Source: Agrococcus sp. ProA11 (GTDB taxonomy: Bacteria; Actinomycetota; Actinomycetes; Actinomycetales; Microbacteriaceae). From it: a stretch of 64,000 nt of DNA. Location: NCBI RefSeq assembly GCF_039880525.1, contig NZ_CP156989.1, forward strand, positions 2,480,001 to 2,544,000. Reading direction: 5' to 3'. A program made the position numbers and the translations under genes. Shown here piece by piece: positions 1-64,000 of this stretch. The notes under the pieces are model-generated. The model was not told the DNA's origin. It did not search any database and saw only the letters and a list, made by a program, of their open reading frames with translations. The stretch's first letter is position 1; every line of letters begins with the position of its first letter.

Positions 1-92
1 CACGCGGTCGTCAGGTTCGGGTACTCATCGAGATGGTCGAGCACGAGCCGGATCGCTCGCTGCTTCGTCTCCTCCGGGATCTGCTTCGGCAT
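1..92 (-). CDS. IS3-family transposase OrfA, N-terminal fragment cut by window edge
   Basis: Translation on the minus strand from the ATG at 92 gives MPKQIPEETKQRAIRLVLDH followed by LDEYPNLTTA, typical of the N-terminal HTH_Tnp_1 region of IS3 OrfA transposase subunits, which bind the element ends. Only 30 residues are inside the window. A GGAAGGAAG ribosome-binding stretch lies about 10-18 bases upstream of the ATG. Whether the whole gene is intact cannot be judged. OrfA normally works with OrfB (DDE integrase) through a programmed frameshift. Confidence 0.65.
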   Translation of the reverse strand, partial: MPKQIPEETKQRAIRLVLDHLDEYPNLTTA

Positions 93-149
93 GATGACTA
101 TCTTCCTTCCAGACTCGAAAGGAACCGGCATCAAACCGGGGACGGTTCA
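1..149 (-). mobile_element. End of an IS3-family insertion sequence (partial)
   Basis: The first 92 bases encode, on the minus strand, the N terminus of an IS3-type OrfA. About 57 bp upstream of its start the minus strand reads TGAACCGTCCCCGGTTTGAT (149 down to 130), which looks like the terminal inverted repeat of actinobacterial IS3 elements (5'-TGAACCG..CCGG type). The outer end is therefore placed at 149. The rest of the element, the other repeat and the target duplication lie outside the window. The exact end is inferred from motif resemblance only. It borders the downstream end of the BREX operon. Confidence 0.6.
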
Positions 150-391
150 CAGTGCCGCCGCTGCTCCCGGTGCCACCTTCGAGGATGCAACGGAAACCAG
201 CCTCGCATCGCATTCCAGCCAATCAGCCGAGCCGAGGACGAGCGACACGGATGCAGACGTCGTCGCCTGAAGTTAGCGAGCCAACATCCGGATGACCTCG
301 GCCCACGACGGCTTCGGCCTAATCCGATGTCATCGGCTCGCTCCGGACTTGCCATGACGCCACGCGCCGTGCTCGATTCGACGAAGACGTG
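150..391. other. Intergenic gap between IS end and brxL, nothing recognised
   Basis: No reading frame here has a plausible start, ribosome-binding site and residue composition, and no strong terminator hairpin after the brxL stop codon was seen. The stretch is more mixed in base composition than the chromosome to the right. Confidence 0.4.
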
Positions 392-2590
392 TCACTGCGC
401 TGCCTCCTCTCTGGGCGCGATGGGGATCTTCACGTAGTGGACACTGAACGCGGAGCCAATGAGTCGGAACTCCTGGCGGTTACGGCCGAAGTCGAAGGGG
501 TTGTCGCTCGGCTTCTGCCAGATGTCGAGGCCCTTGCCGAGGTCAACACGCCAACCGTGGTTGGTCTCGAGGCGGCGGTCGTGGATCGTATCGTCGAGCC
601 GCACACCGAGGCGTACACCTACGGCGTCGGACGCGTCTTTGATCGACTTGAGCATTAGCAACTGGTTGTGCTTGAACTCGACCTTTGGCTCCTCGGTGGT
701 GACCAACTCGACATCGATCTCGTCGGCGTCGTCCTTGGCCGCGGCGAGCAGGCTCAGCAGGTCCGCGAGGTTGCGCCCCTGGTGCGGCAGGCGGATGTAC
801 GGGTCCGTGATGGTGATCTTGGATGCGCCGCGAAGGTAAGGCAGAAGGAGTGCTTCGTAGGACACGCCCTTCTGGCCGGCCGTGAAGTCCCGATGCCCCT
901 CGGCCAACGCTGAGGTAGCGGGCTCCGCGGGCTTGTCCGGTGCGGCCGCAGAAGAGGCGGTCGATGGCGCGGGCGTCGGGGTCGGATAGGTCGCTGTAGG
1001 CGCACCTGCACCTGAGCCGCCTTCATCGTGGGGCGATGAATCCCAGTCCCGTCGATAAAGCTGTGGGTACTGGTCCTCTTCAAGTGTGGTGACGTCGTGC
1101 CACCCGCCCGTCTTGTCGGCGTACCGGAAGTGGACGGAGGTGTCGCGCATCGTGGCGTCGATGCGAAGGATCGAGTCCTTGATGCGCTTGCGACCCTCGA
1201 TCGCGAACTCGAGCAGCGCACGGATCTCGTCCTCGGTGGCCGCGCCACTCGGGTGCACAAGCTTCATTAGCCCCGAAAAGGTCTTGCGGACGCCGTCCTG
1301 GTCGCGCGTCGAGATCGAGTTGTCAAGTGCGAAGTACTCCTTGTACTTGTCCGAGAAGTCTTCAGACCGCTTGGCGCGCAGGATCTCGGCGAGGTAGTCG
1401 ACGACGAAGCCGTATCCGGTCGAGAACATCTCCGAGCGGATCGGGGCGACCTCCCAGCCCGGGATGTAGTGGTGGATGCGGTCGAGCCAGGCCGGGTCGC
1501 GGTATGCGTCGGGCAGTTCGTCGAACAAATCGGTGTTCTTTAGCATGTACGGCACTGTGTGCGTGGTGTTGCCAATGAAGGCCATCGAGGCCTCGGCGCC
1601 GTAGATGCTCGTTCCTCGCGAGAACGACTTGTTCGCAAGGTAGTTCTTCATGACGTTGACAAGGTTCTGGTCGGCCCGTCGGATGGAGGCGAACTCGTCG
1701 AACGCGACGCAATCCCAGTACCCGACCAGGCCGATACGGCCGCTCGCGTTGTTCACGAAGAGCTTGGCGACGGTGACCTCGCCGCCGGAGATGAGGATGC
1801 CGTTCGGGGAAAACTCGCTGAACGTGTGCGACTTGCCGGTGCCCTTGGGGCCGAGTTCGACGACGTTGTAGTTGCGCTCGACGAACGGGATGAGCCGAGT
1901 CAGAGCGATAAGTTTGCCGCGTTCGTTGAACCGCTCGGGGTTGAGACCGATCGACTGCATGAGCAGGTCGATCCACTCGTCGGTGGTGAAGGCCTTGCGC
2001 GCCTCGTAGTAGTGGTCGATGTCGGCGCCGGCGACCTGAATCGGCTTGAGGCTGCCGAGAATCCACGGCACGACGCGCTGGTCATCGGAGTGGAAGTACT
2101 CGATGTCGCAGATGCACCACACACCGCCGACGAGGAGTTTGGGGTTGTGCTTAACCGTGACGTCGTCGATTATGACGCCCTTGACCTGGAGGTTCTCGAA
2201 CTCCGCCTCGTGGACGTCGTTTTTCTCGTTGAGCGTGACCGTGACCTTGTCGATCACGCGATGGCGGCCCTTGCGGCGGATCTCCGACTTCACGAGCATG
2301 TGTTCGTTGCGGTTGACGTAATGGGTTGCGAGGATCTGGCGAACGCTGTCGATCCCGGCCTGAATCGTCGCCTCGTCGTCGGACGCGGCGTACTGGCCCA
2401 GCAGGTACTCCAGGACGTACGATGGCACCACAGCGTTGCCTCGGACCGCCTTGACAAGGTCCTTGCGGACGACGGCACCGGCGAAGTGCTCGTTGATCTT
2501 GTCGTCGAGCTCGGACTTCGCCGGGGCCGCATCGGTCGCCTCAGGAGCGAAAACATCGATCTCGCCGAGAGCGTCTTCGAGGTTCGTCAC
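392..2590 (-). CDS. brxL: BREX protein BrxL, AAA+ ATPase with MIT_C-like C-terminal domain
   Basis: Last gene of a type 1 BREX operon; BrxL is a ring-forming AAA+ protein needed for phage exclusion. I chose the GTG at 2590 (732 aa) because an AGGGGGAG ribosome-binding site precedes it and it starts 8 bases after the pglZ stop; an upstream extension to 2665 lies inside pglZ. Visible: BrxL N-terminal region, Walker A GPKGTGKS (247-254), Walker B VAFDEF (295-300), then a Pro/Ala/Thr-rich linker around 525-565. Residues about 577-725 contain ITDPYIRLPHQGRNL and HDRRLETNHGWRVDLGKGLD, the signature of the MIT_C domain, a phospholipase D-like fold without an obvious catalytic HKD pair. No Lon-type Ser-Lys peptidase region was recognised. 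Family assignment of the N-terminal 500 residues is firm; the role of the C-terminal domain is unknown. Confidence 0.9.
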   Translation of the reverse strand: MTNLEDALGEIDVFAPEATDAAPAKSELDDKINEHFAGAVVRKDLVKAVRGNAVVPSYVLEYLLGQYAASDDEATIQAGIDSVRQILATHYVNRNEHMLVKSEIRRKGRHRVIDKVTVTLNEKNDVHEAEFENLQVKGVIIDDVTVKHNPKLLVGGVWCICDIEYFHSDDQRVVPWILGSLKPIQVAGADIDHYYEARKAFTTDEWIDLLMQSIGLNPERFNERGKLIALTRLIPFVERNYNVVELGPKGTGKSHTFSEFSPNGILISGGEVTVAKLFVNNASGRIGLVGYWDCVAFDEFASIRRADQNLVNVMKNYLANKSFSRGTSIYGAEASMAFIGNTTHTVPYMLKNTDLFDELPDAYRDPAWLDRIHHYIPGWEVAPIRSEMFSTGYGFVVDYLAEILRAKRSEDFSDKYKEYFALDNSISTRDQDGVRKTFSGLMKLVHPSGAATEDEIRALLEFAIEGRKRIKDSILRIDATMRDTSVHFRYADKTGGWHDVTTLEEDQYPQLYRRDWDSSPHDEGGSGAGAPTATYPTPTPAPSTASSAAAPDKPAEPATSALAEGHRDFTAGQKGVSYEALLLPYLRGASKITITDPYIRLPHQGRNLADLLSLLAAAKDDADEIDVELVTTEEPKVEFKHNQLLMLKSIKDASDAVGVRLGVRLDDTIHDRRLETNHGWRVDLGKGLDIWQKPSDNPFDFGRNRQEFRLIGSAFSVHYVKIPIAPREEAAQ

Positions 2591-2598
2591 AACTCCCC

Positions 2599-5091
2599 CT
2601 AGAAGTCGAAGTCCGTCGTGAACGACCGTTTGATGGTGTAGTTCCCCTTCGAGAACGTCTTCCACTGTGTCGTGTTCGGGACCGGCTCTTCGAGACGCAG
2701 CTCGACGGGCCGATTGTTGTACCGGTCAGCGTCCTGGGTTAGGTAAAGCACTGCCTTCTGATACCGATCGCGCTGGTCGTCGGATGCACTGGTGAAGGGG
2801 AGGACGGGCTGGTCGGAGATCAGTATGTCGCCGACGTAAAGACCGAGGCGAACCTGACGCGGCTGGATCTTGTCCGTGACCGCCTCGCGCTGGAGCAGCT
2901 TGACCGCCAGCTGCCCGGTGGTGATCTTGTCGGTCTCGGGCATGAGGTCGACGTTGACCGAACGGATGTCGCTCTTGCGCTTCTTGTTGACCATGAGCAC
3001 CGGGACGACGATCTCCTGAAGAGATGCGCCACCATGGACGTAGCGGGTGCCAGCGCCGGGTTGCGGGATGCGGTGGATCGACTTGGGAATCTGAATATCG
3101 AGGTCGCCCAAGAGCCCCGCCTGCGCCGAGGTGAACGTCATGAACGACGGGGATGGCTTCAGCGACCGGCCGAGAACGTAACGCCGGTTGATCTTAGTGA
3201 CCGCGTCACCCCGGGGAGTTTCCGAGACGTAGTACGACTGCTCCAGCGGGATGTCCTGGTAGAGGAACCCGTGGTCGGCGGTGATCAGGATGTTCGTCGC
3301 GTTCGCGTTTGCCCACTTCTTGACGAGTTGGAGCAACTCGCGGAGGGCCTCCGCGGCGGCTTCAAAGACAGTCCGCTCCGTCGGGGCCTTGTCGCCCGCG
3401 GCGTCGATGCGGTCGTGGTAGACGTAAAAGATCTGGTGCTTCGTGTACAGCTCGCGAAGCTCGCTCCCCGGCATAGCCAGGACCTCGGCCGCGGTGATTG
3501 CGTGTCCCTTGACGGCTTGCAGAATCTTGTCGCGGTTCGCGGTTCCGTTCGTCGGCTTCCCGTCCGCGAGCACCGGCAGACCCGCGGGGCAGAGTTCCAG
3601 GCTCGACTGCGGAAGCAGCGACGCCATACCGAGCTGGGTGTAGCTCGGCAGTGAGCCGAGCACGGCCGAGAGTGAGGCGTCGAACCGGTCCTCGCTGCGG
3701 ATCATCGACGCGAGTTCCTCGGCGATTTCGTGGCGCATGCCGTCGGAGATGATCACGACCGCTTTGGTGCGTCCGTCCCTGACGACGGGAGCGACGTAGT
3801 GATCAAAGAATTTCGCCTGTGGTGCCAGGGAGTCCGATTTCCACTCGCTCATGGGCTCAAGAGCCTGCTGCCAGAGCCCGCCAAAGTCGTAGAGGTACCT
3901 ATTGGCATACTGCTTATCGACCTCGGCCTTAAGCGCTTCTAGCGGCTTCTGGAAATCGGCGGTCTGGTGGGCGTAGGTGAACCAGCGGTAGTGCTGGTCG
4001 ATGCGGAACCAATCGGACTGGTACTTTTCCAGCCCAAGGGCGGCAGAAGCGATGGCGTGCGGCAGCGCAGCGATCGCGGCGAGCAACTCGGAGGCGCTCT
4101 GAATCGCTTCGTAGAGCTTGACGTACTTGGCGCTCCACAGGCTGTGATGACGGTGCCGAACGATGTCCGCGATCTCGCGGGGCGTCACCGACTGACCAGC
4201 GACGGCGGCGGCGAGGTCGACGATCACCTTGCGGTCAATCTCCTCAAAGATCGTGATCTTGGTCAGTTCGCGGTAGTCGCGATGCTCGATCTTCGAGTTC
4301 ACGTCGAGTGCTTCTGCCGCGCGGGAGGCGAGCTTCTTCATCACGTCTTGGGTGCGGACGTCGTAGCGCAAGGCGTTGAAGTCGCTGCGGATGTTACGGA
4401 ACTCGTCAGGGGTGGCCGACGCGAAGTCCTCGATGGCGCGGCCGAACATCCAGATGACGAAGTCATCGATCGTCGGCGTCGTGTTCCGGTACTTGTAAAT
4501 GCTCGCGAGCCCGTGCCAGAAGAACTGGTCGAGGCCGAAGGCGACGAGGTCGTCGAACTTGGCTGTCTTCCCGGCAGCGTTCTCGACGAGAAGTTCGCGG
4601 ATGATATCGGTCAGCTGGTTCCCTGACGCTCTGACAAGCACTTGGCACAGCTTGGCTCGCAGGCGGGCGGCGTCGTCTTCGTCATTAAGCAGTTCTTCCA
4701 GCGCCTGCTTCCGACTATTCGCGGCGAAGAATTGATGGTGCTGCTCGATCACCGGCAACAGGGCCGGGTCATTAAGGCCAAGTGACTGCTGGAGCATGGA
4801 GGTCTTGTCGGCCGTAAAGATGCCGTGGGCGAGTTCCAGATCTAGCAGCCAGTTCTCGGTGACACGCGGGAGGTCACCGGAGCGGTAGACAAGGTGCTTG
4901 TTGACGGGGTCGGTGAGGATGGTGTTCTTCACGCTGAACTCATTGTGCTGTAGACGGATGACGTTGACCGCGCCGAGATCGAGCGCATCTAGATCGGCGG
5001 CACACTCGCCGAGGGGATCGTGCCAGAACACAACACGTTGGGAGGCTAGTCGACTGTGGAGGGCGCGCTGGACGGCGCTCAGATCAGTCAC
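2599..5091 (-). CDS. pglZ: BREX-1 protein PglZ, alkaline-phosphatase-superfamily protein
   Basis: PglZ is a core BREX protein with an alkaline-phosphatase-like fold and is thought to act with PglX and BrxB/BrxC in the methylation/exclusion complex. The 830-aa product shows phosphatase-type metal-site motifs: VVIISDGMRHEIAEEL near residue 445 and ILITADHGFLYQ near residue 600. The N terminus (LSAVQRALHSRLASQRVVFWHDP) is the usual PglZ opening. The start is a GTG at 5091, overlapping the end of pglX by 8 bp, so translation is probably coupled. Length and position before brxL match the type 1 order. Biochemical activity cannot be read from the sequence. Confidence 0.93.
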   Translation of the reverse strand: MTDLSAVQRALHSRLASQRVVFWHDPLGECAADLDALDLGAVNVIRLQHNEFSVKNTILTDPVNKHLVYRSGDLPRVTENWLLDLELAHGIFTADKTSMLQQSLGLNDPALLPVIEQHHQFFAANSRKQALEELLNDEDDAARLRAKLCQVLVRASGNQLTDIIRELLVENAAGKTAKFDDLVAFGLDQFFWHGLASIYKYRNTTPTIDDFVIWMFGRAIEDFASATPDEFRNIRSDFNALRYDVRTQDVMKKLASRAAEALDVNSKIEHRDYRELTKITIFEEIDRKVIVDLAAAVAGQSVTPREIADIVRHRHHSLWSAKYVKLYEAIQSASELLAAIAALPHAIASAALGLEKYQSDWFRIDQHYRWFTYAHQTADFQKPLEALKAEVDKQYANRYLYDFGGLWQQALEPMSEWKSDSLAPQAKFFDHYVAPVVRDGRTKAVVIISDGMRHEIAEELASMIRSEDRFDASLSAVLGSLPSYTQLGMASLLPQSSLELCPAGLPVLADGKPTNGTANRDKILQAVKGHAITAAEVLAMPGSELRELYTKHQIFYVYHDRIDAAGDKAPTERTVFEAAAEALRELLQLVKKWANANATNILITADHGFLYQDIPLEQSYYVSETPRGDAVTKINRRYVLGRSLKPSPSFMTFTSAQAGLLGDLDIQIPKSIHRIPQPGAGTRYVHGGASLQEIVVPVLMVNKKRKSDIRSVNVDLMPETDKITTGQLAVKLLQREAVTDKIQPRQVRLGLYVGDILISDQPVLPFTSASDDQRDRYQKAVLYLTQDADRYNNRPVELRLEEPVPNTTQWKTFSKGNYTIKRSFTTDFDF

Positions 5092-8000
5092 TTGCAGCCT
5101 CCATTCCGACGATCTTTCTGAGTGCGGCGCCGAATTTCAGGTAGTTCGCCCGGACCCCGTCGTCGAGGTCGAACACGACGTTCTCGGACGCCTTCGGGAA
5201 GAGCGTGTCGTGCTCGTACTCGTTCAGCTCGACGAGGATCTTGCGAAGCCGATCCGCCTCCTTCGCGTTGCCGGCCCGCTCGGCCTGCTGAAGGGCCGAC
5301 TCCAGCTTCGTCACGTACTCGCGCAGGTAGGTCAGCACCGTCGAGACTGTCGACGGTGTGTAGCGGTGCATGTAGATCAGGGCATTAAACGAACCCCTAG
5401 GACTGGAGAACTGCCAGTAGATCGGCCGCTTCTTGTACCGCTGCCAATGATCCTTATAGAAGGACTTCACGAAGTAACCGCGTAGGCTCTTCACCCCAAG
5501 CGAGTTGGCCACGAATCGGAGGTTCTCCTCGAAGTGCTCTTCGCCGAACGCGGCACGCAGGAACTGCCGGAACCGCTCGACGATGTCGTCCTCGAACCAG
5601 TCGCCGTCGACGATGGGGATGACGTTATCTGTGTCGGGCGTGAACGTCGGGTACGGAACCTTCGTGAGGTAGTCGTGCAACGTCGCGCCCTGGTCAGCAA
5701 GGATTAGCCCGGACTCGTCGAGGCTGTAGCGGCCGAACATGCAGCCGACTGCATAGGAGACGAGGTCCTCAGCCAACAGCCGCGCCGCACTTGCATCATT
5801 GCGGAGGTCATCATGGACCAAACCCGTAGGCCGCTGCTCCGCCAACGGGAAAACGTCGGGACCAACCGAACCTGACTCGCGGAAGTGCTCTTCAATGGTC
5901 CGCTCCAATTTGAGAACACGCTTCTCCGCTTCCAGACGCGCCGAGCGGTCCGAATCCAAGGCATCCTTCACCGACGAGGGTGCGTCGACCATTAGGAATC
6001 GATCGAATGACGGCGAAGTCTCGCGCCTGGCCCAGATTTCGCCTGCGGACACGAGGGCCGAGGTCACGCTTGAGGCAACTTCTTCGGGACGTGCAGGGTG
6101 AATCACGGGGATTCTCGCGACTGGACCTTCGTGATAATCGAGCGTCGGGGAGAGCGAGTCGATCAATCTCCGAGCGATCGGGGTGTTCAGGTATCCAAGA
6201 ATCCAGTTGAGGTCCTCGTTCTTAAGTGGGAAGAGCATCGATCCCTTGGATTCGAACAGGAATCCCTCAGGTGAGACGCGGACCGCGAACTCGCCGGAGA
6301 GACTCGACCACGTCGCGCCGGCACGGAAGTAGTAGCTAGGATTCCGGATCACCGAACGCGGACGAAAGTTGAGGAGCGCCAACCCGTCGCTTTCCCAGTC
6401 AACGACTAGTTCGTCATTCCCCACCCACCGTCGGGGCGTACCGCCCTTCTGCACGGGGAACCATCGTGCACGCGACTCGGCAGCTTCCGCATGGCTGGCC
6501 GCAGTTCGGCAGGTCCGCGCTCTAGACACCTCCCACCAGAACCTGAGGAACCGGCTGTTGTCTCCAGTTGCCAGTCCTTGCCGAGTTCCTGCCAACGTCA
6601 TAAGGCTAGGGTGGTCTCGGTAGATGTGCCTCTCACTGGCACTCAACCAGTAGGCCATCGACGACAGCGGCAACTCGGTGAGGTCGCGGGAGGTGACTTC
6701 GTGCCGAAGGGTCGAATCGGTGCCGGCCGCCACTACTAGCGCAGCTCTTGATTGAACGGCTTCTCCGCTTAGACCCGCCAGGCGGAGATAGACGCCGCGC
6801 GCTTCGCCCGGCTGGACATGGATCACGAACGCGGCGGTAGAAACTACCTCTCCGCCGATCGTGTCGAACGCCCCTGCTCCCAAATGCGCAAGCGTCGCAA
6901 CGATGAACTCACGTAGAATCTTCTGCCTTAAGGCAGAAAAGGTGCTGAGGAACATCCAAGACTGCATCGTGATCATGGCCACGAATCCGCCCCTCGAGGC
7001 AAGGACGAGGTTCCGCGCGATGAACATGGAGTAGAGGTCAGTCTTCGCGCTCGGATACTTGGACTTCGCAAACTCGACCAATTGAGAAGACATGTTCTTG
7101 CTGCCCATGTAGGGCGGGTTGGCAACAACCACCGCGTACCTCGGCAACAGGTACTCCGCCTGGTGAATCACCTTCTGGGCTCGGTCAAGCGTATCGGCCC
7201 GAAGAATGTCGCCGTCGGCGTCGAGCGTCGCGAGGTGACACGCGAGCCGAACGGCCAGGGCAGGGTTGGGCTGAATCAGGGAGCCGAACGTGTCAGCCTC
7301 GGCAAACTGGTTCCAGAATGCCTCCTCCGAAAACCGGTCGCCGTCCTCCGTGACAAGGAAGCCCACCTCGTCGGGTGTGAAGGTAGTCGGGTACAGGACG
7401 CAGATGTTCGGCTCGACCGGATCCTTGAGGAAGAGTTTGCGCTTAGCGGCGGCCTTCATAGTCAGGGCGAATGCGGCCAGTGCGCCGGCGCGGGGGTCAA
7501 TCTCGATGCCGTAGAGGTTGTTCGTGAGGATCAGGCTGGGAATCTTCGACGGCGTGTAGCCCTCCTCCTCATAAATTGCGTAGAGGAGATCGAAAGCGTA
7601 CGTGAGCATATGACCCGAGCCGCACGCCGGATCGATCACCTTCAGTTCCTCCGGCTTGGTGATTTTGTGGAAGTCGGCCTCCTGGTCAACCGGGGCGATG
7701 TAGTAGTCCAACTGGTCGATGAGGCGAGACTCGGGATGGTTGAGCATCCACAGGCGACCCAAGGAGTTCTCGACGAGGTAGCGGACGATCCAGTGCGGAG
7801 TGAACAACTGCGTCGCGGCGGGGATCTCGTCGGCGCCGGCCCGCTTCCGCTCGGCGCCTTTCGCTTTGAACCCGTCGAACACTTCCTGCTTCCGCTCCGA
7901 GATGTAGAACTGGTAAAGCCAGCCGATGACCTCGACGTCCTGGCACACGTCCTCGGTGAGCACCTTGACGGAGCGGCTCAGGACAGAGTCCTCGGCGAGC

Positions 8001-8542
8001 AGGTTGGCTGGGATGAGCAGCTCGGTGTAGTCACCGTCGCGCTCGAACATGAAGGGCATGGCCGCATTCCAGTAGCGGCAGTAGTCCGCGAGAAGTAGGG
8101 CGTATGACTCCGCTTGCGCGTCGACGCCAGGTCGTGGCTGGCGGGTGCCGTTGAGCAGTCCGGTGATGGTTGCGGAGTGCGCTCCCTTAACCACGACACT
8201 GTCGACCTGGCCGCGCTTGGCTGCGGCGAGGACCGCGGGCTGGCCGACCTGATCGGCGGCGGGCGAGACCACGCCGATGCCGGTATAGCCGTTTGCATCC
8301 ATGAAGCGCAGGGCGATGATGCGGTTGAACCACGTGTAGGCGACCTTGTCGGCCACATGCGCCTTGCCGTTGTCGCCACCGCCCCCGCCGGTGATGGCAC
8401 GTTCCAGCGCTGTCACGGCCCAGCGCTGCTCGACCCTCTCCGGTGACCCCTGGGCCAGCACGGCGGTGATGCGCGCGCCGACTTCGCGAATCAGTTCTGT
8501 GCGCGCCGACGTGGCGAAGGCCTTAAGCGGTGCGGTGTCCAT
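5084..8542 (-). CDS. pglX: BREX-1 adenine-specific DNA methyltransferase PglX
   Basis: PglX modifies adenine N6 at a short non-palindromic site on the host chromosome, which marks self DNA and is required for phage exclusion. The 1152-aa protein has SAM-binding motif I VIDPACGSGHMLTYAF (about residue 300) and catalytic motif IV VVANPPYMGSKN (about residue 472), as in N6-adenine methyltransferases fused to a long C-terminal recognition region. The ATG at 8542 shares its first base with the brxC stop codon (TGATG arrangement). The 3' end overlaps pglZ. I saw no internal stop or frameshift, so the gene looks functional. The target sequence cannot be predicted from the gene. Confidence 0.94.
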   Translation of the reverse strand: MDTAPLKAFATSARTELIREVGARITAVLAQGSPERVEQRWAVTALERAITGGGGGDNGKAHVADKVAYTWFNRIIALRFMDANGYTGIGVVSPAADQVGQPAVLAAAKRGQVDSVVVKGAHSATITGLLNGTRQPRPGVDAQAESYALLLADYCRYWNAAMPFMFERDGDYTELLIPANLLAEDSVLSRSVKVLTEDVCQDVEVIGWLYQFYISERKQEVFDGFKAKGAERKRAGADEIPAATQLFTPHWIVRYLVENSLGRLWMLNHPESRLIDQLDYYIAPVDQEADFHKITKPEELKVIDPACGSGHMLTYAFDLLYAIYEEEGYTPSKIPSLILTNNLYGIEIDPRAGALAAFALTMKAAAKRKLFLKDPVEPNICVLYPTTFTPDEVGFLVTEDGDRFSEEAFWNQFAEADTFGSLIQPNPALAVRLACHLATLDADGDILRADTLDRAQKVIHQAEYLLPRYAVVVANPPYMGSKNMSSQLVEFAKSKYPSAKTDLYSMFIARNLVLASRGGFVAMITMQSWMFLSTFSALRQKILREFIVATLAHLGAGAFDTIGGEVVSTAAFVIHVQPGEARGVYLRLAGLSGEAVQSRAALVVAAGTDSTLRHEVTSRDLTELPLSSMAYWLSASERHIYRDHPSLMTLAGTRQGLATGDNSRFLRFWWEVSRARTCRTAASHAEAAESRARWFPVQKGGTPRRWVGNDELVVDWESDGLALLNFRPRSVIRNPSYYFRAGATWSSLSGEFAVRVSPEGFLFESKGSMLFPLKNEDLNWILGYLNTPIARRLIDSLSPTLDYHEGPVARIPVIHPARPEEVASSVTSALVSAGEIWARRETSPSFDRFLMVDAPSSVKDALDSDRSARLEAEKRVLKLERTIEEHFRESGSVGPDVFPLAEQRPTGLVHDDLRNDASAARLLAEDLVSYAVGCMFGRYSLDESGLILADQGATLHDYLTKVPYPTFTPDTDNVIPIVDGDWFEDDIVERFRQFLRAAFGEEHFEENLRFVANSLGVKSLRGYFVKSFYKDHWQRYKKRPIYWQFSSPRGSFNALIYMHRYTPSTVSTVLTYLREYVTKLESALQQAERAGNAKEADRLRKILVELNEYEHDTLFPKASENVVFDLDDGVRANYLKFGAALRKIVGMEAASD

Positions 8543-11500
8543 CAGAGCGTGATTCGCTTTCCGTCGCTAAGGGTCGCGATGAGCGCGGTGCGCAGGGCGG
8601 CAAGGTAGTTGTCGACATCGGATTCGGATTCGAGGATGCCGGAGACGCCGGGGGCGCTGATCGTCTTGACCGACACGATCGGCGTGGGCGCCGGAACGTC
8701 GTCGCCCACCCCCGGCTGCGTCTCGACGAGACGACTCAGCAGCGCCGGGTAATCATCCTGCTCGAACGTTGCTCCAACCTGGAGGATGAGAGCGATCTGA
8801 GTCTCGCCGCCGAGTCGCACGAGGATCTGGTCGATGCGCTCTACCACGCTCTCCTGCGCGAGTGAGCTGGCGTTGGCGTAATAGACGCTGCCGAGGATCT
8901 CTGCCTTGCGCCCCTCGATCGCTGCGGTCACGTCGGCGCGGTTGCCGGAGACGACATCGTCGATCTGACCCCGCAAGGCGTCCGCAGCCAACTTGAGCTG
9001 GTTCATCTTGTTGCCACGGAAGGCGTTGGCATCAGAGAGCAAGGCCTTGGCCGAGTCGGCACTGCCTACGGGAAGGTAGCCGAGGTTCCCAACGTTGGCG
9101 TTGAGGAAAGTCTGCGCCTCGTCAAAGATCTTGGCTTGCTGCCCGTTGAGGAAGGACTTGATCGGGTCGACCAGGTCCTCCTTGGCGTCGATCAACTCCT
9201 CACCCTTGTCGAACTCGCTGAGGTACCAGTCGACCTGCTTGCCGACGACCTCGTCGAGCAAGGCGACGACGCCGGAGAGCTGGTTGACGAACGGGTACCG
9301 GCTGCTGCTCACGAGGGCGTTGAGTTCGTCGCGCCTCGACGCGAGCCGGTCCTTGCCGAACCTAGCCAGTTCGGCGGGGTCACTTGGTACGGCACCCTCG
9401 TCGAAGAAGTCGGTGCAGAACCTTTTGAAACCCGCAACCTTCGCCTGGTCGTACGCCTTCTGCGGAGCGACGACGAGGTGCTGGTGCTTACCCGTGTTGC
9501 GGATGAGCGACGATGCTTCGGTCCGAACGACCGGGTTCGAGTCGACGCTGAGCGCGACTTTGCCGTTGCCGACGAGCCAGCCCAGCACGACCTCGATGGA
9601 GCCGAGACCCCAGCCGTAGGGCTTGGTCTCGAAGCGGTCGACGATCTTTTTGATCGTCACCTGTTCACCCAGGCCGGACCGGGTGATAATCCAAGACTCC
9701 ATCTCGGCGCCCGGCGACTTGAGCGCGCTTAGCGTGGCCGCGTCGAACAGACCCTTGTCGTTCTGGACTACGTTGGCGACCTGCTGCTCGGAGAACACCT
9801 TGCCGCCGAGGAGCCCAAGGCTGGTGTACGTGCGGCTCACGAGTTCCTGGAACCCATCGGCCACGCGCATGGCGGCATCCTGCGAGCTGGAGGTGATTTC
9901 AGCGGCGTTGATGATTAGCTGCGCCTTGCCGACAGCCTGCCGGAGGCGCTCGACGAGTTCCTTCTCGCGGTCCGCGTTGAGCACATGCTTCGACTGGAGG
10001 ATCGCCTGCATCGATGGCGTGGCACCGGAGTTGGTGCGCTGCTTGGTGTACTTCTCCGTCTTGAGCAGCAGGCGCAGGTCGGCAAGCAGCCGCTTGTCGC
10101 GGCCGAGGAAGACCCGCAGCTCGTCCCTACCCATGCTCTGCGCTGCAATCTCGGAATCGCTGTAGTTGGTCTCGGGCGTGATGAAGTGGATGGTCAGCTC
10201 ACGCTGGTTTCCCTGCACTGTGTCATCAAGCTTGTAGCCGAAGGAGAAGTCCTGGCCGTTCTTCGCGTACTTCAGCTTGTTGGTCTTCAGGATGTCGGAC
10301 GAGAGGTACCGGAAAAGCTTGCTAGAGACCTCGGACGAGTCGACGTCGACCGCTTTGATCTCCTTCTCGATCTCCTGCTCCTCGTTGGTGAGGTATTCGT
10401 AGACGTTGCCGTTGCGCTGGACGTAGGACTGTGCCTCAAGCAGGTTGAGCGCGTCCTGCACTTGCCTGCCCCGCCCGGCGAGGTCGAGCCCGAAGCGGTC
10501 GTAGACGAGCACGGTGAGGTTGCGGGGCGTGGCCTTAAACGTGTCGACGTACTTGACTAGGAACAGCGCCTTAAGCAGCCGGTTGGCGAGGATCGTGACT
10601 TCGGAACCAGGTTCGGGCAAGTGCTTCTCGGCCTGGAGGATAGCGCTCTGGGCAGCCGACTTCAGCGCGGCGCTGATACCCGCGAACATCTGATCAAAGG
10701 TCGCGAGGTAACCCACCTGCTCTTCGCCGATGCGCTTGGCGACCTCTTGGACTACGCCGAGCATCGAGCGCTCGCCCACGGAACTGTTCTTGCCCTCGAA
10801 CATGTTGTGGTCGGATAGGCCCTCGATCGCGGCCTGGAACATCGGGATCTGGTAGGTGACGAACGGGTAGGTGTTGATGAAGCGGGCTTCGTCGACGTAG
10901 TTGCGGTAAGTCTTCGCGCCGTCGACGAAGTTGAATATCGTCGGGAAGTTCGCCGCTTCCTCGGAGTAGATCGACGTGAGGGCGGCAGCGCCCGCGTCGC
11001 TCTTCTCCAGCAGACGCTTGCTGATGACCTCCTCGACGTCCTGGCTTGTCAACTTCACCTTCGCGCTGAACCGAGCCTGGATTTTGGAGAAGTCGTTGCC
11101 CTGCTGCTTGGTGCGGTCGCCGACGACCTTGTCCATGTCCTCCTGCGACGTCACGAAGACCCACGCCTGCCCCTTGCACTTCGTGTTGAGGGACTCGGCG
11201 ATCGTCTGGAGGTTGAGCATGAGCTTGACGTCGTCGGCGATGAACTGGCCGACTTCGTCGACGAAGAAGTTGAGCCGGAAGCCCGCTTCCTGCTTGTCGA
11301 TCCATGCCTTGACCGACGTGGCGAAGTCCTCGATCGAGACGGCGTAGGAGTTCTGGTACTGCGCGATGATCCCGGGGTTCGCCTCGCCGTTGACCTCGGC
11401 GAACGCCTTGTCGATGTTGTGACCTTCCAGGGCGGTTTGCTCGCGCCCCCGGGACCAGTCGACGCCGGCGTGCTTGGCGAAGGCCGCCTTGAACGCCTCG

Positions 11501-12024
11501 TACTGGGCGCGCCGGTCAAGATCCTCCTCGAACCGGGCGACAGCACCGTCGTTGCCGAAGTAGCCGCGGCTTTCGTCGAAGACCTTGACGAAGACCTTGA
11601 GCAGGGCGTCGGCCTGGTCCTTGGCGATCAAGGTCGCTTTCTGGTCAATGTTGAATAGCAGGCTCTTAGCCGGGATGGCTGCGGCCTTCTTCAGTGAGGC
11701 GATAAGCATCGCGTCGTCAGTCTTGCCGAGGAAGGCCTCGCTCACCTTCTCGCGGGGGAACGCCTGACCCTCGACATCGCCGAGGAGGTGGGCAAGCATC
11801 TTGAGCAGGTGAGACTTACCGGAGCCGAAGAAGCCGGAGATCCACACGCCGTTCGCGTTCGTGTAGTTGGTGTATTGCTCCAGCAGCGGCGCAACACCCT
11901 TCGCGGCGTCGTTGGTGAAGACGTACTCCTCAACCTCGATGCCCAGGTGGTCTCCGTCGTCAGCCTTGACGACGCCCTCGATCGAGCGGGTGACATCCTT
12001 GAGGAAGATCTCGTTGAGTTTCAT
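8542..12024 (-). CDS. brxC: BREX protein BrxC, large P-loop ATPase
   Basis: BrxC is the large STAND/AAA-like ATPase of BREX (PglY/DUF499-related group). The 1160-aa product carries Walker A GFFGSGKS at residues 64-71 within NGVWISGFFGSGKSHLLK, and a probable Walker B FFVDEVGQFI near residue 253. The ATG at 12024 lies 4 bp after the brxB stop and the 3' end touches pglX by one base, so it is mid-operon. The sequence is uninterrupted. The role in assembling the BREX complex is known from the family, not visible here. Confidence 0.93.
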   Translation of the reverse strand: MKLNEIFLKDVTRSIEGVVKADDGDHLGIEVEEYVFTNDAAKGVAPLLEQYTNYTNANGVWISGFFGSGKSHLLKMLAHLLGDVEGQAFPREKVSEAFLGKTDDAMLIASLKKAAAIPAKSLLFNIDQKATLIAKDQADALLKVFVKVFDESRGYFGNDGAVARFEEDLDRRAQYEAFKAAFAKHAGVDWSRGREQTALEGHNIDKAFAEVNGEANPGIIAQYQNSYAVSIEDFATSVKAWIDKQEAGFRLNFFVDEVGQFIADDVKLMLNLQTIAESLNTKCKGQAWVFVTSQEDMDKVVGDRTKQQGNDFSKIQARFSAKVKLTSQDVEEVISKRLLEKSDAGAAALTSIYSEEAANFPTIFNFVDGAKTYRNYVDEARFINTYPFVTYQIPMFQAAIEGLSDHNMFEGKNSSVGERSMLGVVQEVAKRIGEEQVGYLATFDQMFAGISAALKSAAQSAILQAEKHLPEPGSEVTILANRLLKALFLVKYVDTFKATPRNLTVLVYDRFGLDLAGRGRQVQDALNLLEAQSYVQRNGNVYEYLTNEEQEIEKEIKAVDVDSSEVSSKLFRYLSSDILKTNKLKYAKNGQDFSFGYKLDDTVQGNQRELTIHFITPETNYSDSEIAAQSMGRDELRVFLGRDKRLLADLRLLLKTEKYTKQRTNSGATPSMQAILQSKHVLNADREKELVERLRQAVGKAQLIINAAEITSSSQDAAMRVADGFQELVSRTYTSLGLLGGKVFSEQQVANVVQNDKGLFDAATLSALKSPGAEMESWIITRSGLGEQVTIKKIVDRFETKPYGWGLGSIEVVLGWLVGNGKVALSVDSNPVVRTEASSLIRNTGKHQHLVVAPQKAYDQAKVAGFKRFCTDFFDEGAVPSDPAELARFGKDRLASRRDELNALVSSSRYPFVNQLSGVVALLDEVVGKQVDWYLSEFDKGEELIDAKEDLVDPIKSFLNGQQAKIFDEAQTFLNANVGNLGYLPVGSADSAKALLSDANAFRGNKMNQLKLAADALRGQIDDVVSGNRADVTAAIEGRKAEILGSVYYANASSLAQESVVERIDQILVRLGGETQIALILQVGATFEQDDYPALLSRLVETQPGVGDDVPAPTPIVSVKTISAPGVSGILESESDVDNYLAALRTALIATLSDGKRITL

Positions 12025-12028
12025 CGGG

Positions 12029-12634
12029 TCATGCTTCCTGGTCGAGGATGCGCTTGGCGCGGTAGAAGGAGTCGTCCTTGAGCCGGTCGAACAGCACCAG
12101 TGCTGAGCCCTGTGTGGCCGACACCTCGTACCGTCCGGGGAAGAACATCAGCATCGGCTTGTCCGAGACGACGGTTTGCAGGTTGTTCAGTACCGTGTGC
12201 GAGCGCACGAACGGGAACACCTCGCCGATTCCGGTGAGGAACAGAATGTGGAACGACTCGCCCGCTATGCGATCCTTGATCGCCGGTGCGAGGTGGATCT
12301 GCGGGTCGAGCATGTTCTGGAGCATCTTGAGGAAGTCGGGCTTGTCCATCGTCGTCTCGGCGGCGAGCACGCGCTCCCACACGCTGCGCGCCTTGAGCAG
12401 CTCAACGCACAGGTCATAGAGGTTGATCTCGAAGACCTTGATGCCGCGCTCGGTGTCGAGCTTTGTCTTGATGCGCTTCTTAGCCTGGGCGACGTCGAGG
12501 GCCCAGGCGGGGTCGTAGTCGTAGATGAAGTGGGCAACCTCGTTGCCGAGGCCCTCCATCTTGAGGAAGCGCTCGCTGCTGAGCACCTTGAATAGGTGTT
12601 CCTCTTGCTGAGCCAGTGTGGGCTGGAAAGGCAT
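12029..12634 (-). CDS. brxB: BREX protein BrxB (DUF1788)
   Basis: A 201-aa protein of the DUF1788/BrxB family, recognisable by its LAQQEEHLFKVLSSERFLK opening, the conserved EVAHFIYDYDPAW segment and the C-terminal FLTGIGEVFPFVRSHTVLNN. BrxB is a small core subunit of unknown enzymatic activity, essential in type 1 BREX and reported to contact PglZ. The start ATG overlaps the brxA stop by one base (TAATG), indicating translational coupling. Length is normal for the family. Confidence 0.92.
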   Translation of the reverse strand: MPFQPTLAQQEEHLFKVLSSERFLKMEGLGNEVAHFIYDYDPAWALDVAQAKKRIKTKLDTERGIKVFEINLYDLCVELLKARSVWERVLAAETTMDKPDFLKMLQNMLDPQIHLAPAIKDRIAGESFHILFLTGIGEVFPFVRSHTVLNNLQTVVSDKPMLMFFPGRYEVSATQGSALVLFDRLKDDSFYRAKRILDQEA

Positions 12635-13242
12635 TAGGCACCTCTCGTCGGGAAGAAGCGCAGGTCGTTTCGGCCAGCCGCTGTCAACAGCTCAGCCAGC
12701 CGACCGGAGAGCAGGGCGGGCACGATCTCACCGTCTGATGTCACTAGGTCGGCCTCTCGCATCATCCGGAAGACGGTCTGCCGGATGCCGCTCTCCATCG
12801 AGTCGGAGAGATCAGCCAGCTCTGCGTGCCACATCGCCTGGCTCAACACGAATGCTTCGAGGTGTTCCGGCAAGATTGTCAACGCAAGGATCAAGTAGCG
12901 CTCGCGGAGCACCTGTTCTGCGAAATCGCCGATGAACGGGTAGGCGCGGCAGGCGGCCGCCCACGTGAGGTACCCGCGCTCCCTCGGAGCCGCGTCGAGC
13001 AAGAACTCGACCTCGTCATCGGACAGTACGACCAGCCGTCGAACAGCTTCACGGGTCAGGCGAACGCCGGACCTGTGCGTTCGAGCCTGAACCGCATTCT
13101 CCCTGACCGCGCGATCACGAACCGACTCCCATGACTCGCCAGGCCTACGCAGACCGGCGAGGAGTGTGGTCTCGCGCACAAGTAGTGCTCGGCTGACGAA
13201 GTTCAGCGCATAGCGCGGCCCGGCAGCATAACTGCCATTCAT
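12634..13242 (-). CDS. brxA: BREX protein BrxA (DUF1819)
   Basis: A 202-aa DUF1819/BrxA protein, first intact gene of the operon. Family features: YALNFVSRALLVRETTLLA near the N terminus and AYPFIGDFAEQVLRERYL in the middle, ending with FFPTRGA. BrxA is a small DNA-binding helical protein in characterised systems. A GGGAGGAGG ribosome-binding site precedes the ATG at 13242. The ATG is overlapped by the stop codon of the last frame of a broken helix-turn-helix gene (ATGA), suggesting that brxA was originally translated together with that gene. Confidence 0.92.
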   Translation of the reverse strand: MNGSYAAGPRYALNFVSRALLVRETTLLAGLRRPGESWESVRDRAVRENAVQARTHRSGVRLTREAVRRLVVLSDDEVEFLLDAAPRERGYLTWAAACRAYPFIGDFAEQVLRERYLILALTILPEHLEAFVLSQAMWHAELADLSDSMESGIRQTVFRMMREADLVTSDGEIVPALLSGRLAELLTAAGRNDLRFFPTRGA

Positions 13243-13506
13243 GGAAACCTCCTCCCTGGCAAATCGGCAAGTTGATCAGGATACGTCGACCTACTGACAC
13301 CGCTGGGGAGCGAGCACGTGTTGTCGTCCCGCGGCTCGGGCGCTGCCCAGCCGCTGCGCACCCCCTCGCCGATCTCGCTGGCCTGAACCTCCGCCGCTGG
13401 CCAACGCGATGGCTGGCCATCCTCTCGTCCGTGATCCACTCGCAGGTGTCCTTCGTAATGCCCAAGTGACGGCGATCTCCTCCGCAGACAGCCACGGCTG
13501 AACCAC
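13239..13506 (-). pseudogene. Excisionase-like HTH regulator, broken by two frameshifts
   Basis: Three consecutive minus-strand frames join into one recognisable small HTH protein: VVQPWLSAEEIAV (from GTG 13506), then HLGITKDTCEWITDERMASH plus RVGQRRRF, then ASEIGEGVRSGWAAPEPRDD. This is the pattern of excisionase/MerR-like HTH_17 proteins (LSxEEIAxxLGITKDTxxxWI...HRVG..RF..SEIxEWVRxG). A one-base loss near 13468, after the GTC codon, and another near 13386, after the TTC codon, would each restore the frame. A GGAGG site precedes the GTG. The last frame runs to a TGA that overlaps the brxA ATG, which supports it as the original C-terminal frame. Probable former regulator of the BREX operon. 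Sequencing error at two sites is the alternative. Confidence 0.7.
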
Positions 13507-13959
13507 GTCGGTGGCCTCCGGGCTACATGCGCCGATACCGCAACCTTATCGACGGCGGACGGTGCGGATGCCCGCGGCACACGGCGTAGCGCTGCGCGGA
13601 TGGCGCGACATCGCCGCCCCAGCTCGAGCGGTCGCTGACCGTTCGAACTCGTGCCGTTCACGCGTATCGCACCGGCGTCGTCAACTCTTAGGTGGCCACT
13701 GTGCCGAACGGCTGCCCGCAAACAGCAAGCGGCACCAGCCGTCAGGGCCGGATCTGTTCGGCAGTATCGCTTCATGCGAGCAATGTAGGCCGAGCCGGTG
13801 CCCGCAAGAGTCGACCCGCTTCGAAAGTAGCCGTGTTCCTCCTGGCCGACACCGCCCTCGTGACGAGCACGAGCGACCTGACTCTCGCATCCGACTCGAA
13901 TTCGCCCTCCTGCACGTGCTCGACCACCGGGTTGTGCTGGGACACCGAGCCGCTCCCGC
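13507..13959. other. Non-coding gap upstream of the BREX operon
   Basis: About 450 bp without a supportable gene. Open frames exist on both strands but give Arg/Ala/Ser-rich translations without ribosome-binding sites or family motifs. It must contain the promoter for the minus-strand BREX operon, but I could not single out a convincing -35/-10 pair; TAAGGT on the minus strand near 13546-13551 is only a weak candidate. The border between island and chromosomal DNA probably falls here. Confidence 0.5.
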
Positions 13960-14167
13960 CCGACGACGCGATGCTCGAGCGCGCGGCGGAGCTTGGCGGC
14001 GTGCACGAGATCCGGCTGCTCGAGCGCTTCCGCGACGAGCAGGAGTTGCGCGTCACGCTGCGTTGCTCGACGGCGTCCGCGCGGTCGACACGCGGCTGCA
14101 CGCGCGAATCAAGCAGGAGCGCTACCAGTTCGCGCAGCAGCTGCCGCTGGCGGAGGTTCGCGGCTAA
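13960..14167 (+). pseudogene. Decayed C-terminal fragment of an AsnC/Lrp-family regulator
   Basis: From about 14063 the plus strand encodes LDGVRAVDTRLHARIKQERY followed by QFAQQLPLAEVRG and a stop at 14167. This is nearly the same as the C terminus of the intact tandem AsnC regulator at 31983-32906 ([25 protein letters not shown]). In another frame, just upstream, AMLERAAELGGVHEI and FRDEQELRVTLR resemble the preceding part of the RAM/AsnC ligand domain, with a one-base frameshift near 14057-14062 and apparent internal loss. No HTH or start remains. It converges on the nitrilase gene just as the intact paralogue converges on agmatinase. Confidence 0.65.
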
Positions 14168-14213
14168 CGGTCCAGCGCGCGGCGGCGACTGGACGAGCGC
14201 TCGCGGATCGCCG

Positions 14214-15020
14214 TCAGTCCTGAGGCAAGTCGGCGACGTAGGTGTTGATCGAGCGCGCACGCTCGATCGCCGAGACCGGCACCCGCACCACGGCCACGCC
14301 GGCATCGTCGCCGAGTAGGGCGACGTTGTGCCCAAACGGCGTCGCAACGCAGCTCCGCCCCGTGAACCCCGGGCCGCAGTGGTTCGCATACGCGATCACC
14401 ACTCCGTTCTCGAGCGCCCGCGCCGGCACCTGCAGCGTCGACGTCTGCGTCGCCGAGTAGTGCCAGGCGTCGCCCAGCCCTTCAACGCCCTCCTCGACCG
14501 TCGGCACCGCGGTCGGCACCAGCAGGATGTCGGCGCCCGCGACCGAGAGCGAGCGGGCGAACTCCGGGAACTCGACGTCGTAGCAAATGCCAACGCCCCA
14601 CGACGTGCCGCGCCAGGCGACCGGAACCCCGTAGGCCTCAGCCGGCGTGATCCACTGCTGCTCCACGCCGCCATAGAGGTGACGCTTGTGTACGCGAGTG
14701 AGCTCCTCCCCCTCCGACGAGAAGAACGAGGCGGCAATGTGATGCGCGTCGCCCACCGAGTCGATCGACGACGCCACGAGCCCGATCCCGTGCTCGAGCG
14801 CCAGCGCCGAGAGCGACTCTCGGATCGCCGCGCCATCGTGCTGCCAGGCGCGGTCGGGCGCATAGCCAGTGGCGAAGAGCTCGGGTGTCACGACCACGTC
14901 CGCGCCCTGCTCCGCAGCGGACGCGACAAGCCCTGCCAGCGTCGCCAGGTTCTGGTCGACGTCGTCGATAACGGCGGCCGCCTGGGCCACCGCGATGGTG
15001 TGCGTTCGGTCGTCGCTCAT
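14214..15020 (-). CDS. Carbon-nitrogen hydrolase (nitrilase superfamily amidohydrolase)
   Basis: A 268-aa cytoplasmic nitrilase-fold enzyme that would hydrolyse an amide or N-carbamoyl compound. The Glu-Lys-Cys triad is visible: VVVTPELFATGY (Glu), RVHKRHLYGG (Lys) and WGVGICYDVEFPE (Cys). I chose the ATG at 15020 (MSDDRTHTIAVAQAA) because GAGGATGG precedes it and the family starts there; an upstream ATG at 15086 would add a poor leader. It diverges from the small protein/NCS1 permease operon across a 160-bp region with a long inverted repeat, so substrate import and hydrolysis may be co-regulated. N-carbamoyl-amino-acid or ureidopropionate hydrolysis is possible but unproven. Confidence 0.85.
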   Translation of the reverse strand: MSDDRTHTIAVAQAAAVIDDVDQNLATLAGLVASAAEQGADVVVTPELFATGYAPDRAWQHDGAAIRESLSALALEHGIGLVASSIDSVGDAHHIAASFFSSEGEELTRVHKRHLYGGVEQQWITPAEAYGVPVAWRGTSWGVGICYDVEFPEFARSLSVAGADILLVPTAVPTVEEGVEGLGDAWHYSATQTSTLQVPARALENGVVIAYANHCGPGFTGRSCVATPFGHNVALLGDDAGVAVVRVPVSAIERARSINTYVADLPQD

Positions 15021-15103
15021 GGGTCCATCCTCGTCCACGGTCGTGCCAGGCGGCCACATCGGCGCAAACAACAAGTTGACGCGCAAGCCCGTCGTAGTTC
15101 AGT

Positions 15104-15140
15104 ATGACGCTAAACCAAATTCGATTGGGTTTAGCGTCAT
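15104..15140. promoter_or_regulatory. 37-bp inverted repeat, candidate operator between divergent genes
   Basis: The 13-base arms ATGACGCTAAACC (15104-15116) and GGTTTAGCGTCAT (15128-15140) are perfectly complementary, and three of the five further positions toward the centre also pair. The site is A/T-rich against its surroundings and sits between the nitrilase start (15020) and the small membrane protein start (15181). Its size suits a dimeric regulator binding two half-sites. The AsnC pseudogene and the TetR gene of this locus are candidate cognate regulators; neither is shown. Confidence 0.65.
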
Positions 15141-15180
15141 GAACTCGACGCGGTCCACCGACACGGCGAAGGAGCCGACG

Positions 15181-15420
15181 ATGACCCCCACCCCGCAGGG
15201 CACCACCGACGAGGCGAACGCCTCGTCGTTCGAGCGCGAGATGATCGCCGCCGGCCAGGAGCCGGCCGTCGCGACCGAGCTCGAGCGCCGCATCCGCGTC
15301 GTTGAGCGCGACGAGCGCGACGACGACTCCCGCCTGCCGCTCACCGTCCGTGAGCTCGCCCTCTACGTCTCCGTCACGGTCGCTGCCGTGGCCGTCGGCA
15401 TCCTGGTCGTGATCCTGTGA
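15181..15420 (+). CDS. Small single-pass membrane protein coupled to NCS1 permease
   Basis: A 79-aa protein: an acidic/basic soluble N-terminal region (FEREMIAAGQEPAVATELER, then RIRVVERDERDDDSRL) followed by one C-terminal transmembrane helix (LALYVSVTVAAVAVGILVVI). The ATG at 15181 is chosen for its GAAGGAG site six bases upstream; an in-frame ATG at 15139 lies inside the inverted repeat. The stop overlaps the GTG start of the permease (GTGA), so the two are translationally coupled. I know no named family; an accessory or stabilising subunit of the transporter is an inference from the coupling. Confidence 0.75.
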   Translation: MTPTPQGTTDEANASSFEREMIAAGQEPAVATELERRIRVVERDERDDDSRLPLTVRELALYVSVTVAAVAVGILVVIL

Positions 15421-16847
15421 GCGAGCGCAAGGCCGCACTGGCCGACCCGAAGCTCAAGAGCGAGCACGTCTTCGGCACCTTCCCGCTGCTGAAGCAGGAG
15501 CGCTCCTGGAGCGCCCTCGACTTCACCTGGGTCAACACCGCCCTCGCCATCGCCACCTGGGCGTTCCTGGTCGGCGGCTCGACGGCCCTGCTCGTCGGCT
15601 TCCAGGCCGGCATCGCGGCGATGCTGATCGGCAACGCCATCGGCCTGTGCTTCATGGTGCTGGCCTCGGTCGTCGCCTCGCAGCGCTACGGCTCCGAGCA
15701 GTACATGCTGCTGCGCGGCGCGTTCGGCGTCGTGGGCGTCGGCGCGCTCGTCTTCACCGTCATCCTCATCACCGAGATGGGATGGTCGTCGCTGCTCGCC
15801 GTCATGGCCGGCCGCGCCACCAGCCAGGTCGCCTCGACCGTCGCCGGCACCGATCTCGGCCAGTACGGCCCGGTCGTCACGATCGGCGGCCTGATCGCCA
15901 TCGCGATCGCCTGGTGGGTGCTCTCCCGCGGACCGGTCACGATCGGCCGCTTCAACGCGATCATCGCTCCCGGTCTCGCCGTCATCACCGTCATCATGAT
16001 GGTCTTCCTGATCGCCAACACCTCGCTCGACCAGCTCTTCTCGGCCGCACCGCTCGCGCCGTTCGACGACGAGACGCTCAACTTCATGGTCGCCATCGAG
16101 TTCAACGTGGGCGTCGGCGTCTCCTGGTACCCGGTGATGGGATCGCTCGCCCGCATGACCCGCAGCCGCAAGGCCGCGGTCTGGCCCGCCTACGGCGGCC
16201 TCCTGATCGCGACGATGGTCGCGCAGGTCGTCGGCATGGCCGCCGCGCTCACGCTCGGCGACTCCGACCCGACCGTCTGGATGGTGCCGTTCGGCGGCGC
16301 CGTGCTCGGCATCGCGGTGCTCGTCTTCATCGCCTTCGCCAACATCACCTCGATGTCGTCGATCGTCTACTCGACGATCCTCGCCATCCGGCAGTCGTCC
16401 GGCGGCCTGCTCGCGAAGGTGCCGTGGAAGGTGCTGACCGCGTCGTTCTTCGTGGTGCCGGCGATCATGACCTTCTTCCCGCAGTTCATGTATGAGCAGT
16501 TCATGGTCTTCGTGCTGATGTCGGGCGCGTTCCTCACGGCGCTCTGCGGCGTCGCCCTCGCCGACTACTTCGTGCTGCGCAAGCAGCGCATCGACCTCCG
16601 CGAGATGCACCTGGCGCAGCGCGGCACGCTCTACGCCTACCCGGCGGGCATCAACTGGGCCGGCATCGGCGCGCTGCTGACCGGTGCCGTCTTCTACCTC
16701 TGGCTCTACAACCCGATCACGCTCGAGACGCAGGCCGCGTTCTCGGTCATCACGGCCAGCCTGCCGGCGGCGATCGTCGCGGCGGTCGCCTACCTGCTGC
16801 TCACGCGCGTGATCTACCGCAAGCGCGCGTTCACGAAGGCAGGCTGA
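15417..16847 (+). CDS. NCS1-family permease (cytosine/purine/allantoin type)
   Basis: A 476-aa inner-membrane protein with about 12 hydrophobic segments. The N-terminal FGTFPLLKQERSWSALDFTW followed by VNTALAIATWAFLVGG, and FNVGVGVSWYPVMGSLARMT in the middle, match nucleobase:cation symporter-1 proteins, which take up nucleobases, hydantoins or related compounds with Na+ or H+. GTG start overlapping the preceding small gene. It is followed after one base by an alcohol dehydrogenase gene. Substrate unknown; a compound later opened by the divergent nitrilase-type enzyme is a reasonable guess. Confidence 0.85.
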   Translation: MSERKAALADPKLKSEHVFGTFPLLKQERSWSALDFTWVNTALAIATWAFLVGGSTALLVGFQAGIAAMLIGNAIGLCFMVLASVVASQRYGSEQYMLLRGAFGVVGVGALVFTVILITEMGWSSLLAVMAGRATSQVASTVAGTDLGQYGPVVTIGGLIAIAIAWWVLSRGPVTIGRFNAIIAPGLAVITVIMMVFLIANTSLDQLFSAAPLAPFDDETLNFMVAIEFNVGVGVSWYPVMGSLARMTRSRKAAVWPAYGGLLIATMVAQVVGMAAALTLGDSDPTVWMVPFGGAVLGIAVLVFIAFANITSMSSIVYSTILAIRQSSGGLLAKVPWKVLTASFFVVPAIMTFFPQFMYEQFMVFVLMSGAFLTALCGVALADYFVLRKQRIDLREMHLAQRGTLYAYPAGINWAGIGALLTGAVFYLWLYNPITLETQAAFSVITASLPAAIVAAVAYLLLTRVIYRKRAFTKAG

Positions 16848-16848
16848 C

Positions 16849-17943
16849 ATGGCGACCACCACCCGTGCCGCCGTCTATGACGGCAAGGCGACCCTCGACA
16901 TCCGCGAGGTCACCCTCCGCGATCCCGGCCCCGGCGAGGTGCTCGTGCGCATCGGCGCCTCGGGCGTCTGCGGATCCGACCGGCACGTACTCGACGGCGA
17001 CTGGCAGATGCCGACGCCGACGATCATGGGTCACGAGGGCGCCGGCGTCGTCGAGGCGGTCGGCGAGGGAGTGCGCTCGCTGGAGCCCGGCGACCACGTG
17101 ATCATGACCTGGTTCTACCCGTGCGGCGTCTGCACCAGCTGCCGCGAGGGCCGCACCTGGGTGTGCACCGGGTCGGGCTCCGAGGCGTGCGTGCTGCCGG
17201 ATGGCTCGACGCCCATGACGCTCGACGCCGCCACCGCCTACCCCTACCTGGCGGTCGGCTCGATGAGCGAGCGCGTCGTGGTGGCCGAGCAGGCAGCGAT
17301 CAAGGTGCCGAAGGAGCTGCCGTTCGACGTGGCGGCGCTCATCGGCTGCTCGATCGCCACGGGCGTCGGCACGGTCGTGAACGACGCGCAGCTGAAGGCG
17401 GGCCGTTCGGCACTCGTGATCGGCGCCGGCGGCGTGGGCATCAGCATCATTATGGGCCTCGCGCTCGCCGGTGCCAGCCCCATCATCGTCGCCGACGTGA
17501 CGGATGCGTCGCTCGAGCTCGCGCGCGAGTTCGGCGCCACGCACACGGTGAAGTCGGATGCGTCGCTGCCCGACAAGGTGCGCGAGATCATGCCGGAGGG
17601 CGTGGATGTCGCCTTCGAGGCCATCGGCCGCCCGGACACGATCGCGATCATGCCCGCAACGCTCAAGCGCGGCGGCACCGCGGTGATCGTCGGGCTGCCG
17701 CCGCAGGACCGCCCGGTGCCGATCGACGCGCTGGCGCTCGCCGAGGAGGGCAAGTCGCTGATCGGCTCGAACTACGGCTCGACCGTGCCTGCGCGCGACT
17801 TCCCGATGCTCGCGCAGCTCTACCTGGCGGGCCGACTGCCGATCGACCGACTCATCACCAACCGCGTCTCGCTCGATGAGGTGAACGACGCCTTCGAACT
17901 GATGCGCTCCGGCGCCCGCGGGCGAAGCGTCATCATGTTCTAA
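16849..17943 (+). CDS. Zinc-dependent alcohol dehydrogenase, MDR superfamily
   Basis: A 364-aa medium-chain dehydrogenase. Catalytic zinc region ASGVCGSDRHVLDGDW and GHEGAGVVEAVGEGV; structural zinc lobe with four cysteines CGVCTSCREGRTWVC; Rossmann motif VIGAGGVGISIIMGLALAGA with Asp in IIVADVTD, which suggests NAD preference. Oxidises a primary or secondary alcohol or reduces the aldehyde in the cytosol. The ATG lies two bases after the permease stop, so it is in one operon with the permease and small protein. Substrate not identifiable. Confidence 0.88.
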   Translation: MATTTRAAVYDGKATLDIREVTLRDPGPGEVLVRIGASGVCGSDRHVLDGDWQMPTPTIMGHEGAGVVEAVGEGVRSLEPGDHVIMTWFYPCGVCTSCREGRTWVCTGSGSEACVLPDGSTPMTLDAATAYPYLAVGSMSERVVVAEQAAIKVPKELPFDVAALIGCSIATGVGTVVNDAQLKAGRSALVIGAGGVGISIIMGLALAGASPIIVADVTDASLELAREFGATHTVKSDASLPDKVREIMPEGVDVAFEAIGRPDTIAIMPATLKRGGTAVIVGLPPQDRPVPIDALALAEEGKSLIGSNYGSTVPARDFPMLAQLYLAGRLPIDRLITNRVSLDEVNDAFELMRSGARGRSVIMF

Positions 17944-17965
17944 AGCCCTCACCGAACGGAGCCTC

Positions 17966-18586
17966 GTGGCCAGGCCGAAGCACAGCATCCTCTCCCCGCA
18001 GCTGATCGCTGCCGCTGCGCTTCGGCTGGTCGCGAAGCACGGGGACTTCACCATCCCCGGCGTCGCCGCCGAGCTCGGCGTGCATCCCTCGTCGCTGTAC
18101 CACCACCTGCCCGGCGGGCGCGCGGCGATCGTGCACCGCATGCGCGAGGAGCTCTACGCCGACATCGACCTTGCGCCGGCGCTCGACACGGCGCTGCCGC
18201 CGCTCGACCGGCTGCGACTGTGGATGCGGGCCTACCGAGCCGCCACGGCCCGCGTGCCTGCCGTCGTGCCGGTGCTCGTCGGGGCACCGGTGGAGGATGC
18301 GCGCACGCTCGAGATCTACGAGGCGCTGTTCGTCATCCTGCGCGACGCCGGGGTGCCGGTCGCGCAGCGGGTGGCGTGCTCGGCGATGATCGACGCCGTC
18401 GTGCTGGGATCCGCGGTGGATGCCGCTTCCCCCGTGCCGCTGTGGCGCGTCGAGGGACACGACCTGCCGGAGTTGCGGGAGGTGGCGGCTGCCGGCGATG
18501 ACGAGGGACGCGCGCCCGCCGGGTTCGAGCTCGGCGTGGAGGCTGCCGTTGCTGCGGTGGAGCGGATGGCGGCACCGCGCGGCTGA
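17966..18586 (+). CDS. TetR/AcrR-family transcriptional regulator
   Basis: A 206-aa regulator. The N-terminal HTH reads FTIPGVAAELGVHPSSLYHH followed by LPGGRAAIV, the TetR pattern; the C-terminal part is Ala-rich and helical as in ligand-binding TetR domains. GTG start at 17966 with GGAG five bases upstream. It is the last gene after the permease and dehydrogenase, 22 bp downstream, and likely controls them, possibly through the inverted repeat at 15104-15140. Binding site and effector are inferred only. Confidence 0.85.
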   Translation: MARPKHSILSPQLIAAAALRLVAKHGDFTIPGVAAELGVHPSSLYHHLPGGRAAIVHRMREELYADIDLAPALDTALPPLDRLRLWMRAYRAATARVPAVVPVLVGAPVEDARTLEIYEALFVILRDAGVPVAQRVACSAMIDAVVLGSAVDAASPVPLWRVEGHDLPELREVAAAGDDEGRAPAGFELGVEAAVAAVERMAAPRG

Positions 18587-18621
18587 CGTGCCTGCGCTGC
18601 GGAGCGTCGACCGACTGTTGG

Positions 18622-19227
18622 CTACGCGCCCTCGCTCACCATCGGGGCGCCGCAGTCTCGGCACGTCGGCGCCAGGGGGACGACCATGAAGCACTCGGTG
18701 CAGGTCGCTTCTCGCAGCTGCGGAGTCGGCGCGGCCGCGCGCGTGCTCGTCGAGCGCGAGGTCGCCGGGCGCTGAGTCGCTCGCGCACGAGCGGGTCGCT
18801 CGCTCAACTGCGGCAAGACCTTCGGCGCACCACCGTCGGCGGGCATCGTGGCTCCGAACCAGCGGTAGCACTCGAGGCGATCGGCTGCGGCGGTCTGCTC
18901 GCGCATGCGCTCGCTAGCGTCGGCTTCGACACCGGGGTAGCTCTCGCCGATCGTCAGATCAGATCCCACGCAGAGCGACGTGAGCCGTGGCTCGCCTCTC
19001 GACGCCGCGTCATCCGCCACCTTGCCGATTACGCGGCCGATCCAGCCCTCCAAGGGCTGCCGAGTCGTGATGCCGGTGGACGCCTGGATTCGCTGACTCA
19101 GCTGGTCGTAGGTGATCCACGCTCCATAGTCCCGAGCGACCTCGAGGAGCACGTCGCGAGCCGCTGGCACCCACTGCCGGTCGGCGTCAGATTGCGAGAC
19201 GTAGTTCCCGTTCGCCAGATCCGGCAT
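18622..19227 (-). CDS. Hypothetical protein with C-terminal zinc ribbon
   Basis: A 201-aa protein not recognised as a named family. Residues about 1-120 look like a folded helical domain (VPAARDVLLEVARDYGAWIT and YDQLSQRIQASTGITTRQP are suggestive of a winged helix). An Ala/Arg/Ser/Thr-rich linker follows, and the last 25 residues form a two-knuckle zinc ribbon, CTECFMVVPLAPTCRDCG. GAGGGGAA precedes the ATG at 19227. It converges with the TetR gene. A nucleic-acid-binding role is only inferred from the architecture. Confidence 0.7.
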   Translation of the reverse strand: MPDLANGNYVSQSDADRQWVPAARDVLLEVARDYGAWITYDQLSQRIQASTGITTRQPLEGWIGRVIGKVADDAASRGEPRLTSLCVGSDLTIGESYPGVEADASERMREQTAAADRLECYRWFGATMPADGGAPKVLPQLSERPARARATQRPATSRSTSTRAAAPTPQLREATCTECFMVVPLAPTCRDCGAPMVSEGA

Positions 19228-19323
19228 CGCGTGATTCCCCTCGATCGCGTCGAGGCAACGCTATCTGCCGGAGCAGGCGGAGGTCGCCGGCGGGCTCGTC
19301 GCGCGCAGACGATGCCGCGAGGT

Positions 19324-19836
19324 CTACGTGGTCGGCGGCGCCACGCGCGGCACGACCGGTCGCCGTCGCTGCACGCCGACCGCCCACTCGACCAGCAGCG
19401 CGACCCAACCGCCTGCCCACGCGACAACCGCGACGTAGGCGATCCCGGCCGAGACCTCGTGGGCAGCCGAGGGGCTGATCGGTGCTCCCAGCGCGAGCGT
19501 CAGCGTCGACTGGATCGACTCACGCGTGTCGCCGCCGTCGACCACGGAGAACGCGAACAGCAGCACGCCGACCGACGTCAGCCACGCCCACAGCGTTGCG
19601 CGCGTGCGGCGCGCACCCTCGCGCAGCACGCCCTGCTGCCGCAGCATCCCGCGCGCCGCCGCGACGACCAGCAGCACGTAGCCAGCAAGCCACAGTGGGC
19701 TCGACCAGACCACCATCACGAGGAGCCAGCCTCCACTCGCCGCCTTGATGAGCACCGCGACCAACGGTGCGAGCATCGTCACCCACGCGGTCAGCGCCAG
19801 CGAGGGTCCGGATGCTGCGGTGGGCGAGGACTGCAT
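19324..19836 (-). CDS. Hypothetical four-helix integral membrane protein
   Basis: A 170-aa protein from ATG 19836 (a GTG at 19854 is an alternative; neither has a clear ribosome-binding site). Four hydrophobic segments are visible: SLALTAWVTMLAPLVAVLIK, WLLVMVVWSSPLWLAGYVLL, LWAWLTSVGVLLFAFSVV and IAYVAVVAWAGGWVALLVEW, with a short basic C-terminal tail. No catalytic motif. Unknown function. Confidence 0.6.
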   Translation of the reverse strand: MQSSPTAASGPSLALTAWVTMLAPLVAVLIKAASGGWLLVMVVWSSPLWLAGYVLLVVAAARGMLRQQGVLREGARRTRATLWAWLTSVGVLLFAFSVVDGGDTRESIQSTLTLALGAPISPSAAHEVSAGIAYVAVVAWAGGWVALLVEWAVGVQRRRPVVPRVAPPTT

Positions 19837-19896
19837 GGATTGAGGATGGCGCACATCGCTGGGAGACGCCGACCGATCAGCCGCACCGGCCTCGAG

Positions 19897-20529
19897 TCAC
19901 ACGATGGGCTGACTCGTCCGCCGATCAACGAGTTCAGCCAACGCGGGTGGGTTCGGCGCGGCTCTACCGCGCACAACACCTTCGAGCGTGGCCTCGCCGA
20001 TCGAGTCGTAGACGGACACCCGTACGAGAGAAACGACGCCTGCTGCCGCAGCGGCGTCCTTCATCGCGTCATAGATCGCGCGCTGCTTGCCGCGGGGCGA
20101 GCCGAACGTGAAGAACTCGCCGACTGGGTCGGCGCCGCCGAACATTGCGATCGAAGAGGGCGATGCCCAGCGGTTTCCGGGCGCGATCGCTCGGCGCTCA
20201 AACTGCTTGACGTACGTGCGATACGCCGACGCCCATGGCAGATGGCCAGCGAAGTCCGCCTCTAGCGTCGCCGCGCGGTACCGGGTGAAGTGGAACTCCT
20301 CATCGAGCTCGACGAGCCTGCCGTCGGCAAGCGCGAGATCCCATGCCCCGGGCGCAAGCCTCGGTTCCGGCTGCGCACCGCCCATCGAGCGGTACAGATC
20401 GAGGATCTGGCGGCGCATCTGATCGGGCAGCGTGCCGAGTCTCACCGATGGGGGCTTGGCGACTGCTGCCATCCCAGCGTCGGACAGCAAGGTCTCGAGA
20501 GCGGCGGCTCTTGCTCCGGTCTTCACCAT
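19897..20529 (-). CDS. Hypothetical protein with Vsr/DUF559-like nuclease motif
   Basis: A 210-aa protein from ATG 20529; the frame is open further upstream but that part is composition-biased. The central segment WDLALADGRLVELDEEFHF followed by TRYRAATLE resembles the core strand region of Vsr/DUF559-type PD-(D/E)XK nucleases (DFxxxxxxLVxExDGxxxH). No typical second catalytic Lys is obvious, so activity is uncertain. The C-terminal GSPRGKQRAIYDAMKDAAA and VSLVRVSVYDSIGEATLEGV are well conserved-looking. It lies 35 bp downstream of the monooxygenase gene. Family identity is tentative. Confidence 0.65.
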   Translation of the reverse strand: MVKTGARAAALETLLSDAGMAAVAKPPSVRLGTLPDQMRRQILDLYRSMGGAQPEPRLAPGAWDLALADGRLVELDEEFHFTRYRAATLEADFAGHLPWASAYRTYVKQFERRAIAPGNRWASPSSIAMFGGADPVGEFFTFGSPRGKQRAIYDAMKDAAAAAGVVSLVRVSVYDSIGEATLEGVVRGRAAPNPPALAELVDRRTSQPIV

Positions 20530-20564
20530 CGCAGGTCCCGCGTCGCCAGTCGTCGCATCGACCG

Positions 20565-20870
20565 TCAGCCGACGACGCCGTCGCCCTCGTACCCAACGAC
20601 CGCCCGCGACTCCAGCAGCGGGATGATCTGCATCTTGCCGATCGACGCGAAGTGCGCGCTCTCGCGGTGCGCAGTGAACGCATCCGCGTCTTCGTAGACC
20701 TCGACGATCGTGAACACCTGCGGGTGCTCGAGGTCGCGGGCGACGGAGTAGGAGATGTTGCCCGGCTCCTGGCGGCTCGCCGCGGCGAGCGTCGGCAGCA
20801 GCTCTGCCACCTGGTCGGCGGTCTCGGGCTTGGCGGTGTAGGTCGCGACGACCAGGTAGTGGGTGCTCAC
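20565..20870 (-). CDS. Antibiotic biosynthesis monooxygenase (ABM)-domain protein
   Basis: A 101-aa ferredoxin-like-fold protein of the ABM family: LVVATYTAKPETADQVAELL, EPGNISYSVARDLEHPQVFT and EVYEDADAFTAHRESAHF are the usual three motifs. Such proteins act as small cofactor-free oxygenases or dimeric stress proteins (YgiN-like). GTG start at 20870 with AGGAAGGAA upstream. Divergent from the alpha/beta hydrolase at 21046. Substrate unknown. Confidence 0.85.
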   Translation of the reverse strand: MSTHYLVVATYTAKPETADQVAELLPTLAAASRQEPGNISYSVARDLEHPQVFTIVEVYEDADAFTAHRESAHFASIGKMQIIPLLESRAVVGYEGDGVVG

Positions 20871-21045
20871 GTCTGTTCCTTCCTGCGGGCCATCGAGGGC
20901 GGTGGTTGGTGCAGACACTAGCGGGGCTGCGTGAACGCGGTGCCAATCGCGAGCGCCTGCCGAGACGGCCTCCACGGGGCCCATGGTGACCTTCGCCCAT
21001 CGCGCGCATACTCGAGGAGGACCACCGACGCATCGGAGGGTCGCG

Positions 21046-22002
21046 ATGGGCATCGAGCCACAGGACACATCCGCACATCCGAGCGCAGTGCAGCGCCTCC
21101 ATGAGCGCCTGCTCATCGAGGCGAATCTGTCGAGCAGCATGGTCCGCACCTCCGACGGCGCTCGGGTCCACGTCGCCGAGCAGGGCTCCGGGCCACCCGT
21201 GGTGTTCGTCCACGGCTCCGGCAGTCCCGGGTCGTTCTGGCTGCCGCTGCTGCCGCACCTGGAAGGGATGCGCGCCGTGGTGGTCGACCGACCTGGCTTC
21301 GGACTGAGCGATCCGCCTCCGGCGACCGCAATGGGAGAGGGATGGGAGGCGCGGTGGCTCGACATGCTCCTCGACGCGCTCGCGCTGCCAGCGGCGATCC
21401 TCGTCGGCCATTCCATGGGCGGCCTGTGGTCATTGCGCTTCACCCTCAAGAGACCCGAGCGCGTCGTCGGGCTCGCCCTGATCGCCGCGCCAGGCCTGCC
21501 AGGCACGCGCGCCATGCTGCCCTTCCGGCTGATGGGCACGCCGGGTGTGCGCAGTCTCATCGAGCGGCAGCGAGAGACCCCGCGCACCGTGGCGCAATTC
21601 GCGAAACCAGTGAGCGAAGGCGACTCGCTCCGCGCCTATCCCGAGCTCGTCGAACTCATGGTCGCGGTCGGGAACGACCCCATCGCAGCGCGATCGCTTC
21701 GAGCGGAGATACGTGCGCTCGTTGCGCCGTGGGCGCTCGCGACGCGAACGGGGTTCCGTCGCCGAGCGCGTGTGCGAGAAGAAGACCTGCACGAGGTTGC
21801 CGTGCCGACGCTGCTGGTCTGGGGCGAGCACGACCCGCTCGGCGGCAGTGACGTGGCTCGCACGATCCAGTCCTGCATCCCGGGCGCCGAGCTCGCCCTA
21901 GTCCCCGGCGGGCATGCGCCCTGGCTCGGCAGCCCGCATCGGGTCGCCAGCGTGCTTTCCGAATGGGTAAAGCGTGTCCGTTGGGCGGATGCTCCGAGCT
22001 GA
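21046..22002 (+). CDS. Alpha/beta hydrolase
   Basis: A 318-aa hydrolase. The oxyanion segment VVFVHGSGSPGSFW, the nucleophile elbow GHSMGG (Ser) and the C-terminal LVWGEHDPLGG (Asp) and PGGHAPW (His) complete a Ser-Asp-His triad. ATG 21046 is preceded by GGAGGG at 21035-21040; the open frame extends upstream without support. Probably cytoplasmic, acting on an ester or C-C bond. It diverges from the ABM-domain gene, 175 bp apart, and substrate cannot be told. Confidence 0.82.
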   Translation: MGIEPQDTSAHPSAVQRLHERLLIEANLSSSMVRTSDGARVHVAEQGSGPPVVFVHGSGSPGSFWLPLLPHLEGMRAVVVDRPGFGLSDPPPATAMGEGWEARWLDMLLDALALPAAILVGHSMGGLWSLRFTLKRPERVVGLALIAAPGLPGTRAMLPFRLMGTPGVRSLIERQRETPRTVAQFAKPVSEGDSLRAYPELVELMVAVGNDPIAARSLRAEIRALVAPWALATRTGFRRRARVREEDLHEVAVPTLLVWGEHDPLGGSDVARTIQSCIPGAELALVPGGHAPWLGSPHRVASVLSEWVKRVRWADAPS

Positions 22003-22044
22003 TCCTCGGGGCTCCTGCCGTCGTGCCCCACGGCCTTCCCGCGC

Positions 22045-23256
22045 TCAGTCGTCGAACGTGCCCGCGACCCGCTCGAACGCCCGCCCCAGTCGGTGCGCAC
22101 CCTCGGCCAGGCGTTCCGGTGACTCAAACGAATACGCCAGTCGCAGCTCGCGCGACCCCTCGCCGGGCGCACAGAACGCCGCACCGGGCACGAACACGAC
22201 CTGCTCGTCGATCGCGGCGTCGAGCAACGCATCCGTCGTCCAGCCCTCGGGCAGGGTGAGCCACGCGAAGAAGCCGCCCTCGGGCTCGGTGAGCGTCGAC
22301 CCCGCGGGCAGGTGAACCGCGAGCGCCTCGCACAGCGCATGCGCTCGCTCGCCGTAGACCGCGGCGGCACTCGCGATCGCACCGCGGAAGTCCTGCTTCG
22401 TGATGAACTCCGCCGCGATCGCCTGGCTGAACGGCGAAGCGCAGATCACGGTCGACTCGGAGGCAAGCTGCAGCGAGCGCCGCATCCAGGTCGGCGCCGA
22501 CGCCCATCCCACCCGCAGGCCCGGCGCCAACACCTTCGAGAACGAGCCAAGGTAGACCACGTGCTCCGGGTCGAGTTCGTGCAGCGACGGCATCGTGCGC
22601 GGCTCGAACGCGAGCATGCCGTAGGGGTTGTCCTCGACGATCGGGATGCGTGCCTCGCGACAGATCTCGACGATCTCGGGACGCCGCTCGGCCGCGAGGG
22701 TGACGCCACGCGGATTCTGGAAGTTCGGGATCGTGTAGAGCATGCGCGGCTGGCGGCCGGAGGCCTGCAGGCGGCGGATGCGCTCCCGCAGCGCGTCGGG
22801 CACGAGGCCGTCGGCGTCCATCGGCACGTGCTCGACCTGCAGGCCCGCGCCGCCGAAGGCGCCCAGCGCACCCACGTAGGTCGGATCCTCGACGAGCACC
22901 GTGTCGCCCTGCTCGCACAGCACCTTGGTGACGATGTCGAGCGCCACCTGCGAGCCGGCGGTGACCTGGATGCTGTCGACGTCGGCGGCGATGTGCTCGG
23001 CGGCCATCAGCTCGACGATCGCCTCGCGAAGTTCGGTCGAGCCGAAGCCCGAGCCGTACTGCAGCACGTCGTGAGGGCGGTCGCGCACGAGCCGCGCGGC
23101 GGCATCCGCGAGCCAGTCGAGCGAGGCGAGCGACAGGTCGGGGTTGCCGCCGGCGAGCGAGATGACGCCTGGCTGCATTGACGCCTCCCACACGTCGCGC
23201 ACCGGCGAGGGCAGGAAGCCGCGGGAGCGATCGGTGAGGAAGGGGTGGTCGAGCAC
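22045..23256 (-). CDS. PLP-dependent class I/II aminotransferase (LysN/MocR-type)
   Basis: A 403-aa fold-type I aminotransferase of the 2-aminoadipate/aromatic/valine-pyruvate group, without the N-terminal GntR domain of MocR regulators. Visible: ISLAGGNPDLSLA, QYGSGFGSTELREAI, TAGSQVALDIVTKVL, TIPNFQNPRGVTL, the PLP Schiff-base lysine in LGSFSKVLAPGLRVGWASAP, and the carboxylate-binding ELRLAYSF. GTG start at 23256 with AAGGAGG. It lies 150 bp downstream of the large catabolic operon on the same strand, separated by a palindromic repeat, and could supply the transamination step for that pathway. Confidence 0.85.
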   Translation of the reverse strand: MLDHPFLTDRSRGFLPSPVRDVWEASMQPGVISLAGGNPDLSLASLDWLADAAARLVRDRPHDVLQYGSGFGSTELREAIVELMAAEHIAADVDSIQVTAGSQVALDIVTKVLCEQGDTVLVEDPTYVGALGAFGGAGLQVEHVPMDADGLVPDALRERIRRLQASGRQPRMLYTIPNFQNPRGVTLAAERRPEIVEICREARIPIVEDNPYGMLAFEPRTMPSLHELDPEHVVYLGSFSKVLAPGLRVGWASAPTWMRRSLQLASESTVICASPFSQAIAAEFITKQDFRGAIASAAAVYGERAHALCEALAVHLPAGSTLTEPEGGFFAWLTLPEGWTTDALLDAAIDEQVVFVPGAAFCAPGEGSRELRLAYSFESPERLAEGAHRLGRAFERVAGTFDD

Positions 23257-23319
23257 TCGGCCTCCTTGCTGGCGACGACTGAGTGCAGTGTAGGTCGTTG
23301 CTCGGGGAGGGGCGGGATC

Positions 23320-23367
23320 GGTCTCGTGACGCCCGATGCCTTTGGCATCGGGCTCCTCGGCCTACGG
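23320..23367. repeat. REP-like palindromic repeat, copy 1 (possible terminator)
   Basis: The core is a perfect hairpin, GCCCGATGCC (23331-23340), loop TTT, GGCATCGGGC (23344-23353). It is flanked by GGTCTCGTGAC on the left and TCCTCGGCCTACGG on the right. The same flanks enclose another palindrome at 49009-49054, and a right-half copy (GTGCTCCTCGGCCTACG, 23394-23410) overlaps the stop codon of the M20 gene. Similar elements are abundant in Microbacteriaceae genomes. It lies after the minus-strand M20 operon and could also end transcription. Confidence 0.7.
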
Positions 23368-23405
23368 AAGGAAGGGGCGGCGCCGGTGGCGTCGTGCTCC
23401 TCGGC

Positions 23406-24995
23406 CTACGAGTACTCGGGCCAGGGGAGGTCGATGGGGGGCTCGAAGCTGGCGGGCAGCAGGGCAGGGCTCGGGTCGGCGGCGGTGCGCGCGTCGAACT
23501 CGGCCTTCGCGGCCGCGAGCTCGTCGGGCGACGTCAGCAGTCGCAGGAACGTGCCGGCGATCGTCTTGCCCGCCGTCTCGATCGTCGGGTCGATGGTGGC
23601 CGGGATGCCGCCCATCGCGTTCATCGTCCACGCCGGGTAGGGCACCGTCGGGTCGCCCTTCAGCGCGGGCCGCGACACGTAGAAGCGCACGGTCGGCGCG
23701 TAGTGCGTCATCTCGACGTAGTCGTCGCTCGTCCAGTTGCGCTGCCAGGCGGGCATCATCTCGCGCAGCTTCGCCTCGGCATCCTGCGGACTGATGAGCT
23801 GCTCGCACTCGTCGAGGAACGGCCGCTCCATCGGCTCGATGCCGACGCTGCGCTGAATCTCCTGCGCAACCGCCACCGCATCCGTCCCATACGACGGCGC
23901 GCCGACAGCGGAGAGCTCGTCGAACAGCGCGGTCGAGAGCACGTGATTCGTGCGCCCGGGCCGCGAGCGCGCCACCCAGGTCTCCTCGACCGTGCAGTGC
24001 GCCATCATCGCCGCCGCCGCCGCGTTGCGGTCGAGCGCGGTGAGGATCGCCTCGGCCATCGCGATGTCGGGGGTGCGCCACGAGAACTGGATGCGCGCCG
24101 AGCGGGCCGGCAGGTTGTCGGCCGTCGCCTGCCCGTCGCTGAGGATCGCATCGGTGAGCGACCAGCCGCCGGTTGCGGGCAGGATCGCATCCTGCATCGA
24201 CCGCGACGCCGAGTACATCTGCGTCAGCGCCAGGTTGGCGCCGGGTGCCCGCGCCGCCGAGTGCGAGGCGGGGATGGGCGAGTCGCCGTGCCCCATCTGC
24301 CAGGTCTCGGGCTGCTCGCAGAGGAACGTGTAGACCTTCGAGTAGTAGGCGCCGCACTGCGTGTCCCACCGCGCGGTGTTGCACAGCGGCAGCATGTAGA
24401 AGGGGTGGAACGAGACGATCGCGTCGACGTCGTCGTAGTAGCCGCGCAGGCCGTGCACGACCTTCGAGCCGTGCATCTTCTCGGCCGGCTCCCCCGTGTA
24501 CTTGAGCGTGCCGGCGATGCCGTGCTGCTCCATGGCGTGCTTCGTCGCGAGCACGCCCGCGAGCGTCGAGATGCCGAGCGCCGAGTGCGGGTCGGTGTGG
24601 CCGCCCGCGAAGCGGCTCGATCCCTCGCGCGGCTGCTGGTGCGTGACGGGCGCCTGCGAGTTGCCGGGCACCGCGTCGTACTCGGCGTAGGTGAGCAGGG
24701 TCGGCGCATCACCGTCTGCATCAACACCGTTCGACCAGGTGGCCGAGAACGCGGTCGGCATGCCCGCCGAGCCCTCCTCCACCTCGAAGCCGTGCTCGCG
24801 CAGCGTCGCCACGTACCAGGCGACCGAGCGGTACTCGCGCCAGGCGGGCTCGCCGAAGCCGAAAATCTCGCTGTGCCAGGCCGAGAGCTCGCCCATGTGC
24901 TCGTCGATCCAGGCCCGCGCGGTGGCCTTCGCGGCCTCCGAGAGCTGGGCGGATGCGGGTGTCGCGGTCGCGACGTCGGTGTCGGTCATGGTCAT
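23406..24995 (-). CDS. M20-family amidohydrolase (AbgB-like)
   Basis: A 529-aa metallopeptidase-fold hydrolase, longer than simple M20 enzymes and resembling AbgB, which cleaves p-aminobenzoyl-glutamate. Visible: FGFGEPAWREYRS, YAEYDAVPGNSQ, the metal-site region RFAGGHTDPHSALGIS, GEPAEKMHGSKVVHGL (Glu), SFHPFYMLP, and the dimerisation domain. ATG 24995 overlaps the stop of the ThDP gene (ATGA). It is the last gene of the seven-gene operon. The stop codon is embedded in a partial REP-like repeat. It probably hydrolyses an N-acyl or amide bond of the imported compound. Confidence 0.85.
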   Translation of the reverse strand: MTMTDTDVATATPASAQLSEAAKATARAWIDEHMGELSAWHSEIFGFGEPAWREYRSVAWYVATLREHGFEVEEGSAGMPTAFSATWSNGVDADGDAPTLLTYAEYDAVPGNSQAPVTHQQPREGSSRFAGGHTDPHSALGISTLAGVLATKHAMEQHGIAGTLKYTGEPAEKMHGSKVVHGLRGYYDDVDAIVSFHPFYMLPLCNTARWDTQCGAYYSKVYTFLCEQPETWQMGHGDSPIPASHSAARAPGANLALTQMYSASRSMQDAILPATGGWSLTDAILSDGQATADNLPARSARIQFSWRTPDIAMAEAILTALDRNAAAAAMMAHCTVEETWVARSRPGRTNHVLSTALFDELSAVGAPSYGTDAVAVAQEIQRSVGIEPMERPFLDECEQLISPQDAEAKLREMMPAWQRNWTSDDYVEMTHYAPTVRFYVSRPALKGDPTVPYPAWTMNAMGGIPATIDPTIETAGKTIAGTFLRLLTSPDELAAAKAEFDARTAADPSPALLPASFEPPIDLPWPEYS

Positions 24996-26608
24996 GCTCC
25001 GAAGATCTGCAGGGGGATGTGGACGAGGCTGACGCCCGGCTCGGCAATGGCTGCCGCGACGGCGGCGGGCACTGCGGATGCGTCGTCGACGCGGGTGCCG
25101 GAGGCGCCGAACGCGCGGGCGAGCATCGCCCAGTCGGGCTGGTGCAGGCGCACGCCGATCGGATCGATGCCGCGATCGGCCTCGTTCTGCTCGATCTCGC
25201 CGTAGCCGCCGTTGTCGACCACGATCACCGCGATGTCGAGCTGCTGCTCGACGGCGGTCGCGAGCTCCGGCACGCTGAACATCAGCGCGCCGTCGCCGGT
25301 CACGACGACGGAAGGAGTCTCGGGCGAGGCGATCCTGGCGCCGATCGCGGCGGGCAGGCCGTAGCCGAGCGTCGCGTAGGCGGGCATGTAGGGCATCGAC
25401 GCCGGCGCATCCTGCCGCACGGCGCTCGTCATGCCGTAGTAGGTGATCTGCGAGGAGTCGCCTGCCACCACGGCGCCGGCGGGGATGCCCGCGGCAATGG
25501 CCTCGGCCGCCACCATCTCGCGCGGGGCGAAGTCGTGCGCGGCCTCGACGAGCGCATTGCGCACGGCATCCAGGCCCGCATCCGGGGCAGGTTCACGCTC
25601 GATTCGAGCGGCGAGCGCCTCCACCACCGCGCGCGCCTCGCCCAGGACGCGGATGGTCGCGGGCAGGTTCTTGTCGAGCTGCGCCTCGTCGATGTCGACG
25701 CGGATCACGGCGCCCTCGGGCGCGAGCTCGTTGCCCCATAGCTCGGCCTCGCCCAGCTTGGAGCCGACGACGAGCAGCGCATCGGCCGCATTCACCACCT
25801 CGGCGGCGGGGGCGAGGCGCAGCTCGCTGCCGAGCGAGCGCGTGTGCGACTCGGGCACGACGCCCTTGCCGTTCAAGGACGTCAGCACCGTGGCGCCCAG
25901 CTGCTCGGCAAGTGCGGTGAGTGCGCTCGCGGCGCGCACGGCCCCGCCGCCCGCGATGATGACCGGGCGCTCGGCGCCCTGCAGCGCCGCCGCGGCCGCG
26001 TCGAGCGCAGCTGCGTCGAGCGCCGCAGCCGCGGCGGCCGAGCGTGGCGCGAGGAGCGAGTCGTCGATGTCCGTCTCGGCCTCGAGCACATCCAGCGGCA
26101 CCTCGATGTGCACGGGACGCGGGCGACCGGAGCGGAACAGCGCGAAGGCGTCGTGCACCGCCTCGACCGCCTCCTCCGCGGAGCGCACCCGGCGGCTCCA
26201 CAGCAGGATCGCGGCGGCCGCCGCCGACTGGTCCTTCGTCTCGTGCAGCGCGCCGCGGTCGGCGAACTCGTCGCCGATGGCGACGCCGGGCGAGAGCACG
26301 ATCATCGGGCGCGACTCGGCGAAGGCGGTGCCGCCGGCCGAGAGCGCGTTCAGCAGACCGGGCCCGCTCGTGGTGATCACGACGCCGGGGGTCACCTCGC
26401 CCGCGGCCGAGCGGCGCTGCGACCAGGCGTCGGCGGCGTAGCCGGCGCCCTGCTCGTGCCGCGTCGTGACTGGCCGGATGCCGAGCGCCGACAGGTGGCG
26501 GTAGAGCTCGAGATTGTGCGTGCCGGGGATGCCGAAGACGGTGTCGACGCCGTAGTTCGCGAGCGTCTGCAGCACGGCCCAGCCGGCGTTCCTGCGGTGC
26601 TCGGTCAT
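24992..26608 (-). CDS. Thiamine-diphosphate enzyme, acetolactate-synthase/AruI-like
   Basis: A 538-aa three-domain ThDP enzyme. VFGIPGTHNLELYRHL and TTRHEQGAGYAADAW contain the catalytic Glu; the C-terminal ThDP/metal motif is VVVTGDGALMFSVPELATAV followed by DNGGYGE. The N-terminal region resembles 5-guanidino-2-oxopentanoate decarboxylases as much as acetolactate synthases. ATG 26608 overlaps the amidohydrolase stop by four bases. A 2-oxoacid decarboxylase acting after transamination would fit the neighbours, but the exact reaction is not settled by sequence. Confidence 0.85.
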   Translation of the reverse strand: MTEHRRNAGWAVLQTLANYGVDTVFGIPGTHNLELYRHLSALGIRPVTTRHEQGAGYAADAWSQRRSAAGEVTPGVVITTSGPGLLNALSAGGTAFAESRPMIVLSPGVAIGDEFADRGALHETKDQSAAAAAILLWSRRVRSAEEAVEAVHDAFALFRSGRPRPVHIEVPLDVLEAETDIDDSLLAPRSAAAAAALDAAALDAAAAALQGAERPVIIAGGGAVRAASALTALAEQLGATVLTSLNGKGVVPESHTRSLGSELRLAPAAEVVNAADALLVVGSKLGEAELWGNELAPEGAVIRVDIDEAQLDKNLPATIRVLGEARAVVEALAARIEREPAPDAGLDAVRNALVEAAHDFAPREMVAAEAIAAGIPAGAVVAGDSSQITYYGMTSAVRQDAPASMPYMPAYATLGYGLPAAIGARIASPETPSVVVTGDGALMFSVPELATAVEQQLDIAVIVVDNGGYGEIEQNEADRGIDPIGVRLHQPDWAMLARAFGASGTRVDDASAVPAAVAAAIAEPGVSLVHIPLQIFGA

Positions 26609-28344
26609 CGTGCTGCCTCCAGGTCGTGCGCGGATGCGCCCGGCTGACGTCCGTCGGCGGCGGAGCCGGTGTCGGCCGCGGTCTGCGCGCTGAAGGCCTC
26701 CACGCCTCCCACCCAGGTCGCGAGCACGCCGAGACGCGCGATCTCTCCGACGGGCGTGACGACGGGGTCGGCGGCGAGCACCGCGAAGTCTGCCGCCTTG
26801 CCGACCTCGAGCGAGCCGAGGTCGCTCTCGCGTCCCAGCGCCCGGGCCGCATTGATGGTGTGGGCGCGGAGCGCCAGGTCGACGTCGATCGCGAGCTCGT
26901 CGCCGCCCAGCTGCACGCCGCGGCGGGTGATGCGGGATGCGGCTGCCTGCACGGCCTCGAGCGGCACCGGGTCGGCCACCGGCGCATCCGACGAGATGAC
27001 GAGCGGGAGCCCTGCGCGCGCGAACTCGCCCAGCGGGTTGAACCGCTCCCCCGGCGTGCCGATGGCGCGCGTGACGCCCTCGCCCCAGTTGAAGTGGTGC
27101 TGCGGCTGGTTCACGGGGATGATGCCGGCCGCGACCATCCGCTCGATGTGGTCGGGCGTGGGCAGGCCGCAGTGCTCGATGCGATGGCGTGCGTCGGCGT
27201 CGGGGCGCTCGGCGAGCGCGGCCTCGATGGTCGAAATGACCATCTCGATCGCATCCGGCGACTGCGAGTGCGTGGCCGTCTGCAGGCCGACGGCGTGCGC
27301 GCGGGCGACGAGCGAGCGGTACTCCTCGGGCGAGTGGTACAGCTGCCCCGTGCGGCACGGGTCGTCGAGGTAGCCGTCGGGGAACCAGGCGGTCTCGCCG
27401 CCGAGCGTGCCGTCGGCATAGAGCTTGATGCCCTGGATCGAGAGGCGGCGGTCGCCGAGCGGCCCGTGCAGGCCGATCTCGATCGCTGCGTCGAGCAGGT
27501 GCGAGAGCAGGTAGCCGGAGACTCGCATGGTCAGCCCGCCGGTCTCGGCGAGCCGCAGGTAGGTGTCGAGCTCGCGCTTCGACACCTGCGCGTCGCCGAC
27601 GGTCGTGACGCCGCCGGCGAGGAACTGCGCCTGCGCGCCCTCGAGCTGCCGCACGAGCTCGGCCGGCTCGTCGCCGAGGTGGAAGTTGGGGCCGTGGTGG
27701 CCGATCTTCACGCCGTGCAGGCCCGTGAGCACGTTGCACGCCGCATCCGAGAGCTCGCCCGTCAGCTCGCCGTCGGCGTCGCGGAAGAACTCGCCGCCCT
27801 CGGGGTTCGGCGTCTCTCTGGTGACGCCGTTGTGCTCGAGCGTCCACGAGTTGACGACACCGCCGTGGCCGGAGGCGTTCATCAGGTAGACCTCGCGGTC
27901 GGTCGCAACCTGGTCGAGCTCGAAGCGCGTCGGGTGGCGCAGCTCGGCGAGGTTGCGCTGCTCGTAGCCGTAGCCGCGCACGGGGGCGCCGGCTGGCAGG
28001 CGCTCGGCCGCGGCGCGCAGCAGCGCCACGACGCCGGGGATGTCGCTCGCCCGGTCGGGCCCGCAGTCGACCCAGGTGCTCAACTGCCCGAGCATGAGCG
28101 GGTGCGCGTGGGCGTCGATGAAGCCCGGCACGACGGTCGCGTCGCCGAGGTCGATGCGCTCGACGTGCGGCAGTTCGACGGCAGCGCGCTCGACCTCGGC
28201 GGTGCCGCCGATCGCGGCGATGCGGCCGTCGACGATGAGCATCGACGTGGCCGTGGCGCCGGGGCCGGCCATGGTGCGGATGCGGTGCGCGGTGACGAGC
28301 AGCGGGTGCTCGTTGCGGGCCTCAAGCGGTGGCAGGGTGCGCAT
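26605..28344 (-). CDS. Amidohydrolase family protein (YtcJ-like)
   Basis: A 579-aa metal-dependent amidohydrolase with the YtcJ/amidohydrolase-3 layout: VPGFIDAHAHPLMLG (HxH), GIKLYADGTLGGET (likely carbamylated Lys), TATHSQSPDAIE and HRIEHCGLP (His), and ISSDAPVADP (metal Asp). TIM-barrel with split beta-sandwich. It overlaps the dehydrogenase upstream by 23 bp and the ThDP gene downstream by 4 bp. Function in the pathway is hydrolysis of an amide, formamide or cyclic imide; the substrate is unknown. Confidence 0.85.
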   Translation of the reverse strand: MRTLPPLEARNEHPLLVTAHRIRTMAGPGATATSMLIVDGRIAAIGGTAEVERAAVELPHVERIDLGDATVVPGFIDAHAHPLMLGQLSTWVDCGPDRASDIPGVVALLRAAAERLPAGAPVRGYGYEQRNLAELRHPTRFELDQVATDREVYLMNASGHGGVVNSWTLEHNGVTRETPNPEGGEFFRDADGELTGELSDAACNVLTGLHGVKIGHHGPNFHLGDEPAELVRQLEGAQAQFLAGGVTTVGDAQVSKRELDTYLRLAETGGLTMRVSGYLLSHLLDAAIEIGLHGPLGDRRLSIQGIKLYADGTLGGETAWFPDGYLDDPCRTGQLYHSPEEYRSLVARAHAVGLQTATHSQSPDAIEMVISTIEAALAERPDADARHRIEHCGLPTPDHIERMVAAGIIPVNQPQHHFNWGEGVTRAIGTPGERFNPLGEFARAGLPLVISSDAPVADPVPLEAVQAAASRITRRGVQLGGDELAIDVDLALRAHTINAARALGRESDLGSLEVGKAADFAVLAADPVVTPVGEIARLGVLATWVGGVEAFSAQTAADTGSAADGRQPGASAHDLEAAR

Positions 28345-29333
28345 CGGCGGTCTTCCTCTGAGAGTTCGGGAGCGGTGCATTGACAGGCGAGACGGGGCGG
28401 TCGGTGCGCAGCCACGCGAGCACGTTCTCGGCCTGCAGCCGCACGTAGTCGGCCATCGAGGCATCCGAGCGGAACGCGGCGTGCGGCGTGACGAGCACCC
28501 GCGGATGCGCGACCAGCGCATCGTCGGCGGCCGGCGGCTCGGTGGCGAGCACGTCGAGCGCTGCGGCCGCGAGGTGGCCACGTTCGAGCGCGTCGAGCAG
28601 CGCCGGCTCGTCGATGAGCCCGCCGCGGCTGACGTTGACGACGGTGGCGCCCGGAGGCAGCAGCGCGATTCGGTGGGCGTTCAGGTAGCCGGCGGTCTCG
28701 GGCATCAGCGGCAGGTGCAGCGAGAGCACGTCGGCAGCGGCGAGCACCTCGTCAGCGCTCATCCGTTCGACGCCGGGCGTCTCGCCGGCATAGGGGTCGT
28801 AGCCCACGACGCGACCGAAGGTGGCGGATGCCCGCTCCGCGAGCGCCAGCCCGATGCGGCCGAGCCCCAGCAGCCCCAGCGTCTGCTCGCTGGCGCGGCG
28901 CGGCATCGGCGCCGCCTCCAGATCCCAGCCGCCCGAGCGCACCGAATCCACGTAGGGGATGAGCCTGCGGGAGGCCGCGAGCGCCAGCGCGAGGGCGTGC
29001 GTGGCGACCTCCTCGGTCGCCGCGCCCAGCACGTTCGCGACCCATACGCCGCGCGCGGTGGCGGCATCCACGTCGACCATGTCGACGCCCATCGATGCGT
29101 TCGCGATGAGCCCGAGCCGAGGCAGTCGCGCCAGCAGGTCGGCGTCGACGCGCGCGTAGCCGAGCAGCAGCGCCTCGGCATCCGCTGCCTCGCGGGCGAT
29201 GGTGTCGGGGTCGTCGGCGCTCAGGCGCAGCACGGTGCATCCGGCCGCCTCGAGCATCCGCACGCCCGCCTCGATGTCGAGCTCGTCCAGGTCGCGGCAG
29301 ACGGCGACCACTCGGCTGCCGGCCGCCGCGGCC

Positions 29334-29344
<11 letters not shown>
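28322..29344 (-). CDS. D-2-hydroxyacid dehydrogenase (NAD-dependent)
   Basis: A 340-aa enzyme with the D-2-hydroxyacid dehydrogenase fold: cofactor loop LGLLGLGRIGLALAERA, then catalytic Arg in VVNVSRGGLIDEPALL, Glu in DVLATEPPAADD and His in VTPHAAFRSD. It interconverts a 2-hydroxyacid and 2-oxoacid. The 3' end overlaps the amidohydrolase gene by 23 bp and the 5' end overlaps the ATPase gene by 11 bp, so the operon is tightly coupled. A phosphoglycerate-dehydrogenase role in serine synthesis is unlikely given the catabolic context. Confidence 0.87.
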
Positions 29345-30127
<783 letters not shown>

Positions 30128-30131
<4 letters not shown>

Positions 30132-30856
30132 CGTGCGGCTCCCACCAGCTTGTTGGTGCGGCGCTTCTTCGCCGGCAGCGACGTCGCCCAGTGGAAGCGC
30201 CGCTCGATCTGCATCTGGATGACCGTGATGATGCTCACGATCACCAGGTAGTAGATGATCGCCACGGTGTAGTACTCGGCGTAGCGGAAGGTGATGTTGA
30301 CGCCGACCTGCGCGGTCGTCAGCAGCTCGCGCAGCGAGATGACGGACGCGAGCGACGAGTACTTGATGAGGCCGATGAACTCGTTCGTGGTCGGCGGCAG
30401 GGCGATGCGGATCGCCTGCGGCACCATGATCTTCGACATCACCGTGCCGGGCTTCATGCCGAGCGCCCGGCCCGCGAGCCCCTGGCCCTCGTCCACCGAC
30501 GAGAGGGACGAGCGGATGATCTCGGCCATGAACGCCGCCTCCACCAGGCCCAGGCCGATCGACGCGGCGATGAAGGGGTTGTAGCCCCAGGCGCGCAGGT
30601 CAGGCAGCAGCTGCGGCAGCGCGTTCCACATGATGAGGAGCACGAGCAGCGCCGGGATGGCCCGGAAGAACCACGTGTAGGTCAGTGCCAGCCACTGCGC
30701 GATGCGGCTCTTCGAGCCGCGACCCATCGCGACGATGAAGCCGATGACGGTCGCGATGATGAGCGAGACGACGGCGACGCCGAGCGAGAGCATCGCGCCC
30801 TGCAGGTAGACGGGGCTGAACAGCTGCCCGATGAAGATCTGGAAGTCGAATCCCAC
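30128..30856 (-). CDS. Polar amino-acid ABC transporter permease (HisM/GlnP family)
   Basis: A 242-aa inner-membrane permease with about five hydrophobic helices and the His/Glu/Gln/Arg/opine 3-TM signature FFRAIPALLVLLIMW. The ABC-coupling EAA-like loop is GRALGMKPGTVMSKIMVPQA. A GTG start at 30856 with AGAGGAG upstream. A single permease gene suggests a homodimeric channel. Operon with the SBP upstream, separated by a strong hairpin. Confidence 0.92.
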
Positions 30857-30870
30857 GAGGGGCTCCTCTC

Positions 30871-30901
30871 GCGTGCCCGACGACGCAGCCGTCGGGCACG
30901 C
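30871..30901 (-). terminator. Perfect 12-bp hairpin between SBP and permease genes (attenuator)
   Basis: Arms GCGTGCCCGACG (30871-30882) and CGTCGGGCACGC (30890-30901) are perfectly complementary around a 7-base loop. It lies 17 bases after the SBP stop and before the permease. No T-tract follows, so it is more likely a partial terminator or mRNA-stabilising structure that lets the binding protein be made in excess over the membrane subunits. Confidence 0.6.
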
Positions 30902-30918
30902 TCAGTGGTGAGGTCGGA

Positions 30919-31770
30919 TCAGTAGACGTCGACGATGGTCGGGTCGAGGTTGTACTCGGCGGCGATCTCGGCGAGCGTGCCGTCGTCGTAGATCGCGCGC
31001 AGGCCCTCGGCCACCGCGGGGCTCAGCGCGTCGTCCTTGCGGGTGAAGACGCCGAACGTGGTGTCGGGCGGGAAGACGTCTGCCGCGATCGCCAGGCGAC
31101 CCTCGTTCTGCGTCTCCATATAGGCAGCGCCCACGTTGGTCTCGATGAGGGCATCGGCGAGGCCGTTGACGACGGCCAGCACGGTCTCGGCCGTCTTCGG
31201 GTAGCTCTGGATGTTCACCGCGTCGTCGGCGCACGCACCCTCGTTCAGGCTCTGCAGCGTCGCCTCGTTGGCGCTGGCGGCCTGCGCCGCGACCGTGAGG
31301 CCACACAGGTCGGACTGCTCGGTGATCGAGGGCGCGTTCTCCGGGGTGGCGAGGATCGCGGGTCCGGCGTTCATCACCGGCGACGCGTCTGCGATCTCGA
31401 GCCGCTCCTCGCTCATGTAGAGGCCGCCGAAGATCACGTCGCAGGTGCTCGACTGGAGGCCCGGCATGAGGCCGTCGAAGCTGGTCACGACGTAGTTGGT
31501 CTCGACGCCCCAGTGGTCGGCGAGCGCCTCGATGCTGTCGGCGTCGAAGCCGACGATCTCGCCGTCGCTGCCGTTCTCGTAGTACTCCAGCGGCGGGTAC
31601 TCGGGGTCGATGCAGGCCGAGAGCTGACCCTCGTTCACGAGGCCCTCCGGCGCGTTGCTGGATGCTTCGTCGCTCGCGGGAGCCGAGGACGTCGGCGTGC
31701 CGGCGGAGCATCCTGCGAGCAGGACCGCCGCGGCGGCGGCTGCGCCGAGGGCGCCAAATCGATTGTTCAT
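30919..31770 (-). CDS. Polar amino-acid ABC transporter substrate-binding lipoprotein
   Basis: A 283-aa SBP_bac_3-type binding protein. Lipoprotein signal NRFGALGAAAAAAVLLAGCS with Cys near residue 21, a Ser/Ala/Thr-rich tether, and then the periplasmic-binding fold starting LSACIDPEYPPLEYYENGSD and GEIVGFDADSIEALA. Anchored outside the membrane, it delivers the substrate to the permease. First gene of the operon; the start ATG 31770 diverges from the AsnC regulator at 31983. Ligand probably an amino acid or small cationic amine, not determinable. Confidence 0.92.
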   Translation of the reverse strand: MNNRFGALGAAAAAAVLLAGCSAGTPTSSAPASDEASSNAPEGLVNEGQLSACIDPEYPPLEYYENGSDGEIVGFDADSIEALADHWGVETNYVVTSFDGLMPGLQSSTCDVIFGGLYMSEERLEIADASPVMNAGPAILATPENAPSITEQSDLCGLTVAAQAASANEATLQSLNEGACADDAVNIQSYPKTAETVLAVVNGLADALIETNVGAAYMETQNEGRLAIAADVFPPDTTFGVFTRKDDALSPAVAEGLRAIYDDGTLAEIAAEYNLDPTIVDVY

Positions 31771-31845
31771 GCTTCTCTCCATCGGAAGGGCACCCGCTGC
31801 GGCTGCCGTTGCCTCATCGTGGCGGTCGACGACACATGATGTCAA

Positions 31846-31885
31846 GCAACTTTGCAGTTGCGGCGTGTCGAAATGAGAAAGTTGC
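31846..31885. promoter_or_regulatory. Inverted GCAACTTT repeats, candidate AsnC-regulator operator
   Basis: GCAACTTT (31846-31853) is repeated in inverse as AAAGTTGC (31878-31885), and a third half-site GCAGTTGC lies at 31854-31861. The first and third form the inverted pair GCAACT-ttgc-AGTTGC... across 31846-31861. The cluster sits between the divergent transporter operon and the tandem AsnC regulator gene in an unusually A/T-rich stretch, as expected for an Lrp-type operator. Confidence 0.5.
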
Positions 31886-31970
31886 CACACAGAACCGACT
31901 TTCGGCCGCGCTGACAACCACGAAACGCGCCCGAAACAGAAAACTTGTAGAGGGATCCAGTCTGCTCCCC

Positions 31971-31976
31971 TACGCT
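31971..31976 (+). promoter_or_regulatory. -10 box TACGCT for leaderless AsnC regulator
   Basis: TACGCT is followed by six bases and the ATG at 31983. This spacing would put the transcription start on the ATG. Confidence 0.4.
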
Positions 31977-31982
31977 GGAGCC

Positions 31983-32906
31983 ATGGACGAACTCACCGAG
32001 GCCGCAGTGCAGCTGCTGCGCCGCGACGGCCGCCTGTCGTTCAGCGAGATCGCGCGGCAGCTCGGCACGACCCGGGCTGCGATCACCGCGCGGGTCACCC
32101 CACTGCTGGAGACGGGCGGTCTGCGGATCCTCGCCGCCGTCCATCCACGCGTTCGAGGACTGCACTCGCTCGCGCACCTCTCGTTCCGCGTCGCCGGCTC
32201 GACGGCACCGCTGCTCGAGCGCATGGACCAGCTCGACTCCCCCGTCTTCATCTCCGAGACCGTGGGGCCCTTCGCGGTGGCGGCCGAGGTGCACACCCGC
32301 GACCGGCACGAGCTGCAGGCCGCGATGCGGCTGCTGCGCGGTGCCGAGGGCGTGGTCGACATGCAGGTGACGCTGTACGAGCAGGTGCTCAACAGCTTCT
32401 TCCTCGGAGCGGAGCCCGACAGCGAGCAGCATCTCGACGACGCCGACCTCGCGCTCATCGCCGAGCTGCAGCGCGATGGCCGCGTCGGCTACGCCGAGCT
32501 CGCCGCTGCCAGCGGCCTGTCGATCAACGGTGCGCGCGGGCGCGTGCAGCGGATGCTCGACCTCGGCATCATGCGCATCGGCGCCGTGCGCCAGCGCTCC
32601 GACACGACCCGCAACTTCCTCTTCGGCCTCGGCATCACGCTGCACGACGCGGGCGAAGCGGCGATCGAGCTGATCGCCAAGCGGCCGGGGCTCGAGTTCC
32701 TCGCCCGCGCCTACGGCCGGTTCGACCTGATCGCGACGGCGCCCTTCGCGTCATTCGACGAGCTCTACGAGCTGCTCGACACCCTGCGCGCGCTCGATGG
32801 CGTGCTGGCCGTCGACACCTGGCTGCATGCGCGCATCCGTCGGGAGCGCTATCAGTTCGCGCAGCAGCGTCAGTCGCGCGGCGCCATCGCCGAGAGCAGC
32901 TCGTAG
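31983..32906 (+). CDS. Tandem-repeat Lrp/AsnC-family transcriptional regulator
   Basis: A 307-aa protein made of two AsnC units. HTH 1 is [20 protein letters not shown] near residues 20-40, followed by a RAM-type ligand domain; HTH 2 is [20 protein letters not shown] near residues 165-190, followed by a second RAM domain ending [20 protein letters not shown]. Single AsnC units are about 150 aa, so this is a fused dimer. It diverges from the ABC/catabolic operon and probably responds to its substrate. The 3' end overlaps the agmatinase gene by 37 bp, tail to tail. The fragment at 13960-14167 is a decayed paralogue. Confidence 0.88.
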
Positions 32907-33811
32907 ACCGCGTGGCTCGCGGCGACCGCCGTCATCTGCGCGTGGTCGTAGGCCGGGGCGACCTCCACCACGTCGGCGCCGACGATCTCGAGGTGCGCCA
33001 TCGCGCGGAGGATGCGCAGCAGCTCGCGGCTCGTCAGCCCGCCCGCCTCCGGCGTGCCGGTGCCGGGCGCGTGGGCGGGATCGAGCACGTCGATGTCGAT
33101 CGAGATGTAGACCTTCGCGTCTCCGATCCGCTCGAGCAGCCGGTCGATGGCCGCCTGCACGCCCCGCTCCTCGATCTCGACGGCGGTGATCGGCACGAAC
33201 CCGAGGTGCTCGTCATCGACGAGATCCTGCTGGCTGTAGAGGGGTCCGCGAATGCCCACGTGGGCGCTCGCCGTCAGGTCGATGAGCCCCTCCTCGCTCG
33301 CGCGACGGAAGGGCGTGCCGTGCGTGACGGGTGCGCCGAAGTAGGTGTCCCAGGTGTCGAGGTGCGCGTCGAAGTGCACCACGGCGACCGGCCCGTGGAT
33401 GGCGTGCGTTGCGCGCAGCAGCGGCAGCGCGATCGTGTGGTCGCCGCCGATCGTGACCAGGCGCGTGCCGTTCGCCGTCAGCTCGCGCGCGTGCGCCTCG
33501 ATGTCGGCGACCGCCTCGTCGATCGAGAAGGGGTTGACGGCCATGTCGCCCGCGTCGACGACCTGCTGGCTGCCGAAGGGCGCCACCTGCTGCGCGGGAT
33601 TCCAGGGCCGCAGGAGGCGGCTGATCTCTCGCACGTGCGCCGGCCCGAAGCGGGCACCGGGCCGGAAGCTGACGCCGCTGTCGAATGGCACACCCACGAC
33701 GGCGATGTCCGCGTGCTGCACCTCGTCGATGCGGGGCAGCCGAGCGAAGGTGGCGATGCCCGCAAAGCGGGGCACGCGGCTGGCGTCGACGGGTCCGATG
33801 GGCTCGGTCAC
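32870..33811 (-). CDS. Agmatinase/guanidinobutyrase-type ureohydrolase
   Basis: A 313-aa arginase-fold enzyme that removes urea from a guanidino compound using two Mn2+ ions. Metal motifs: [11 protein letters not shown] (His), [12 protein letters not shown] (Asp/His/Asp) and [20 protein letters not shown] (Asp/Asp). Begins with GTG 33811 preceded by AGGAG. The [19 protein letters not shown] motif is typical of the agmatinase branch rather than arginase, so substrates such as agmatine or 4-guanidinobutyrate are likely. It lies next to the AsnC regulator and the transporter operon. Confidence 0.9.
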
Positions 33812-34015
33812 AGTGGGCTCCTGACGTGGCTGGGGATCGCATCGCACGCTACACGGGCGGGGTGGGCCGGGGCCGGTCGCCAGCCGCTCGAGGGATCGCG
33901 CGACGTGCCGAAGCCGTGCCGCATCCGCGATCCCCGCACGGCACTCCGCGTGTCCTCCGTCACCATCGCCGACACGCGGCAGGCTGGTGCTGCACCCGAA
34001 CCACAGGAGCCAACG

Positions 34016-34528
34016 ATGCCCGACGACCGCCGCACCGATGCCGACGACCACCTCGCGGCATACCTCAACGAGCACCTGCTCGCCTCCGAGGGCGGCGTGC
34101 AGGCGTTCAAGGCCGCTGCCCGCACCTTCGAGGGCACCAAGCACGAGCGCGATCTGCTCGCGCTCGCTGACGAGATCGCCCGCGATCGGGGCGATCTCGC
34201 TCGCCTCATCCAGCAGCTCGGCTTCCGGCCGAAGGGCTGGAAGCGCCTGCTCACGCTGGCGCTGCGGGCCGGCGGCAGCGTCAATCCGGTCAACCTGCTG
34301 CGCCTGCGCCGCAGCTCGATGGCGCAGTTCGAGCTCGACTTCCTCACCGGCGCCGTGCGCGCGAAGCGGTCGATGTGGGACGCGCTGCTCGAGCTCGCCG
34401 AGGATGACCCGCGCTTCGAGGATCGGATGCTGCGAGCGCTGCAGCTGCGCGCCGACCAGCAGATCGAGCAGTTGGTGCGGATCAATCGCGAGACGGTGCG
34501 CGAGCGCTTCCTGCGCGGCGACGCCTGA
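34016..34528 (+). CDS. Hypothetical helical (ferritin-like) protein
   Basis: A 170-aa soluble, strongly alpha-helical protein: [20 protein letters not shown], then [30 protein letters not shown], then a basic segment [19 protein letters not shown]. It looks like a four-helix bundle, but the ExxH iron ligands of ferritins are not clearly placed. CAGGAG precedes ATG 34016. Function unknown. Confidence 0.7.
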
Positions 34529-34663
34529 CGCTCGGCGCCTGACGCTCGCCGCTGCCGCGCGCATGCAGCCTCTCTGCGGTGGCGCGGCGCCGGCGGCTTG
34601 CACCGATCCGCCAGCCGCGCCAGGCTGAGCCTGTACCCCGCGACGTCGACCAGAGGAGGCAGC

Positions 34664-36088
34664 GTGACCACCGCCATCGTCGTCGGCGCCGGCCCCAACG
34701 GGCTCACGGCAGCCGCCGTGCTGGCGCGCGCCGGGATCGAGGTCACGGTGCTCGAGCGGCTGCCGCAGATCGGTGGCGCCGCGGCATCCGCGCCCGCCTT
34801 CGGCGATCAGGCGATCATCGATCTGGGCGCAGCCGGCCACCCGTTCGGTGCGACCAGTCCGGCGTTCCGCTCGCTCGGGCTCGAGCAGCACGGGCTCGAG
34901 TGGGTGCACGCCGACTATCCGATGGCGCATCCGCTGCCGGGTGGCCGAGCCGCGATCCTGCACCGCGATGCCGAGCAGACCGCCCGCGAGCTGGGCGTCG
35001 ACGCGCGCGCGTGGCTGCGCATGCACGCGCCCACCACCGCCAACCCCTACGCGACGACCGAGGCCATCATGGCCCCGCTCATCCGCATCCCCGACGACCC
35101 CCTGCTGCTCGCTCGCATCGGCATGCGCGGTGCCTGGCCCGCCAGCCTGCTGGCGCGCTCGGTCTTCCGCTCCGGGGCGGCGCAGGCGCTCTTCGCCGGC
35201 AGCGCGACGCACGCGACGCTGCCGCTCGGCGCGCCGATCACGAGCGCGTTCGCTGTCGCGTTCGGCGGGCTCGGCCACGCCACGGGGTGGCCCTTCGCGC
35301 GCGGCGGCACGCAGTCGATCGCCGATGCGCTGGCGCGCGTCGCCGAGGCGGCCGGCGCACGCATCGAGACCGGCGTCGAGGTCACCGACCTGCGCGACCT
35401 GCGTGCCGACGTGGTGCTGCTCGATCTCACCCCGCACCAGCTGCTGCGCCTCGCCGGCCTCGACCTCTCCGGCAGCTACACCCGCAGGCTCGCGAACTGG
35501 CGCTACGGCCCGGGCGTCTCGAAGCTCGACCTATTGCTCGACGGCCCGGTGCCGTGGGCGGATGCGCGGGTGGCGCGGGCGGGCACCGTGCACGTGGGCG
35601 GCACCCTGGCCGAGATCGCCGCCGCCGAATCCGACGTCGCGCGCGGTCGCATGCCGGAGCGACCGTTCGTGCTCGTGACGCAGCCGACCGCCGCCGACGC
35701 CGAGCGCGCACCGGCGGGCAAGCACCTGGTGTGGGCGTACGCGCATGTGCCGCACGCCTGGCCGGGCGACGCATCCGCCGCCATCGAGGCGCAGATCGAG
35801 CGCTTCGCGCCGGGCTTCCGCGATCGCATCCTCGAGCGGCGTGCGATGCCGCCTGCCGCGCTCGAGCTGTGGAACTCGAATCTCGTGGGCGGCTCGATCG
35901 GCGGTGGCTCGCTGGCCGGCACGCAGCAGCTGGCGCGCCCGACGCTCGCGAATCCGTACCGCGTGCCGACGCCCGGCCGCGTCTTCCTCTGCTCGTCGTC
36001 GACCCCGCCCGGTGGCGGTGTGCACGGCATGAGCGGCTGGTACGCGGCGAAGGCGGCGCTGCAGGACTGCGGTCTGGAGCCGGGCTGA
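34664..36088 (+). CDS. FAD-dependent oxidoreductase, phytoene-desaturase-like
   Basis: A 474-aa flavoprotein. Dinucleotide-binding motif [20 protein letters not shown] at the N terminus followed by [16 protein letters not shown]-terminal FAD contact [15 protein letters not shown] with [10 protein letters not shown]. This layout belongs to the CrtI/CrtN/PDS-related oxidoreductases that are common outside carotenoid clusters. GTG start at 34664 with AGAGGAGG. No carotenoid genes nearby, so the substrate is unknown. Confidence 0.83.
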
Positions 36089-36118
36089 GCCGACGAAGTC
36101 CGCGTAGTCCGCCGTTGC

Positions 36119-36124
36119 TAGATT
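36119..36124 (+). promoter_or_regulatory. -10 box TAGATT for a probably leaderless gene
   Basis: TAGATT lies seven bases before the GTG at 36132, and the gene lacks a ribosome-binding site. Confidence 0.35.
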
Positions 36125-36131
36125 GACGAGC

Positions 36132-36464
36132 GTGAACCCGTCTCCCTCCCCCAGCGGATCGTTCGATAGCTTCGGGTTCCTCACCGGACTCGCCAGCTTC
36201 ACTGGTGGCACCATGCTGTTCGGTCTGCTCATCTGGGCCGCAGGAACGTTCCTCGTCGCCTACGCCACGTATTGGCTCATTCGTCTCGCAGTCCGGCACG
36301 GGACGATGGACACCGCGCGCTGGAAGGCGGCTGGCGGCACACACCGGTCGGCGCGCCAGCAGGTCGCCCCCGCCCGCCGAGCGGCGCCGGCGCGACGCGC
36401 ACAGCGCCCGGGCCGGTCGAGCAGGCACGTCGGGGTGCCGCCGCGAAACACGCTCGAGTGGTGA
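36132..36464 (+). CDS. Small membrane protein with basic tail
   Basis: About 110 aa from GTG 36132 (a TTG at 36123 is possible). Ser/Pro-rich start, then one long or two short hydrophobic stretches (LTGLASFTGGTMLFGLLIWA, AGTFLVAYATYWLIRLAV), then a strongly basic Arg/Ala tail (RSARQQVAPARRAAPARR). Inner-membrane hypothetical protein; the tail would face the cytoplasm. No relatives recognised. Confidence 0.55.
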   Translation: MNPSPSPSGSFDSFGFLTGLASFTGGTMLFGLLIWAAGTFLVAYATYWLIRLAVRHGTMDTARWKAAGGTHRSARQQVAPARRAAPARRAQRPGRSSRHVGVPPRNTLEW

Positions 36465-36570
36465 TGCTCGGGATCACGACGTGCAGCGGGTCGCGCAACG
36501 GGTCGCGCATTTGCCGACCGGTTCGCCCCGCCTGTGCTGGCGGCATCCGAGCGAAGCGCGGGAGCTAGCC

Positions 36571-37497
36571 GTGGCCAGCGTGCAGATGCGCGTGCTCGCG
36601 ACGCTGCTCGGGCTCGTCTACAAGCGCCGGTTCGCGACGGCGGCAGCCGGGCGCGCCATGCTCGAGCGGCCGAAGCGGTCGTCGCAGCCGCCGAGCTCGC
36701 TGACGGCACGGTGCACCGTGAGAAGTGCCGCCATCGGCGGCTTCGACGTCCACGTGGTGCGCACCAAGGATGCGGGCAGCGCCGCCGGCACCGGGCCCGC
36801 GGTCGTCTACCTGCACGGCGGCGCCTACTGCAACGAGATCGTCGCGCAGCACTGGAGTCTCATCGCGGATCTCGCCGAGCAGACCGGCGCCGAGGTGCAC
36901 GTGCCGATCTATGGCTTGGCGCCGCAGCACGACGGCCTCGAGGCGCTCGCCTTCGTCATGGAGATGCTGGGCGAGCTCGGCGCCGAGGGTCGTCCCGTGC
37001 ACCTGATCGGTGACTCCGCGGGTGGCGGGCTCGCGCTCGTTGCCGCGCAGGCGGCGGTCGACCGCGCCGACATCCGACTCCTGGGCGCGACCCTCATCGC
37101 GCCATGGCTCGATCTGTCGATGAGCAATCCCGAGGTCGACGCGATCGAGCCGACCGATCCCTGGCTGGCGCGCGCGGGCCTGCGCCCGATCGCCGAGTCA
37201 TGGGCCAACGGCACCGATCTCCGAGACCCGAGGCTGAGCCCCCTCTACGGCGATCTGCAGGGGCTGCCGCCCATCGAGATCTGGGTAGGCACGCGCGACA
37301 TCACGCTGCCCGACTGCCGCGTGCTGCGCGACCGGCTGCCGGCGGCGACGCTCGCCGGCTATCACGAGCTCGACGGCGCCGTGCACGTCACGCCGCTGCT
37401 GCCCGTGCCGGAGGGCACGGCGAGTCGTCGATCGATCATCGAGAACCTGGCGCGCCGCCTGGCGGACGCGAGCCGGCGCACCGCCGACCCCGCCTGA
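36571..37497 (+). CDS. Alpha/beta hydrolase, hormone-sensitive-lipase family esterase
   Basis: A 308-aa esterase. HSL hallmarks: VVYLHGGAYCNEIV (HGG oxyanion hole), HLIGDSAGGGLAL (nucleophile Ser in GDSAG), an acid residue in GTRDITLPD and His in GAVHVTP. GTG 36571 has GGGAG seven bases upstream. Likely cytoplasmic carboxylesterase on short-chain esters. Confidence 0.85.
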   Translation: MASVQMRVLATLLGLVYKRRFATAAAGRAMLERPKRSSQPPSSLTARCTVRSAAIGGFDVHVVRTKDAGSAAGTGPAVVYLHGGAYCNEIVAQHWSLIADLAEQTGAEVHVPIYGLAPQHDGLEALAFVMEMLGELGAEGRPVHLIGDSAGGGLALVAAQAAVDRADIRLLGATLIAPWLDLSMSNPEVDAIEPTDPWLARAGLRPIAESWANGTDLRDPRLSPLYGDLQGLPPIEIWVGTRDITLPDCRVLRDRLPAATLAGYHELDGAVHVTPLLPVPEGTASRRSIIENLARRLADASRRTADPA

Positions 37498-37571
37498 CCC
37501 GACAGCGCGGCACTTGTCGCCCGCCGCCCGGCGCGCGACGCTAGATGCGAGCGGATGAGCGGAGGTGACCG

Positions 37572-39071
37572 ATGGAATGGGCAGCAGCCGTCGCCTGGCT
37601 CGACGCCCCGCACGCGGAGCTCGCCCGGCAGGTGCTGCAACGCGGCACGGCCGTGATCTTCGCCGTCGCATTCCTGTCGACGCTGCTGCAGTTCCCGGCG
37701 CTGCTCGGCGAGCGCGGCCTGCTCCCGGCGCCGCGCTTCATCGCTGCCGGTGCGTTGGAGGGCCAGCCCAGCATCTTCCGCTTGCACTACTCGGATCGCT
37801 TCCTGCGCATCCTCTGCGTCGTCTGCATCGTGATCGCTGTCGCGCTGGTCGCCGGGCTGCCACAGCTGGGGCCACCGTGGGTGCCGATGCTCGCGTTCCT
37901 CGTGCTGTGGGCCGTCTACCTCTCGATCCTGCCGATCGGGCAGGTGTTCTACGGCTTCGGCTGGGAGCTGCTGCTGTGCGAGGCGGGGTTCCTGGTGGCG
38001 TTCCTGGGCTCGGATGCGACGGCTCCCCCGACGCTCGTCGTGCTGCTGGTCGTGTGGCTGGTGTTCCGGCTGGAGTTCGGCGCCGGCATGATCAAGATCC
38101 GCGGCGGCCGCGAGTGGCGCGACCTCACGGCGCTCACCTTCCACCACGAGACGCAGCCGATGCCGGGCCCGCTCAGCCGCACCGCGCACCTGCTGCCGCG
38201 CTGGTTCCACAAGGGAGAGGTGCTCGGCAACCACGTCGCGCAGCTGGTCGCGCCCTGGCTGCTGTTCGCGCTGCTCCTGCCCTGGCCCGGCTCCGCGATC
38301 GCGAGCGCCGCGGCCGCGGTCGTGATCCTCACGCAGCTGTGGCTCGTGCTCACCGGCAACTTCGCCTGGCTCAACTGGATCACGATCGTGCTCGCGTTCG
38401 CCGCCGTGGACGACCGTGCGGTGTCGTGGCTGCTGCCCGCCTGGCCCGCCGAGCACGGCTATGCGCCGACGCCGGTCTGGTTCAGCATCCTCGCCACCGT
38501 CGTCTTCATCGGCTACGCGTGGCTGTCGATGCCCGCGGTGCGCAATCTGCTCTCGCGCCGACAGCTCATGAATGCGTCGTTCAACCGGCTGCGGCTCGCG
38601 AACGCCTACGGCGCCTTCGGCACCGTCACGAAGGTGCGCGACGAGATCGTCGTCGAGGGCACGATGCGGGAGCGGCTGACGGGGTCGGATGCGCCGAGTG
38701 ACGACGGCTGGGTGGAATACGGGTTCAAGGGCAAGCCCGGCGACGTGCGGCGGGTGCCGGGGTGGTTCGCGCCGTACCATCTGCGGCTCGACTGGATGAT
38801 GTGGTTCCTGGCGCTCGGGGCACGCGGACCGTGGTTCCGAGCACTGCTGCACCGGCTGCTGGAGGCCGACGAGCCGACGCTGCGGCTGCTCGGGAAGGAT
38901 CCGTTCGACGGTGAGCGACCCGCGTGGGTGCGGGCGCGGGTCTACCGCTACCGCTTCGCCACGCACGCCGAGCATCGGGCGACCGGGCAGGTGTGGATGC
39001 GGGAGGATCGCGGACTGCTGGTCGACCCGATGCGCCTCGGCCGAGGCGGAGGGGCTGGCTCGGTCGGGTAG
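37572..39071 (+). CDS. Lipase maturation factor family membrane protein
   Basis: A 499-aa polytopic protein of the LMF1-like family. Conserved segments: FRLEFGAGMIKIRGGREWRD with LTALTFHHETQPMPGPLSR, then FLALGARGPWFRALLHRLLE, and the C-terminal PFDGERPAWVRARVYRYRFA. Eight or more hydrophobic helices. In vertebrates LMF1 helps lipases fold; the bacterial role is unknown. GGAGG precedes ATG 37572. The end is a Gly-rich tail. Confidence 0.85.
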   Translation: MEWAAAVAWLDAPHAELARQVLQRGTAVIFAVAFLSTLLQFPALLGERGLLPAPRFIAAGALEGQPSIFRLHYSDRFLRILCVVCIVIAVALVAGLPQLGPPWVPMLAFLVLWAVYLSILPIGQVFYGFGWELLLCEAGFLVAFLGSDATAPPTLVVLLVVWLVFRLEFGAGMIKIRGGREWRDLTALTFHHETQPMPGPLSRTAHLLPRWFHKGEVLGNHVAQLVAPWLLFALLLPWPGSAIASAAAAVVILTQLWLVLTGNFAWLNWITIVLAFAAVDDRAVSWLLPAWPAEHGYAPTPVWFSILATVVFIGYAWLSMPAVRNLLSRRQLMNASFNRLRLANAYGAFGTVTKVRDEIVVEGTMRERLTGSDAPSDDGWVEYGFKGKPGDVRRVPGWFAPYHLRLDWMMWFLALGARGPWFRALLHRLLEADEPTLRLLGKDPFDGERPAWVRARVYRYRFATHAEHRATGQVWMREDRGLLVDPMRLGRGGGAGSVG

Positions 39072-39134
39072 ATCGCGGCGGCGCTCAACAGCGACAAGAC
39101 TGCAGAGATCAGCGAGGACCGCCTGCTCGCGCTA

Positions 39135-40319
39135 TCAGTCGTACTGTCGCGCCGCGGCCCAGTCGACCCGCTCCCGGATCGCGCGCAGCGCGAACACGAC
39201 CGAGACCACTCCCGATTGCGGCTGGGCGACCTGCATGACCCGGTCGTAGAGCGCGTCGATCGCGTCCTTGGACGACTTCGAGGCCGCATCAACGTCGCGA
39301 GCGCCGTGCCACGCATACAGGTGCTGGGCGAGCGCTTCGACGGCGTCGGCGGCAAGCTGCCGCTCGTCCTGCTCGAGCGTGACGACGACCGGTCGCTGCT
39401 CCCACGCGGCGCTCGCGATCGCCTCGAGCACGTCCTCCATGCGGTGCACGACCGAGCGCAGCGCGGTCAACGCCTGCTCGTCGGACTGCAGGTCGTGCTT
39501 GTGCCACAGCATCCGGATGTTGAGGCGGCGCGCATTCCGTGCCTCTTCGATCTGCGTACCGAGGTCTTCGACGGCAACGCGCAGCTCAGGCCCCCAGCCG
39601 GCCCAGTCCTCGCGCTCGGGCGGCCAGTCGCCGCGCATGGTCTCCGCGAGCACATCCACGCGTCGCGCGAGGTCGTTGACGGCGTCGCGAATCTGCTTAC
39701 GCGCCTCGCGGTCGTAGAGCGCCGGGGCGAGAGCGTTGACGAGCACGCCGATCGCCATACCGAGCGTGAACTGGCCGACGTAGCCGATCGCGTAGCCGTC
39801 CGCGTCGATGCCACCGAAGATGATGACGAGCACGCCGACGACCGGCACCATCGCCGCGCCCGCCGTGAACCGCGGCACGCCCTGCAGCAGCACGGCGACG
39901 GCGCCGATGAGGCCGATCTCGAGGATGCCGTTCCAATCCATCAGGATCATGAACATCCCGAGCGCTGCGCCGACGGTCATGCCGATCGCCTGCTGCAGCG
40001 CCGTGCGCGCGATCGTGAACACGCTCGTGCCGATCGCGACGAACGCGCCGAGCGGCGCCGCGTAGGCATAGTCGGCCAAGTCGCCGCCCAGCCGGTTGGC
40101 GACGATCCAGGCGAGCATGGCGGCGACCGCGGTGCGGACGGCGATGAGCACGCGGTAGAGCGGAACGGCTCGCTTGACCTTGCGCTTGGCGGCTCGGGCA
40201 CCCGACTTCGCCTCCGGGGGGATCGAGCCGATCACGCCCCCGATCAGCTCACCGGATGTGTCGTCGCCCGCAGGCGGGTCATCCATCGGCGCGTCGGTCG
40301 GTTCCTCGGCTCGAGCCAC
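39135..40319 (-). CDS. FUSC-family (aromatic acid exporter-like) membrane protein
   Basis: A 394-aa protein with six hydrophobic helices in the first half (VAAMLAWIVANRLGGDLADY onward, GAFVAIGTSVFTIARTALQQ AIGMTVGAALG) and a helical cytoplasmic half, as in FUSC/ArAE proteins. Start GTG 40319 has no ribosome-binding site but TAAGTT six bases upstream, fitting leaderless translation; ATG 40286 is an alternative. Probable efflux of aromatic or weak acids. Confidence 0.8.
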   Translation of the reverse strand: MARAEEPTDAPMDDPPAGDDTSGELIGGVIGSIPPEAKSGARAAKRKVKRAVPLYRVLIAVRTAVAAMLAWIVANRLGGDLADYAYAAPLGAFVAIGTSVFTIARTALQQAIGMTVGAALGMFMILMDWNGILEIGLIGAVAVLLQGVPRFTAGAAMVPVVGVLVIIFGGIDADGYAIGYVGQFTLGMAIGVLVNALAPALYDREARKQIRDAVNDLARRVDVLAETMRGDWPPEREDWAGWGPELRVAVEDLGTQIEEARNARRLNIRMLWHKHDLQSDEQALTALRSVVHRMEDVLEAIASAAWEQRPVVVTLEQDERQLAADAVEALAQHLYAWHGARDVDAASKSSKDAIDALYDRVMQVAQPQSGVVSVVFALRAIRERVDWAAARQYD

Positions 40320-40325
40320 GGCATC

Positions 40326-40331
40326 AACTTA
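40326..40331 (-). promoter_or_regulatory. -10 box TAAGTT for leaderless FUSC gene
   Basis: On the minus strand TAAGTT is followed by GATGCC and then the GTG start, a six-base spacing. Confidence 0.4.
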
Positions 40332-40375
40332 GCCCGCGCGCCTCAAAGGTCAATGGGTTCAGGAGGGCGTGAGGG

Positions 40376-40391
40376 CTCGGAGCGCTCCGAG
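40376..40391. promoter_or_regulatory. 16-bp perfect palindrome upstream of FUSC gene
   Basis: CTCGGAGCGCTCCGAG is a perfect 16-bp palindrome centred about 64 bp upstream of the GTG. Candidate operator for a dimeric repressor or activator of the exporter, but it also lies just beyond the terminator of the next gene and may be part of that structure. Confidence 0.4.
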
Positions 40392-40419
40392 CGCGGACGC
40401 AGCGCTCCTCGCGGCACAG

Positions 40420-40455
40420 CGAACGGGGCCGTCCGCTGCGGGACGACCCCGTTCG
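40420..40455 (-). terminator. Long hairpin terminator after the 63-aa gene
   Basis: CGAACGGGGCCGTCC (40420-40434) pairs with GGACGACCCCGTTCG (40441-40455) with one mismatch, around a short loop. It starts 12 bases after the small gene's stop. No clear T-run follows, as is common in high-GC actinobacteria. Confidence 0.65.
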
Positions 40456-40466
40456 GGATGTGCGCA

Positions 40467-40658
40467 TCAGGCGAGCATCTGGCGCGCGAGCGCGTCGAGG
40501 TTGCGCTGCTCGCGAGCTTCGAGCGCCGCCTCGTAGGCGAGCTGCTCGCGTTGCTGCTGCTCATCGCGATGGGGCTGCATGGCCCATCGCTCGAGCACGC
40601 GGGATGCCTGCAGTGCGAGCCGGCGAGGGGCCGGCAGCGCGAGTGACATGGTTGACAT
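40467..40658 (-). CDS. Small hypothetical protein, 63 aa
   Basis: From ATG 40658: STMSLALPAPRRLALQASRV then LERWAMQPHRDEQQQREQLA and YEAALEAREQRNLDALARQM. A short hydrophobic/basic start is followed by a charged, Gln/Glu/Arg-rich helix that could form a coiled coil. Small proteins of this build are frequent in Microbacteriaceae. No strong ribosome-binding site (AGAAAGCAG only); an ATG at 40649 is an alternative. A strong hairpin terminator follows, supporting expression. Confidence 0.55.
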   Translation of the reverse strand: MSTMSLALPAPRRLALQASRVLERWAMQPHRDEQQQREQLAYEAALEAREQRNLDALARQMLA

Positions 40659-40679
40659 GGTGTGCTGCTTTCTGGCATA

Positions 40680-40785
40680 GCGATATCGCCCCTGCATTTG
40701 GGCGTCTGAAATCGCGATCAATTGCTGATCGATGGCGCGGCGAATGCCGCATTGCATTCACGCGAATGCGTGCATCGCGGAATGC
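40680..40785. other. Cluster of nested palindromes upstream of the 63-aa gene
   Basis: Within about 100 bp: GCGATATCGC (40680-40689), CGATCA-attgc-TGATCG (40715-40731), GCATTC-ACGC-GAATGC (40754-40769), CGCATT/AATGCG enclosing it (40749-40770), and three direct GAATGC copies (40742, 40764, 40780). The region lies between the 18-codon frame and the 63-aa gene, in the 5' leader of the latter if both are on one transcript. It may be a structured leader or an operator cluster. Confidence 0.45.
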
Positions 40786-40936
40786 GGTCGGGTCGCCTCG
40801 TCAAGCGAGGCCGACCGGTCGCCGCCGGGCGTCGGCGTGCGGTGATGGGACTCACGCAGAGGTCGCAGGCCAACGATGGCCTGGCAGAAGCGATGCTGGG
40901 AGAGCATCGGCGACGTTCAGCCGCTGCGTGCTGCCG

Positions 40937-40993
40937 CTAGGAGACTCCGCCCGGAAGAAGGGCTCCAGCGGTCTGGATGATCGTGTCAAACAT
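40937..40993 (-). CDS. Possible 18-residue peptide with strong ribosome-binding site
   Basis: A tiny frame from ATG 40993 to TAG 40937 encodes MFDTIIQTAGALLPGGVS. It is preceded by AGAAAGGAGGAG, the best ribosome-binding site in this part of the window, eight bases before the ATG, and by a good promoter match at 41038-41067. The peptide is amphipathic/hydrophobic. It could be a leader peptide, a small secreted or toxic peptide, or chance. No homologue known to me. Confidence 0.35.
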   Translation of the reverse strand: MFDTIIQTAGALLPGGVS

Positions 40994-41037
40994 CGCGAGC
41001 TCCTCCTTTCTGTTCGGACGCGGGGGTCGCGATGACG

Positions 41038-41067
41038 AAGATATCGGCATCGAGCATGGAATTGCAA
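41038..41067 (-). promoter_or_regulatory. Predicted sigma-70 type promoter for the small genes
   Basis: Minus strand TTGCAA (-35, 41067-41062), 18-base spacer, TATCTT (-10, 41043-41038) in an unusually A/T-rich stretch. Transcription would begin near 41031, about 38 bases before the 18-codon frame. Confidence 0.45.
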
Positions 41068-41248
41068 GCGCATTGCCGAACTTTCTCGAGCGAATTGCCG
41101 TGGCGTGTGGGACTTACGGGTCGACCCTTCGCGGGGCTCCCAGCCTGACCCCATCTGTGACGAGCTAGCATCCTTCCCGCGAAAGACCTCCGCGCACGCA
41201 AGCCCTGCGCATCCGGGGGGCTCCGTTCCGTTGGCATGAGAGGGCACC

Positions 41249-42418
41249 ATGACACTCGCCGCAGGCACTCGGATCGGACTGGCTGGCGCGGCGGTCGTCG
41301 GGGTCGCCTTCGGCATGGCGCGCTACGCCTACGGTCTGACGCTGCCCGACATCCGGGAGGAGCTGGACCTCTCGGAGCTGGTGCTGGGGTTGATCTCGAG
41401 CGCGACGTTCGTCGGCTATCTCTTCGGTCTGCTGCTTGCCGGGTGGCTCGCGAGTCGGCGTGGCTCGCGCGCTCCGACGACCCTCGGCGGCGTCTGCGGC
41501 GCGCTCGGCGCACTGATCGTGACCGTCGCGCAGCCACCCTGGCTGCTGGCGGTCGGCGCCATCCTGGCCGGCAGCGCGGGCGGTCTGGTGTGGGCGCCCT
41601 ATTCCGACATCGTGACGCGCGACGTGCCGCGGCAGCAGCAGTCGAGGGCGCTGGCGCTCATCACAACGGGCACGACTGGCGGGCTGGTGCTGCTCGGCGG
41701 ACTGGCCGTACTGGCCATGGTGGGCCACTGGCGCCTGGTCTGGGCAGGCATCGCCCTGGCCGCTGTGGCCGCCGCTCTGCTGAACCTTCGGCTGGTGCCG
41801 AAGACCGAGCCGGAAGCGCGCCAAGGCGGACTCGCTGCCATGGCCTCGCTGGTGCGGGCGCTGTGGGTGCCCGCTTCGTATGCGCTGGTCTACTTCGCCG
41901 TCGTCGTCATCTACTTCACCTACGCCGCCGATGCGCTCGACGACGAATCGCTCCCGGCCGTCGCTGTGCCCGCGCTCTACGCGGCCGTCGGCTTCAGCGG
42001 GATCGTTGCCCTCGCCACCGGAACCTTCGCCCGGCGCCTCGGAGCGGCGCGAGTCGCTGCGGCCTGCTTGGCGATCGTCGGTGCGGCGCTGGCGCTCCTC
42101 GGCTTTGCCGACGACTCGCTGATCACGACGATGATCTCGGCGGTCGTCTTCGGCGCCGGCTACATGACCGGGTCGGCGGTGCTCGCGATCTGGACCGCAG
42201 AGCTCGCCCAGGAGCGTGCGAGCGCTGCCTTCACGGCGTGCCTAGTTGTGGGCGCAGTCAGCTCGGTCGTGGCACCGGCCATCGCAGGTGCCGTGATCCC
42301 GGGAGCGGGGCTAGCAGTGCTGCTCCTCGCCACGGCTGTCGTCTCGCTGGTCAGCGGGATCGCGCTGATGCTGATGAGTCGCTCTCGGCAGGCGACCGAG
42401 GTAGCGATCGCTGAGTGA
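41249..42418 (+). CDS. MFS transporter, YbfB/YjiJ-like
   Basis: A 389-aa protein with 12 hydrophobic segments. The N-terminal GVAFGMARYAYGLTLPDIRE and GYLFGLLLAGWLASRRGSRA (the loop 2-3 motif) are typical of the major facilitator superfamily, and FGMARYAYGL is like the YbfB/YjiJ group. Acts in the inner membrane; substrate unknown. ATG 41249 is preceded by GAGAGGG. Confidence 0.82.
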   Translation: MTLAAGTRIGLAGAAVVGVAFGMARYAYGLTLPDIREELDLSELVLGLISSATFVGYLFGLLLAGWLASRRGSRAPTTLGGVCGALGALIVTVAQPPWLLAVGAILAGSAGGLVWAPYSDIVTRDVPRQQQSRALALITTGTTGGLVLLGGLAVLAMVGHWRLVWAGIALAAVAAALLNLRLVPKTEPEARQGGLAAMASLVRALWVPASYALVYFAVVVIYFTYAADALDDESLPAVAVPALYAAVGFSGIVALATGTFARRLGAARVAAACLAIVGAALALLGFADDSLITTMISAVVFGAGYMTGSAVLAIWTAELAQERASAAFTACLVVGAVSSVVAPAIAGAVIPGAGLAVLLLATAVVSLVSGIALMLMSRSRQATEVAIAE

Positions 42419-42476
42419 GCAGCTTCGGGCGGCCGCGTCCTGTGGAGAGACCGTTCCGCGCTGTCTGGCACTCGCG

Positions 42477-42482
42477 TAGCCT
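42477..42482 (+). promoter_or_regulatory. -10 box TAGCCT for leaderless lipoprotein gene
   Basis: TAGCCT, six bases (GCCCCC), then ATG 42489, with no ribosome-binding site. Confidence 0.45.
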
Positions 42483-42488
42483 GCCCCC

Positions 42489-43052
42489 ATGATCGGCAGG
42501 ATCGGGACAGCCTTCGCCGTCGCGGCGGTGGCGGCGCTGGTGGTGGTCGGGTGCACGCCGGAGGATCCGGTCGAGACAGCCAGTGTTTCCGCGACCGAGC
42601 CGGCCGCGTCTGGCGTGCCCGATGAGCAAGAGATACTGGACGACGCGTTCGCCACCGCGCGCGAGTTCTATCGGCTCGTCGATGAAGGCTTTGCCACCGG
42701 CGAGCTTTCGGACGCGGCGCTGCAACGCGTCGCCACCGCTGAGGCGATCGCGAAAGTTCAAAGCGAACTCGATGAATTCACTGGCCTGGGCTGGACGCTC
42801 AACGGCACCTCCAGCCTTGATAGCCCCGCCTTGACACGTTGGGACGATTGGTCGGACGCGAGCGGCACCATCGAAGTGCTCGCATGCCTTGACACTTCCA
42901 ACGTCGTGACAATGAACGCTGCCGGCGAACCCGTTACTGGCGGCGAGCCGCGACAGCCTCGGCTCTTCACTGTGAAGCACGATGAGTCGGGGATGCGAGT
43001 CGCAGATCTGACCCCGGTCGATCCGAACACGGAGCTCGCGGGATGCGGCTAG
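42489..43052 (+). CDS. Secreted lipoprotein of unknown function
   Basis: A 187-aa protein with a lipoprotein signal, GRIGTAFAVAAVAALVVVGC, then a Thr/Ser/Ala/Glu-rich tether and a compact domain (ILDDAFATAREFYRLVDEGF; TGLGWTLNGTSSLDSPALTR; EVLACLDTSNVVTMNAAGEP). This matches the general build of small actinobacterial lipoproteins found beside PKD-like secreted proteins. Its 3' end overlaps the next gene by 10 bp. Likely cell-surface anchored. Confidence 0.75.
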   Translation: MIGRIGTAFAVAAVAALVVVGCTPEDPVETASVSATEPAASGVPDEQEILDDAFATAREFYRLVDEGFATGELSDAALQRVATAEAIAKVQSELDEFTGLGWTLNGTSSLDSPALTRWDDWSDASGTIEVLACLDTSNVVTMNAAGEPVTGGEPRQPRLFTVKHDESGMRVADLTPVDPNTELAGCG

Positions 43053-43858
43053 TAGCGGGCCTGATTCTCATACTCGGCTTCGCTGGGTTGTTCGAGACGG
43101 CATCACCCTCGCCAGTAGTCCGCGGGTGCGACGGACCAGTCGGCGGAATCGTCGGCGGCTATGCGCAGGTCGGAATCGACTGCTCCGGACGAGAAGATCC
43201 TGGCATTCAGCCTCCGGGCGAATTGACGCAGACCGAGCTAGACCAACTGTGGGACGACTACGTGGACAGCTTGATTCAGGCTTGCCGAGATTCCGCATCT
43301 GGCTCAATCGCTGCCGCGCGGTGCGATGACCTGCTGATTGTTCGTGGCCCGGGCACGCCGCCGATTGCGGGCACACCCGTGATCACCATCAGCGACCTCG
43401 CTCGGTTCAGGCCGCTCGTCGGCGAGCTTGTCGTCGAACCCGAGGGGTGGGGAGTCGTCGGTACGCCGACCAACTTCTATGCCACGGCCGAGACGCACTC
43501 GATCGACGGCGAACTGTTCGACGCTCCGATCGAGGTCAGGTGGACGCCCAGCTCGTACCGCTTCGACTACGGGGACGGGACGATCGAGGAGACCCAAGCA
43601 TCCGGCGCACCCTGGAACGGTCCCGACGAGTCGTGGACAGAGACGAGCACGAGCCACACGTACTCCGACCGGGAAGACGTGACCGCATCCGTCACCGTCG
43701 TCTTCACCGCGGAGGTCAATGCTGGCGGCGGGTGGTTCGCCGTGCCGGGCAGTCTGCCCGTGGACGCACCGAGCGTGAGCGTCAAGCTCTTCGACGTCGA
43801 CACCGTGCTGACCGATGGTGACTGCACGGCGAACTCCAGCGCGGCAGGCTGCGGTTGA
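43043..43858 (+). CDS. Secreted protein with PKD-like domain
   Basis: A 271-aa protein. Short signal peptide MRLVAGLILILGFAGLFETA, a Cys-containing N-terminal region (VRGCDGPVGGIVGGYAQVGI DCSG), then a PKD-like beta-sandwich: SYRFDYGDGTIEETQASGAP with TSTSHTYSDREDVTASVTVV. The C-terminal tail contains two further Cys. Secreted or surface-bound, coupled to the upstream lipoprotein by a 10-bp gene overlap, so the two probably work together. Function unknown. Confidence 0.72.
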   Translation: MRLVAGLILILGFAGLFETASPSPVVRGCDGPVGGIVGGYAQVGIDCSGREDPGIQPPGELTQTELDQLWDDYVDSLIQACRDSASGSIAAARCDDLLIVRGPGTPPIAGTPVITISDLARFRPLVGELVVEPEGWGVVGTPTNFYATAETHSIDGELFDAPIEVRWTPSSYRFDYGDGTIEETQASGAPWNGPDESWTETSTSHTYSDREDVTASVTVVFTAEVNAGGGWFAVPGSLPVDAPSVSVKLFDVDTVLTDGDCTANSSAAGCG

Positions 43859-43879
43859 CCTCAGCCCGCGGCTTCGTCA

Positions 43880-43885
43880 TAGAGT
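43880..43885 (+). promoter_or_regulatory. -10 box TAGAGT for leaderless oxidoreductase gene
   Basis: TAGAGT, six bases (CGCGGC), then ATG 43892. Confidence 0.45.
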
Positions 43886-43891
43886 CGCGGC

Positions 43892-44875
43892 ATGACGACT
43901 TCTTCGCTGGGCTGGGGCATCCTCGGTGCCGGACGCATCGCACACCTGTTCGCTCGTGACCTGCGCACGGGAGGCCACCGCATCGCTGCGGTCGGCAGCC
44001 GCGATGCGCAGCGCGCGCAGGCGTTCGCCGACGAGTACTCGATCAAGAACGTGCACGAGGGCTACGAGGCGCTCGCCGCCGATCCCGAGGTCGACGTCAT
44101 CTACATCGCCACGCCCCACTCGCACCACCTGCAGCACGCGCTGCCCGCGATCGAGGCAGGCAAGCACCTGCTGATCGAGAAGGCATTCACCACCACGGGC
44201 GATGACGCGCAGCAGATCGTCGATGCAGCCCGCGCCAAGGGCGTGTTTGTCATGGAGGCGATGTGGACGCGCTTCCTCCCGACGATGGAAGCCGTGCGGG
44301 CCCGCATCGCCGCGGGTGACCTGGGCGAGATCGTGAGCATCACGGCCGACCACTCGCAGGTGCTCGACCTCTCCCCCGGCAGCCGTCTCATCGAACCGTC
44401 GCTGGGCGGCGGCGCGCTGCTCGACCTGGGCGTCTACTGCGTCTCGCTCGCGAGTGCCTTCCTCGGGCCCGTCACGCGCATCCAGGCGGCGGGAGTCGTC
44501 GATGACCAGGACGTCGACCACCGCGGGGCCGCGATGCTCGAGCACGCTGGCGGCGGCTCGTCCTCCGTCACCTTCTCAATGGAGACGCTGGGCTCGAATC
44601 GCGCGGTCATTGCCGGCACCAAGGGCGTCATCGAGCTCGACCCCGCGTTCTATGTCTCCACGGCGTTCACGCGACGTGACGTATCCGACCACCATGCCGT
44701 TGCGGAGGCCTACACGCCCTCGATCGAGGGGCGCGGCATGCAGTTCCAGGCCGCCGAGGTCGAGCGATGCATCGCCGCCGGGCAGCTCGAGAGCGAGCTC
44801 ATGCCGCTCGATGAGACGGTCGCCATCATGCGGGTGATGGACGAGATCGCGCGGCAGATGCGACGCGAGGACTGA
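43892..44875 (+). CDS. Gfo/Idh/MocA-family oxidoreductase
   Basis: A 327-aa NAD(P)-dependent oxidoreductase. Rossmann motif LGWGILGAGRIAHLFARDLR, then VDVIYIATPHSHHLQHALPA and the catalytic Lys in HLLIEKAFTTTGDD (EKP variant). C-terminal substrate domain with GALLDLGVYCVSLA. Acts on a sugar, inositol or dihydrodiol; the MEAMWTRFLP motif suggests the trans-1,2-dihydrobenzene diol/glucose-fructose group. Single gene. Confidence 0.86.
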   Translation: MTTSSLGWGILGAGRIAHLFARDLRTGGHRIAAVGSRDAQRAQAFADEYSIKNVHEGYEALAADPEVDVIYIATPHSHHLQHALPAIEAGKHLLIEKAFTTTGDDAQQIVDAARAKGVFVMEAMWTRFLPTMEAVRARIAAGDLGEIVSITADHSQVLDLSPGSRLIEPSLGGGALLDLGVYCVSLASAFLGPVTRIQAAGVVDDQDVDHRGAAMLEHAGGGSSSVTFSMETLGSNRAVIAGTKGVIELDPAFYVSTAFTRRDVSDHHAVAEAYTPSIEGRGMQFQAAEVERCIAAGQLESELMPLDETVAIMRVMDEIARQMRRED

Positions 44876-44886
44876 CGCGAGCGCCG

Positions 44887-45168
44887 TCAGCTAGCGGCGG
44901 CCTCGCGCGCGGCGATGCGCTCTTGAACCTCGGGCCGTCGCAGTGGCGGGACGGTCTTCGGAGGCTGGCGCCGCTCGGGCAGATCCTCGAGCAGGTGCTG
45001 CGTGATGTGAGCGACCTCGGCGACCGCGCGCTCGAAGACGTCGCTCGTGCGCTCAGTCGGATGCGTGATGCCCGACACCTTGCGCACGTATTGCCGGGCG
45101 GCGGCCTCGATCTCGGTCTCGTTCGCGGCGGGCTCAAGGCCGCGGAGCACGGTGATGTTCCTGCACAT
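44887..45168 (-). CDS. DUF2277 family protein
   Basis: A 93-aa protein beginning MCRNITVLRGLEPAANETEI then EAAARQYVRKVSGITHPTER, the DUF2277 signature, with a helical middle FERAVAEVAHITQHLLEDL. Function unknown. It appears leaderless, with TACCGT six bases before the ATG. Divergent from the HNH gene. Confidence 0.85.
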   Translation of the reverse strand: MCRNITVLRGLEPAANETEIEAAARQYVRKVSGITHPTERTSDVFERAVAEVAHITQHLLEDLPERRQPPKTVPPLRRPEVQERIAAREAAAS

Positions 45169-45174
45169 GGCTTC

Positions 45175-45180
45175 ACGGTA
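45175..45180 (-). promoter_or_regulatory. -10 box TACCGT for leaderless DUF2277 gene
   Basis: Minus strand TACCGT, six bases (GAAGCC), then the ATG at 45168. Confidence 0.4.
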
Positions 45181-45325
45181 CGCGCGCGTCGCCGACGACA
45201 ACAGGTGCCTGCCCCTGCAGTCGCGCCCCTCGTCGCGCTGCCGCACCTCGAGACACACGCGAGGGTGACTTCTCCACAGGCGGTGCTCGCGCACGGCACC
45301 GTGTCGGCGGTGCACGCTAACCTAT

Positions 45326-45341
45326 TCGAACAAACGTTCGA
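45326..45341. promoter_or_regulatory. LexA (SOS) box upstream of DUF222/HNH gene
   Basis: TCGAAC-AAAC-GTTCGA is a perfect palindromic match to the mycobacterial/actinobacterial LexA-binding site TCGAAC-N4-GTTCGA. It ends 47 bp before the GTG of the HNH gene, so LexA would repress it until DNA damage. Confidence 0.8.
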
Positions 45342-45388
45342 GGGAATGGGTTCCCATCCCACGAGACGCGAGGGAAACGGAGTCGACG

Positions 45389-47122
45389 GTGATCAGGAGC
45401 GAGCGAGCAGCAGCGGCAGTCGCGGCAGTCCGCGCGGCATTCGTCGATGCCGACTCGCTCTCCACCGCTTCGAACCAGGAGGTGGCCGACCTGCTCGCTC
45501 TCACGGCTGCCGCAGCCAGGTTGTTGGAGGCACAGCAGGTGCGGCTGGCAGGAGCGATCGCGGAGCGCTCCAAGGGCTCGGACGACGATTCCATCTGCCG
45601 GGTGCTGGGCGCCCGAAATGCGCGGGCAGCGATCGCATCGGCGTTCGGCATTCGCAGCCGCGACGCGGCCGAGCTCATGTCGATGGCCGCCGGCACGTCT
45701 GCACCGGTGAGCCTCACCGGCCAAGTCATCGCGGTCAAGTATCCGCGCGTGGCGCGCGCACTCGACGACGGCGACCTCTCGCTCGCTCAGGCTCGAGCCA
45801 TCCTGACCACGCTCGAACCCGCGGCACCGCGCGCCGATCTTGACCAGTTGGCGTGGGCGGAGGGCTGCCTTGTGGATGCGGCAACCGACCCCGACTCACC
45901 GTTGGTGCCGGAACTGCTGGTCACCCAGGCGCGCGCCTACGTGGCAGTGCTCGACCCCGACGGCGTGCTGCCTGACAGCGAACGGCAGCGCGACCTTCGT
46001 TCGGCCCGCGTGTGGCAGCGACGCGACGGCGTGTGGCGCTTGGAGATCTTCAGCCCGGCCGAGTCGGGCTCGGCCCTCAAGACACTGACGGATGCGTACG
46101 AATCGCCGCGCAGCAAGGTCGCGTTCACCGACGACGAGCCGGCAGACGCAGCCGCGGGGGACGCCCCCGACAACGACCTGGCGGACATCGACGACCGCAC
46201 ACCGCAGCAGAAGCGGCACGACATCATCATGTCCATCATCGAGGCGCACGCCGCATCCGGTGAGGCGCCCGTCGCCGGCGGCGAAGTGCCGAGGCTCGTC
46301 TTCAACGGCAGCATCGAAGCCTTCGACGCCTACCAGCGGAACCAGGAGCACGCCGACCGCACGCTCACCATCGAGCACACCGGTGCGATCGTGCCGATCG
46401 AGACGGTGGATCGACTGCTGTGCAACGCCGTCGTGCAGCGTGCCCTCTTCGACGCCGAGGGGCATCTGCTCGACCTCGGGCGCGAGCAGCGCACGTTCAA
46501 CCGCGCGCAACGTCGTGCGCTCGCTGTCAAGTACCGCGGTTGCGCGACTCCGGGATGCGGCTTCCCAGTCGCCTGGACCGAAGCGCATCACGTCGTCTGG
46601 TGGCAGCACGGCGGCCCTACCGACGTCAGCAACGGCATCCTGCTCTGCAGCCACTGCCACCACGAGGTGCATGCCGGCCGGCTACTCGTCGTCGGCACTC
46701 CCGGCGACTGGCGGGTCGTTGCTCAGCTGCGCCCTGCTGACCGCTACGCCCGCAACCGGCGCTCGGGAGTCGCACCGCGCACTCCCGATCCGCGCACGCT
46801 CGATGCGATCTCTCCTGACTCGATCGCTCCCGACTCGATCACCACTGGTCGACACGCAACGGTGGCGCACGCCGCGCCGCCGCCACTCGCGATCAAACTG
46901 CCAGAGGCACCCCTGAAACGGGCGCGCGACGCGACGCCGTCGCGGCGGCTCGACGAAAGCACAGCGTTCGGACGAGCCCGCCAGGCCGGTGGGCGGCGCG
47001 CACGCAGCAGCGATCAGTCCCAGCGCCAGTTGCGGCTTCGCCTGTCGTCCAGCCGTCGACGCGGGCGGCGGGTGTCGCCGATCGATCACCATCCCGCGCA
47101 CACCATCGTCATGCGCCTGTGA
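45389..47122 (+). CDS. DUF222 / HNH endonuclease protein (13E12-repeat family)
   Basis: A 577-aa protein. Residues about 30-330 form the helical DUF222 domain (AAARLLEAQQVRLAGAIAER; SLTGQVIAVKYPRVARALDD; LSLAQARAILTTLEP). Residues 385-430 form the HNH domain CATPGCGFPVAWTEAHHVVW with LLCSHCHHEVH, which holds a zinc site and the nuclease residues. A long basic, low-complexity C-terminal tail follows. Genes of this family are LexA-controlled in Mycobacterium tuberculosis, and a perfect SOS box lies upstream here. Probable DNA endonuclease; physiological role not established. Confidence 0.88.
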   Translation: MIRSERAAAAVAAVRAAFVDADSLSTASNQEVADLLALTAAAARLLEAQQVRLAGAIAERSKGSDDDSICRVLGARNARAAIASAFGIRSRDAAELMSMAAGTSAPVSLTGQVIAVKYPRVARALDDGDLSLAQARAILTTLEPAAPRADLDQLAWAEGCLVDAATDPDSPLVPELLVTQARAYVAVLDPDGVLPDSERQRDLRSARVWQRRDGVWRLEIFSPAESGSALKTLTDAYESPRSKVAFTDDEPADAAAGDAPDNDLADIDDRTPQQKRHDIIMSIIEAHAASGEAPVAGGEVPRLVFNGSIEAFDAYQRNQEHADRTLTIEHTGAIVPIETVDRLLCNAVVQRALFDAEGHLLDLGREQRTFNRAQRRALAVKYRGCATPGCGFPVAWTEAHHVVWWQHGGPTDVSNGILLCSHCHHEVHAGRLLVVGTPGDWRVVAQLRPADRYARNRRSGVAPRTPDPRTLDAISPDSIAPDSITTGRHATVAHAAPPPLAIKLPEAPLKRARDATPSRRLDESTAFGRARQAGGRRARSSDQSQRQLRLRLSSSRRRGRRVSPIDHHPAHTIVMRL

Positions 47123-47206
47123 CGTGAGTCGTGTCGCCGCGTGGCGGGAATCGCCGGGCAACCCGTTTCGACGCGTGACGCGGTCCGATGCCGGGGCGCG
47201 CCGCGC

Positions 47207-48052
47207 TCAGCTCTCCTTGGTGATCTCCACCGAGACGAACAGCTGGCTCTTCGCGGCACCCGCGTAGACGCCGCGCAACGGGGGCACGTCGTTGTAGTCG
47301 CGCCCCAGGCCGACCTTCACGTGCCGCTCGCCGATGTCGATCAGGTTGGTCGGATCCCACGCGTTCCACTCACCCGTGAACCACTCGACCCACGCGTGCG
47401 ACTCACCGCGGATGGTCTCGCCGATCTGCGCGTTCGGCTTCGGGTGCAGGTAGCCGGAGACGTACCGCGCCGGGATCCCGACCGCGCGCAGCGCACCGAT
47501 CGTGATGTGCGCGATGTCCTGGCACACGCCCTTGCGGCTCGGCCACGCCTCCGAGGCGAGCGTGTGCACGTGCGTCACGCCCGACATGTACTCCATCTCC
47601 TCGCCGATCATGCGAGAGATCGCAGCCGCGGCTTCACCGGGCGTCTCCGACGTCGCTTTGATCTCCCGCGCCGCGCGCACGAGGTCGTCGGTGGGGCGGG
47701 TGCGATCGGTCTGCACGAGCTGCTCGACGTACTGCGTCGCGCGCTGGCCGACCTTCTCGACCTGGTCCCAGGTGAGCTCGCGGCCGCCGATGAGCTTCGG
47801 CCGCACCTCGACGAGGCTCGTCGCCGTGAGCTGCAGCTCGGTGTGCGGAGCGAGCACGTCGAACGACACGACCGTCGTGCCCCAGTAGTCCTCGTAGGAG
47901 TTCACCGAGGTGTTGGGGCGGATGTCGAGGTTCGAGTAGATGACGAATTGGCCGTCGCTCGTCGACGGCAGCATGCGCGACTCGTTGTAGCTCGCGACCG
48001 CAGGCGTCTCGTAGCGGTAACCGGTCGTATGGCGGATGCGGATTCGGCTCAC
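47207..48052 (-). CDS. Transglutaminase-like protease family protein
   Basis: A 281-aa cytoplasmic protein with the N-terminal bacterial transglutaminase-like domain (IRHTTGYRYETPAVASYNES) and the catalytic domain: Cys in SRKGVCQDIAHITIGALRAV, His in ESHAWVEWF and Asp in WNAWDPTNLI. GTG 48052 is preceded by GGGAGG and overlaps the alpha-E gene stop by 4 bp. Third gene of the ATP-grasp/alpha-E/transglutaminase operon, predicted to process or ligate peptides. Confidence 0.88.
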   Translation of the reverse strand: MSRIRIRHTTGYRYETPAVASYNESRMLPSTSDGQFVIYSNLDIRPNTSVNSYEDYWGTTVVSFDVLAPHTELQLTATSLVEVRPKLIGGRELTWDQVEKVGQRATQYVEQLVQTDRTRPTDDLVRAAREIKATSETPGEAAAAISRMIGEEMEYMSGVTHVHTLASEAWPSRKGVCQDIAHITIGALRAVGIPARYVSGYLHPKPNAQIGETIRGESHAWVEWFTGEWNAWDPTNLIDIGERHVKVGLGRDYNDVPPLRGVYAGAAKSQLFVSVEITKES

Positions 48053-48981
48053 GATGCCTCCCTTGTCCATGCCGGCATGTTGTGGGTGGGGAAGTAGCGC
48101 TCCCGCACCGCATGCGAGACGGACGTGGTGGTGGTCTGCACCTTGTCCATCACAGTCGGCAGGTCGTCGATGATGTCTTGGATCGGCCGGAACTCGAGCT
48201 CCGCACGGATCTGCCCGAGCATCCGCTCGGCCGCGCCGATGTAGCCGACGCGCTCGCGCCGCGGCTCGATGTCCTCCAGGCACTGCTCCGCTCCGCGCAC
48301 CGAGAACAGGATCGAGCGCGGGAAGAGCCGGTCGAGCAGCAGGAACTCAGCCGCGTTCGTGCTCGAAGGCACGCCGCGGTAGGTGCGCAGGTAGGCCTCG
48401 TAGGCGCCGACCGAGCGGAGGATCGTCGTCCACGACGGTCCGGATGCCTCGGTCAGAGCACGGGTCGCCAGCAGCCGCGCGACCATGTCGGCGCGCTCGA
48501 TGTAGCGGCCGAGCGTGAAGAAGCTCCACGCGTCGTCGCGGCTCGAGGTGGCGTCGGCCATGCCGCCCGCGAGCGCCATGCGCTCGCGCACCCAGCCGAA
48601 CATCTGGTGCACCTGCTCGTTGTTCACCCGCCGCGGCATCTTCGTGTAGGTGGCGTTCAGCACCTCCCACAGCTCGGTCGAGATCGTCTCTCGCGCACGG
48701 CGCGCGTTCTCGCGTGCGGCGTTGACGGAGTAGGCGATGGAGGCGGTGTGGGTGCGGTCGATGGCGAGGATGTTCACGACGTCGGCACGCGAGAGCTTCC
48801 CCTCCGGTGCCGCCTCATGCCCCATGACGCCGAGCAGGGCGCGGCAGGCGGTGTCCTCGTCGACCGCGACGTCCTCCAGCAGCAGCTGCAGGTAGACGTC
48901 GAGGATGCGCGCGGTGCCGTCAGCACGCTCGATGTAGCGGCCGATCCAGAACAGGCTCTCGGCGATGCGGCTGAGCATCAT
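48049..48981 (-). CDS. Alpha-E domain-containing protein
   Basis: A 310-aa all-helical alpha-E protein: MLSRIAESLFWIGRYIERAD at the N terminus, repeated later as FFTLGRYIERADMVARLLAT, the diagnostic doublet. ATG 48981 overlaps the ATP-grasp stop (ATGA), with GAAGGAGG upstream. It always accompanies the circularly permuted ATP-grasp and transglutaminase proteins and is thought to be a scaffold or substrate-handling partner. Confidence 0.9.
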   Translation of the reverse strand: MMLSRIAESLFWIGRYIERADGTARILDVYLQLLLEDVAVDEDTACRALLGVMGHEAAPEGKLSRADVVNILAIDRTHTASIAYSVNAARENARRARETISTELWEVLNATYTKMPRRVNNEQVHQMFGWVRERMALAGGMADATSSRDDAWSFFTLGRYIERADMVARLLATRALTEASGPSWTTILRSVGAYEAYLRTYRGVPSSTNAAEFLLLDRLFPRSILFSVRGAEQCLEDIEPRRERVGYIGAAERMLGQIRAELEFRPIQDIIDDLPTVMDKVQTTTTSVSHAVRERYFPTHNMPAWTREAS

Positions 48982-50681
48982 GCTGCGCCTCCTTCGTCGG
49001 CGGGGCCCGGTCTCGTGACGCGCGCGGCTTCGCCGCGTGCTCCTCGACCTACGGTGGTGGACTGCTGCTGCTGCTCGGCCTGGTCGTTGCGGCGCGGGGC
49101 GTCCTGCGGCGACTGGTCCTGCGGGTGGTCGTTGCCGGTGATGACGGGGATGGGCCTCGTCATGGGGGGCTCGCCCGTGGCGCCGAACTCCGCGTCGTGG
49201 TCGACGACCGGGATCTGCTCCCGTGCGCCGGCGAGCACCCAGGTGTCCTTGGAGCCACCGCCCTGCGACGAGTTCACGACCAGCTGCCCCTCGGGCAGCG
49301 CGACGCGAGTGAGGCCTCCCGGCAGCACCCACACATCCTTGCCGTCGTTGACGGCGAAGGGCCGCAGATCCACGTGGCGCGGCCGCACGCCATCCTCGAC
49401 GAGCGTCGGGATGGTGCTGAGCTGCACGACCGGCTGCGCGATCCAGCCGCGCGGGTCGGCACGCAGCCGCTGCTCGAGCTGCTTGAGCTCCTCCTCGGTC
49501 GCATCCGGACCCACGACGAGTCCCTTGCCACCGGAGCCGTCGACCGGCTTGACGACCAGCTCATGCAGCCGGGGCAGCACCTCGTCGAGCACGCCCGGCT
49601 CCTCGAGCCTCCAGGTGTCGACGTTCTTGAGGATCGGCTCCTCACTCAGGTAGTAGCGGATCAGGTCGGGCACGTAGGTGTAGACCAGCTTGTCGTCGGC
49701 GATGCCGTTGCCGACCGCGTTCGCGATCGTCACGTTGCCGAGTCGCGCGGCGATCATGAGGCCGGGGCTGCCGAGCATCGAGTCGGCGCGGAACTGCAGC
49801 GGGTCGAGGAAGTCGTCGTCGACGCGGCGGTAGATCACGTCGACCCGCGACGGACCCTCGGTGGTGCGCATGTAGACACGCCCACCGCTCGTGAACAGGT
49901 CGCGGCCCTCGACGAGCTCGACACCCATGAGGCGCGCGAGCAGCGTGTGCTCGAAGTACGCCGAGTTGTAGACACCGGGCGTCAGCACGACCACGCGAGG
50001 CGAGTCGACGCCCGCCGGCGCCGCGGCGCGCAGCGCGTGCAGCAGCACGTCGCAGTAGTCACCGACCGGGCGCACCCGCATCGACGAGAACATCTCCGGC
50101 AGCGTCTGCGCGATCACCCGACGGTTCGACATCACGTAGGAGACGCCGGAGGGCACGCGCACGTTGTCCTCGAGCACCCGCCACTCGCCATCCTGGTCGC
50201 GGATCAGGTCGATACCCGAAACGTGGATGCGCACACCGTTGGCGCCGACGACGCCGGCCGCCTGGCGGTGGAAGTGCGTCGACGTGCTGATGAGCTTCGC
50301 CGGGATGATGCCATCCTCGACCGCGCGCTGCGGGCCGTACATGTCTGCCAGGAAGGCTTCGAGCGCGCGCACCCGCTGCTGCACACCCGACTCGACGTGC
50401 TTCCAGTCCTGCGCGGTGATGATACGAGGGATCGCATCGAGCGGGAACGGCCGCTCCTCCCCCGCGAAGTCGAATGTCACGCCCTGCGCCAGGTAGGAGG
50501 TGGCGAGCGCGTCCGCGCGGGCTCGCAGCTCATCCTTCGTCAGCTCCGAGAGCGCGTCGTAGAGCGGCTTGTAGGAGGCGCGCGGCGCCCCCTCGCCCTC
50601 GAACATCTCATCCCAGGCTTCACCCTGGCGCTTTCGCGGAGTCTCGAAGGGCTTGTCGTAGTCCTCGAACAGATCGCCCAT
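48978..50681 (-). CDS. Circularly permuted type 2 ATP-grasp protein
   Basis: A 567-aa ATP-grasp enzyme of the CP_ATPgrasp_2 family. Conserved blocks: GVRIHVSGIDLIRDQDGEWR with VLEDNVRVPSGVSYVMSNRR, VYNSAYFEHTLLARLMGVEL and VVKPVDGSGGKGLVVGPDA. It would form an amide bond with ATP, perhaps attaching a peptide or amino acid. The last roughly 35 residues are a polar, low-complexity tail (NDQAEQQQQSTTVGRGARGE) that partly comes from a REP-like repeat inserted before the stop. Appears leaderless (TAGGCT six bases before the ATG). First gene of the three-gene operon. Confidence 0.9.
   Translation of the reverse strand: MGDLFEDYDKPFETPRKRQGEAWDEMFEGEGAPRASYKPLYDALSELTKDELRARADALATSYLAQGVTFDFAGEERPFPLDAIPRIITAQDWKHVESGVQQRVRALEAFLADMYGPQRAVEDGIIPAKLISTSTHFHRQAAGVVGANGVRIHVSGIDLIRDQDGEWRVLEDNVRVPSGVSYVMSNRRVIAQTLPEMFSSMRVRPVGDYCDVLLHALRAAAPAGVDSPRVVVLTPGVYNSAYFEHTLLARLMGVELVEGRDLFTSGGRVYMRTTEGPSRVDVIYRRVDDDFLDPLQFRADSMLGSPGLMIAARLGNVTIANAVGNGIADDKLVYTYVPDLIRYYLSEEPILKNVDTWRLEEPGVLDEVLPRLHELVVKPVDGSGGKGLVVGPDATEEELKQLEQRLRADPRGWIAQPVVQLSTIPTLVEDGVRPRHVDLRPFAVNDGKDVWVLPGGLTRVALPEGQLVVNSSQGGGSKDTWVLAGAREQIPVVDHDAEFGATGEPPMTRPIPVITGNDHPQDQSPQDAPRRNDQAEQQQQSTTVGRGARGEAARVTRPGPADEGGAA
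49009..49054. repeat. REP-like palindromic repeat, copy 2, inside coding sequence
   Basis: GGTCTCGTGACGC, then the palindromic core GCGCGGC-TTC-GCCGCG, then GTGCTCCTCGACCTACGG. The same flanks occur at 23320-23367 with a different stem. Here the element lies in the last 75 bases of the ATP-grasp gene and, on the minus strand, encodes TVGRGARGEAARVTRP. The reading frame stays open through it. Confidence 0.7.
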
Positions 50682-50687
50682 GCAGCG

Positions 50688-50693
50688 AGCCTA
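50688..50693 (-). promoter_or_regulatory. -10 box TAGGCT for leaderless ATP-grasp gene
   Basis: Minus strand TAGGCT, six bases (CGCTGC), then ATG 50681. Confidence 0.45.
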
Positions 50694-50742
50694 GTCGTGG
50701 CGGCCCGTGCCCCGACTGAGGCGGCGGATGCGCGTGCCCGCC

Positions 50743-51999
50743 TCAGACGTCGCGGTCGCCGCCGATGACCGGCCACATCCGGTCGATCACGCCATCCTCA
50801 TTCATGTCGCGCGTGCGCGCCTTGCGCGCGTCGCGGCGGAGCTCGAATGCGGCAAGGACCGCAGCGAGGCCGGAGCCGATGAGGATCGCGAGCTTGGCTG
50901 CATCCGTCTGGCCCTCGTCGGGGAACGACAGCTCCGCGATCAGCAGCGAGACCGTGAATCCGATCGCGGTCAGGAGTGCGATCGGGCGAAGGTCGCGCAG
51001 GCCGATGCCGTCGGGAAGCCGGAGGGGCGTGAGCCGGGTCACCAGCGCGGTCACCCCGAGGACGCCCACGAGCTTGCCCAGGATGAGACCCGCCATGACG
51101 GCGATCGCGACGGGCTGCGCGATGAGCGAGACGAAGCCCTCGCTGCCGACGCTGACGCCGGCGGAGAAGAACGCGAACACCGGCAGCGCGACCGCGGTCG
51201 ACACCGGTCGGACGAGATGCTCGTAGCGGTGCGTTCGCGGCCCCGACTCGCCGTGGATCGCCTTCGCTGGCACCACGGCTCCCAGCAGCACACCCGCGAC
51301 GGTCGCGTGCACACCCGCCTCGTGCATGAGCACCCACGCCACGATCGCGACGGGCACCAGGATCCACCAGCGCGCCCAGCGGGTGCGCACCAGCACCGCG
51401 AACACGGCGACCGTCGCGACCGACCCGACGAGCGCGAGCACGCTGATCGACGCCGTGTAGAAGACGGCGATGACGATGATCGCCAGCAGGTCGTCGACCA
51501 CCGCGAGCGTGAGCAGGAAGGTGCGCAGCGGCACCGGCAGGCCGCGGCCGAAGACGGCGAGGATCGCGAGCGCGAAGGCGATGTCGGTCGCGGTCGGGAT
51601 CGCCCAGCCGCTCATCGCTTCGGTGTCACCGGAGATCGCGATGATGGCGACGAAGATGAGGGCGGGCAGCGCCATGCCACCGATCGCGGCGAGCACCGGC
51701 ACCGCAGCCTCCCGAGGGCGCCGGAGCGTGCCCGCGGCGATCTCGTGCTTGAGCTCGACCCCGACCACGAAGAAGAAGATCGCGAGCAGTCCGTCGGCGG
51801 CCCAGGTCGCCAGCGAGAGGTCGAGGTGCAGCGCTGCAGGGCCGACCACCGTCTCCGACAGCGCCGTGTACCCGTCGCGCCATGGGGAGTTCGCCCAGAT
51901 CAGCGCGGTCGCCGCGGCGATGAGCAGCAGCACACCGCTCGTGGTCTCGAGCCGCAGTGCGGCGCCGAGTCGGGAGCGACGGGACTTCGAAGCGTGCAT
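50743..51999 (-). CDS. nhaA: Na+/H+ antiporter NhaA
   Basis: A 418-aa inner-membrane antiporter with about 12 helices. Hallmarks: FFFVVGVELKHEIAAGTLRR, TATDIAFALAILAVFG and the ion-binding Asp pair in LAVVDDLLAIIVIAVFY. Exchanges cytosolic Na+ (or Li+) for H+. ATG 51999 has GGAAGGA upstream and an 8-bp hairpin just before it. Ends in a short charged tail. The assignment is firm. Confidence 0.93.
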   Translation of the reverse strand: MHASKSRRSRLGAALRLETTSGVLLLIAAATALIWANSPWRDGYTALSETVVGPAALHLDLSLATWAADGLLAIFFFVVGVELKHEIAAGTLRRPREAAVPVLAAIGGMALPALIFVAIIAISGDTEAMSGWAIPTATDIAFALAILAVFGRGLPVPLRTFLLTLAVVDDLLAIIVIAVFYTASISVLALVGSVATVAVFAVLVRTRWARWWILVPVAIVAWVLMHEAGVHATVAGVLLGAVVPAKAIHGESGPRTHRYEHLVRPVSTAVALPVFAFFSAGVSVGSEGFVSLIAQPVAIAVMAGLILGKLVGVLGVTALVTRLTPLRLPDGIGLRDLRPIALLTAIGFTVSLLIAELSFPDEGQTDAAKLAILIGSGLAAVLAAFELRRDARKARTRDMNEDGVIDRMWPVIGGDRDV

Positions 52000-52018
52000 T
52001 GGGTCCTTCCAGCGTTTC

Positions 52019-52038
52019 CGCTGCGAGGTATCGCAGCG
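52019..52038 (-). promoter_or_regulatory. Hairpin in the nhaA 5' leader
   Basis: CGCTGCGA (52019-52026), loop GGTA, TCGCAGCG (52031-52038): a perfect 8-bp stem. It lies eight bases upstream of the nhaA ribosome-binding site (52004-52010). It could act as an mRNA regulatory structure or a DNA operator. Confidence 0.45.
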
Positions 52039-52071
52039 AGCCGACCAGGCTTCCCGGCACACCGAGACCAT

Positions 52072-52099
52072 CGTACGGCGCGGAGGAGCGCGCCGTACG
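52072..52099 (-). terminator. Hairpin terminator of the sugar transport operon
   Basis: CGTACGGCGC (52072-52081) and GCGCCGTACG (52090-52099) form a perfect 10-bp stem with an 8-base loop, 19 bases after the epimerase stop, in the gap before nhaA. Confidence 0.65.
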
Positions 52100-52118
52100 A
52101 CAGCTCGGCACCGCCGCG

Positions 52119-52988
52119 TCAGTGCATCGCGATGGTCTCCACCGCGCGCAGCCCGTCGCGGATGAAGCGGTTGGCGTGCGCGGCGAGGTCGTCGGAGTCG
52201 TCCCACAGGTTGCGCCAGATGCCCAGCGACCGCGTGAGCTGCTCGTCGACGACGGCGCTCGAGAACGACTCGAACACGATGGGGCCGTCGTGCTTCGCTC
52301 GCGCGAGCCCGCGGAACAGCCCGTCGAAGTCGACCGATCCGGAGCCGAGGTAGCCGCGGTGGCTCTCGCCGATGTGCACGTACCGCAGGCGGTCGCCCGC
52401 GTCGAGCACGGGCTCGAGCATCCCCGACTCCTCGATGTTCATGTGGTACGTGTCGAGGTGCAGGTGCACGTTGTCGTGACCAACCAGCTCGAGGAACGCG
52501 AGCCCCTCGCGCGCGGTGTTGCAGATGTTGGTCTCGTAGCGGTTGACGACCTCGAGCGAGAGCTGCACGTTGCGCTCTGCCGCGTAGTCGCCCAGCCGGT
52601 TGAGCGCCTCGGCGCTGTGCTCGCGGCCCTTCTGGCTCGCGGCCTGCGAGTACTTCTGCAGCGCCGAGTAGATGACGCCGCAGAGATCGGTGCCCTCGAC
52701 GTGCGCGACGATGTCGATCGCTCGCTTGAGCAGATCCTCGCCGCGCTGCACGATCGCGGGATCCTCGCTCGAGATGTCCGTGTCGGGACTGAGGCCCAGC
52801 GACGAGGTCATGGTGATGCCGGTGTCGGCCAGCACCTGCTTGGCGACGTGCTCGTCAAAGCTGAACGGATCCATCAGCGGCATCTCGATGAAGTCGAACC
52901 CCGCGCGCTGCACCCCCTCGATCGCGGTGCGGATGCCCGCCTCGTCGAAGGAGCCGGAGAACACGAAGCCGTGGCAGCCGATGCGCAT
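52119..52988 (-). CDS. Ketose 3-epimerase family protein (D-tagatose 3-epimerase-like)
   Basis: A 289-aa TIM-barrel metalloenzyme. The four metal ligands of D-tagatose/D-psicose 3-epimerases are present with conserved spacing: Glu146 (LSLEVVNRYE), Asp179 (HLDTYHMN), His205 (VHIGESHRG) and Glu240 (FESFSS); substrate-contacting His182 and Arg211 are also there. The spacing matches the Pseudomonas cichorii enzyme with a constant offset. It epimerises a keto-sugar at C3 in the cytosol. Last gene of the DeoR/ABC importer operon. Confidence 0.87.
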   Translation of the reverse strand: MRIGCHGFVFSGSFDEAGIRTAIEGVQRAGFDFIEMPLMDPFSFDEHVAKQVLADTGITMTSSLGLSPDTDISSEDPAIVQRGEDLLKRAIDIVAHVEGTDLCGVIYSALQKYSQAASQKGREHSAEALNRLGDYAAERNVQLSLEVVNRYETNICNTAREGLAFLELVGHDNVHLHLDTYHMNIEESGMLEPVLDAGDRLRYVHIGESHRGYLGSGSVDFDGLFRGLARAKHDGPIVFESFSSAVVDEQLTRSLGIWRNLWDDSDDLAAHANRFIRDGLRAVETIAMH

Positions 52989-52992
52989 GGTG

Positions 52993-53745
52993 TTACCTCT
53001 TTCTCTGCAGGACGCGGCGGCGGTGGTGCTCGTCCGCGCGATTCTCGATCCGATCGAGCACGTCGTCGCCGAGGAAGTTCGGCGACCCGACGGCGAGCGC
53101 CGCCGTCAGGATCCTGGCGTGCTTGTCGGCCATCTCGGTGATCCGCAGGCACTCGGCCGCATCGTCGCCGATGGCGAAGATCCCGTGGCTCTGCAGGTAG
53201 GCGATCTTGGGCAGCCGCCCGTGCTCGGCCACGAATCGTCGCAGCGCATCGCGCATGTGCAGCGCGAGGCCCAGGCCCGGGTCGACGTAGGGCACGAAGA
53301 GCGCCCGCTGGCCGAGCACCACGATCTGGTCGGGGAACAGCGCGCCGGCCGCGATGAGCTCTGCTCGGTCGGAGCACAGGATGCCGTTGGCCGAGATCGG
53401 ATGCGTGTGGCAGGCGGCGCCCGCACCGAACGACAGCACCACCGCGTGCAGCAGCGCCTCGACGCTCGGACGCTTCGCCTGCTGGTCCACGCGGCTGGCC
53501 ATCAGCGCGGCGCCGACGGCATCGTCGTCCGCGTCCTCGGCGTCGAGCATCGCGAGGATCGGTGCGAGCTCGCACTCGACGAGATCGTCCGGGCCCGCCG
53601 AGCCGAGCGTCGAGCCGGATGCCTTCACCAGCATCCGCTGCTCGTCGAGGCGGGCGCTGACGTTGCCCTCGCCGAGGATCGCGAGGCCGCGGTGCGGCTC
53701 GCCGACCGCGTGGCAGAGCGCGAGCAGATCATCGGTGAGGGTCAT
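52993..53745 (-). CDS. Class II aldolase/adducin family protein
   Basis: A 250-aa class II aldolase-fold enzyme (L-fuculose-phosphate aldolase group). Zinc ligands: ACHTHPISANG (His-x-His) and LQSHGIFAIG (His). The N-terminal GEGNVSARLDEQRMLVKASG is the phosphate/substrate loop. ATG 53745 overlaps the permease stop (ATGA). It cleaves or isomerises a phosphorylated keto-sugar, and since a full rhamnulose-1-phosphate aldolase is encoded at 60789, it probably serves another sugar or a side product. Confidence 0.82.
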   Translation of the reverse strand: MTLTDDLLALCHAVGEPHRGLAILGEGNVSARLDEQRMLVKASGSTLGSAGPDDLVECELAPILAMLDAEDADDDAVGAALMASRVDQQAKRPSVEALLHAVVLSFGAGAACHTHPISANGILCSDRAELIAAGALFPDQIVVLGQRALFVPYVDPGLGLALHMRDALRRFVAEHGRLPKIAYLQSHGIFAIGDDAAECLRITEMADKHARILTAALAVGSPNFLGDDVLDRIENRADEHHRRRVLQRKR

Positions 53746-54896
53746 GGCTTCGGTGATCCCGGCTGCGTCATGATCGGGGATGTGCCGGTGCCGGTCGGTG
53801 GCGGGCTCGACCGCTTCCGTCGCAGCGAGAACTGCCCGAACAGCGCGGCGCCGAGGAGCACGAGACCGAGGGCCAGCAGCTGCGCCTGCGCGCCGTCGTT
53901 GCCGGGCACCACGATCAGGATCGAGGCGTTGAGCCAGACGATGAGCAGGGCCGCGAGCAGCACGCCGCTCAGCCTGCCGATGCCGCCGGTGATGGCGACA
54001 CCGCCGAGCACCGCGATGGTGATCGCGGGCAGCGCCATGCCGCCGCCGCTCGTACCGGCGTCGGGGCGCGCGGAGGCGAACTGCGCGACGGTGTAGACGC
54101 CGACCAGACCGGAGATCGCGCCCGCGGCGACGAACGCGGTCATGCGCTTGCGGCGGGTGTCGATGCCCGCCCACTGCGCCGCGGTGTCGTTCGTGCCGAT
54201 GGCGTAGAGCGAGCGGCCGAAGGCGGTTCGGTTCAGCACGAACCAGGCGACGATCGCGACCGGGATCAGGAACGTGAACACCCCCAGCGGCACGAGCGGC
54301 AGCCCGCCGCCGATGACCGGCAGCTCGATGGCCTTCGCCGCGTTGTAGAACTCGGAGATCTCGGGGCCCGAGATCGGGCGCTGGTCGCTGATGACGAGCG
54401 CGATCGAGCGGTAGCCGTAGAAGGTCGCGAGCGTGGCGATCAGCGGCGGGAAGCCGAGGTAGGCGGAGAGGAAGCCGTTGACCGCTCCCAGCACCGCGCC
54501 GAAGAGCACCGCGAGCACGATCGAGACGAGGATCGGCAGCCCCGCCTGCTGGAACAGCATCGCGAACACGATGCCCGACAGCGACACCATCGAGCCGACC
54601 GAGAGGTCGATGCCGCCGCGGCCGGAGGTGATGACGAACAGCTCGGCGATGGCCAGCAGCGCGAGCGGCACGTAGGCGATGAGCGAGGAGGCGAGGTAGT
54701 CGCTGTTGAAGTCGCCGCGCGTCTGCCCCGTGAGGTCGAGGATCGTCATGACGACGATGAGCGCGATCACCAGCACGAGCAGCAGGACGGTGCGGTCCTT
54801 CATGATCCCGCCGCTGAGCCAGTCGCGCACGCGGGAGTCGGCGCGCGCAGGCCGCGCACTGGTCTGCTGCCGATCGGTCGGCTTGACGGCGGTCAT
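53742..54896 (-). CDS. Sugar ABC transporter permease 2 (RbsC/RhaQ-like)
   Basis: A 384-aa permease with about ten helices. RGGIDLSVGSMVSLSGIVFA is the conserved BPD_transp_2 motif and RSLYAIGTNDTAAQWAGIDT the cytoplasmic coupling loop. ATG 54896 overlaps the upstream permease gene by 4 bp. It forms the channel with the partner permease. C-terminal tail is Pro/Ser-rich. Confidence 0.88.
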   Translation of the reverse strand: MTAVKPTDRQQTSARPARADSRVRDWLSGGIMKDRTVLLLVLVIALIVVMTILDLTGQTRGDFNSDYLASSLIAYVPLALLAIAELFVITSGRGGIDLSVGSMVSLSGIVFAMLFQQAGLPILVSIVLAVLFGAVLGAVNGFLSAYLGFPPLIATLATFYGYRSIALVISDQRPISGPEISEFYNAAKAIELPVIGGGLPLVPLGVFTFLIPVAIVAWFVLNRTAFGRSLYAIGTNDTAAQWAGIDTRRKRMTAFVAAGAISGLVGVYTVAQFASARPDAGTSGGGMALPAITIAVLGGVAITGGIGRLSGVLLAALLIVWLNASILIVVPGNDGAQAQLLALGLVLLGAALFGQFSLRRKRSSPPPTGTGTSPIMTQPGSPKP

Positions 54897-55915
54897 GCGC
54901 GCCTCCTGGCTCGTTCGCGGATGAGGTCGGTGCCGACGGCGACGACGATGAAGATGCCGACGAACAGGAAGCCGAGCTGCGTCGGCCAGCCGAGCTGCGT
55001 GACGCCCGACACGACGGTCTGCACGAGGATCGCGCCCAGCAGCGTGCCGATGACGCTGCCGCGGCCGCCGATGATCGAGGTGCCGCCGATGACGACGGCC
55101 GCGATGACCTGCAGCTCCTTGCCGGAGCCGACCGACTGGTCGAGCGTCGAGGTGCCGGTGGCGATCATCATGCACGCGGCGAGCCCGGCCAGGGCGCCGG
55201 TGACGGCGTAGACCCACACCAGGCGCGGCTGCACCTTGATGCCCGCGAGACGCGCGGCGTTGGCGTTGCCGCCGATCGCGTAGAGGCTCCTGCCGGCCTT
55301 CGCGTAGCGCAGGAACCACCAGGCGGCCGCGACCGCGACCACCGCGATCGCGAACGAGTGCGGCACGCCGAGCGTCGAGCCGTCGCTCCCACGACCGAGG
55401 AAGTCGAGCGTGCCGGGGATGCCGTTCACGGTGGACGAGTCGAACACCTGCAGGCCGATCCACTGGAAGACGTTGAGGGTGCCGAAGGTGATGATGATCG
55501 GGTGCACGCGGCCGTAGGCGATGAGCAGGCCGTTGACCGCGCCGAGGGCGAGCCCGATGGCGATCGCGACGAGCAGCGCGAGCGGCGCCGGGATCTCCAG
55601 GTTCACCATCATGCGAGCGGTGACGACGGCGGCGACCATGATCATGGACGCGACCGAGACGTCGATGCCCGCGGTGATGATGACGAAGGTCATGCCGACG
55701 CCGACGAGCGCGATGGGGGCGACCTGCACGAGCAGCGGCCCGACGGAGCCGGGCGTGAGGAACGCGGGGGTGAAGATGCCCAGCAGCGCCCAGAGCACGA
55801 CCAGCACGACGAGCAGCACGATCTCCTGCCCCGTCACCACCGGCGGCAGGATGCGACGCAGGCTGAAGGGCTCGGGACTCGCGGCCGGCTTGGCCGGAGT
55901 GGTGTCGACGCTCAT
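54893..55915 (-). CDS. Sugar ABC transporter permease 1 (RbsC/RhaP-like)
   Basis: A 340-aa BPD_transp_2 permease: ITAGIDVSVASMIMVAAVVT and GRSLYAIGGNANAARLAGIK are conserved. Two different permeases plus one double-domain ATPase match the layout of rhamnose and autoinducer-2 importers. Four-base overlaps on both sides. Confidence 0.88.
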   Translation of the reverse strand: MSVDTTPAKPAASPEPFSLRRILPPVVTGQEIVLLVVLVVLWALLGIFTPAFLTPGSVGPLLVQVAPIALVGVGMTFVIITAGIDVSVASMIMVAAVVTARMMVNLEIPAPLALLVAIAIGLALGAVNGLLIAYGRVHPIIITFGTLNVFQWIGLQVFDSSTVNGIPGTLDFLGRGSDGSTLGVPHSFAIAVVAVAAAWWFLRYAKAGRSLYAIGGNANAARLAGIKVQPRLVWVYAVTGALAGLAACMMIATGTSTLDQSVGSGKELQVIAAVVIGGTSIIGGRGSVIGTLLGAILVQTVVSGVTQLGWPTQLGFLFVGIFIVVAVGTDLIRERARRRA

Positions 55916-57420
55916 GCGGCGTCCTCCTCGATCGCGCCGGCCGCGGCTGCGAGCAGCGAGGCCTGGCTGGCGGTTGGCGGGAACTCCTTGGCGATGCGGC
56001 CGGCGCGGAACACCAGGATGCGATCGGCGACGCGCAGCACCTCTGCCAGGTCGGTCGTGATCACGAGCACTGCGGCACCCTTGTCGGCGAGATCGGCGAC
56101 GATGCTGTGGATCTCCTCCTTCGCACCGACGTCGACGCCCTGCGTGGGCTCGGAGAGCACGAGCAGCTTCGGCTGCTCGACGACCTGTCGCGCGAGCACG
56201 ACCTTCTGCGCGTTGCCGCCCGACATCGCGCCGATCGGCTGCCGCTCAGAGGGGGTCTTCACCGACAGTCGGCCGATGAGGTCGCGGGCGATGCGCTGCT
56301 CGGTCTTCGGCGAGACCCAGCCGGGGATCCTGCTCAGCAGCGGGAGCGATCCGATGGTGATGTTGAAGGCGATGGGCTGGAACGCGAACGCGCCCTGCGA
56401 CGAGCGGTTGGCCGGCAGCATGCGGATGCCGCGACGCTTGGCTGCGGAGGGATTCGTGACGTGCGCGTCGGAGCCGACGGAGCGCATCCGCCCGCCGGTC
56501 GCGTGCCGCATGCCGTAGACGACCTCGCCGACTTCGGCCGCGCCGCAGCCGACCAGGCCGTAGAGGCCCACGATCTCGCCCTCGCGGACGCTGAAGGAGA
56601 CGTCCTCGAAGGCGCCCGCGAGCGAGAGCCCGTCGAGCTCGAGCACCGGCGCGCCGAGCTCGCCGGTGTCCCGCACACCTTCTTCCAACTCGCCGCCCAC
56701 CATGCGCTCGGCGATCTCGCGCACCGTCAGCTCGCCGATCGGCTGCGACGACACGGTCTCGCCGTCGCGCATGATCGTCACCTCGTCGGCGATGCGGAAG
56801 AGCTCGTCGAGCCGGTGGCTGATGTAGATGATCGAGACGCCCTCGGCGGCGAGCTTGCGCACCACCGTGAAGAGCACCTCGATCTCGCTGTCGGTCAGGA
56901 TGGCGCTCGGCTCGTCGAGGATGAGCACGCTCGCCTGCTCGAGCAGCGCCTTCGCGATGGAGACCTGCTGCTGCTTGGCGATCGAGAGCGTGCCGAGCGG
57001 CTGCGACGCGAGCGCGCGGTCGAGGCCGACCGTGTCGAGCAGCTCGAGCATGCGCGGCGCCTGCGCGCGCCAGTCGATGGCGAGCCCGCGCGTGATCTCG
57101 CGCCCCACGAAGAAGTTCTCGGCGACCGTGAGCTCGGGGAAGAGCTGCGGCTCCTGGTAGACGGTCTGCACGCCGAGCTTGATCGCGTCCGACGTCGAGT
57201 GGATGGTGACGTCGCGCCCGTCGATCGTGATGGTGCCCGTGTCGGGCTGCTCGGCGCCCGCGAGGATCTTGATGAGCGTCGACTTGCCGGCGCCATTCTC
57301 CCCGACCAGGGCGTGCACGGTGCCGGGCTTGACGGTGAGGTCGGCGTGGCGGATGGCGCGGACGCCGCCGTAGCGCTTCGAGATGTCGCGCATCTCGAGC
57401 CGTGGCGCGGTGTCAGTCAT
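55912..57420 (-). CDS. Sugar ABC transporter ATP-binding protein, two ABC domains (RbsA/RhaT-like)
   Basis: A 502-aa fused ATPase. Domain 1 has Walker A GENGAGKST, signature LSIAKQQQVSIAKAL (degenerate) and Walker B VLILDEPSAILTDSE. Domain 2 lacks a canonical Walker A (GLVGCGAAE) but has NAQKVVLARQV and LLVLSEPTQGVDVGA, the usual asymmetry of this family. ATG 57420 is chosen because MTDTAPRLEMRDISKRYGG fits the family start. Separated from the SBP gene by strong hairpins. Confidence 0.9.
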   Translation of the reverse strand: MTDTAPRLEMRDISKRYGGVRAIRHADLTVKPGTVHALVGENGAGKSTLIKILAGAEQPDTGTITIDGRDVTIHSTSDAIKLGVQTVYQEPQLFPELTVAENFFVGREITRGLAIDWRAQAPRMLELLDTVGLDRALASQPLGTLSIAKQQQVSIAKALLEQASVLILDEPSAILTDSEIEVLFTVVRKLAAEGVSIIYISHRLDELFRIADEVTIMRDGETVSSQPIGELTVREIAERMVGGELEEGVRDTGELGAPVLELDGLSLAGAFEDVSFSVREGEIVGLYGLVGCGAAEVGEVVYGMRHATGGRMRSVGSDAHVTNPSAAKRRGIRMLPANRSSQGAFAFQPIAFNITIGSLPLLSRIPGWVSPKTEQRIARDLIGRLSVKTPSERQPIGAMSGGNAQKVVLARQVVEQPKLLVLSEPTQGVDVGAKEEIHSIVADLADKGAAVLVITTDLAEVLRVADRILVFRAGRIAKEFPPTASQASLLAAAAGAIEEDAA

Positions 57421-57440
57421 GGTGCTCCCGAGCGATTGTG

Positions 57441-57501
57441 CCGCCGGTGACCGGCGGATGAGCGTGAGGGGTGCCGGGGCGCGGCTGGGCCGCGCCCCGG
57501 C
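57441..57501 (-). terminator. Two strong hairpins between SBP and ATPase genes (attenuator)
   Basis: CCGCCGG-tga-CCGGCGG (57441-57457) and GCCGGGGCGCGGC-tgg-GCCGCGCCCCGGC (57473-57501), both perfect stems. They lie between the substrate-binding gene and the ATPase gene. They would reduce transcription of the downstream genes and protect the SBP mRNA end. Confidence 0.65.
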
Positions 57502-57536
57502 GGGTGCTGGTCGCATCAACCGCGACCGGCGAGGGA

Positions 57537-58580
57537 TCAGTAGTCGTAGTCTCCGGCGTTCTCCGCGGTGAAGACCGTCGGCGGGCCGAGCAGCAGCACG
57601 CCGCTCGCCTCGTCGAACGAGACATCCGTGAGATCCGGGTTCGAGATGCTCGACGTGTCGCTCAGGTCACCGTCGTTGACCAGCTGCATGCCAGCCCAGC
57701 CGGTGAGCCAGCCGAGACCCTCGACATCCCAGAGGATCGAGCCGCTCGACGAACCCGACTCCAGGTAGGGCAGCATCGCCTGCGGCGTGCCGAGGCCCAC
57801 CGTGAAGACCTCGCCCGCGCGGCCGGCGTCCTCGACGGCCTGGGCGACGCCCGGGGCGCTCGAGGTGCACTCGCCCACCAGACCGGTGAGGTCGGGGTTC
57901 GAGTTCATGAGGTCGAGCGCCATCTGCGTTGCCGCAGCCTGGTCCTCGCCGGCGTAGACGATATCGACGATCTCGGCGTCGGGGTACTCGGATGCCGTGT
58001 ATGCCTCCTGCACCTCGATCCACGCGTTGAGGTTCGCCGCCGTCTCACCGCACGACACGATCGCGTACTTGCCGGAGCCTCCCATGGCCTCCAGCAGCGA
58101 GTCGGTCAGCGCCTCGCCGATGCCGTCCACGGAGGCCTGGCTGACGAAGAGCTCGCGCACCGAGTCGGGGGCATCCGTGTCGGTGGTGGCGACGTGGATG
58201 CCGGCGTCCTGCGCCTCCTGCAGCAGCGGTGCCATGGAGTTCGGGTCGTTGGGTGCCACGAACAGCACATCGACGCCCTGCTGGATGAACGAGCGCACGA
58301 TGTCGGCCTGCGCTGCTGCGTCGGCGGTCGTCGGGCCCTGGTACAGCCACTCGAAGCCGAGATCCTCCGCGGCCTGCTGGCCGCCGGTGTTCATCGCCTC
58401 GAAGTAGGGGATGCCCTGCAGCTTGGGGACGAAGGCGATCGAGATCTGCTCGTCGCCACCCTCCGTCGCGCCGGGTGCGGGCGTGGTGCCCGGGTCGTTT
58501 CGCGAGGTGCACCCGGCGAGCACGACGGCAGCGGCCGCCGTGAGCGCGAGTGCACCTGTGATCCTGCGTGAGATCTTCAT
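57537..58580 (-). CDS. Sugar ABC transporter substrate-binding lipoprotein (RhaS-like)
   Basis: A 347-aa binding protein. Lipoprotein signal ISRRITGALALTAAAAVVLA followed by GCTS, then the peripla_BP_4 fold: ISIAFVPKLQGIPYFEAMNT, GVDVLFVAPNDPNSMAPLL, VGLGTPQAMLPYLESGSSSG. AI-2/rhamnose-type binding proteins share the PKLxGIPYFxAM start. Captures the sugar outside the membrane. ATG 58580 overlaps the DeoR stop (ATGA), and the expected ligand is L-rhamnose or a related deoxysugar. Confidence 0.88.
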   Translation of the reverse strand: MKISRRITGALALTAAAAVVLAGCTSRNDPGTTPAPGATEGGDEQISIAFVPKLQGIPYFEAMNTGGQQAAEDLGFEWLYQGPTTADAAAQADIVRSFIQQGVDVLFVAPNDPNSMAPLLQEAQDAGIHVATTDTDAPDSVRELFVSQASVDGIGEALTDSLLEAMGGSGKYAIVSCGETAANLNAWIEVQEAYTASEYPDAEIVDIVYAGEDQAAATQMALDLMNSNPDLTGLVGECTSSAPGVAQAVEDAGRAGEVFTVGLGTPQAMLPYLESGSSSGSILWDVEGLGWLTGWAGMQLVNDGDLSDTSSISNPDLTDVSFDEASGVLLLGPPTVFTAENAGDYDY

Positions 58581-59419
58581 CGATGCTCCTTCTGGGTGAG
58601 GCGTCGGGAGGCTCGTCCCACCCGCGCCGGCACCGACTCCGTGTCGGTGGTCTGTGCGTCGCCGAGGGGCACGCGCGTGACGGTGACGCCCGCTGCCTCC
58701 CACTCGTCGACGAAGTCGTCGGATGCGCGCTCATCGGTGATGAGGCTCGTGACCAGCTCGGTGCTCGCGAACGAGTGCAGTGCGAAGCCGGTGGTCTTGC
58801 TGCTGTCGAACAGCGCGTGCACCTCGTTGCTGGCCTCGACCAGGCCCTGCTTGGAGACCGCCTCGTCGGTGGCGAGCTCGAGCAGACCGCGTTCGGGGGA
58901 GAGGCCGACGACGCCCACGAATGCCTTGTCGATGCGCCCCCTGCCGACGAGCGTGTCGGTGATCGGGCTGACCAGCCCGGAGCTCTCGCGGCGCAGCGTG
59001 CCGCCGGGCACGATGACGCTCGCGTCGGAGCGGTCCATGAGCAGCACCGCGGTGCGCAGCGACTGCGTCACGACGACCAGCCCGGTGCGCTGCAGCAGCT
59101 CGAGCGCGAGGAAGTGCGCGGTGCTGGAGGTGTCGAGCGCGATCACGTCGCCGTCGCGCACGAGCGCGGCCGCCTCGGCAGCGATCGCGCGCTTGGCGCC
59201 CGCTTCCCGCCGCAGCCGGTCGGTGAAGGCGCCCTCATCGCCGCGGTCAGGAGGCAGCGCGCCGCCGCGCGTGCGCCGCAGCAGGTCGCGCTCGGCGAGC
59301 GAGTCGAGATCCTTGCGGATCGTCACCTCGGAGACGCCGAGCTCCCTGGCCAGATCGGCGACCTGCACGGCGCCGTGCTGATCCAACGCATCGAGGATGC
59401 GCGAATCGCGAGTGACCAC
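58577..59419 (-). CDS. DeoR/GlpR-family transcriptional regulator
   Basis: A 280-aa repressor. N-terminal DeoR HTH: ILDALDQHGAVQVADLAREL with GVSEVTIRKDLDSLAERDLL; the C-terminal DeoR-sensor domain shows ALDTSSTAHFLALELLQ and VVPGG-like VIVPGGTLRRESSG. GTG start at 59419 with AAGGAG. It is the first gene of the importer operon and faces the rhamnose catabolic genes. A phosphorylated sugar such as rhamnulose-1-phosphate is the likely inducer, binding to the repeats at 59454-59521. Confidence 0.88.
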   Translation of the reverse strand: MVTRDSRILDALDQHGAVQVADLARELGVSEVTIRKDLDSLAERDLLRRTRGGALPPDRGDEGAFTDRLRREAGAKRAIAAEAAALVRDGDVIALDTSSTAHFLALELLQRTGLVVVTQSLRTAVLLMDRSDASVIVPGGTLRRESSGLVSPITDTLVGRGRIDKAFVGVVGLSPERGLLELATDEAVSKQGLVEASNEVHALFDSSKTTGFALHSFASTELVTSLITDERASDDFVDEWEAAGVTVTRVPLGDAQTTDTESVPARVGRASRRLTQKEHR

Positions 59420-59453
59420 AGAGACTCCTTCGTCAGTGATGCTGGCGACAGTA

Positions 59454-59521
59454 CGCTTTCGAAACCCCCTTCGCAAGCGTTCGATACCAAACCGCAACAT
59501 TTGTGGTTGCGTTCGAAAGCG
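59454..59521. promoter_or_regulatory. Inverted and direct TTCGAAAGCG repeats, DeoR operator region
   Basis: CGCTTTCGAA (59454-59463) is repeated in inverse as TTCGAAAGCG (59512-59521). GCGTTCGA occurs directly at 59477-59484 and 59509-59516. Between them, CGCAAC (59493-59498) and GTTGCG (59506-59511) form a smaller inverted pair. The outer sites are 58 bp apart, suitable for looping or for separate control of the two divergent promoters. The TTTCGAA core is typical for DeoR-family operators. Confidence 0.6.
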
Positions 59522-59603
59522 ACGAGGGGCATGCTGGCAGGCACGAGCACCTCGCGCCGTTGTCGCGGGGCGCCCCCCGATGTCGACGATGACAGGAGCG
59601 ACC

Positions 59604-60764
59604 ATGGCCATCGCGCCCTCGCTGGAAGAGCTTGCCAAGCTGCAGATCGAAGTGCCGAGCTGGGCCTACGGGAACTCCGGCACGCGCTTTCGCGTGTTCG
59701 GGACGCCCGGCACGCCGCGGGATCCGTTCGAGAAGGTCAGCGATGCCGCGCAGGTGCACGCCGCGACCGGCCTCGCACCGCGCGTCGCGATCCACATCCC
59801 CTGGGACCGCGTCGCCGACTACGCGGCACTGCGGAGGCACGCCGAGGATCAGGGCGTCGAGATCGGCACGGTGAACTCGAACACCTTCCAGGAGGAGGAG
59901 TACAAGTTCGGGTCGCTCTGCCACCCGGACGCTCGCGTTCGGCGGCGAGCGGTCGACCACCACCTCGAGTGCCTCGACATCATGCGCGCGGTCGGCGTGC
60001 GCGACCTGAAGATCTGGCTCGCCGACGGCACGAACTACCCCGGTCAGGACTCGATCCGCGAGCGCCAGGACCGCCTGGCCGAGGGCCTGCGCGCGATCTA
60101 CGCCGAGCTCGACGCCGACCAGCGGCTGCTGCTGGAGTACAAGTTCTTCGAGCCGGCGTTCTACCACACGGATGTGCCCGACTGGGGGACGAGCTACGCC
60201 CACACGGTCGCGCTCGGCGACCAGGCGAAGGTGGTGCTCGACACCGGCCACCACGCGCCCGGCACGAACATCGAGTTCATCGTCGCGCAGCTGCTCCGCC
60301 TGGGGAAGCTCGGCGCCTTCGACCTCAACTCGCGCTTCTACGCCGACGACGACCTGATCGTCGGCCTCGCGGATCCCTTCCAGCTGTTCCGCATCGTCAT
60401 GGAGCTCGTCTCCGGCGGCGGTTACGGCGATCCCGACGTGCAGCTGGTGCTCGACCAGTGCCACAACATCGAGGCGAAGATCCCCGGCCAGATCCGCAGC
60501 GTGCTGAACGTGCAGGAGGCGGTCGCGAAGGTGCTCTCGCTCGACACCGAGGCGCTCGCCGCAGCCCGCCGCGACACCGACGTGCTGCTCGCGAACGAGA
60601 TCGTGATGGACGCGTACAGCACCGACGTGCGCCCGCTGCTCGCGGAGTTCCGCGCGTCGCGCGGCCTGCCGGAGGACCCGATGCGCGCCTTCCTGGCCTC
60701 CGGCTACCTCGACCGGATCGCCGACGAGCGCGTCGGTGGCGCGCAGGCGAGCTGGGGAGCCTGA
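59604..60764 (+). CDS. rhaI: L-rhamnose isomerase
   Basis: A 386-aa isomerase converting L-rhamnose to L-rhamnulose. It belongs to the RhaI group of TIM-barrel isomerases. Visible: WAYGNSGTRFRVFGTPGTPR, LKIWLADGTNYPGQDSIRER, metal ligand segments LLEYKFFEPAFYHTDVPDWG, VVLDTGHHAPGTNIEFI and FDLNSRFYADDDLIVGLADP. ATG 59604 is chosen over 59580 and 59589 because AGGAG lies five bases before it. First gene of the plus-strand catabolic operon. Confidence 0.9.
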   Translation: MAIAPSLEELAKLQIEVPSWAYGNSGTRFRVFGTPGTPRDPFEKVSDAAQVHAATGLAPRVAIHIPWDRVADYAALRRHAEDQGVEIGTVNSNTFQEEEYKFGSLCHPDARVRRRAVDHHLECLDIMRAVGVRDLKIWLADGTNYPGQDSIRERQDRLAEGLRAIYAELDADQRLLLEYKFFEPAFYHTDVPDWGTSYAHTVALGDQAKVVLDTGHHAPGTNIEFIVAQLLRLGKLGAFDLNSRFYADDDLIVGLADPFQLFRIVMELVSGGGYGDPDVQLVLDQCHNIEAKIPGQIRSVLNVQEAVAKVLSLDTEALAAARRDTDVLLANEIVMDAYSTDVRPLLAEFRASRGLPEDPMRAFLASGYLDRIADERVGGAQASWGA

Positions 60765-60788
60765 ACGACGATGCAGAGAGAGACGGCC

Positions 60789-62822
60789 ATGGACAAGGCA
60801 GTGCAGGAGCTCATCGAGCGCAGCAACCGGCTCGGATCCGACCCCCGCAACACCAACTACGCCGGCGGCAACACCTCTGCCAAAGGGCAGGCGACCGATC
60901 CCGCCACCGGCGAGCAGGTCGACCTGCTGTGGGTGAAGGGCTCCGGCGGCGATCTCGGCACCCTGACCGAGTCGGGCCTCGCGGCCCTGCGGCTCGACCG
61001 CGTGCGGGCGCTCGAGGCCGTCTACCCGGGCGTCGAGCGCGAGGACGAGATGGTCGCCGCGTTCGACTACTGCCTGCACGGCTCCGGCGGCGCCGCGCCC
61101 TCGATCGACACCGCGATGCACGCGCTGGTCGAGCAGCCGCACGTCGACCACCTGCACCCCGACGCGGGCATCGCGATCGCGACCGCTGCCGATGGCCCGG
61201 CGCTCACCGAGCGCATCTACGGCGACAAGGTCGTGTGGGTGCCGTGGCGCCGACCCGGCTTCCAGCTCGGGCTCGACATCCGCGCCATCCAGCGCGAGCA
61301 TCCTGATGCCGTCGGCTGCATCCTGGGCGGGCACGGCATCACGGCATGGGGCGAGACGAGCGAGGCGGCCGAGCGCAACTCGTTGTGGATCATCCGCACC
61401 GCCGCCGCCTACCTGGAGGAGCACGGCGCGCAGCAGCCGTTCGGCACGGCGCTGGAGGGCTACGCGGCGCTGCCGCCCGCCGAGCGCCGCGCGAAGGCCG
61501 CCGCGCTGAGCGCGCATGTGCGCGCGATCGCCGCGACCGACCGCCCGATGGTGGGCCACTTCAGCGACGATGAGGTCGTCACCGACTTCCTCGAGCGTGA
61601 GCACCACCGCCGGCTGACCGAGCTCGGCACCTCGTGCCCGGATCACTTCCTGCGCACCAAGGTGAAGCCGCTCGTGCTCGACCTGCCGGCCGACGCACCC
61701 GTCGAGCAGGCCATCGCGCGGCTGCAGGAGCTGCATGAGCAGTACCGCGCCGACTACGCCGCCTACTACGAGCGCCACGCGACCGAGGACTCCCCCGCGA
61801 TGCGCGGCGCCGACCCCGCCATCGTGCTGATCCCCGGCGTCGGCATGTTCTCGTTCGGCAAGGATAAGCGGACCGCACGCGTCGCCGGCGAGTTCTACAT
61901 CAACGCCATCAACGTCATGCACGGCGCCGAGTCGGTCTCGACCTACACGCCGATCTCCGACGCGGAGAAGTTCCGCATCGAGTACTGGTCGCTGGAGGAG
62001 GCGAAGCTGCAGCGGCAGCCCAAGCCGCGCTCGCACGCCGGCCGCATCGCGCTCGTGACGGGCGCGGCGTCGGGCATCGGGAAGGCGATCGCCACCCGGC
62101 TCGCCGCGGAGGGCGCGTGCGTCGTGATCGCCGACCTCTCGCTCGAGAAGGCGCAGGCCGCGGCCGCCGAGCTCGGCTCCACCGACGTCGCGATCGGCGT
62201 GCAGTGCGATGTCACGCAGGAGGCGGAGGTGCAGGCAGCGGTCGACGCGACGCTGCTGGCGTTCGGCGGCCTCGACCTGGTCGTCAACAACGCCGGCCTG
62301 TCGCTCTCGCGATCGCTGCTCGAGACCACCGAGGCCGACTGGGATCTGCAGCACGACGTGATGGCGAAGGGCTCGTTCCTCGTCTCGCGCGCCGCTGCCC
62401 GCGTGCTCATCGACCAGGGGATGGGCGGCGACATCATCTACATCTCGTCGAAGAACGCCGTGTTCGCGGGGCCGAACAACATCGCCTACTCGGCGACGAA
62501 GGCCGACCAGGCGCATCAGGTGCGCCTGCTGGCCGCCGAGCTCGGCCAGTACGGCGTGCGCGTCAACGGCATCAACCCGGACGGCGTCGTGCGCGGCTCC
62601 GGCATCTTCGCTGGCGGTTGGGGCGCGTCGCGTGCGAAGGTCTACGGCGTGGAGGAAGCAGAGCTCGGCAAGTACTACGCCGGTCGCACGCTGCTCGGCC
62701 TCGAGGTGCTGCCCGAGCACGTCGCCAACGCCGTGGCGGCACTCACCGGCCCCGAGCTCAGCCACACCACCGGCCTGCACGTGCCGGTCGACTCGGGCGT
62801 TGCGGCGGCATTCCTCCGATGA
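60789..62822 (+). CDS. Bifunctional rhamnulose-1-phosphate aldolase/lactaldehyde dehydrogenase
   Basis: About 677 aa. The N-terminal half is a class II aldolase: NTNYAGGNTSAKGQATDPAT, zinc ligands in HVDHLHPDAGIAIATAADGP and GGHGITAWGETSEAAERNSL. It splits L-rhamnulose-1-phosphate into DHAP and lactaldehyde. The C-terminal half is a short-chain dehydrogenase: ALVTGAASGIGKAIATRLAA, NNAGLSLSR and catalytic Tyr/Lys in YSATKADQAH. This matches the RhaD-aldolase/ADH fusion family. ATG 60789 preferred (AGAGAG upstream); ATG 60771 is possible. Coupled to rhaB by an ATGA overlap. Confidence 0.9.
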   Translation: MDKAVQELIERSNRLGSDPRNTNYAGGNTSAKGQATDPATGEQVDLLWVKGSGGDLGTLTESGLAALRLDRVRALEAVYPGVEREDEMVAAFDYCLHGSGGAAPSIDTAMHALVEQPHVDHLHPDAGIAIATAADGPALTERIYGDKVVWVPWRRPGFQLGLDIRAIQREHPDAVGCILGGHGITAWGETSEAAERNSLWIIRTAAAYLEEHGAQQPFGTALEGYAALPPAERRAKAAALSAHVRAIAATDRPMVGHFSDDEVVTDFLEREHHRRLTELGTSCPDHFLRTKVKPLVLDLPADAPVEQAIARLQELHEQYRADYAAYYERHATEDSPAMRGADPAIVLIPGVGMFSFGKDKRTARVAGEFYINAINVMHGAESVSTYTPISDAEKFRIEYWSLEEAKLQRQPKPRSHAGRIALVTGAASGIGKAIATRLAAEGACVVIADLSLEKAQAAAAELGSTDVAIGVQCDVTQEAEVQAAVDATLLAFGGLDLVVNNAGLSLSRSLLETTEADWDLQHDVMAKGSFLVSRAAARVLIDQGMGGDIIYISSKNAVFAGPNNIAYSATKADQAHQVRLLAAELGQYGVRVNGINPDGVVRGSGIFAGGWGASRAKVYGVEEAELGKYYAGRTLLGLEVLPEHVANAVAALTGPELSHTTGLHVPVDSGVAAAFLR

Positions 62823-64000
62823 CGGCGACCGTCGCCGCGATCGATCTCGGCGCGACCAGCGGCCGCGTGGTGCGTGCCGAGGTCAGCCGGACGTCGCTGC
62901 GACTCGACGAGATCACGCGCTTCGAGAATCGCCCGGTGCGGATCGCCGACGGGCTGCACTGGGCGGTGCTCGGCTTCTACGACCATGCGATGCAGGGCGT
63001 CGCGGCCGCCTCCAGGGGTCGCACGGGCGACGCGCAGCTCGCGTCGGTCGCGGTGGACTCGTGGGCGGTTGACTACGGCCTGCTGCGAGGCGGCAGCCTG
63101 CTCGGCATCCCCTTCTCCTACCGCGACGACCGCACGGCGCGCGGGCTGGAGCTCGTCGATGCGGTCATCGAGCAGCCCGCGCTCTACGCCCGCTGCGGCC
63201 TGCAGCGCATGCCGTTCACCACCATCAACCAGCTGATGGTCGACCGCGAGGGCGGTCTGCTCGAGGTGGCCGACACGCTGCTGATGCTGCCGGATCTGCT
63301 CAACTACTGGATGACCGGTCGCATGGTCACGGAGGCGACCAATGCCTCCACGACCGGGCTCATGCGCCTCGACGGCACGTGGGACACCGAGCTGATGGCG
63401 ATGCTCGGCATCCCCTCCTCGCTCGTCGCCGAGGTCGTGGTGCCCGGCACCAGGATCGGCGCGATCGATGCCACGACGCGCGCGCACTTCGGCATCGAGG
63501 GATCCCCGGAGGTGCTCGCCGTCGGCTCGCACGACACCGCCTCCGCAGTGGTGGGCGTGCCGATGGAGCCAGACGCCGCCTACGTCTCGAGCGGCACCTG
63601 GTCACTGGTGGGCATCGAGACCGCCGAGCCCATCGCGACGCCCGATGCGCTCGACGCGCAGTTCACGAACGAGGGCGGCGTCGATGGCCGCAATCGCTTC
63701 CTGAAGAACGTCATGGGGCTGTGGATCCTCTCGGAGTCGATGCGCACCTGGCAGGCGCAGAGCGCGCGGATCGATCTGCCGAGCCTGCTGGATGCTGCGG
63801 CGCGCGTCGACCGGCCGCTGCCGGTGTTCGACCCGACCGACGCTGCCTTCTACCCACCCGGCGACATGCCCGCGCGCATCGCCGCCTGGTTCGGCGAGCG
63901 CGGTCAGCGAGGCCCGCAGGGGCACGCCGAGGTGGTGCGCTGCATCCTCGAGTCGCTCGCCGAGGGCTATGCGGTCACCCTGCGGGACGCGGCGCGCATC
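62819..64000 (+). CDS. rhaB: Rhamnulokinase (FGGY family), cut by window end
   Basis: The 394 visible residues open with VAAIDLGATSGRVVRAEV, the FGGY phosphate-loop, and continue with VAVDSWAVDYGLLRGGSLLG and PFSYRDDRTARGLE, which are typical of RhaB. Further motifs: LMLPDLLNYWMTGRMVTEAT, VGSHDTASAVVGVP and YVSSGTWSLVGIE. Phosphorylates L-rhamnulose with ATP. The ATG at 62819 overlaps the stop of the preceding gene. The C terminus, and possibly a mutarotase (rhaM), lie beyond the window. Confidence 0.92.
   Translation, partial: MTATVAAIDLGATSGRVVRAEVSRTSLRLDEITRFENRPVRIADGLHWAVLGFYDHAMQGVAAASRGRTGDAQLASVAVDSWAVDYGLLRGGSLLGIPFSYRDDRTARGLELVDAVIEQPALYARCGLQRMPFTTINQLMVDREGGLLEVADTLLMLPDLLNYWMTGRMVTEATNASTTGLMRLDGTWDTELMAMLGIPSSLVAEVVVPGTRIGAIDATTRAHFGIEGSPEVLAVGSHDTASAVVGVPMEPDAAYVSSGTWSLVGIETAEPIATPDALDAQFTNEGGVDGRNRFLKNVMGLWILSESMRTWQAQSARIDLPSLLDAAARVDRPLPVFDPTDAAFYPPGDMPARIAAWFGERGQRGPQGHAEVVRCILESLAEGYAVTLRDAARI

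Follow-up and report, generated by a model that had tools for sequence, protein, structure and literature searches.

Gene Content and Class of the BREX Operon

The window, by which we mean the whole 64,000-nucleotide stretch analyzed here from the single-contig, 2,665,899-base genome of Agrococcus sp. ProA11 (family Microbacteriaceae), harbors at 392-13242 of the minus strand six open reading frames (ORFs) in the order brxA-brxB-brxC-pglX-pglZ-brxL (Table 1). A profile search, as proposed in the first-pass annotation, matched every one of the six proteins to a BREX model: PADLOC calls them all BREX, with near full-length matches, and Pfam places BREX domains in the products of brxA, brxB, brxC, pglZ, and brxL and a methyltransferase match in that of pglX. 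NCBIfam, in which brxA and brxB had no match, recovered NF033441 (BREX_BrxC) for brxC (1083 bits, cut-off 400, residues 2-1148), NF033452 (BREX_1_MTaseX) for pglX (1203 bits, cut-off 500), TIGR02687 (BREX-1 PglZ type A) for pglZ (672 bits, cut-off 270), and TIGR02688 for brxL (579 bits, cut-off 329). By regular expression, the Walker A motif of BrxC, GFFGSGKS, lies at residue 64. PglX contains NPPY at residue 475, and PglZ contains SDGMR at 449 and TADHG at 604, which we take to be its active-site motifs.

Table 1. Features of the BREX locus and its surroundings (window coordinates)
Feature	Position	Strand	Details
brxA	12634-13242	-	202 aa; PF08849 1.8e-40; PADLOC BrxA 1.2e-59, 200 bits
brxB	12029-12634	-	201 aa; PF08747 8.2e-40; PADLOC BrxB 3.6e-63, 211 bits
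brxC, ATPase	8542-12024	-	1160 aa; PADLOC BrxC 1500 bits
pglX/brxX, adenine methyltransferase	5084-8542	-	1152 aa; PADLOC PglX 1203 bits
Variable recognition block of PglX	5783-7102	-	Residues about 481-920, starting just past NPPY
pglZ, type A	2599-5091	-	830 aa; PADLOC PglZ 878 bits
brxL	392-2665	-	757 aa from the first GTG; PADLOC PDLC02508 1013 bits, residues 51-746
MIT_C domain (predicted PLD fold), BrxL C terminus	431-868	-	Residues 600-745, where a Lon-like domain otherwise stands
HTH_17 gene remnant upstream of brxA	13376-13512	-	Pieces 13471-13512 and 13376-13468, in different frames
Block absent from congener G014	1-14229 (part within the window)		About 24.3 kb in all; ends on the right at about 14229 and on the left beyond the window, near genome position 2469928

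The first-pass annotation had described six apparently intact core genes in canonical order, a type 1 rather than a type 2/Pgl system, and had looked to an internal stop or frameshift in a core gene as an observation that would speak against it. No internal stop is present in any of the six core ORFs, and the description of the core operon thus holds. The type assignment likewise stands, as all six type 1 genes are present and intact, the type A PglZ and the BREX-1-class PglX both score over their NCBIfam cut-offs, and pglW, brxD, and brxHI had no match among the ten ORFs scanned or among the flank ORFs scanned. The accompanying claim of overlapping starts and stops is correct for three of the five junctions, with 1 nt common to brxA/brxB and to brxC/pglX and an 8-nt overlap at pglX/pglZ. 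The brxB/brxC junction is a 4-nt gap, and pglZ and brxL overlap only if brxL starts at its first GTG (2665). However, the GTG at 2593 (733 aa, leaving a 5-nt gap after pglZ) sits behind the sequence GGGGGAG, and homologues align from residue 25-26; thus, 2593 rather than 2665 is probably the brxL start.

BrxL Carries an MIT_C Tail in Place of the Lon-like Domain

BrxL contains a BrxL_N domain (PF20442, residues 59-190) and an AAA+ domain (PF13337, residues 202-506) with its Walker A motif at 272. Behind these N-terminal and ATPase parts stands an MIT_C domain, for which a PLD fold is predicted; the first-pass annotation missed this domain swap. Indeed, the model for BrxL with a Lon-like C terminus, TIGR02653, scores 585.6, below its cut-off of 628, and matches over positions 2-469 of 675. 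The alignment used for fold prediction took 41 of the 81 available rows, L116 being left out for a stop in its stretch. Collectively, in identity, type, and architecture, 392-13242 is almost certainly a complete type 1 BREX operon whose BrxL ends in a PLD-fold MIT_C tail.

The MIT_C motif in the window reads H695-D-R697-x4-N702-x-G-W. His695 and Arg697 of the H-R-D triad are present, but Asn702 occupies the Asp position, and we therefore file this BrxL under the architecture and not under the HRD-triad form. The HxKx4D...GSxN signature of catalytic PLD superfamily nucleases is absent, the window having HDRRLETNHGWRVDLGKGLD. Among the best 80 of 345 relative loci, a set from which records near the window's own genome may be left out, the Asp position is Asp in 59, Asn in 20, and Ser in 1. 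In all 80 of these loci the HKD lysine position is R, and the GSxN position reads G[R/K]GLD, a stretch that is itself part of the scan pattern. The patterns by which loci were found include DPYIR and LG[RK]GLD, so that conservation at these two stretches is biased; the patterns do not cover HxR, the +7 position, or GW. The polar pocket formed by DPY-x-R, Q, N, H-x-R, and D/N is conserved between phyla and is present in MITD1 as well. In one locus (L131), H-x-R-x4-D is present and GW is absent. The Walker A motif is absent from the open frame in 7 of the same best 80 of 345 loci: two frames run off the locus edge (L085, L122), three are the same 334-aa frame (L076, L077, L079), and those of L060 and L105 measure 371 aa and 467 aa.

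The architecture has a patchy distribution. brxL is present in 10 of the 149 relatives sampled, the window's own genome included, and 9 of these 10 BrxL proteins end in MIT_C. Across 396 genomes of the phylum, the BrxL ATPase part was found in 23, one of them a weak partial match, and 5 had a PF16565 match above the cut-off, in each case within a frame of 691-777 aa. The same architecture is present in plasmid records. A phage origin of the domain was considered and set aside, as 50,697 phage records searched at E 1e-5 gave no match. BrxL rows of sufficient length numbered 106 (82 with MIT_C, 24 without), of which 27 and 22, respectively, entered the tree. One clade (100/100) of this 49-row tree unites 26 of the MIT_C rows, drawn from Actinomycetota, Pseudomonadota, and Bacteroidota and including the window BrxL. 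The MIT_C protein of L149 groups instead with BREX-4 BrxL, with long branches on both; L149 and L164, which fall outside the main group, have long branches that make their placement unsure. The neighbors of L149 include genes of SspB-like and SspC-like type and one whose match to PglZ is weak, with a DNA methyltransferase nearby and no PAPS reductase among the seven ORFs tested. Because the PglZ match is weak, no PAPS reductase was seen in these seven ORFs, and a DNA methyltransferase is close by, L149 would represent at most an MIT_C domain on a type-4-like BrxL.

Possible Functions of the MIT_C Tail

By homology, PglX together with BrxB, BrxC, and PglZ would methylate adenine at a non-palindromic motif, marking self DNA, with the motif presumably set by the recognition block of PglX itself; a complex of the same four proteins would sense unmarked phage DNA, and growth would be blocked. 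BrxL would be the restriction-side AAA+ ring whose conserved N-terminal and ATPase parts, as in the BrxL proteins studied, bind duplex DNA. BrxL has been described to form rings on duplex DNA (PMC12707154), and restriction is reported to depend on it in E. coli and Acinetobacter, though not in Salmonella (PMC6326788, PMC11341690).

The single most likely reading of the tail, to which we give close to an even chance, is that the His/Arg/Asp-or-Asn pocket of MIT_C acts on a DNA phosphate, making the domain a putative nuclease or nicking module on the BrxL ring. Somewhat less probable, though a serious contender, is that MIT_C is not a nuclease but a binding module for a membrane phospholipid, a nucleotide, a phosphorylated partner, or DNA ends, which would place the BrxL ring much as the domain in MITD1 places MITD1 at membranes. 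Against such a module, the conservation of the pocket across phyla and in MITD1 is tighter than membrane contact alone would need, and PLD restriction nucleases are likewise fused to helicase-like ATPases, as is presumably the case in SauUSI. More doubtful still is a broader proposal, namely that a single ancient pocket (DPY[I/V]R..Q, HxRx4[D/N]) is common to the BrxL tail and human MITD1, being either an unrecognized arginine-based phosphodiesterase or a specific binder of a phosphate ligand. In BREX the BrxL ring would then be coupled to the membrane or to DNA ends, and the tail would not act as the classical HKD nuclease that the literature currently assumes; BrxL would have gained the domain on at least two occasions, one in type 1 and one in the type-4-like form.

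The PglX Recognition Region

Compared with six relatives, PglX is 61-95% identical over residues 1-360 and 61-93% over residues 961-1140, but only 15-55% over residues 481-900. Because this central region diverges while the first 360 residues remain similar, the recognition regions seem to be swapped as a unit that starts just past NPPY. In 13 of the best 80 of 345 loci (L047, L051, L052, L054, L055, L057, L058, L067, L086, L093, L107, L108, and L117), the recognition block has a copy in reverse orientation, and the PglX C terminus stands apart. The ORF near this copy encodes a phage-integrase-family recombinase in all five loci tested, and inverted repeats join the block copies in all five loci examined. 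An arrangement of a full and a partial pglX with an integrase between them has already been described in Lactobacillus rhamnosus (PMC7513527). The window genome has a single pglX, the sole match at E <= 0.001, and a silent second recognition cassette was sought there and not found; the window stretch examined for inverted repeats like those of the relatives has none, a single 26-nt pair of 81% being listed.

A Broken HTH Gene Upstream of brxA

Upstream of brxA lie two pieces of an HTH_17 gene, which together match the ORFs that precede brxA in L014 and L015 (tblastn 2.4e-8). Those ORFs belong to HTH_17 in Pfam, and related ORFs are present in L016 and L060; L017 was left out of this comparison. 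As the two pieces lie in different frames, the gene is broken in the window. Thus, the earlier account of a complete operon is correct for the core genes but overlooked the loss of a gene that precedes brxA in relatives. An ORF of 255 aa at 13239-14006, which overlaps brxA, was rejected as a gene: it has no family match and GC1/2/3 values of 0.73/0.63/0.65, and it runs across the HTH remnant.

A BREX locus that is decayed or silent, its core genes open yet unexpressed because of the broken upstream HTH regulator gene and nearby insertion sequences, would fit this breakage and the ISL3 and IS256-type (Mutator family) transposases inside the surrounding block. We consider it improbable, as all six core genes are intact and, were the HTH protein a repressor, expression would rise without it.

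The Genomic Block and Its Probable Acquisition

In the congener G014 the aligned flanks of the block are 130 nt apart (L038, 4964/5095), compared with about 24.3 kb in the window genome, and they end at a nitrilase gene (window 14214-15086) and, on the far side, at an FAD oxidoreductase gene. In addition to BREX and the transposases, the block carries a DUF429 gene (PADLOC candidate PDC-S44) and genes for a cyclase, a permease, TY-Chap2, and EcsC. Five congener stretches besides G014 keep the nitrilase side, and in none of the six congener stretches compared does BREX lie beside the nitrilase gene, although one (L040) extends just 1.8 kb past that gene. G001 has part of the far flank at about 5-7 kb from the nitrilase gene, and the interval holds no BREX. 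An integrase-borne island was also considered and set aside: the window contains no tRNA, the two edge stretches compared have no exact 14-mer in common, and the block ORFs scanned include no integrase family, only the ISL3 and Mutator/IS256-type transposases.

Close BrxL relatives lie outside the genus. The window BrxL shares 90% identity with its counterparts in Microbacterium gubbeenense and in an uncultured Microbacteriaceae; for Paraoerskovia marina the value is 85%, and for Propionicicella superfundia, which we take to belong to another order, 86%. Relatives with 85-90% identity in BrxL and 86-87% in PglZ occur in further genera of Microbacteriaceae as well as outside that family. By contrast, the congener G003, whose BREX is complete, likewise of the MIT_C type, and located elsewhere, encodes a BrxL 62-64% identical to that of the window. 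brxL occurs in just two other listed genomes of the genus, one 64% identical and one whose alignment is confined to residues 47-517.

Because the block is missing in G014 and closer BrxL relatives occur in other genera and families than in the congener, the BREX block was probably acquired horizontally. The first-pass annotation had reached the same view from A/T-rich codon composition; the empty site and the distant-genus BrxL proteins are the stronger grounds, and the compositional claim holds only in part. Coding GC of the BREX genes is indeed low (0.619, against 0.703 in the 36 other predicted genes of the window, none of which is below 0.63), but GC3 is much less so (mean 0.82, against 0.87 +/- 0.07 in the same 36 genes). 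By gene, brxB (0.88) and brxC (0.87) are like the chromosome, while brxA (0.74) and pglX (0.79) are lower. As the gap in GC3 is smaller than that in total GC, much of the BREX GC deficit lies in amino-acid content, and codon bias accounts for the smaller part of the A/T-richness. Vertical descent, with loss from particular lineages among the other species of the genus, is very improbable: one clean empty site by itself cannot separate insertion from loss, and G003 has a complete BREX of this type, but the divergence of the G003 BrxL, its different location, the six congener stretches, and the low GC all argue against it.

Comparison with Known Systems

The locus itself is an ordinary type 1 BREX. 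As in the type 1 systems of E. coli HS, Acinetobacter, and Salmonella, it has the six core genes in the same order, a type A PglZ, a PglX with NPPY and a central recognition region, and the BrxL N-terminal and AAA+ parts. The systems differ at the BrxL C terminus, which is Lon-like there and MIT_C with a predicted PLD fold in the window. They also differ in regulators, as the ORFs scanned beside the operon gave no WYL/BrxR-type match and the broken HTH_17 gene is found instead.

The BrxL architecture is already published. Rakesh and Krishnan 2026 (PMC12839542), who cite Li 2025, describe it as BrxL-HKD of type 1 BREX: the same domain swap, with arginine for the HKD lysine, although the motif is given there as H-R-D, compared with HxRx4N in the window. 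They report this form in 1030 of 2913 taxa with type 1 BREX and brxL, about a third, and their inference of an active nuclease rests on the 'conservative' Lys-to-Arg change (PMC12839542). MIT as a whole word has no occurrence in the main text of that paper, and the relationship to MITD1 is thus undrawn there. The open-licence literature yielded no biochemical test of the architecture.

The nearest solved relative of the BrxL tail is the C-terminal domain of MITD1 (PDB 4a5z, 2ymb), at 29% identity. MITD1 is a human ESCRT-associated protein without an ATPase, in contrast to BrxL with its AAA+ part. The PLD-family restriction endonucleases SauUSI, NgoAVII, and BfiI are 6-12% identical to the tail, and they keep the HKD lysine where the window BrxL has arginine. 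A Lys-to-Arg change of this kind inactivates human PLD2. The locus is therefore a test case, in which the nuclease inference rests on a Lys-to-Arg change and the nearest solved relative is MITD1; at stake is whether about a third of brxL-bearing type 1 BREX systems cut DNA through BrxL.

Inverted pglX Recognition Blocks in Related BREX Loci

Among the best 80 of 345 BREX loci compared from relatives of the Agrococcus strain, 13, all from Actinomycetota, carry pglX recognition blocks (the variable region that starts just after NPPY) in opposite orientation, and in each of the 13 the PglX C terminus is separate from the rest of the protein. Inverted repeats at the pglX blocks and a phage-integrase-family gene near them were each found in 5 of 5 loci tested. 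Judged from sequence, BREX specificity in these 13 loci is likely set by an inversion switch. RhuM-family and Schlafen/AlbA-family genes lie between pglX and pglZ in two relatives (L057:4799-5797 and L107:4343-5821). The HTH_17 gene directly upstream of brxA (window 13376-13512) is broken, and it is open in relatives.

Features of the BREX block outside the window and of pglX in relatives
Feature	Coordinates	Remarks
ISL3 transposase gene	L002:13932-15385	Outside window; same block as BREX
DUF429 gene	L002:7953-8996	Outside window, far edge of block; matches PADLOC candidate defense family PDC-S44
pglX with oppositely oriented recognition blocks	L054:1-6000; L117:1-6000; L093:1-5000; L057; L107; eight others within L047-L126	

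The ISL3 transposase gene is bordered on both sides by 24-nt inverted repeats (96%), with which it apparently forms a whole insertion sequence.

Variation in brxL and Locus Content

Because the brxL of one relative (L091) is only 61% identical to that of the window, compared with 87% for brxC and 85% for pglZ, brxL seems to be exchanged independently among BREX loci. Three propionibacterial loci (L076, L077, and L079) share a 334-aa frame comprising only the BrxL end, with its PLD-fold MIT_C domain, and no other BREX genes were matched there; this may reflect a real split or shared decay. A metagenome-assembled genome (L060) has a shortened BREX locus: after brxA and brxB, brxC extends only through residue 805, and the brxL end comes immediately next, with no match to pglX or pglZ at the locus.

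An MIT_C-bearing BrxL also adjoins SspB-, SspC-, and PglZ-like genes in another compared genome (L165:9966-12032, G207), with no PAPS reductase seen beside it. By gene content this system appears type-4-like, and its BrxL conflicts with the published statement that type-4 BrxL lacks a C-terminal extension.
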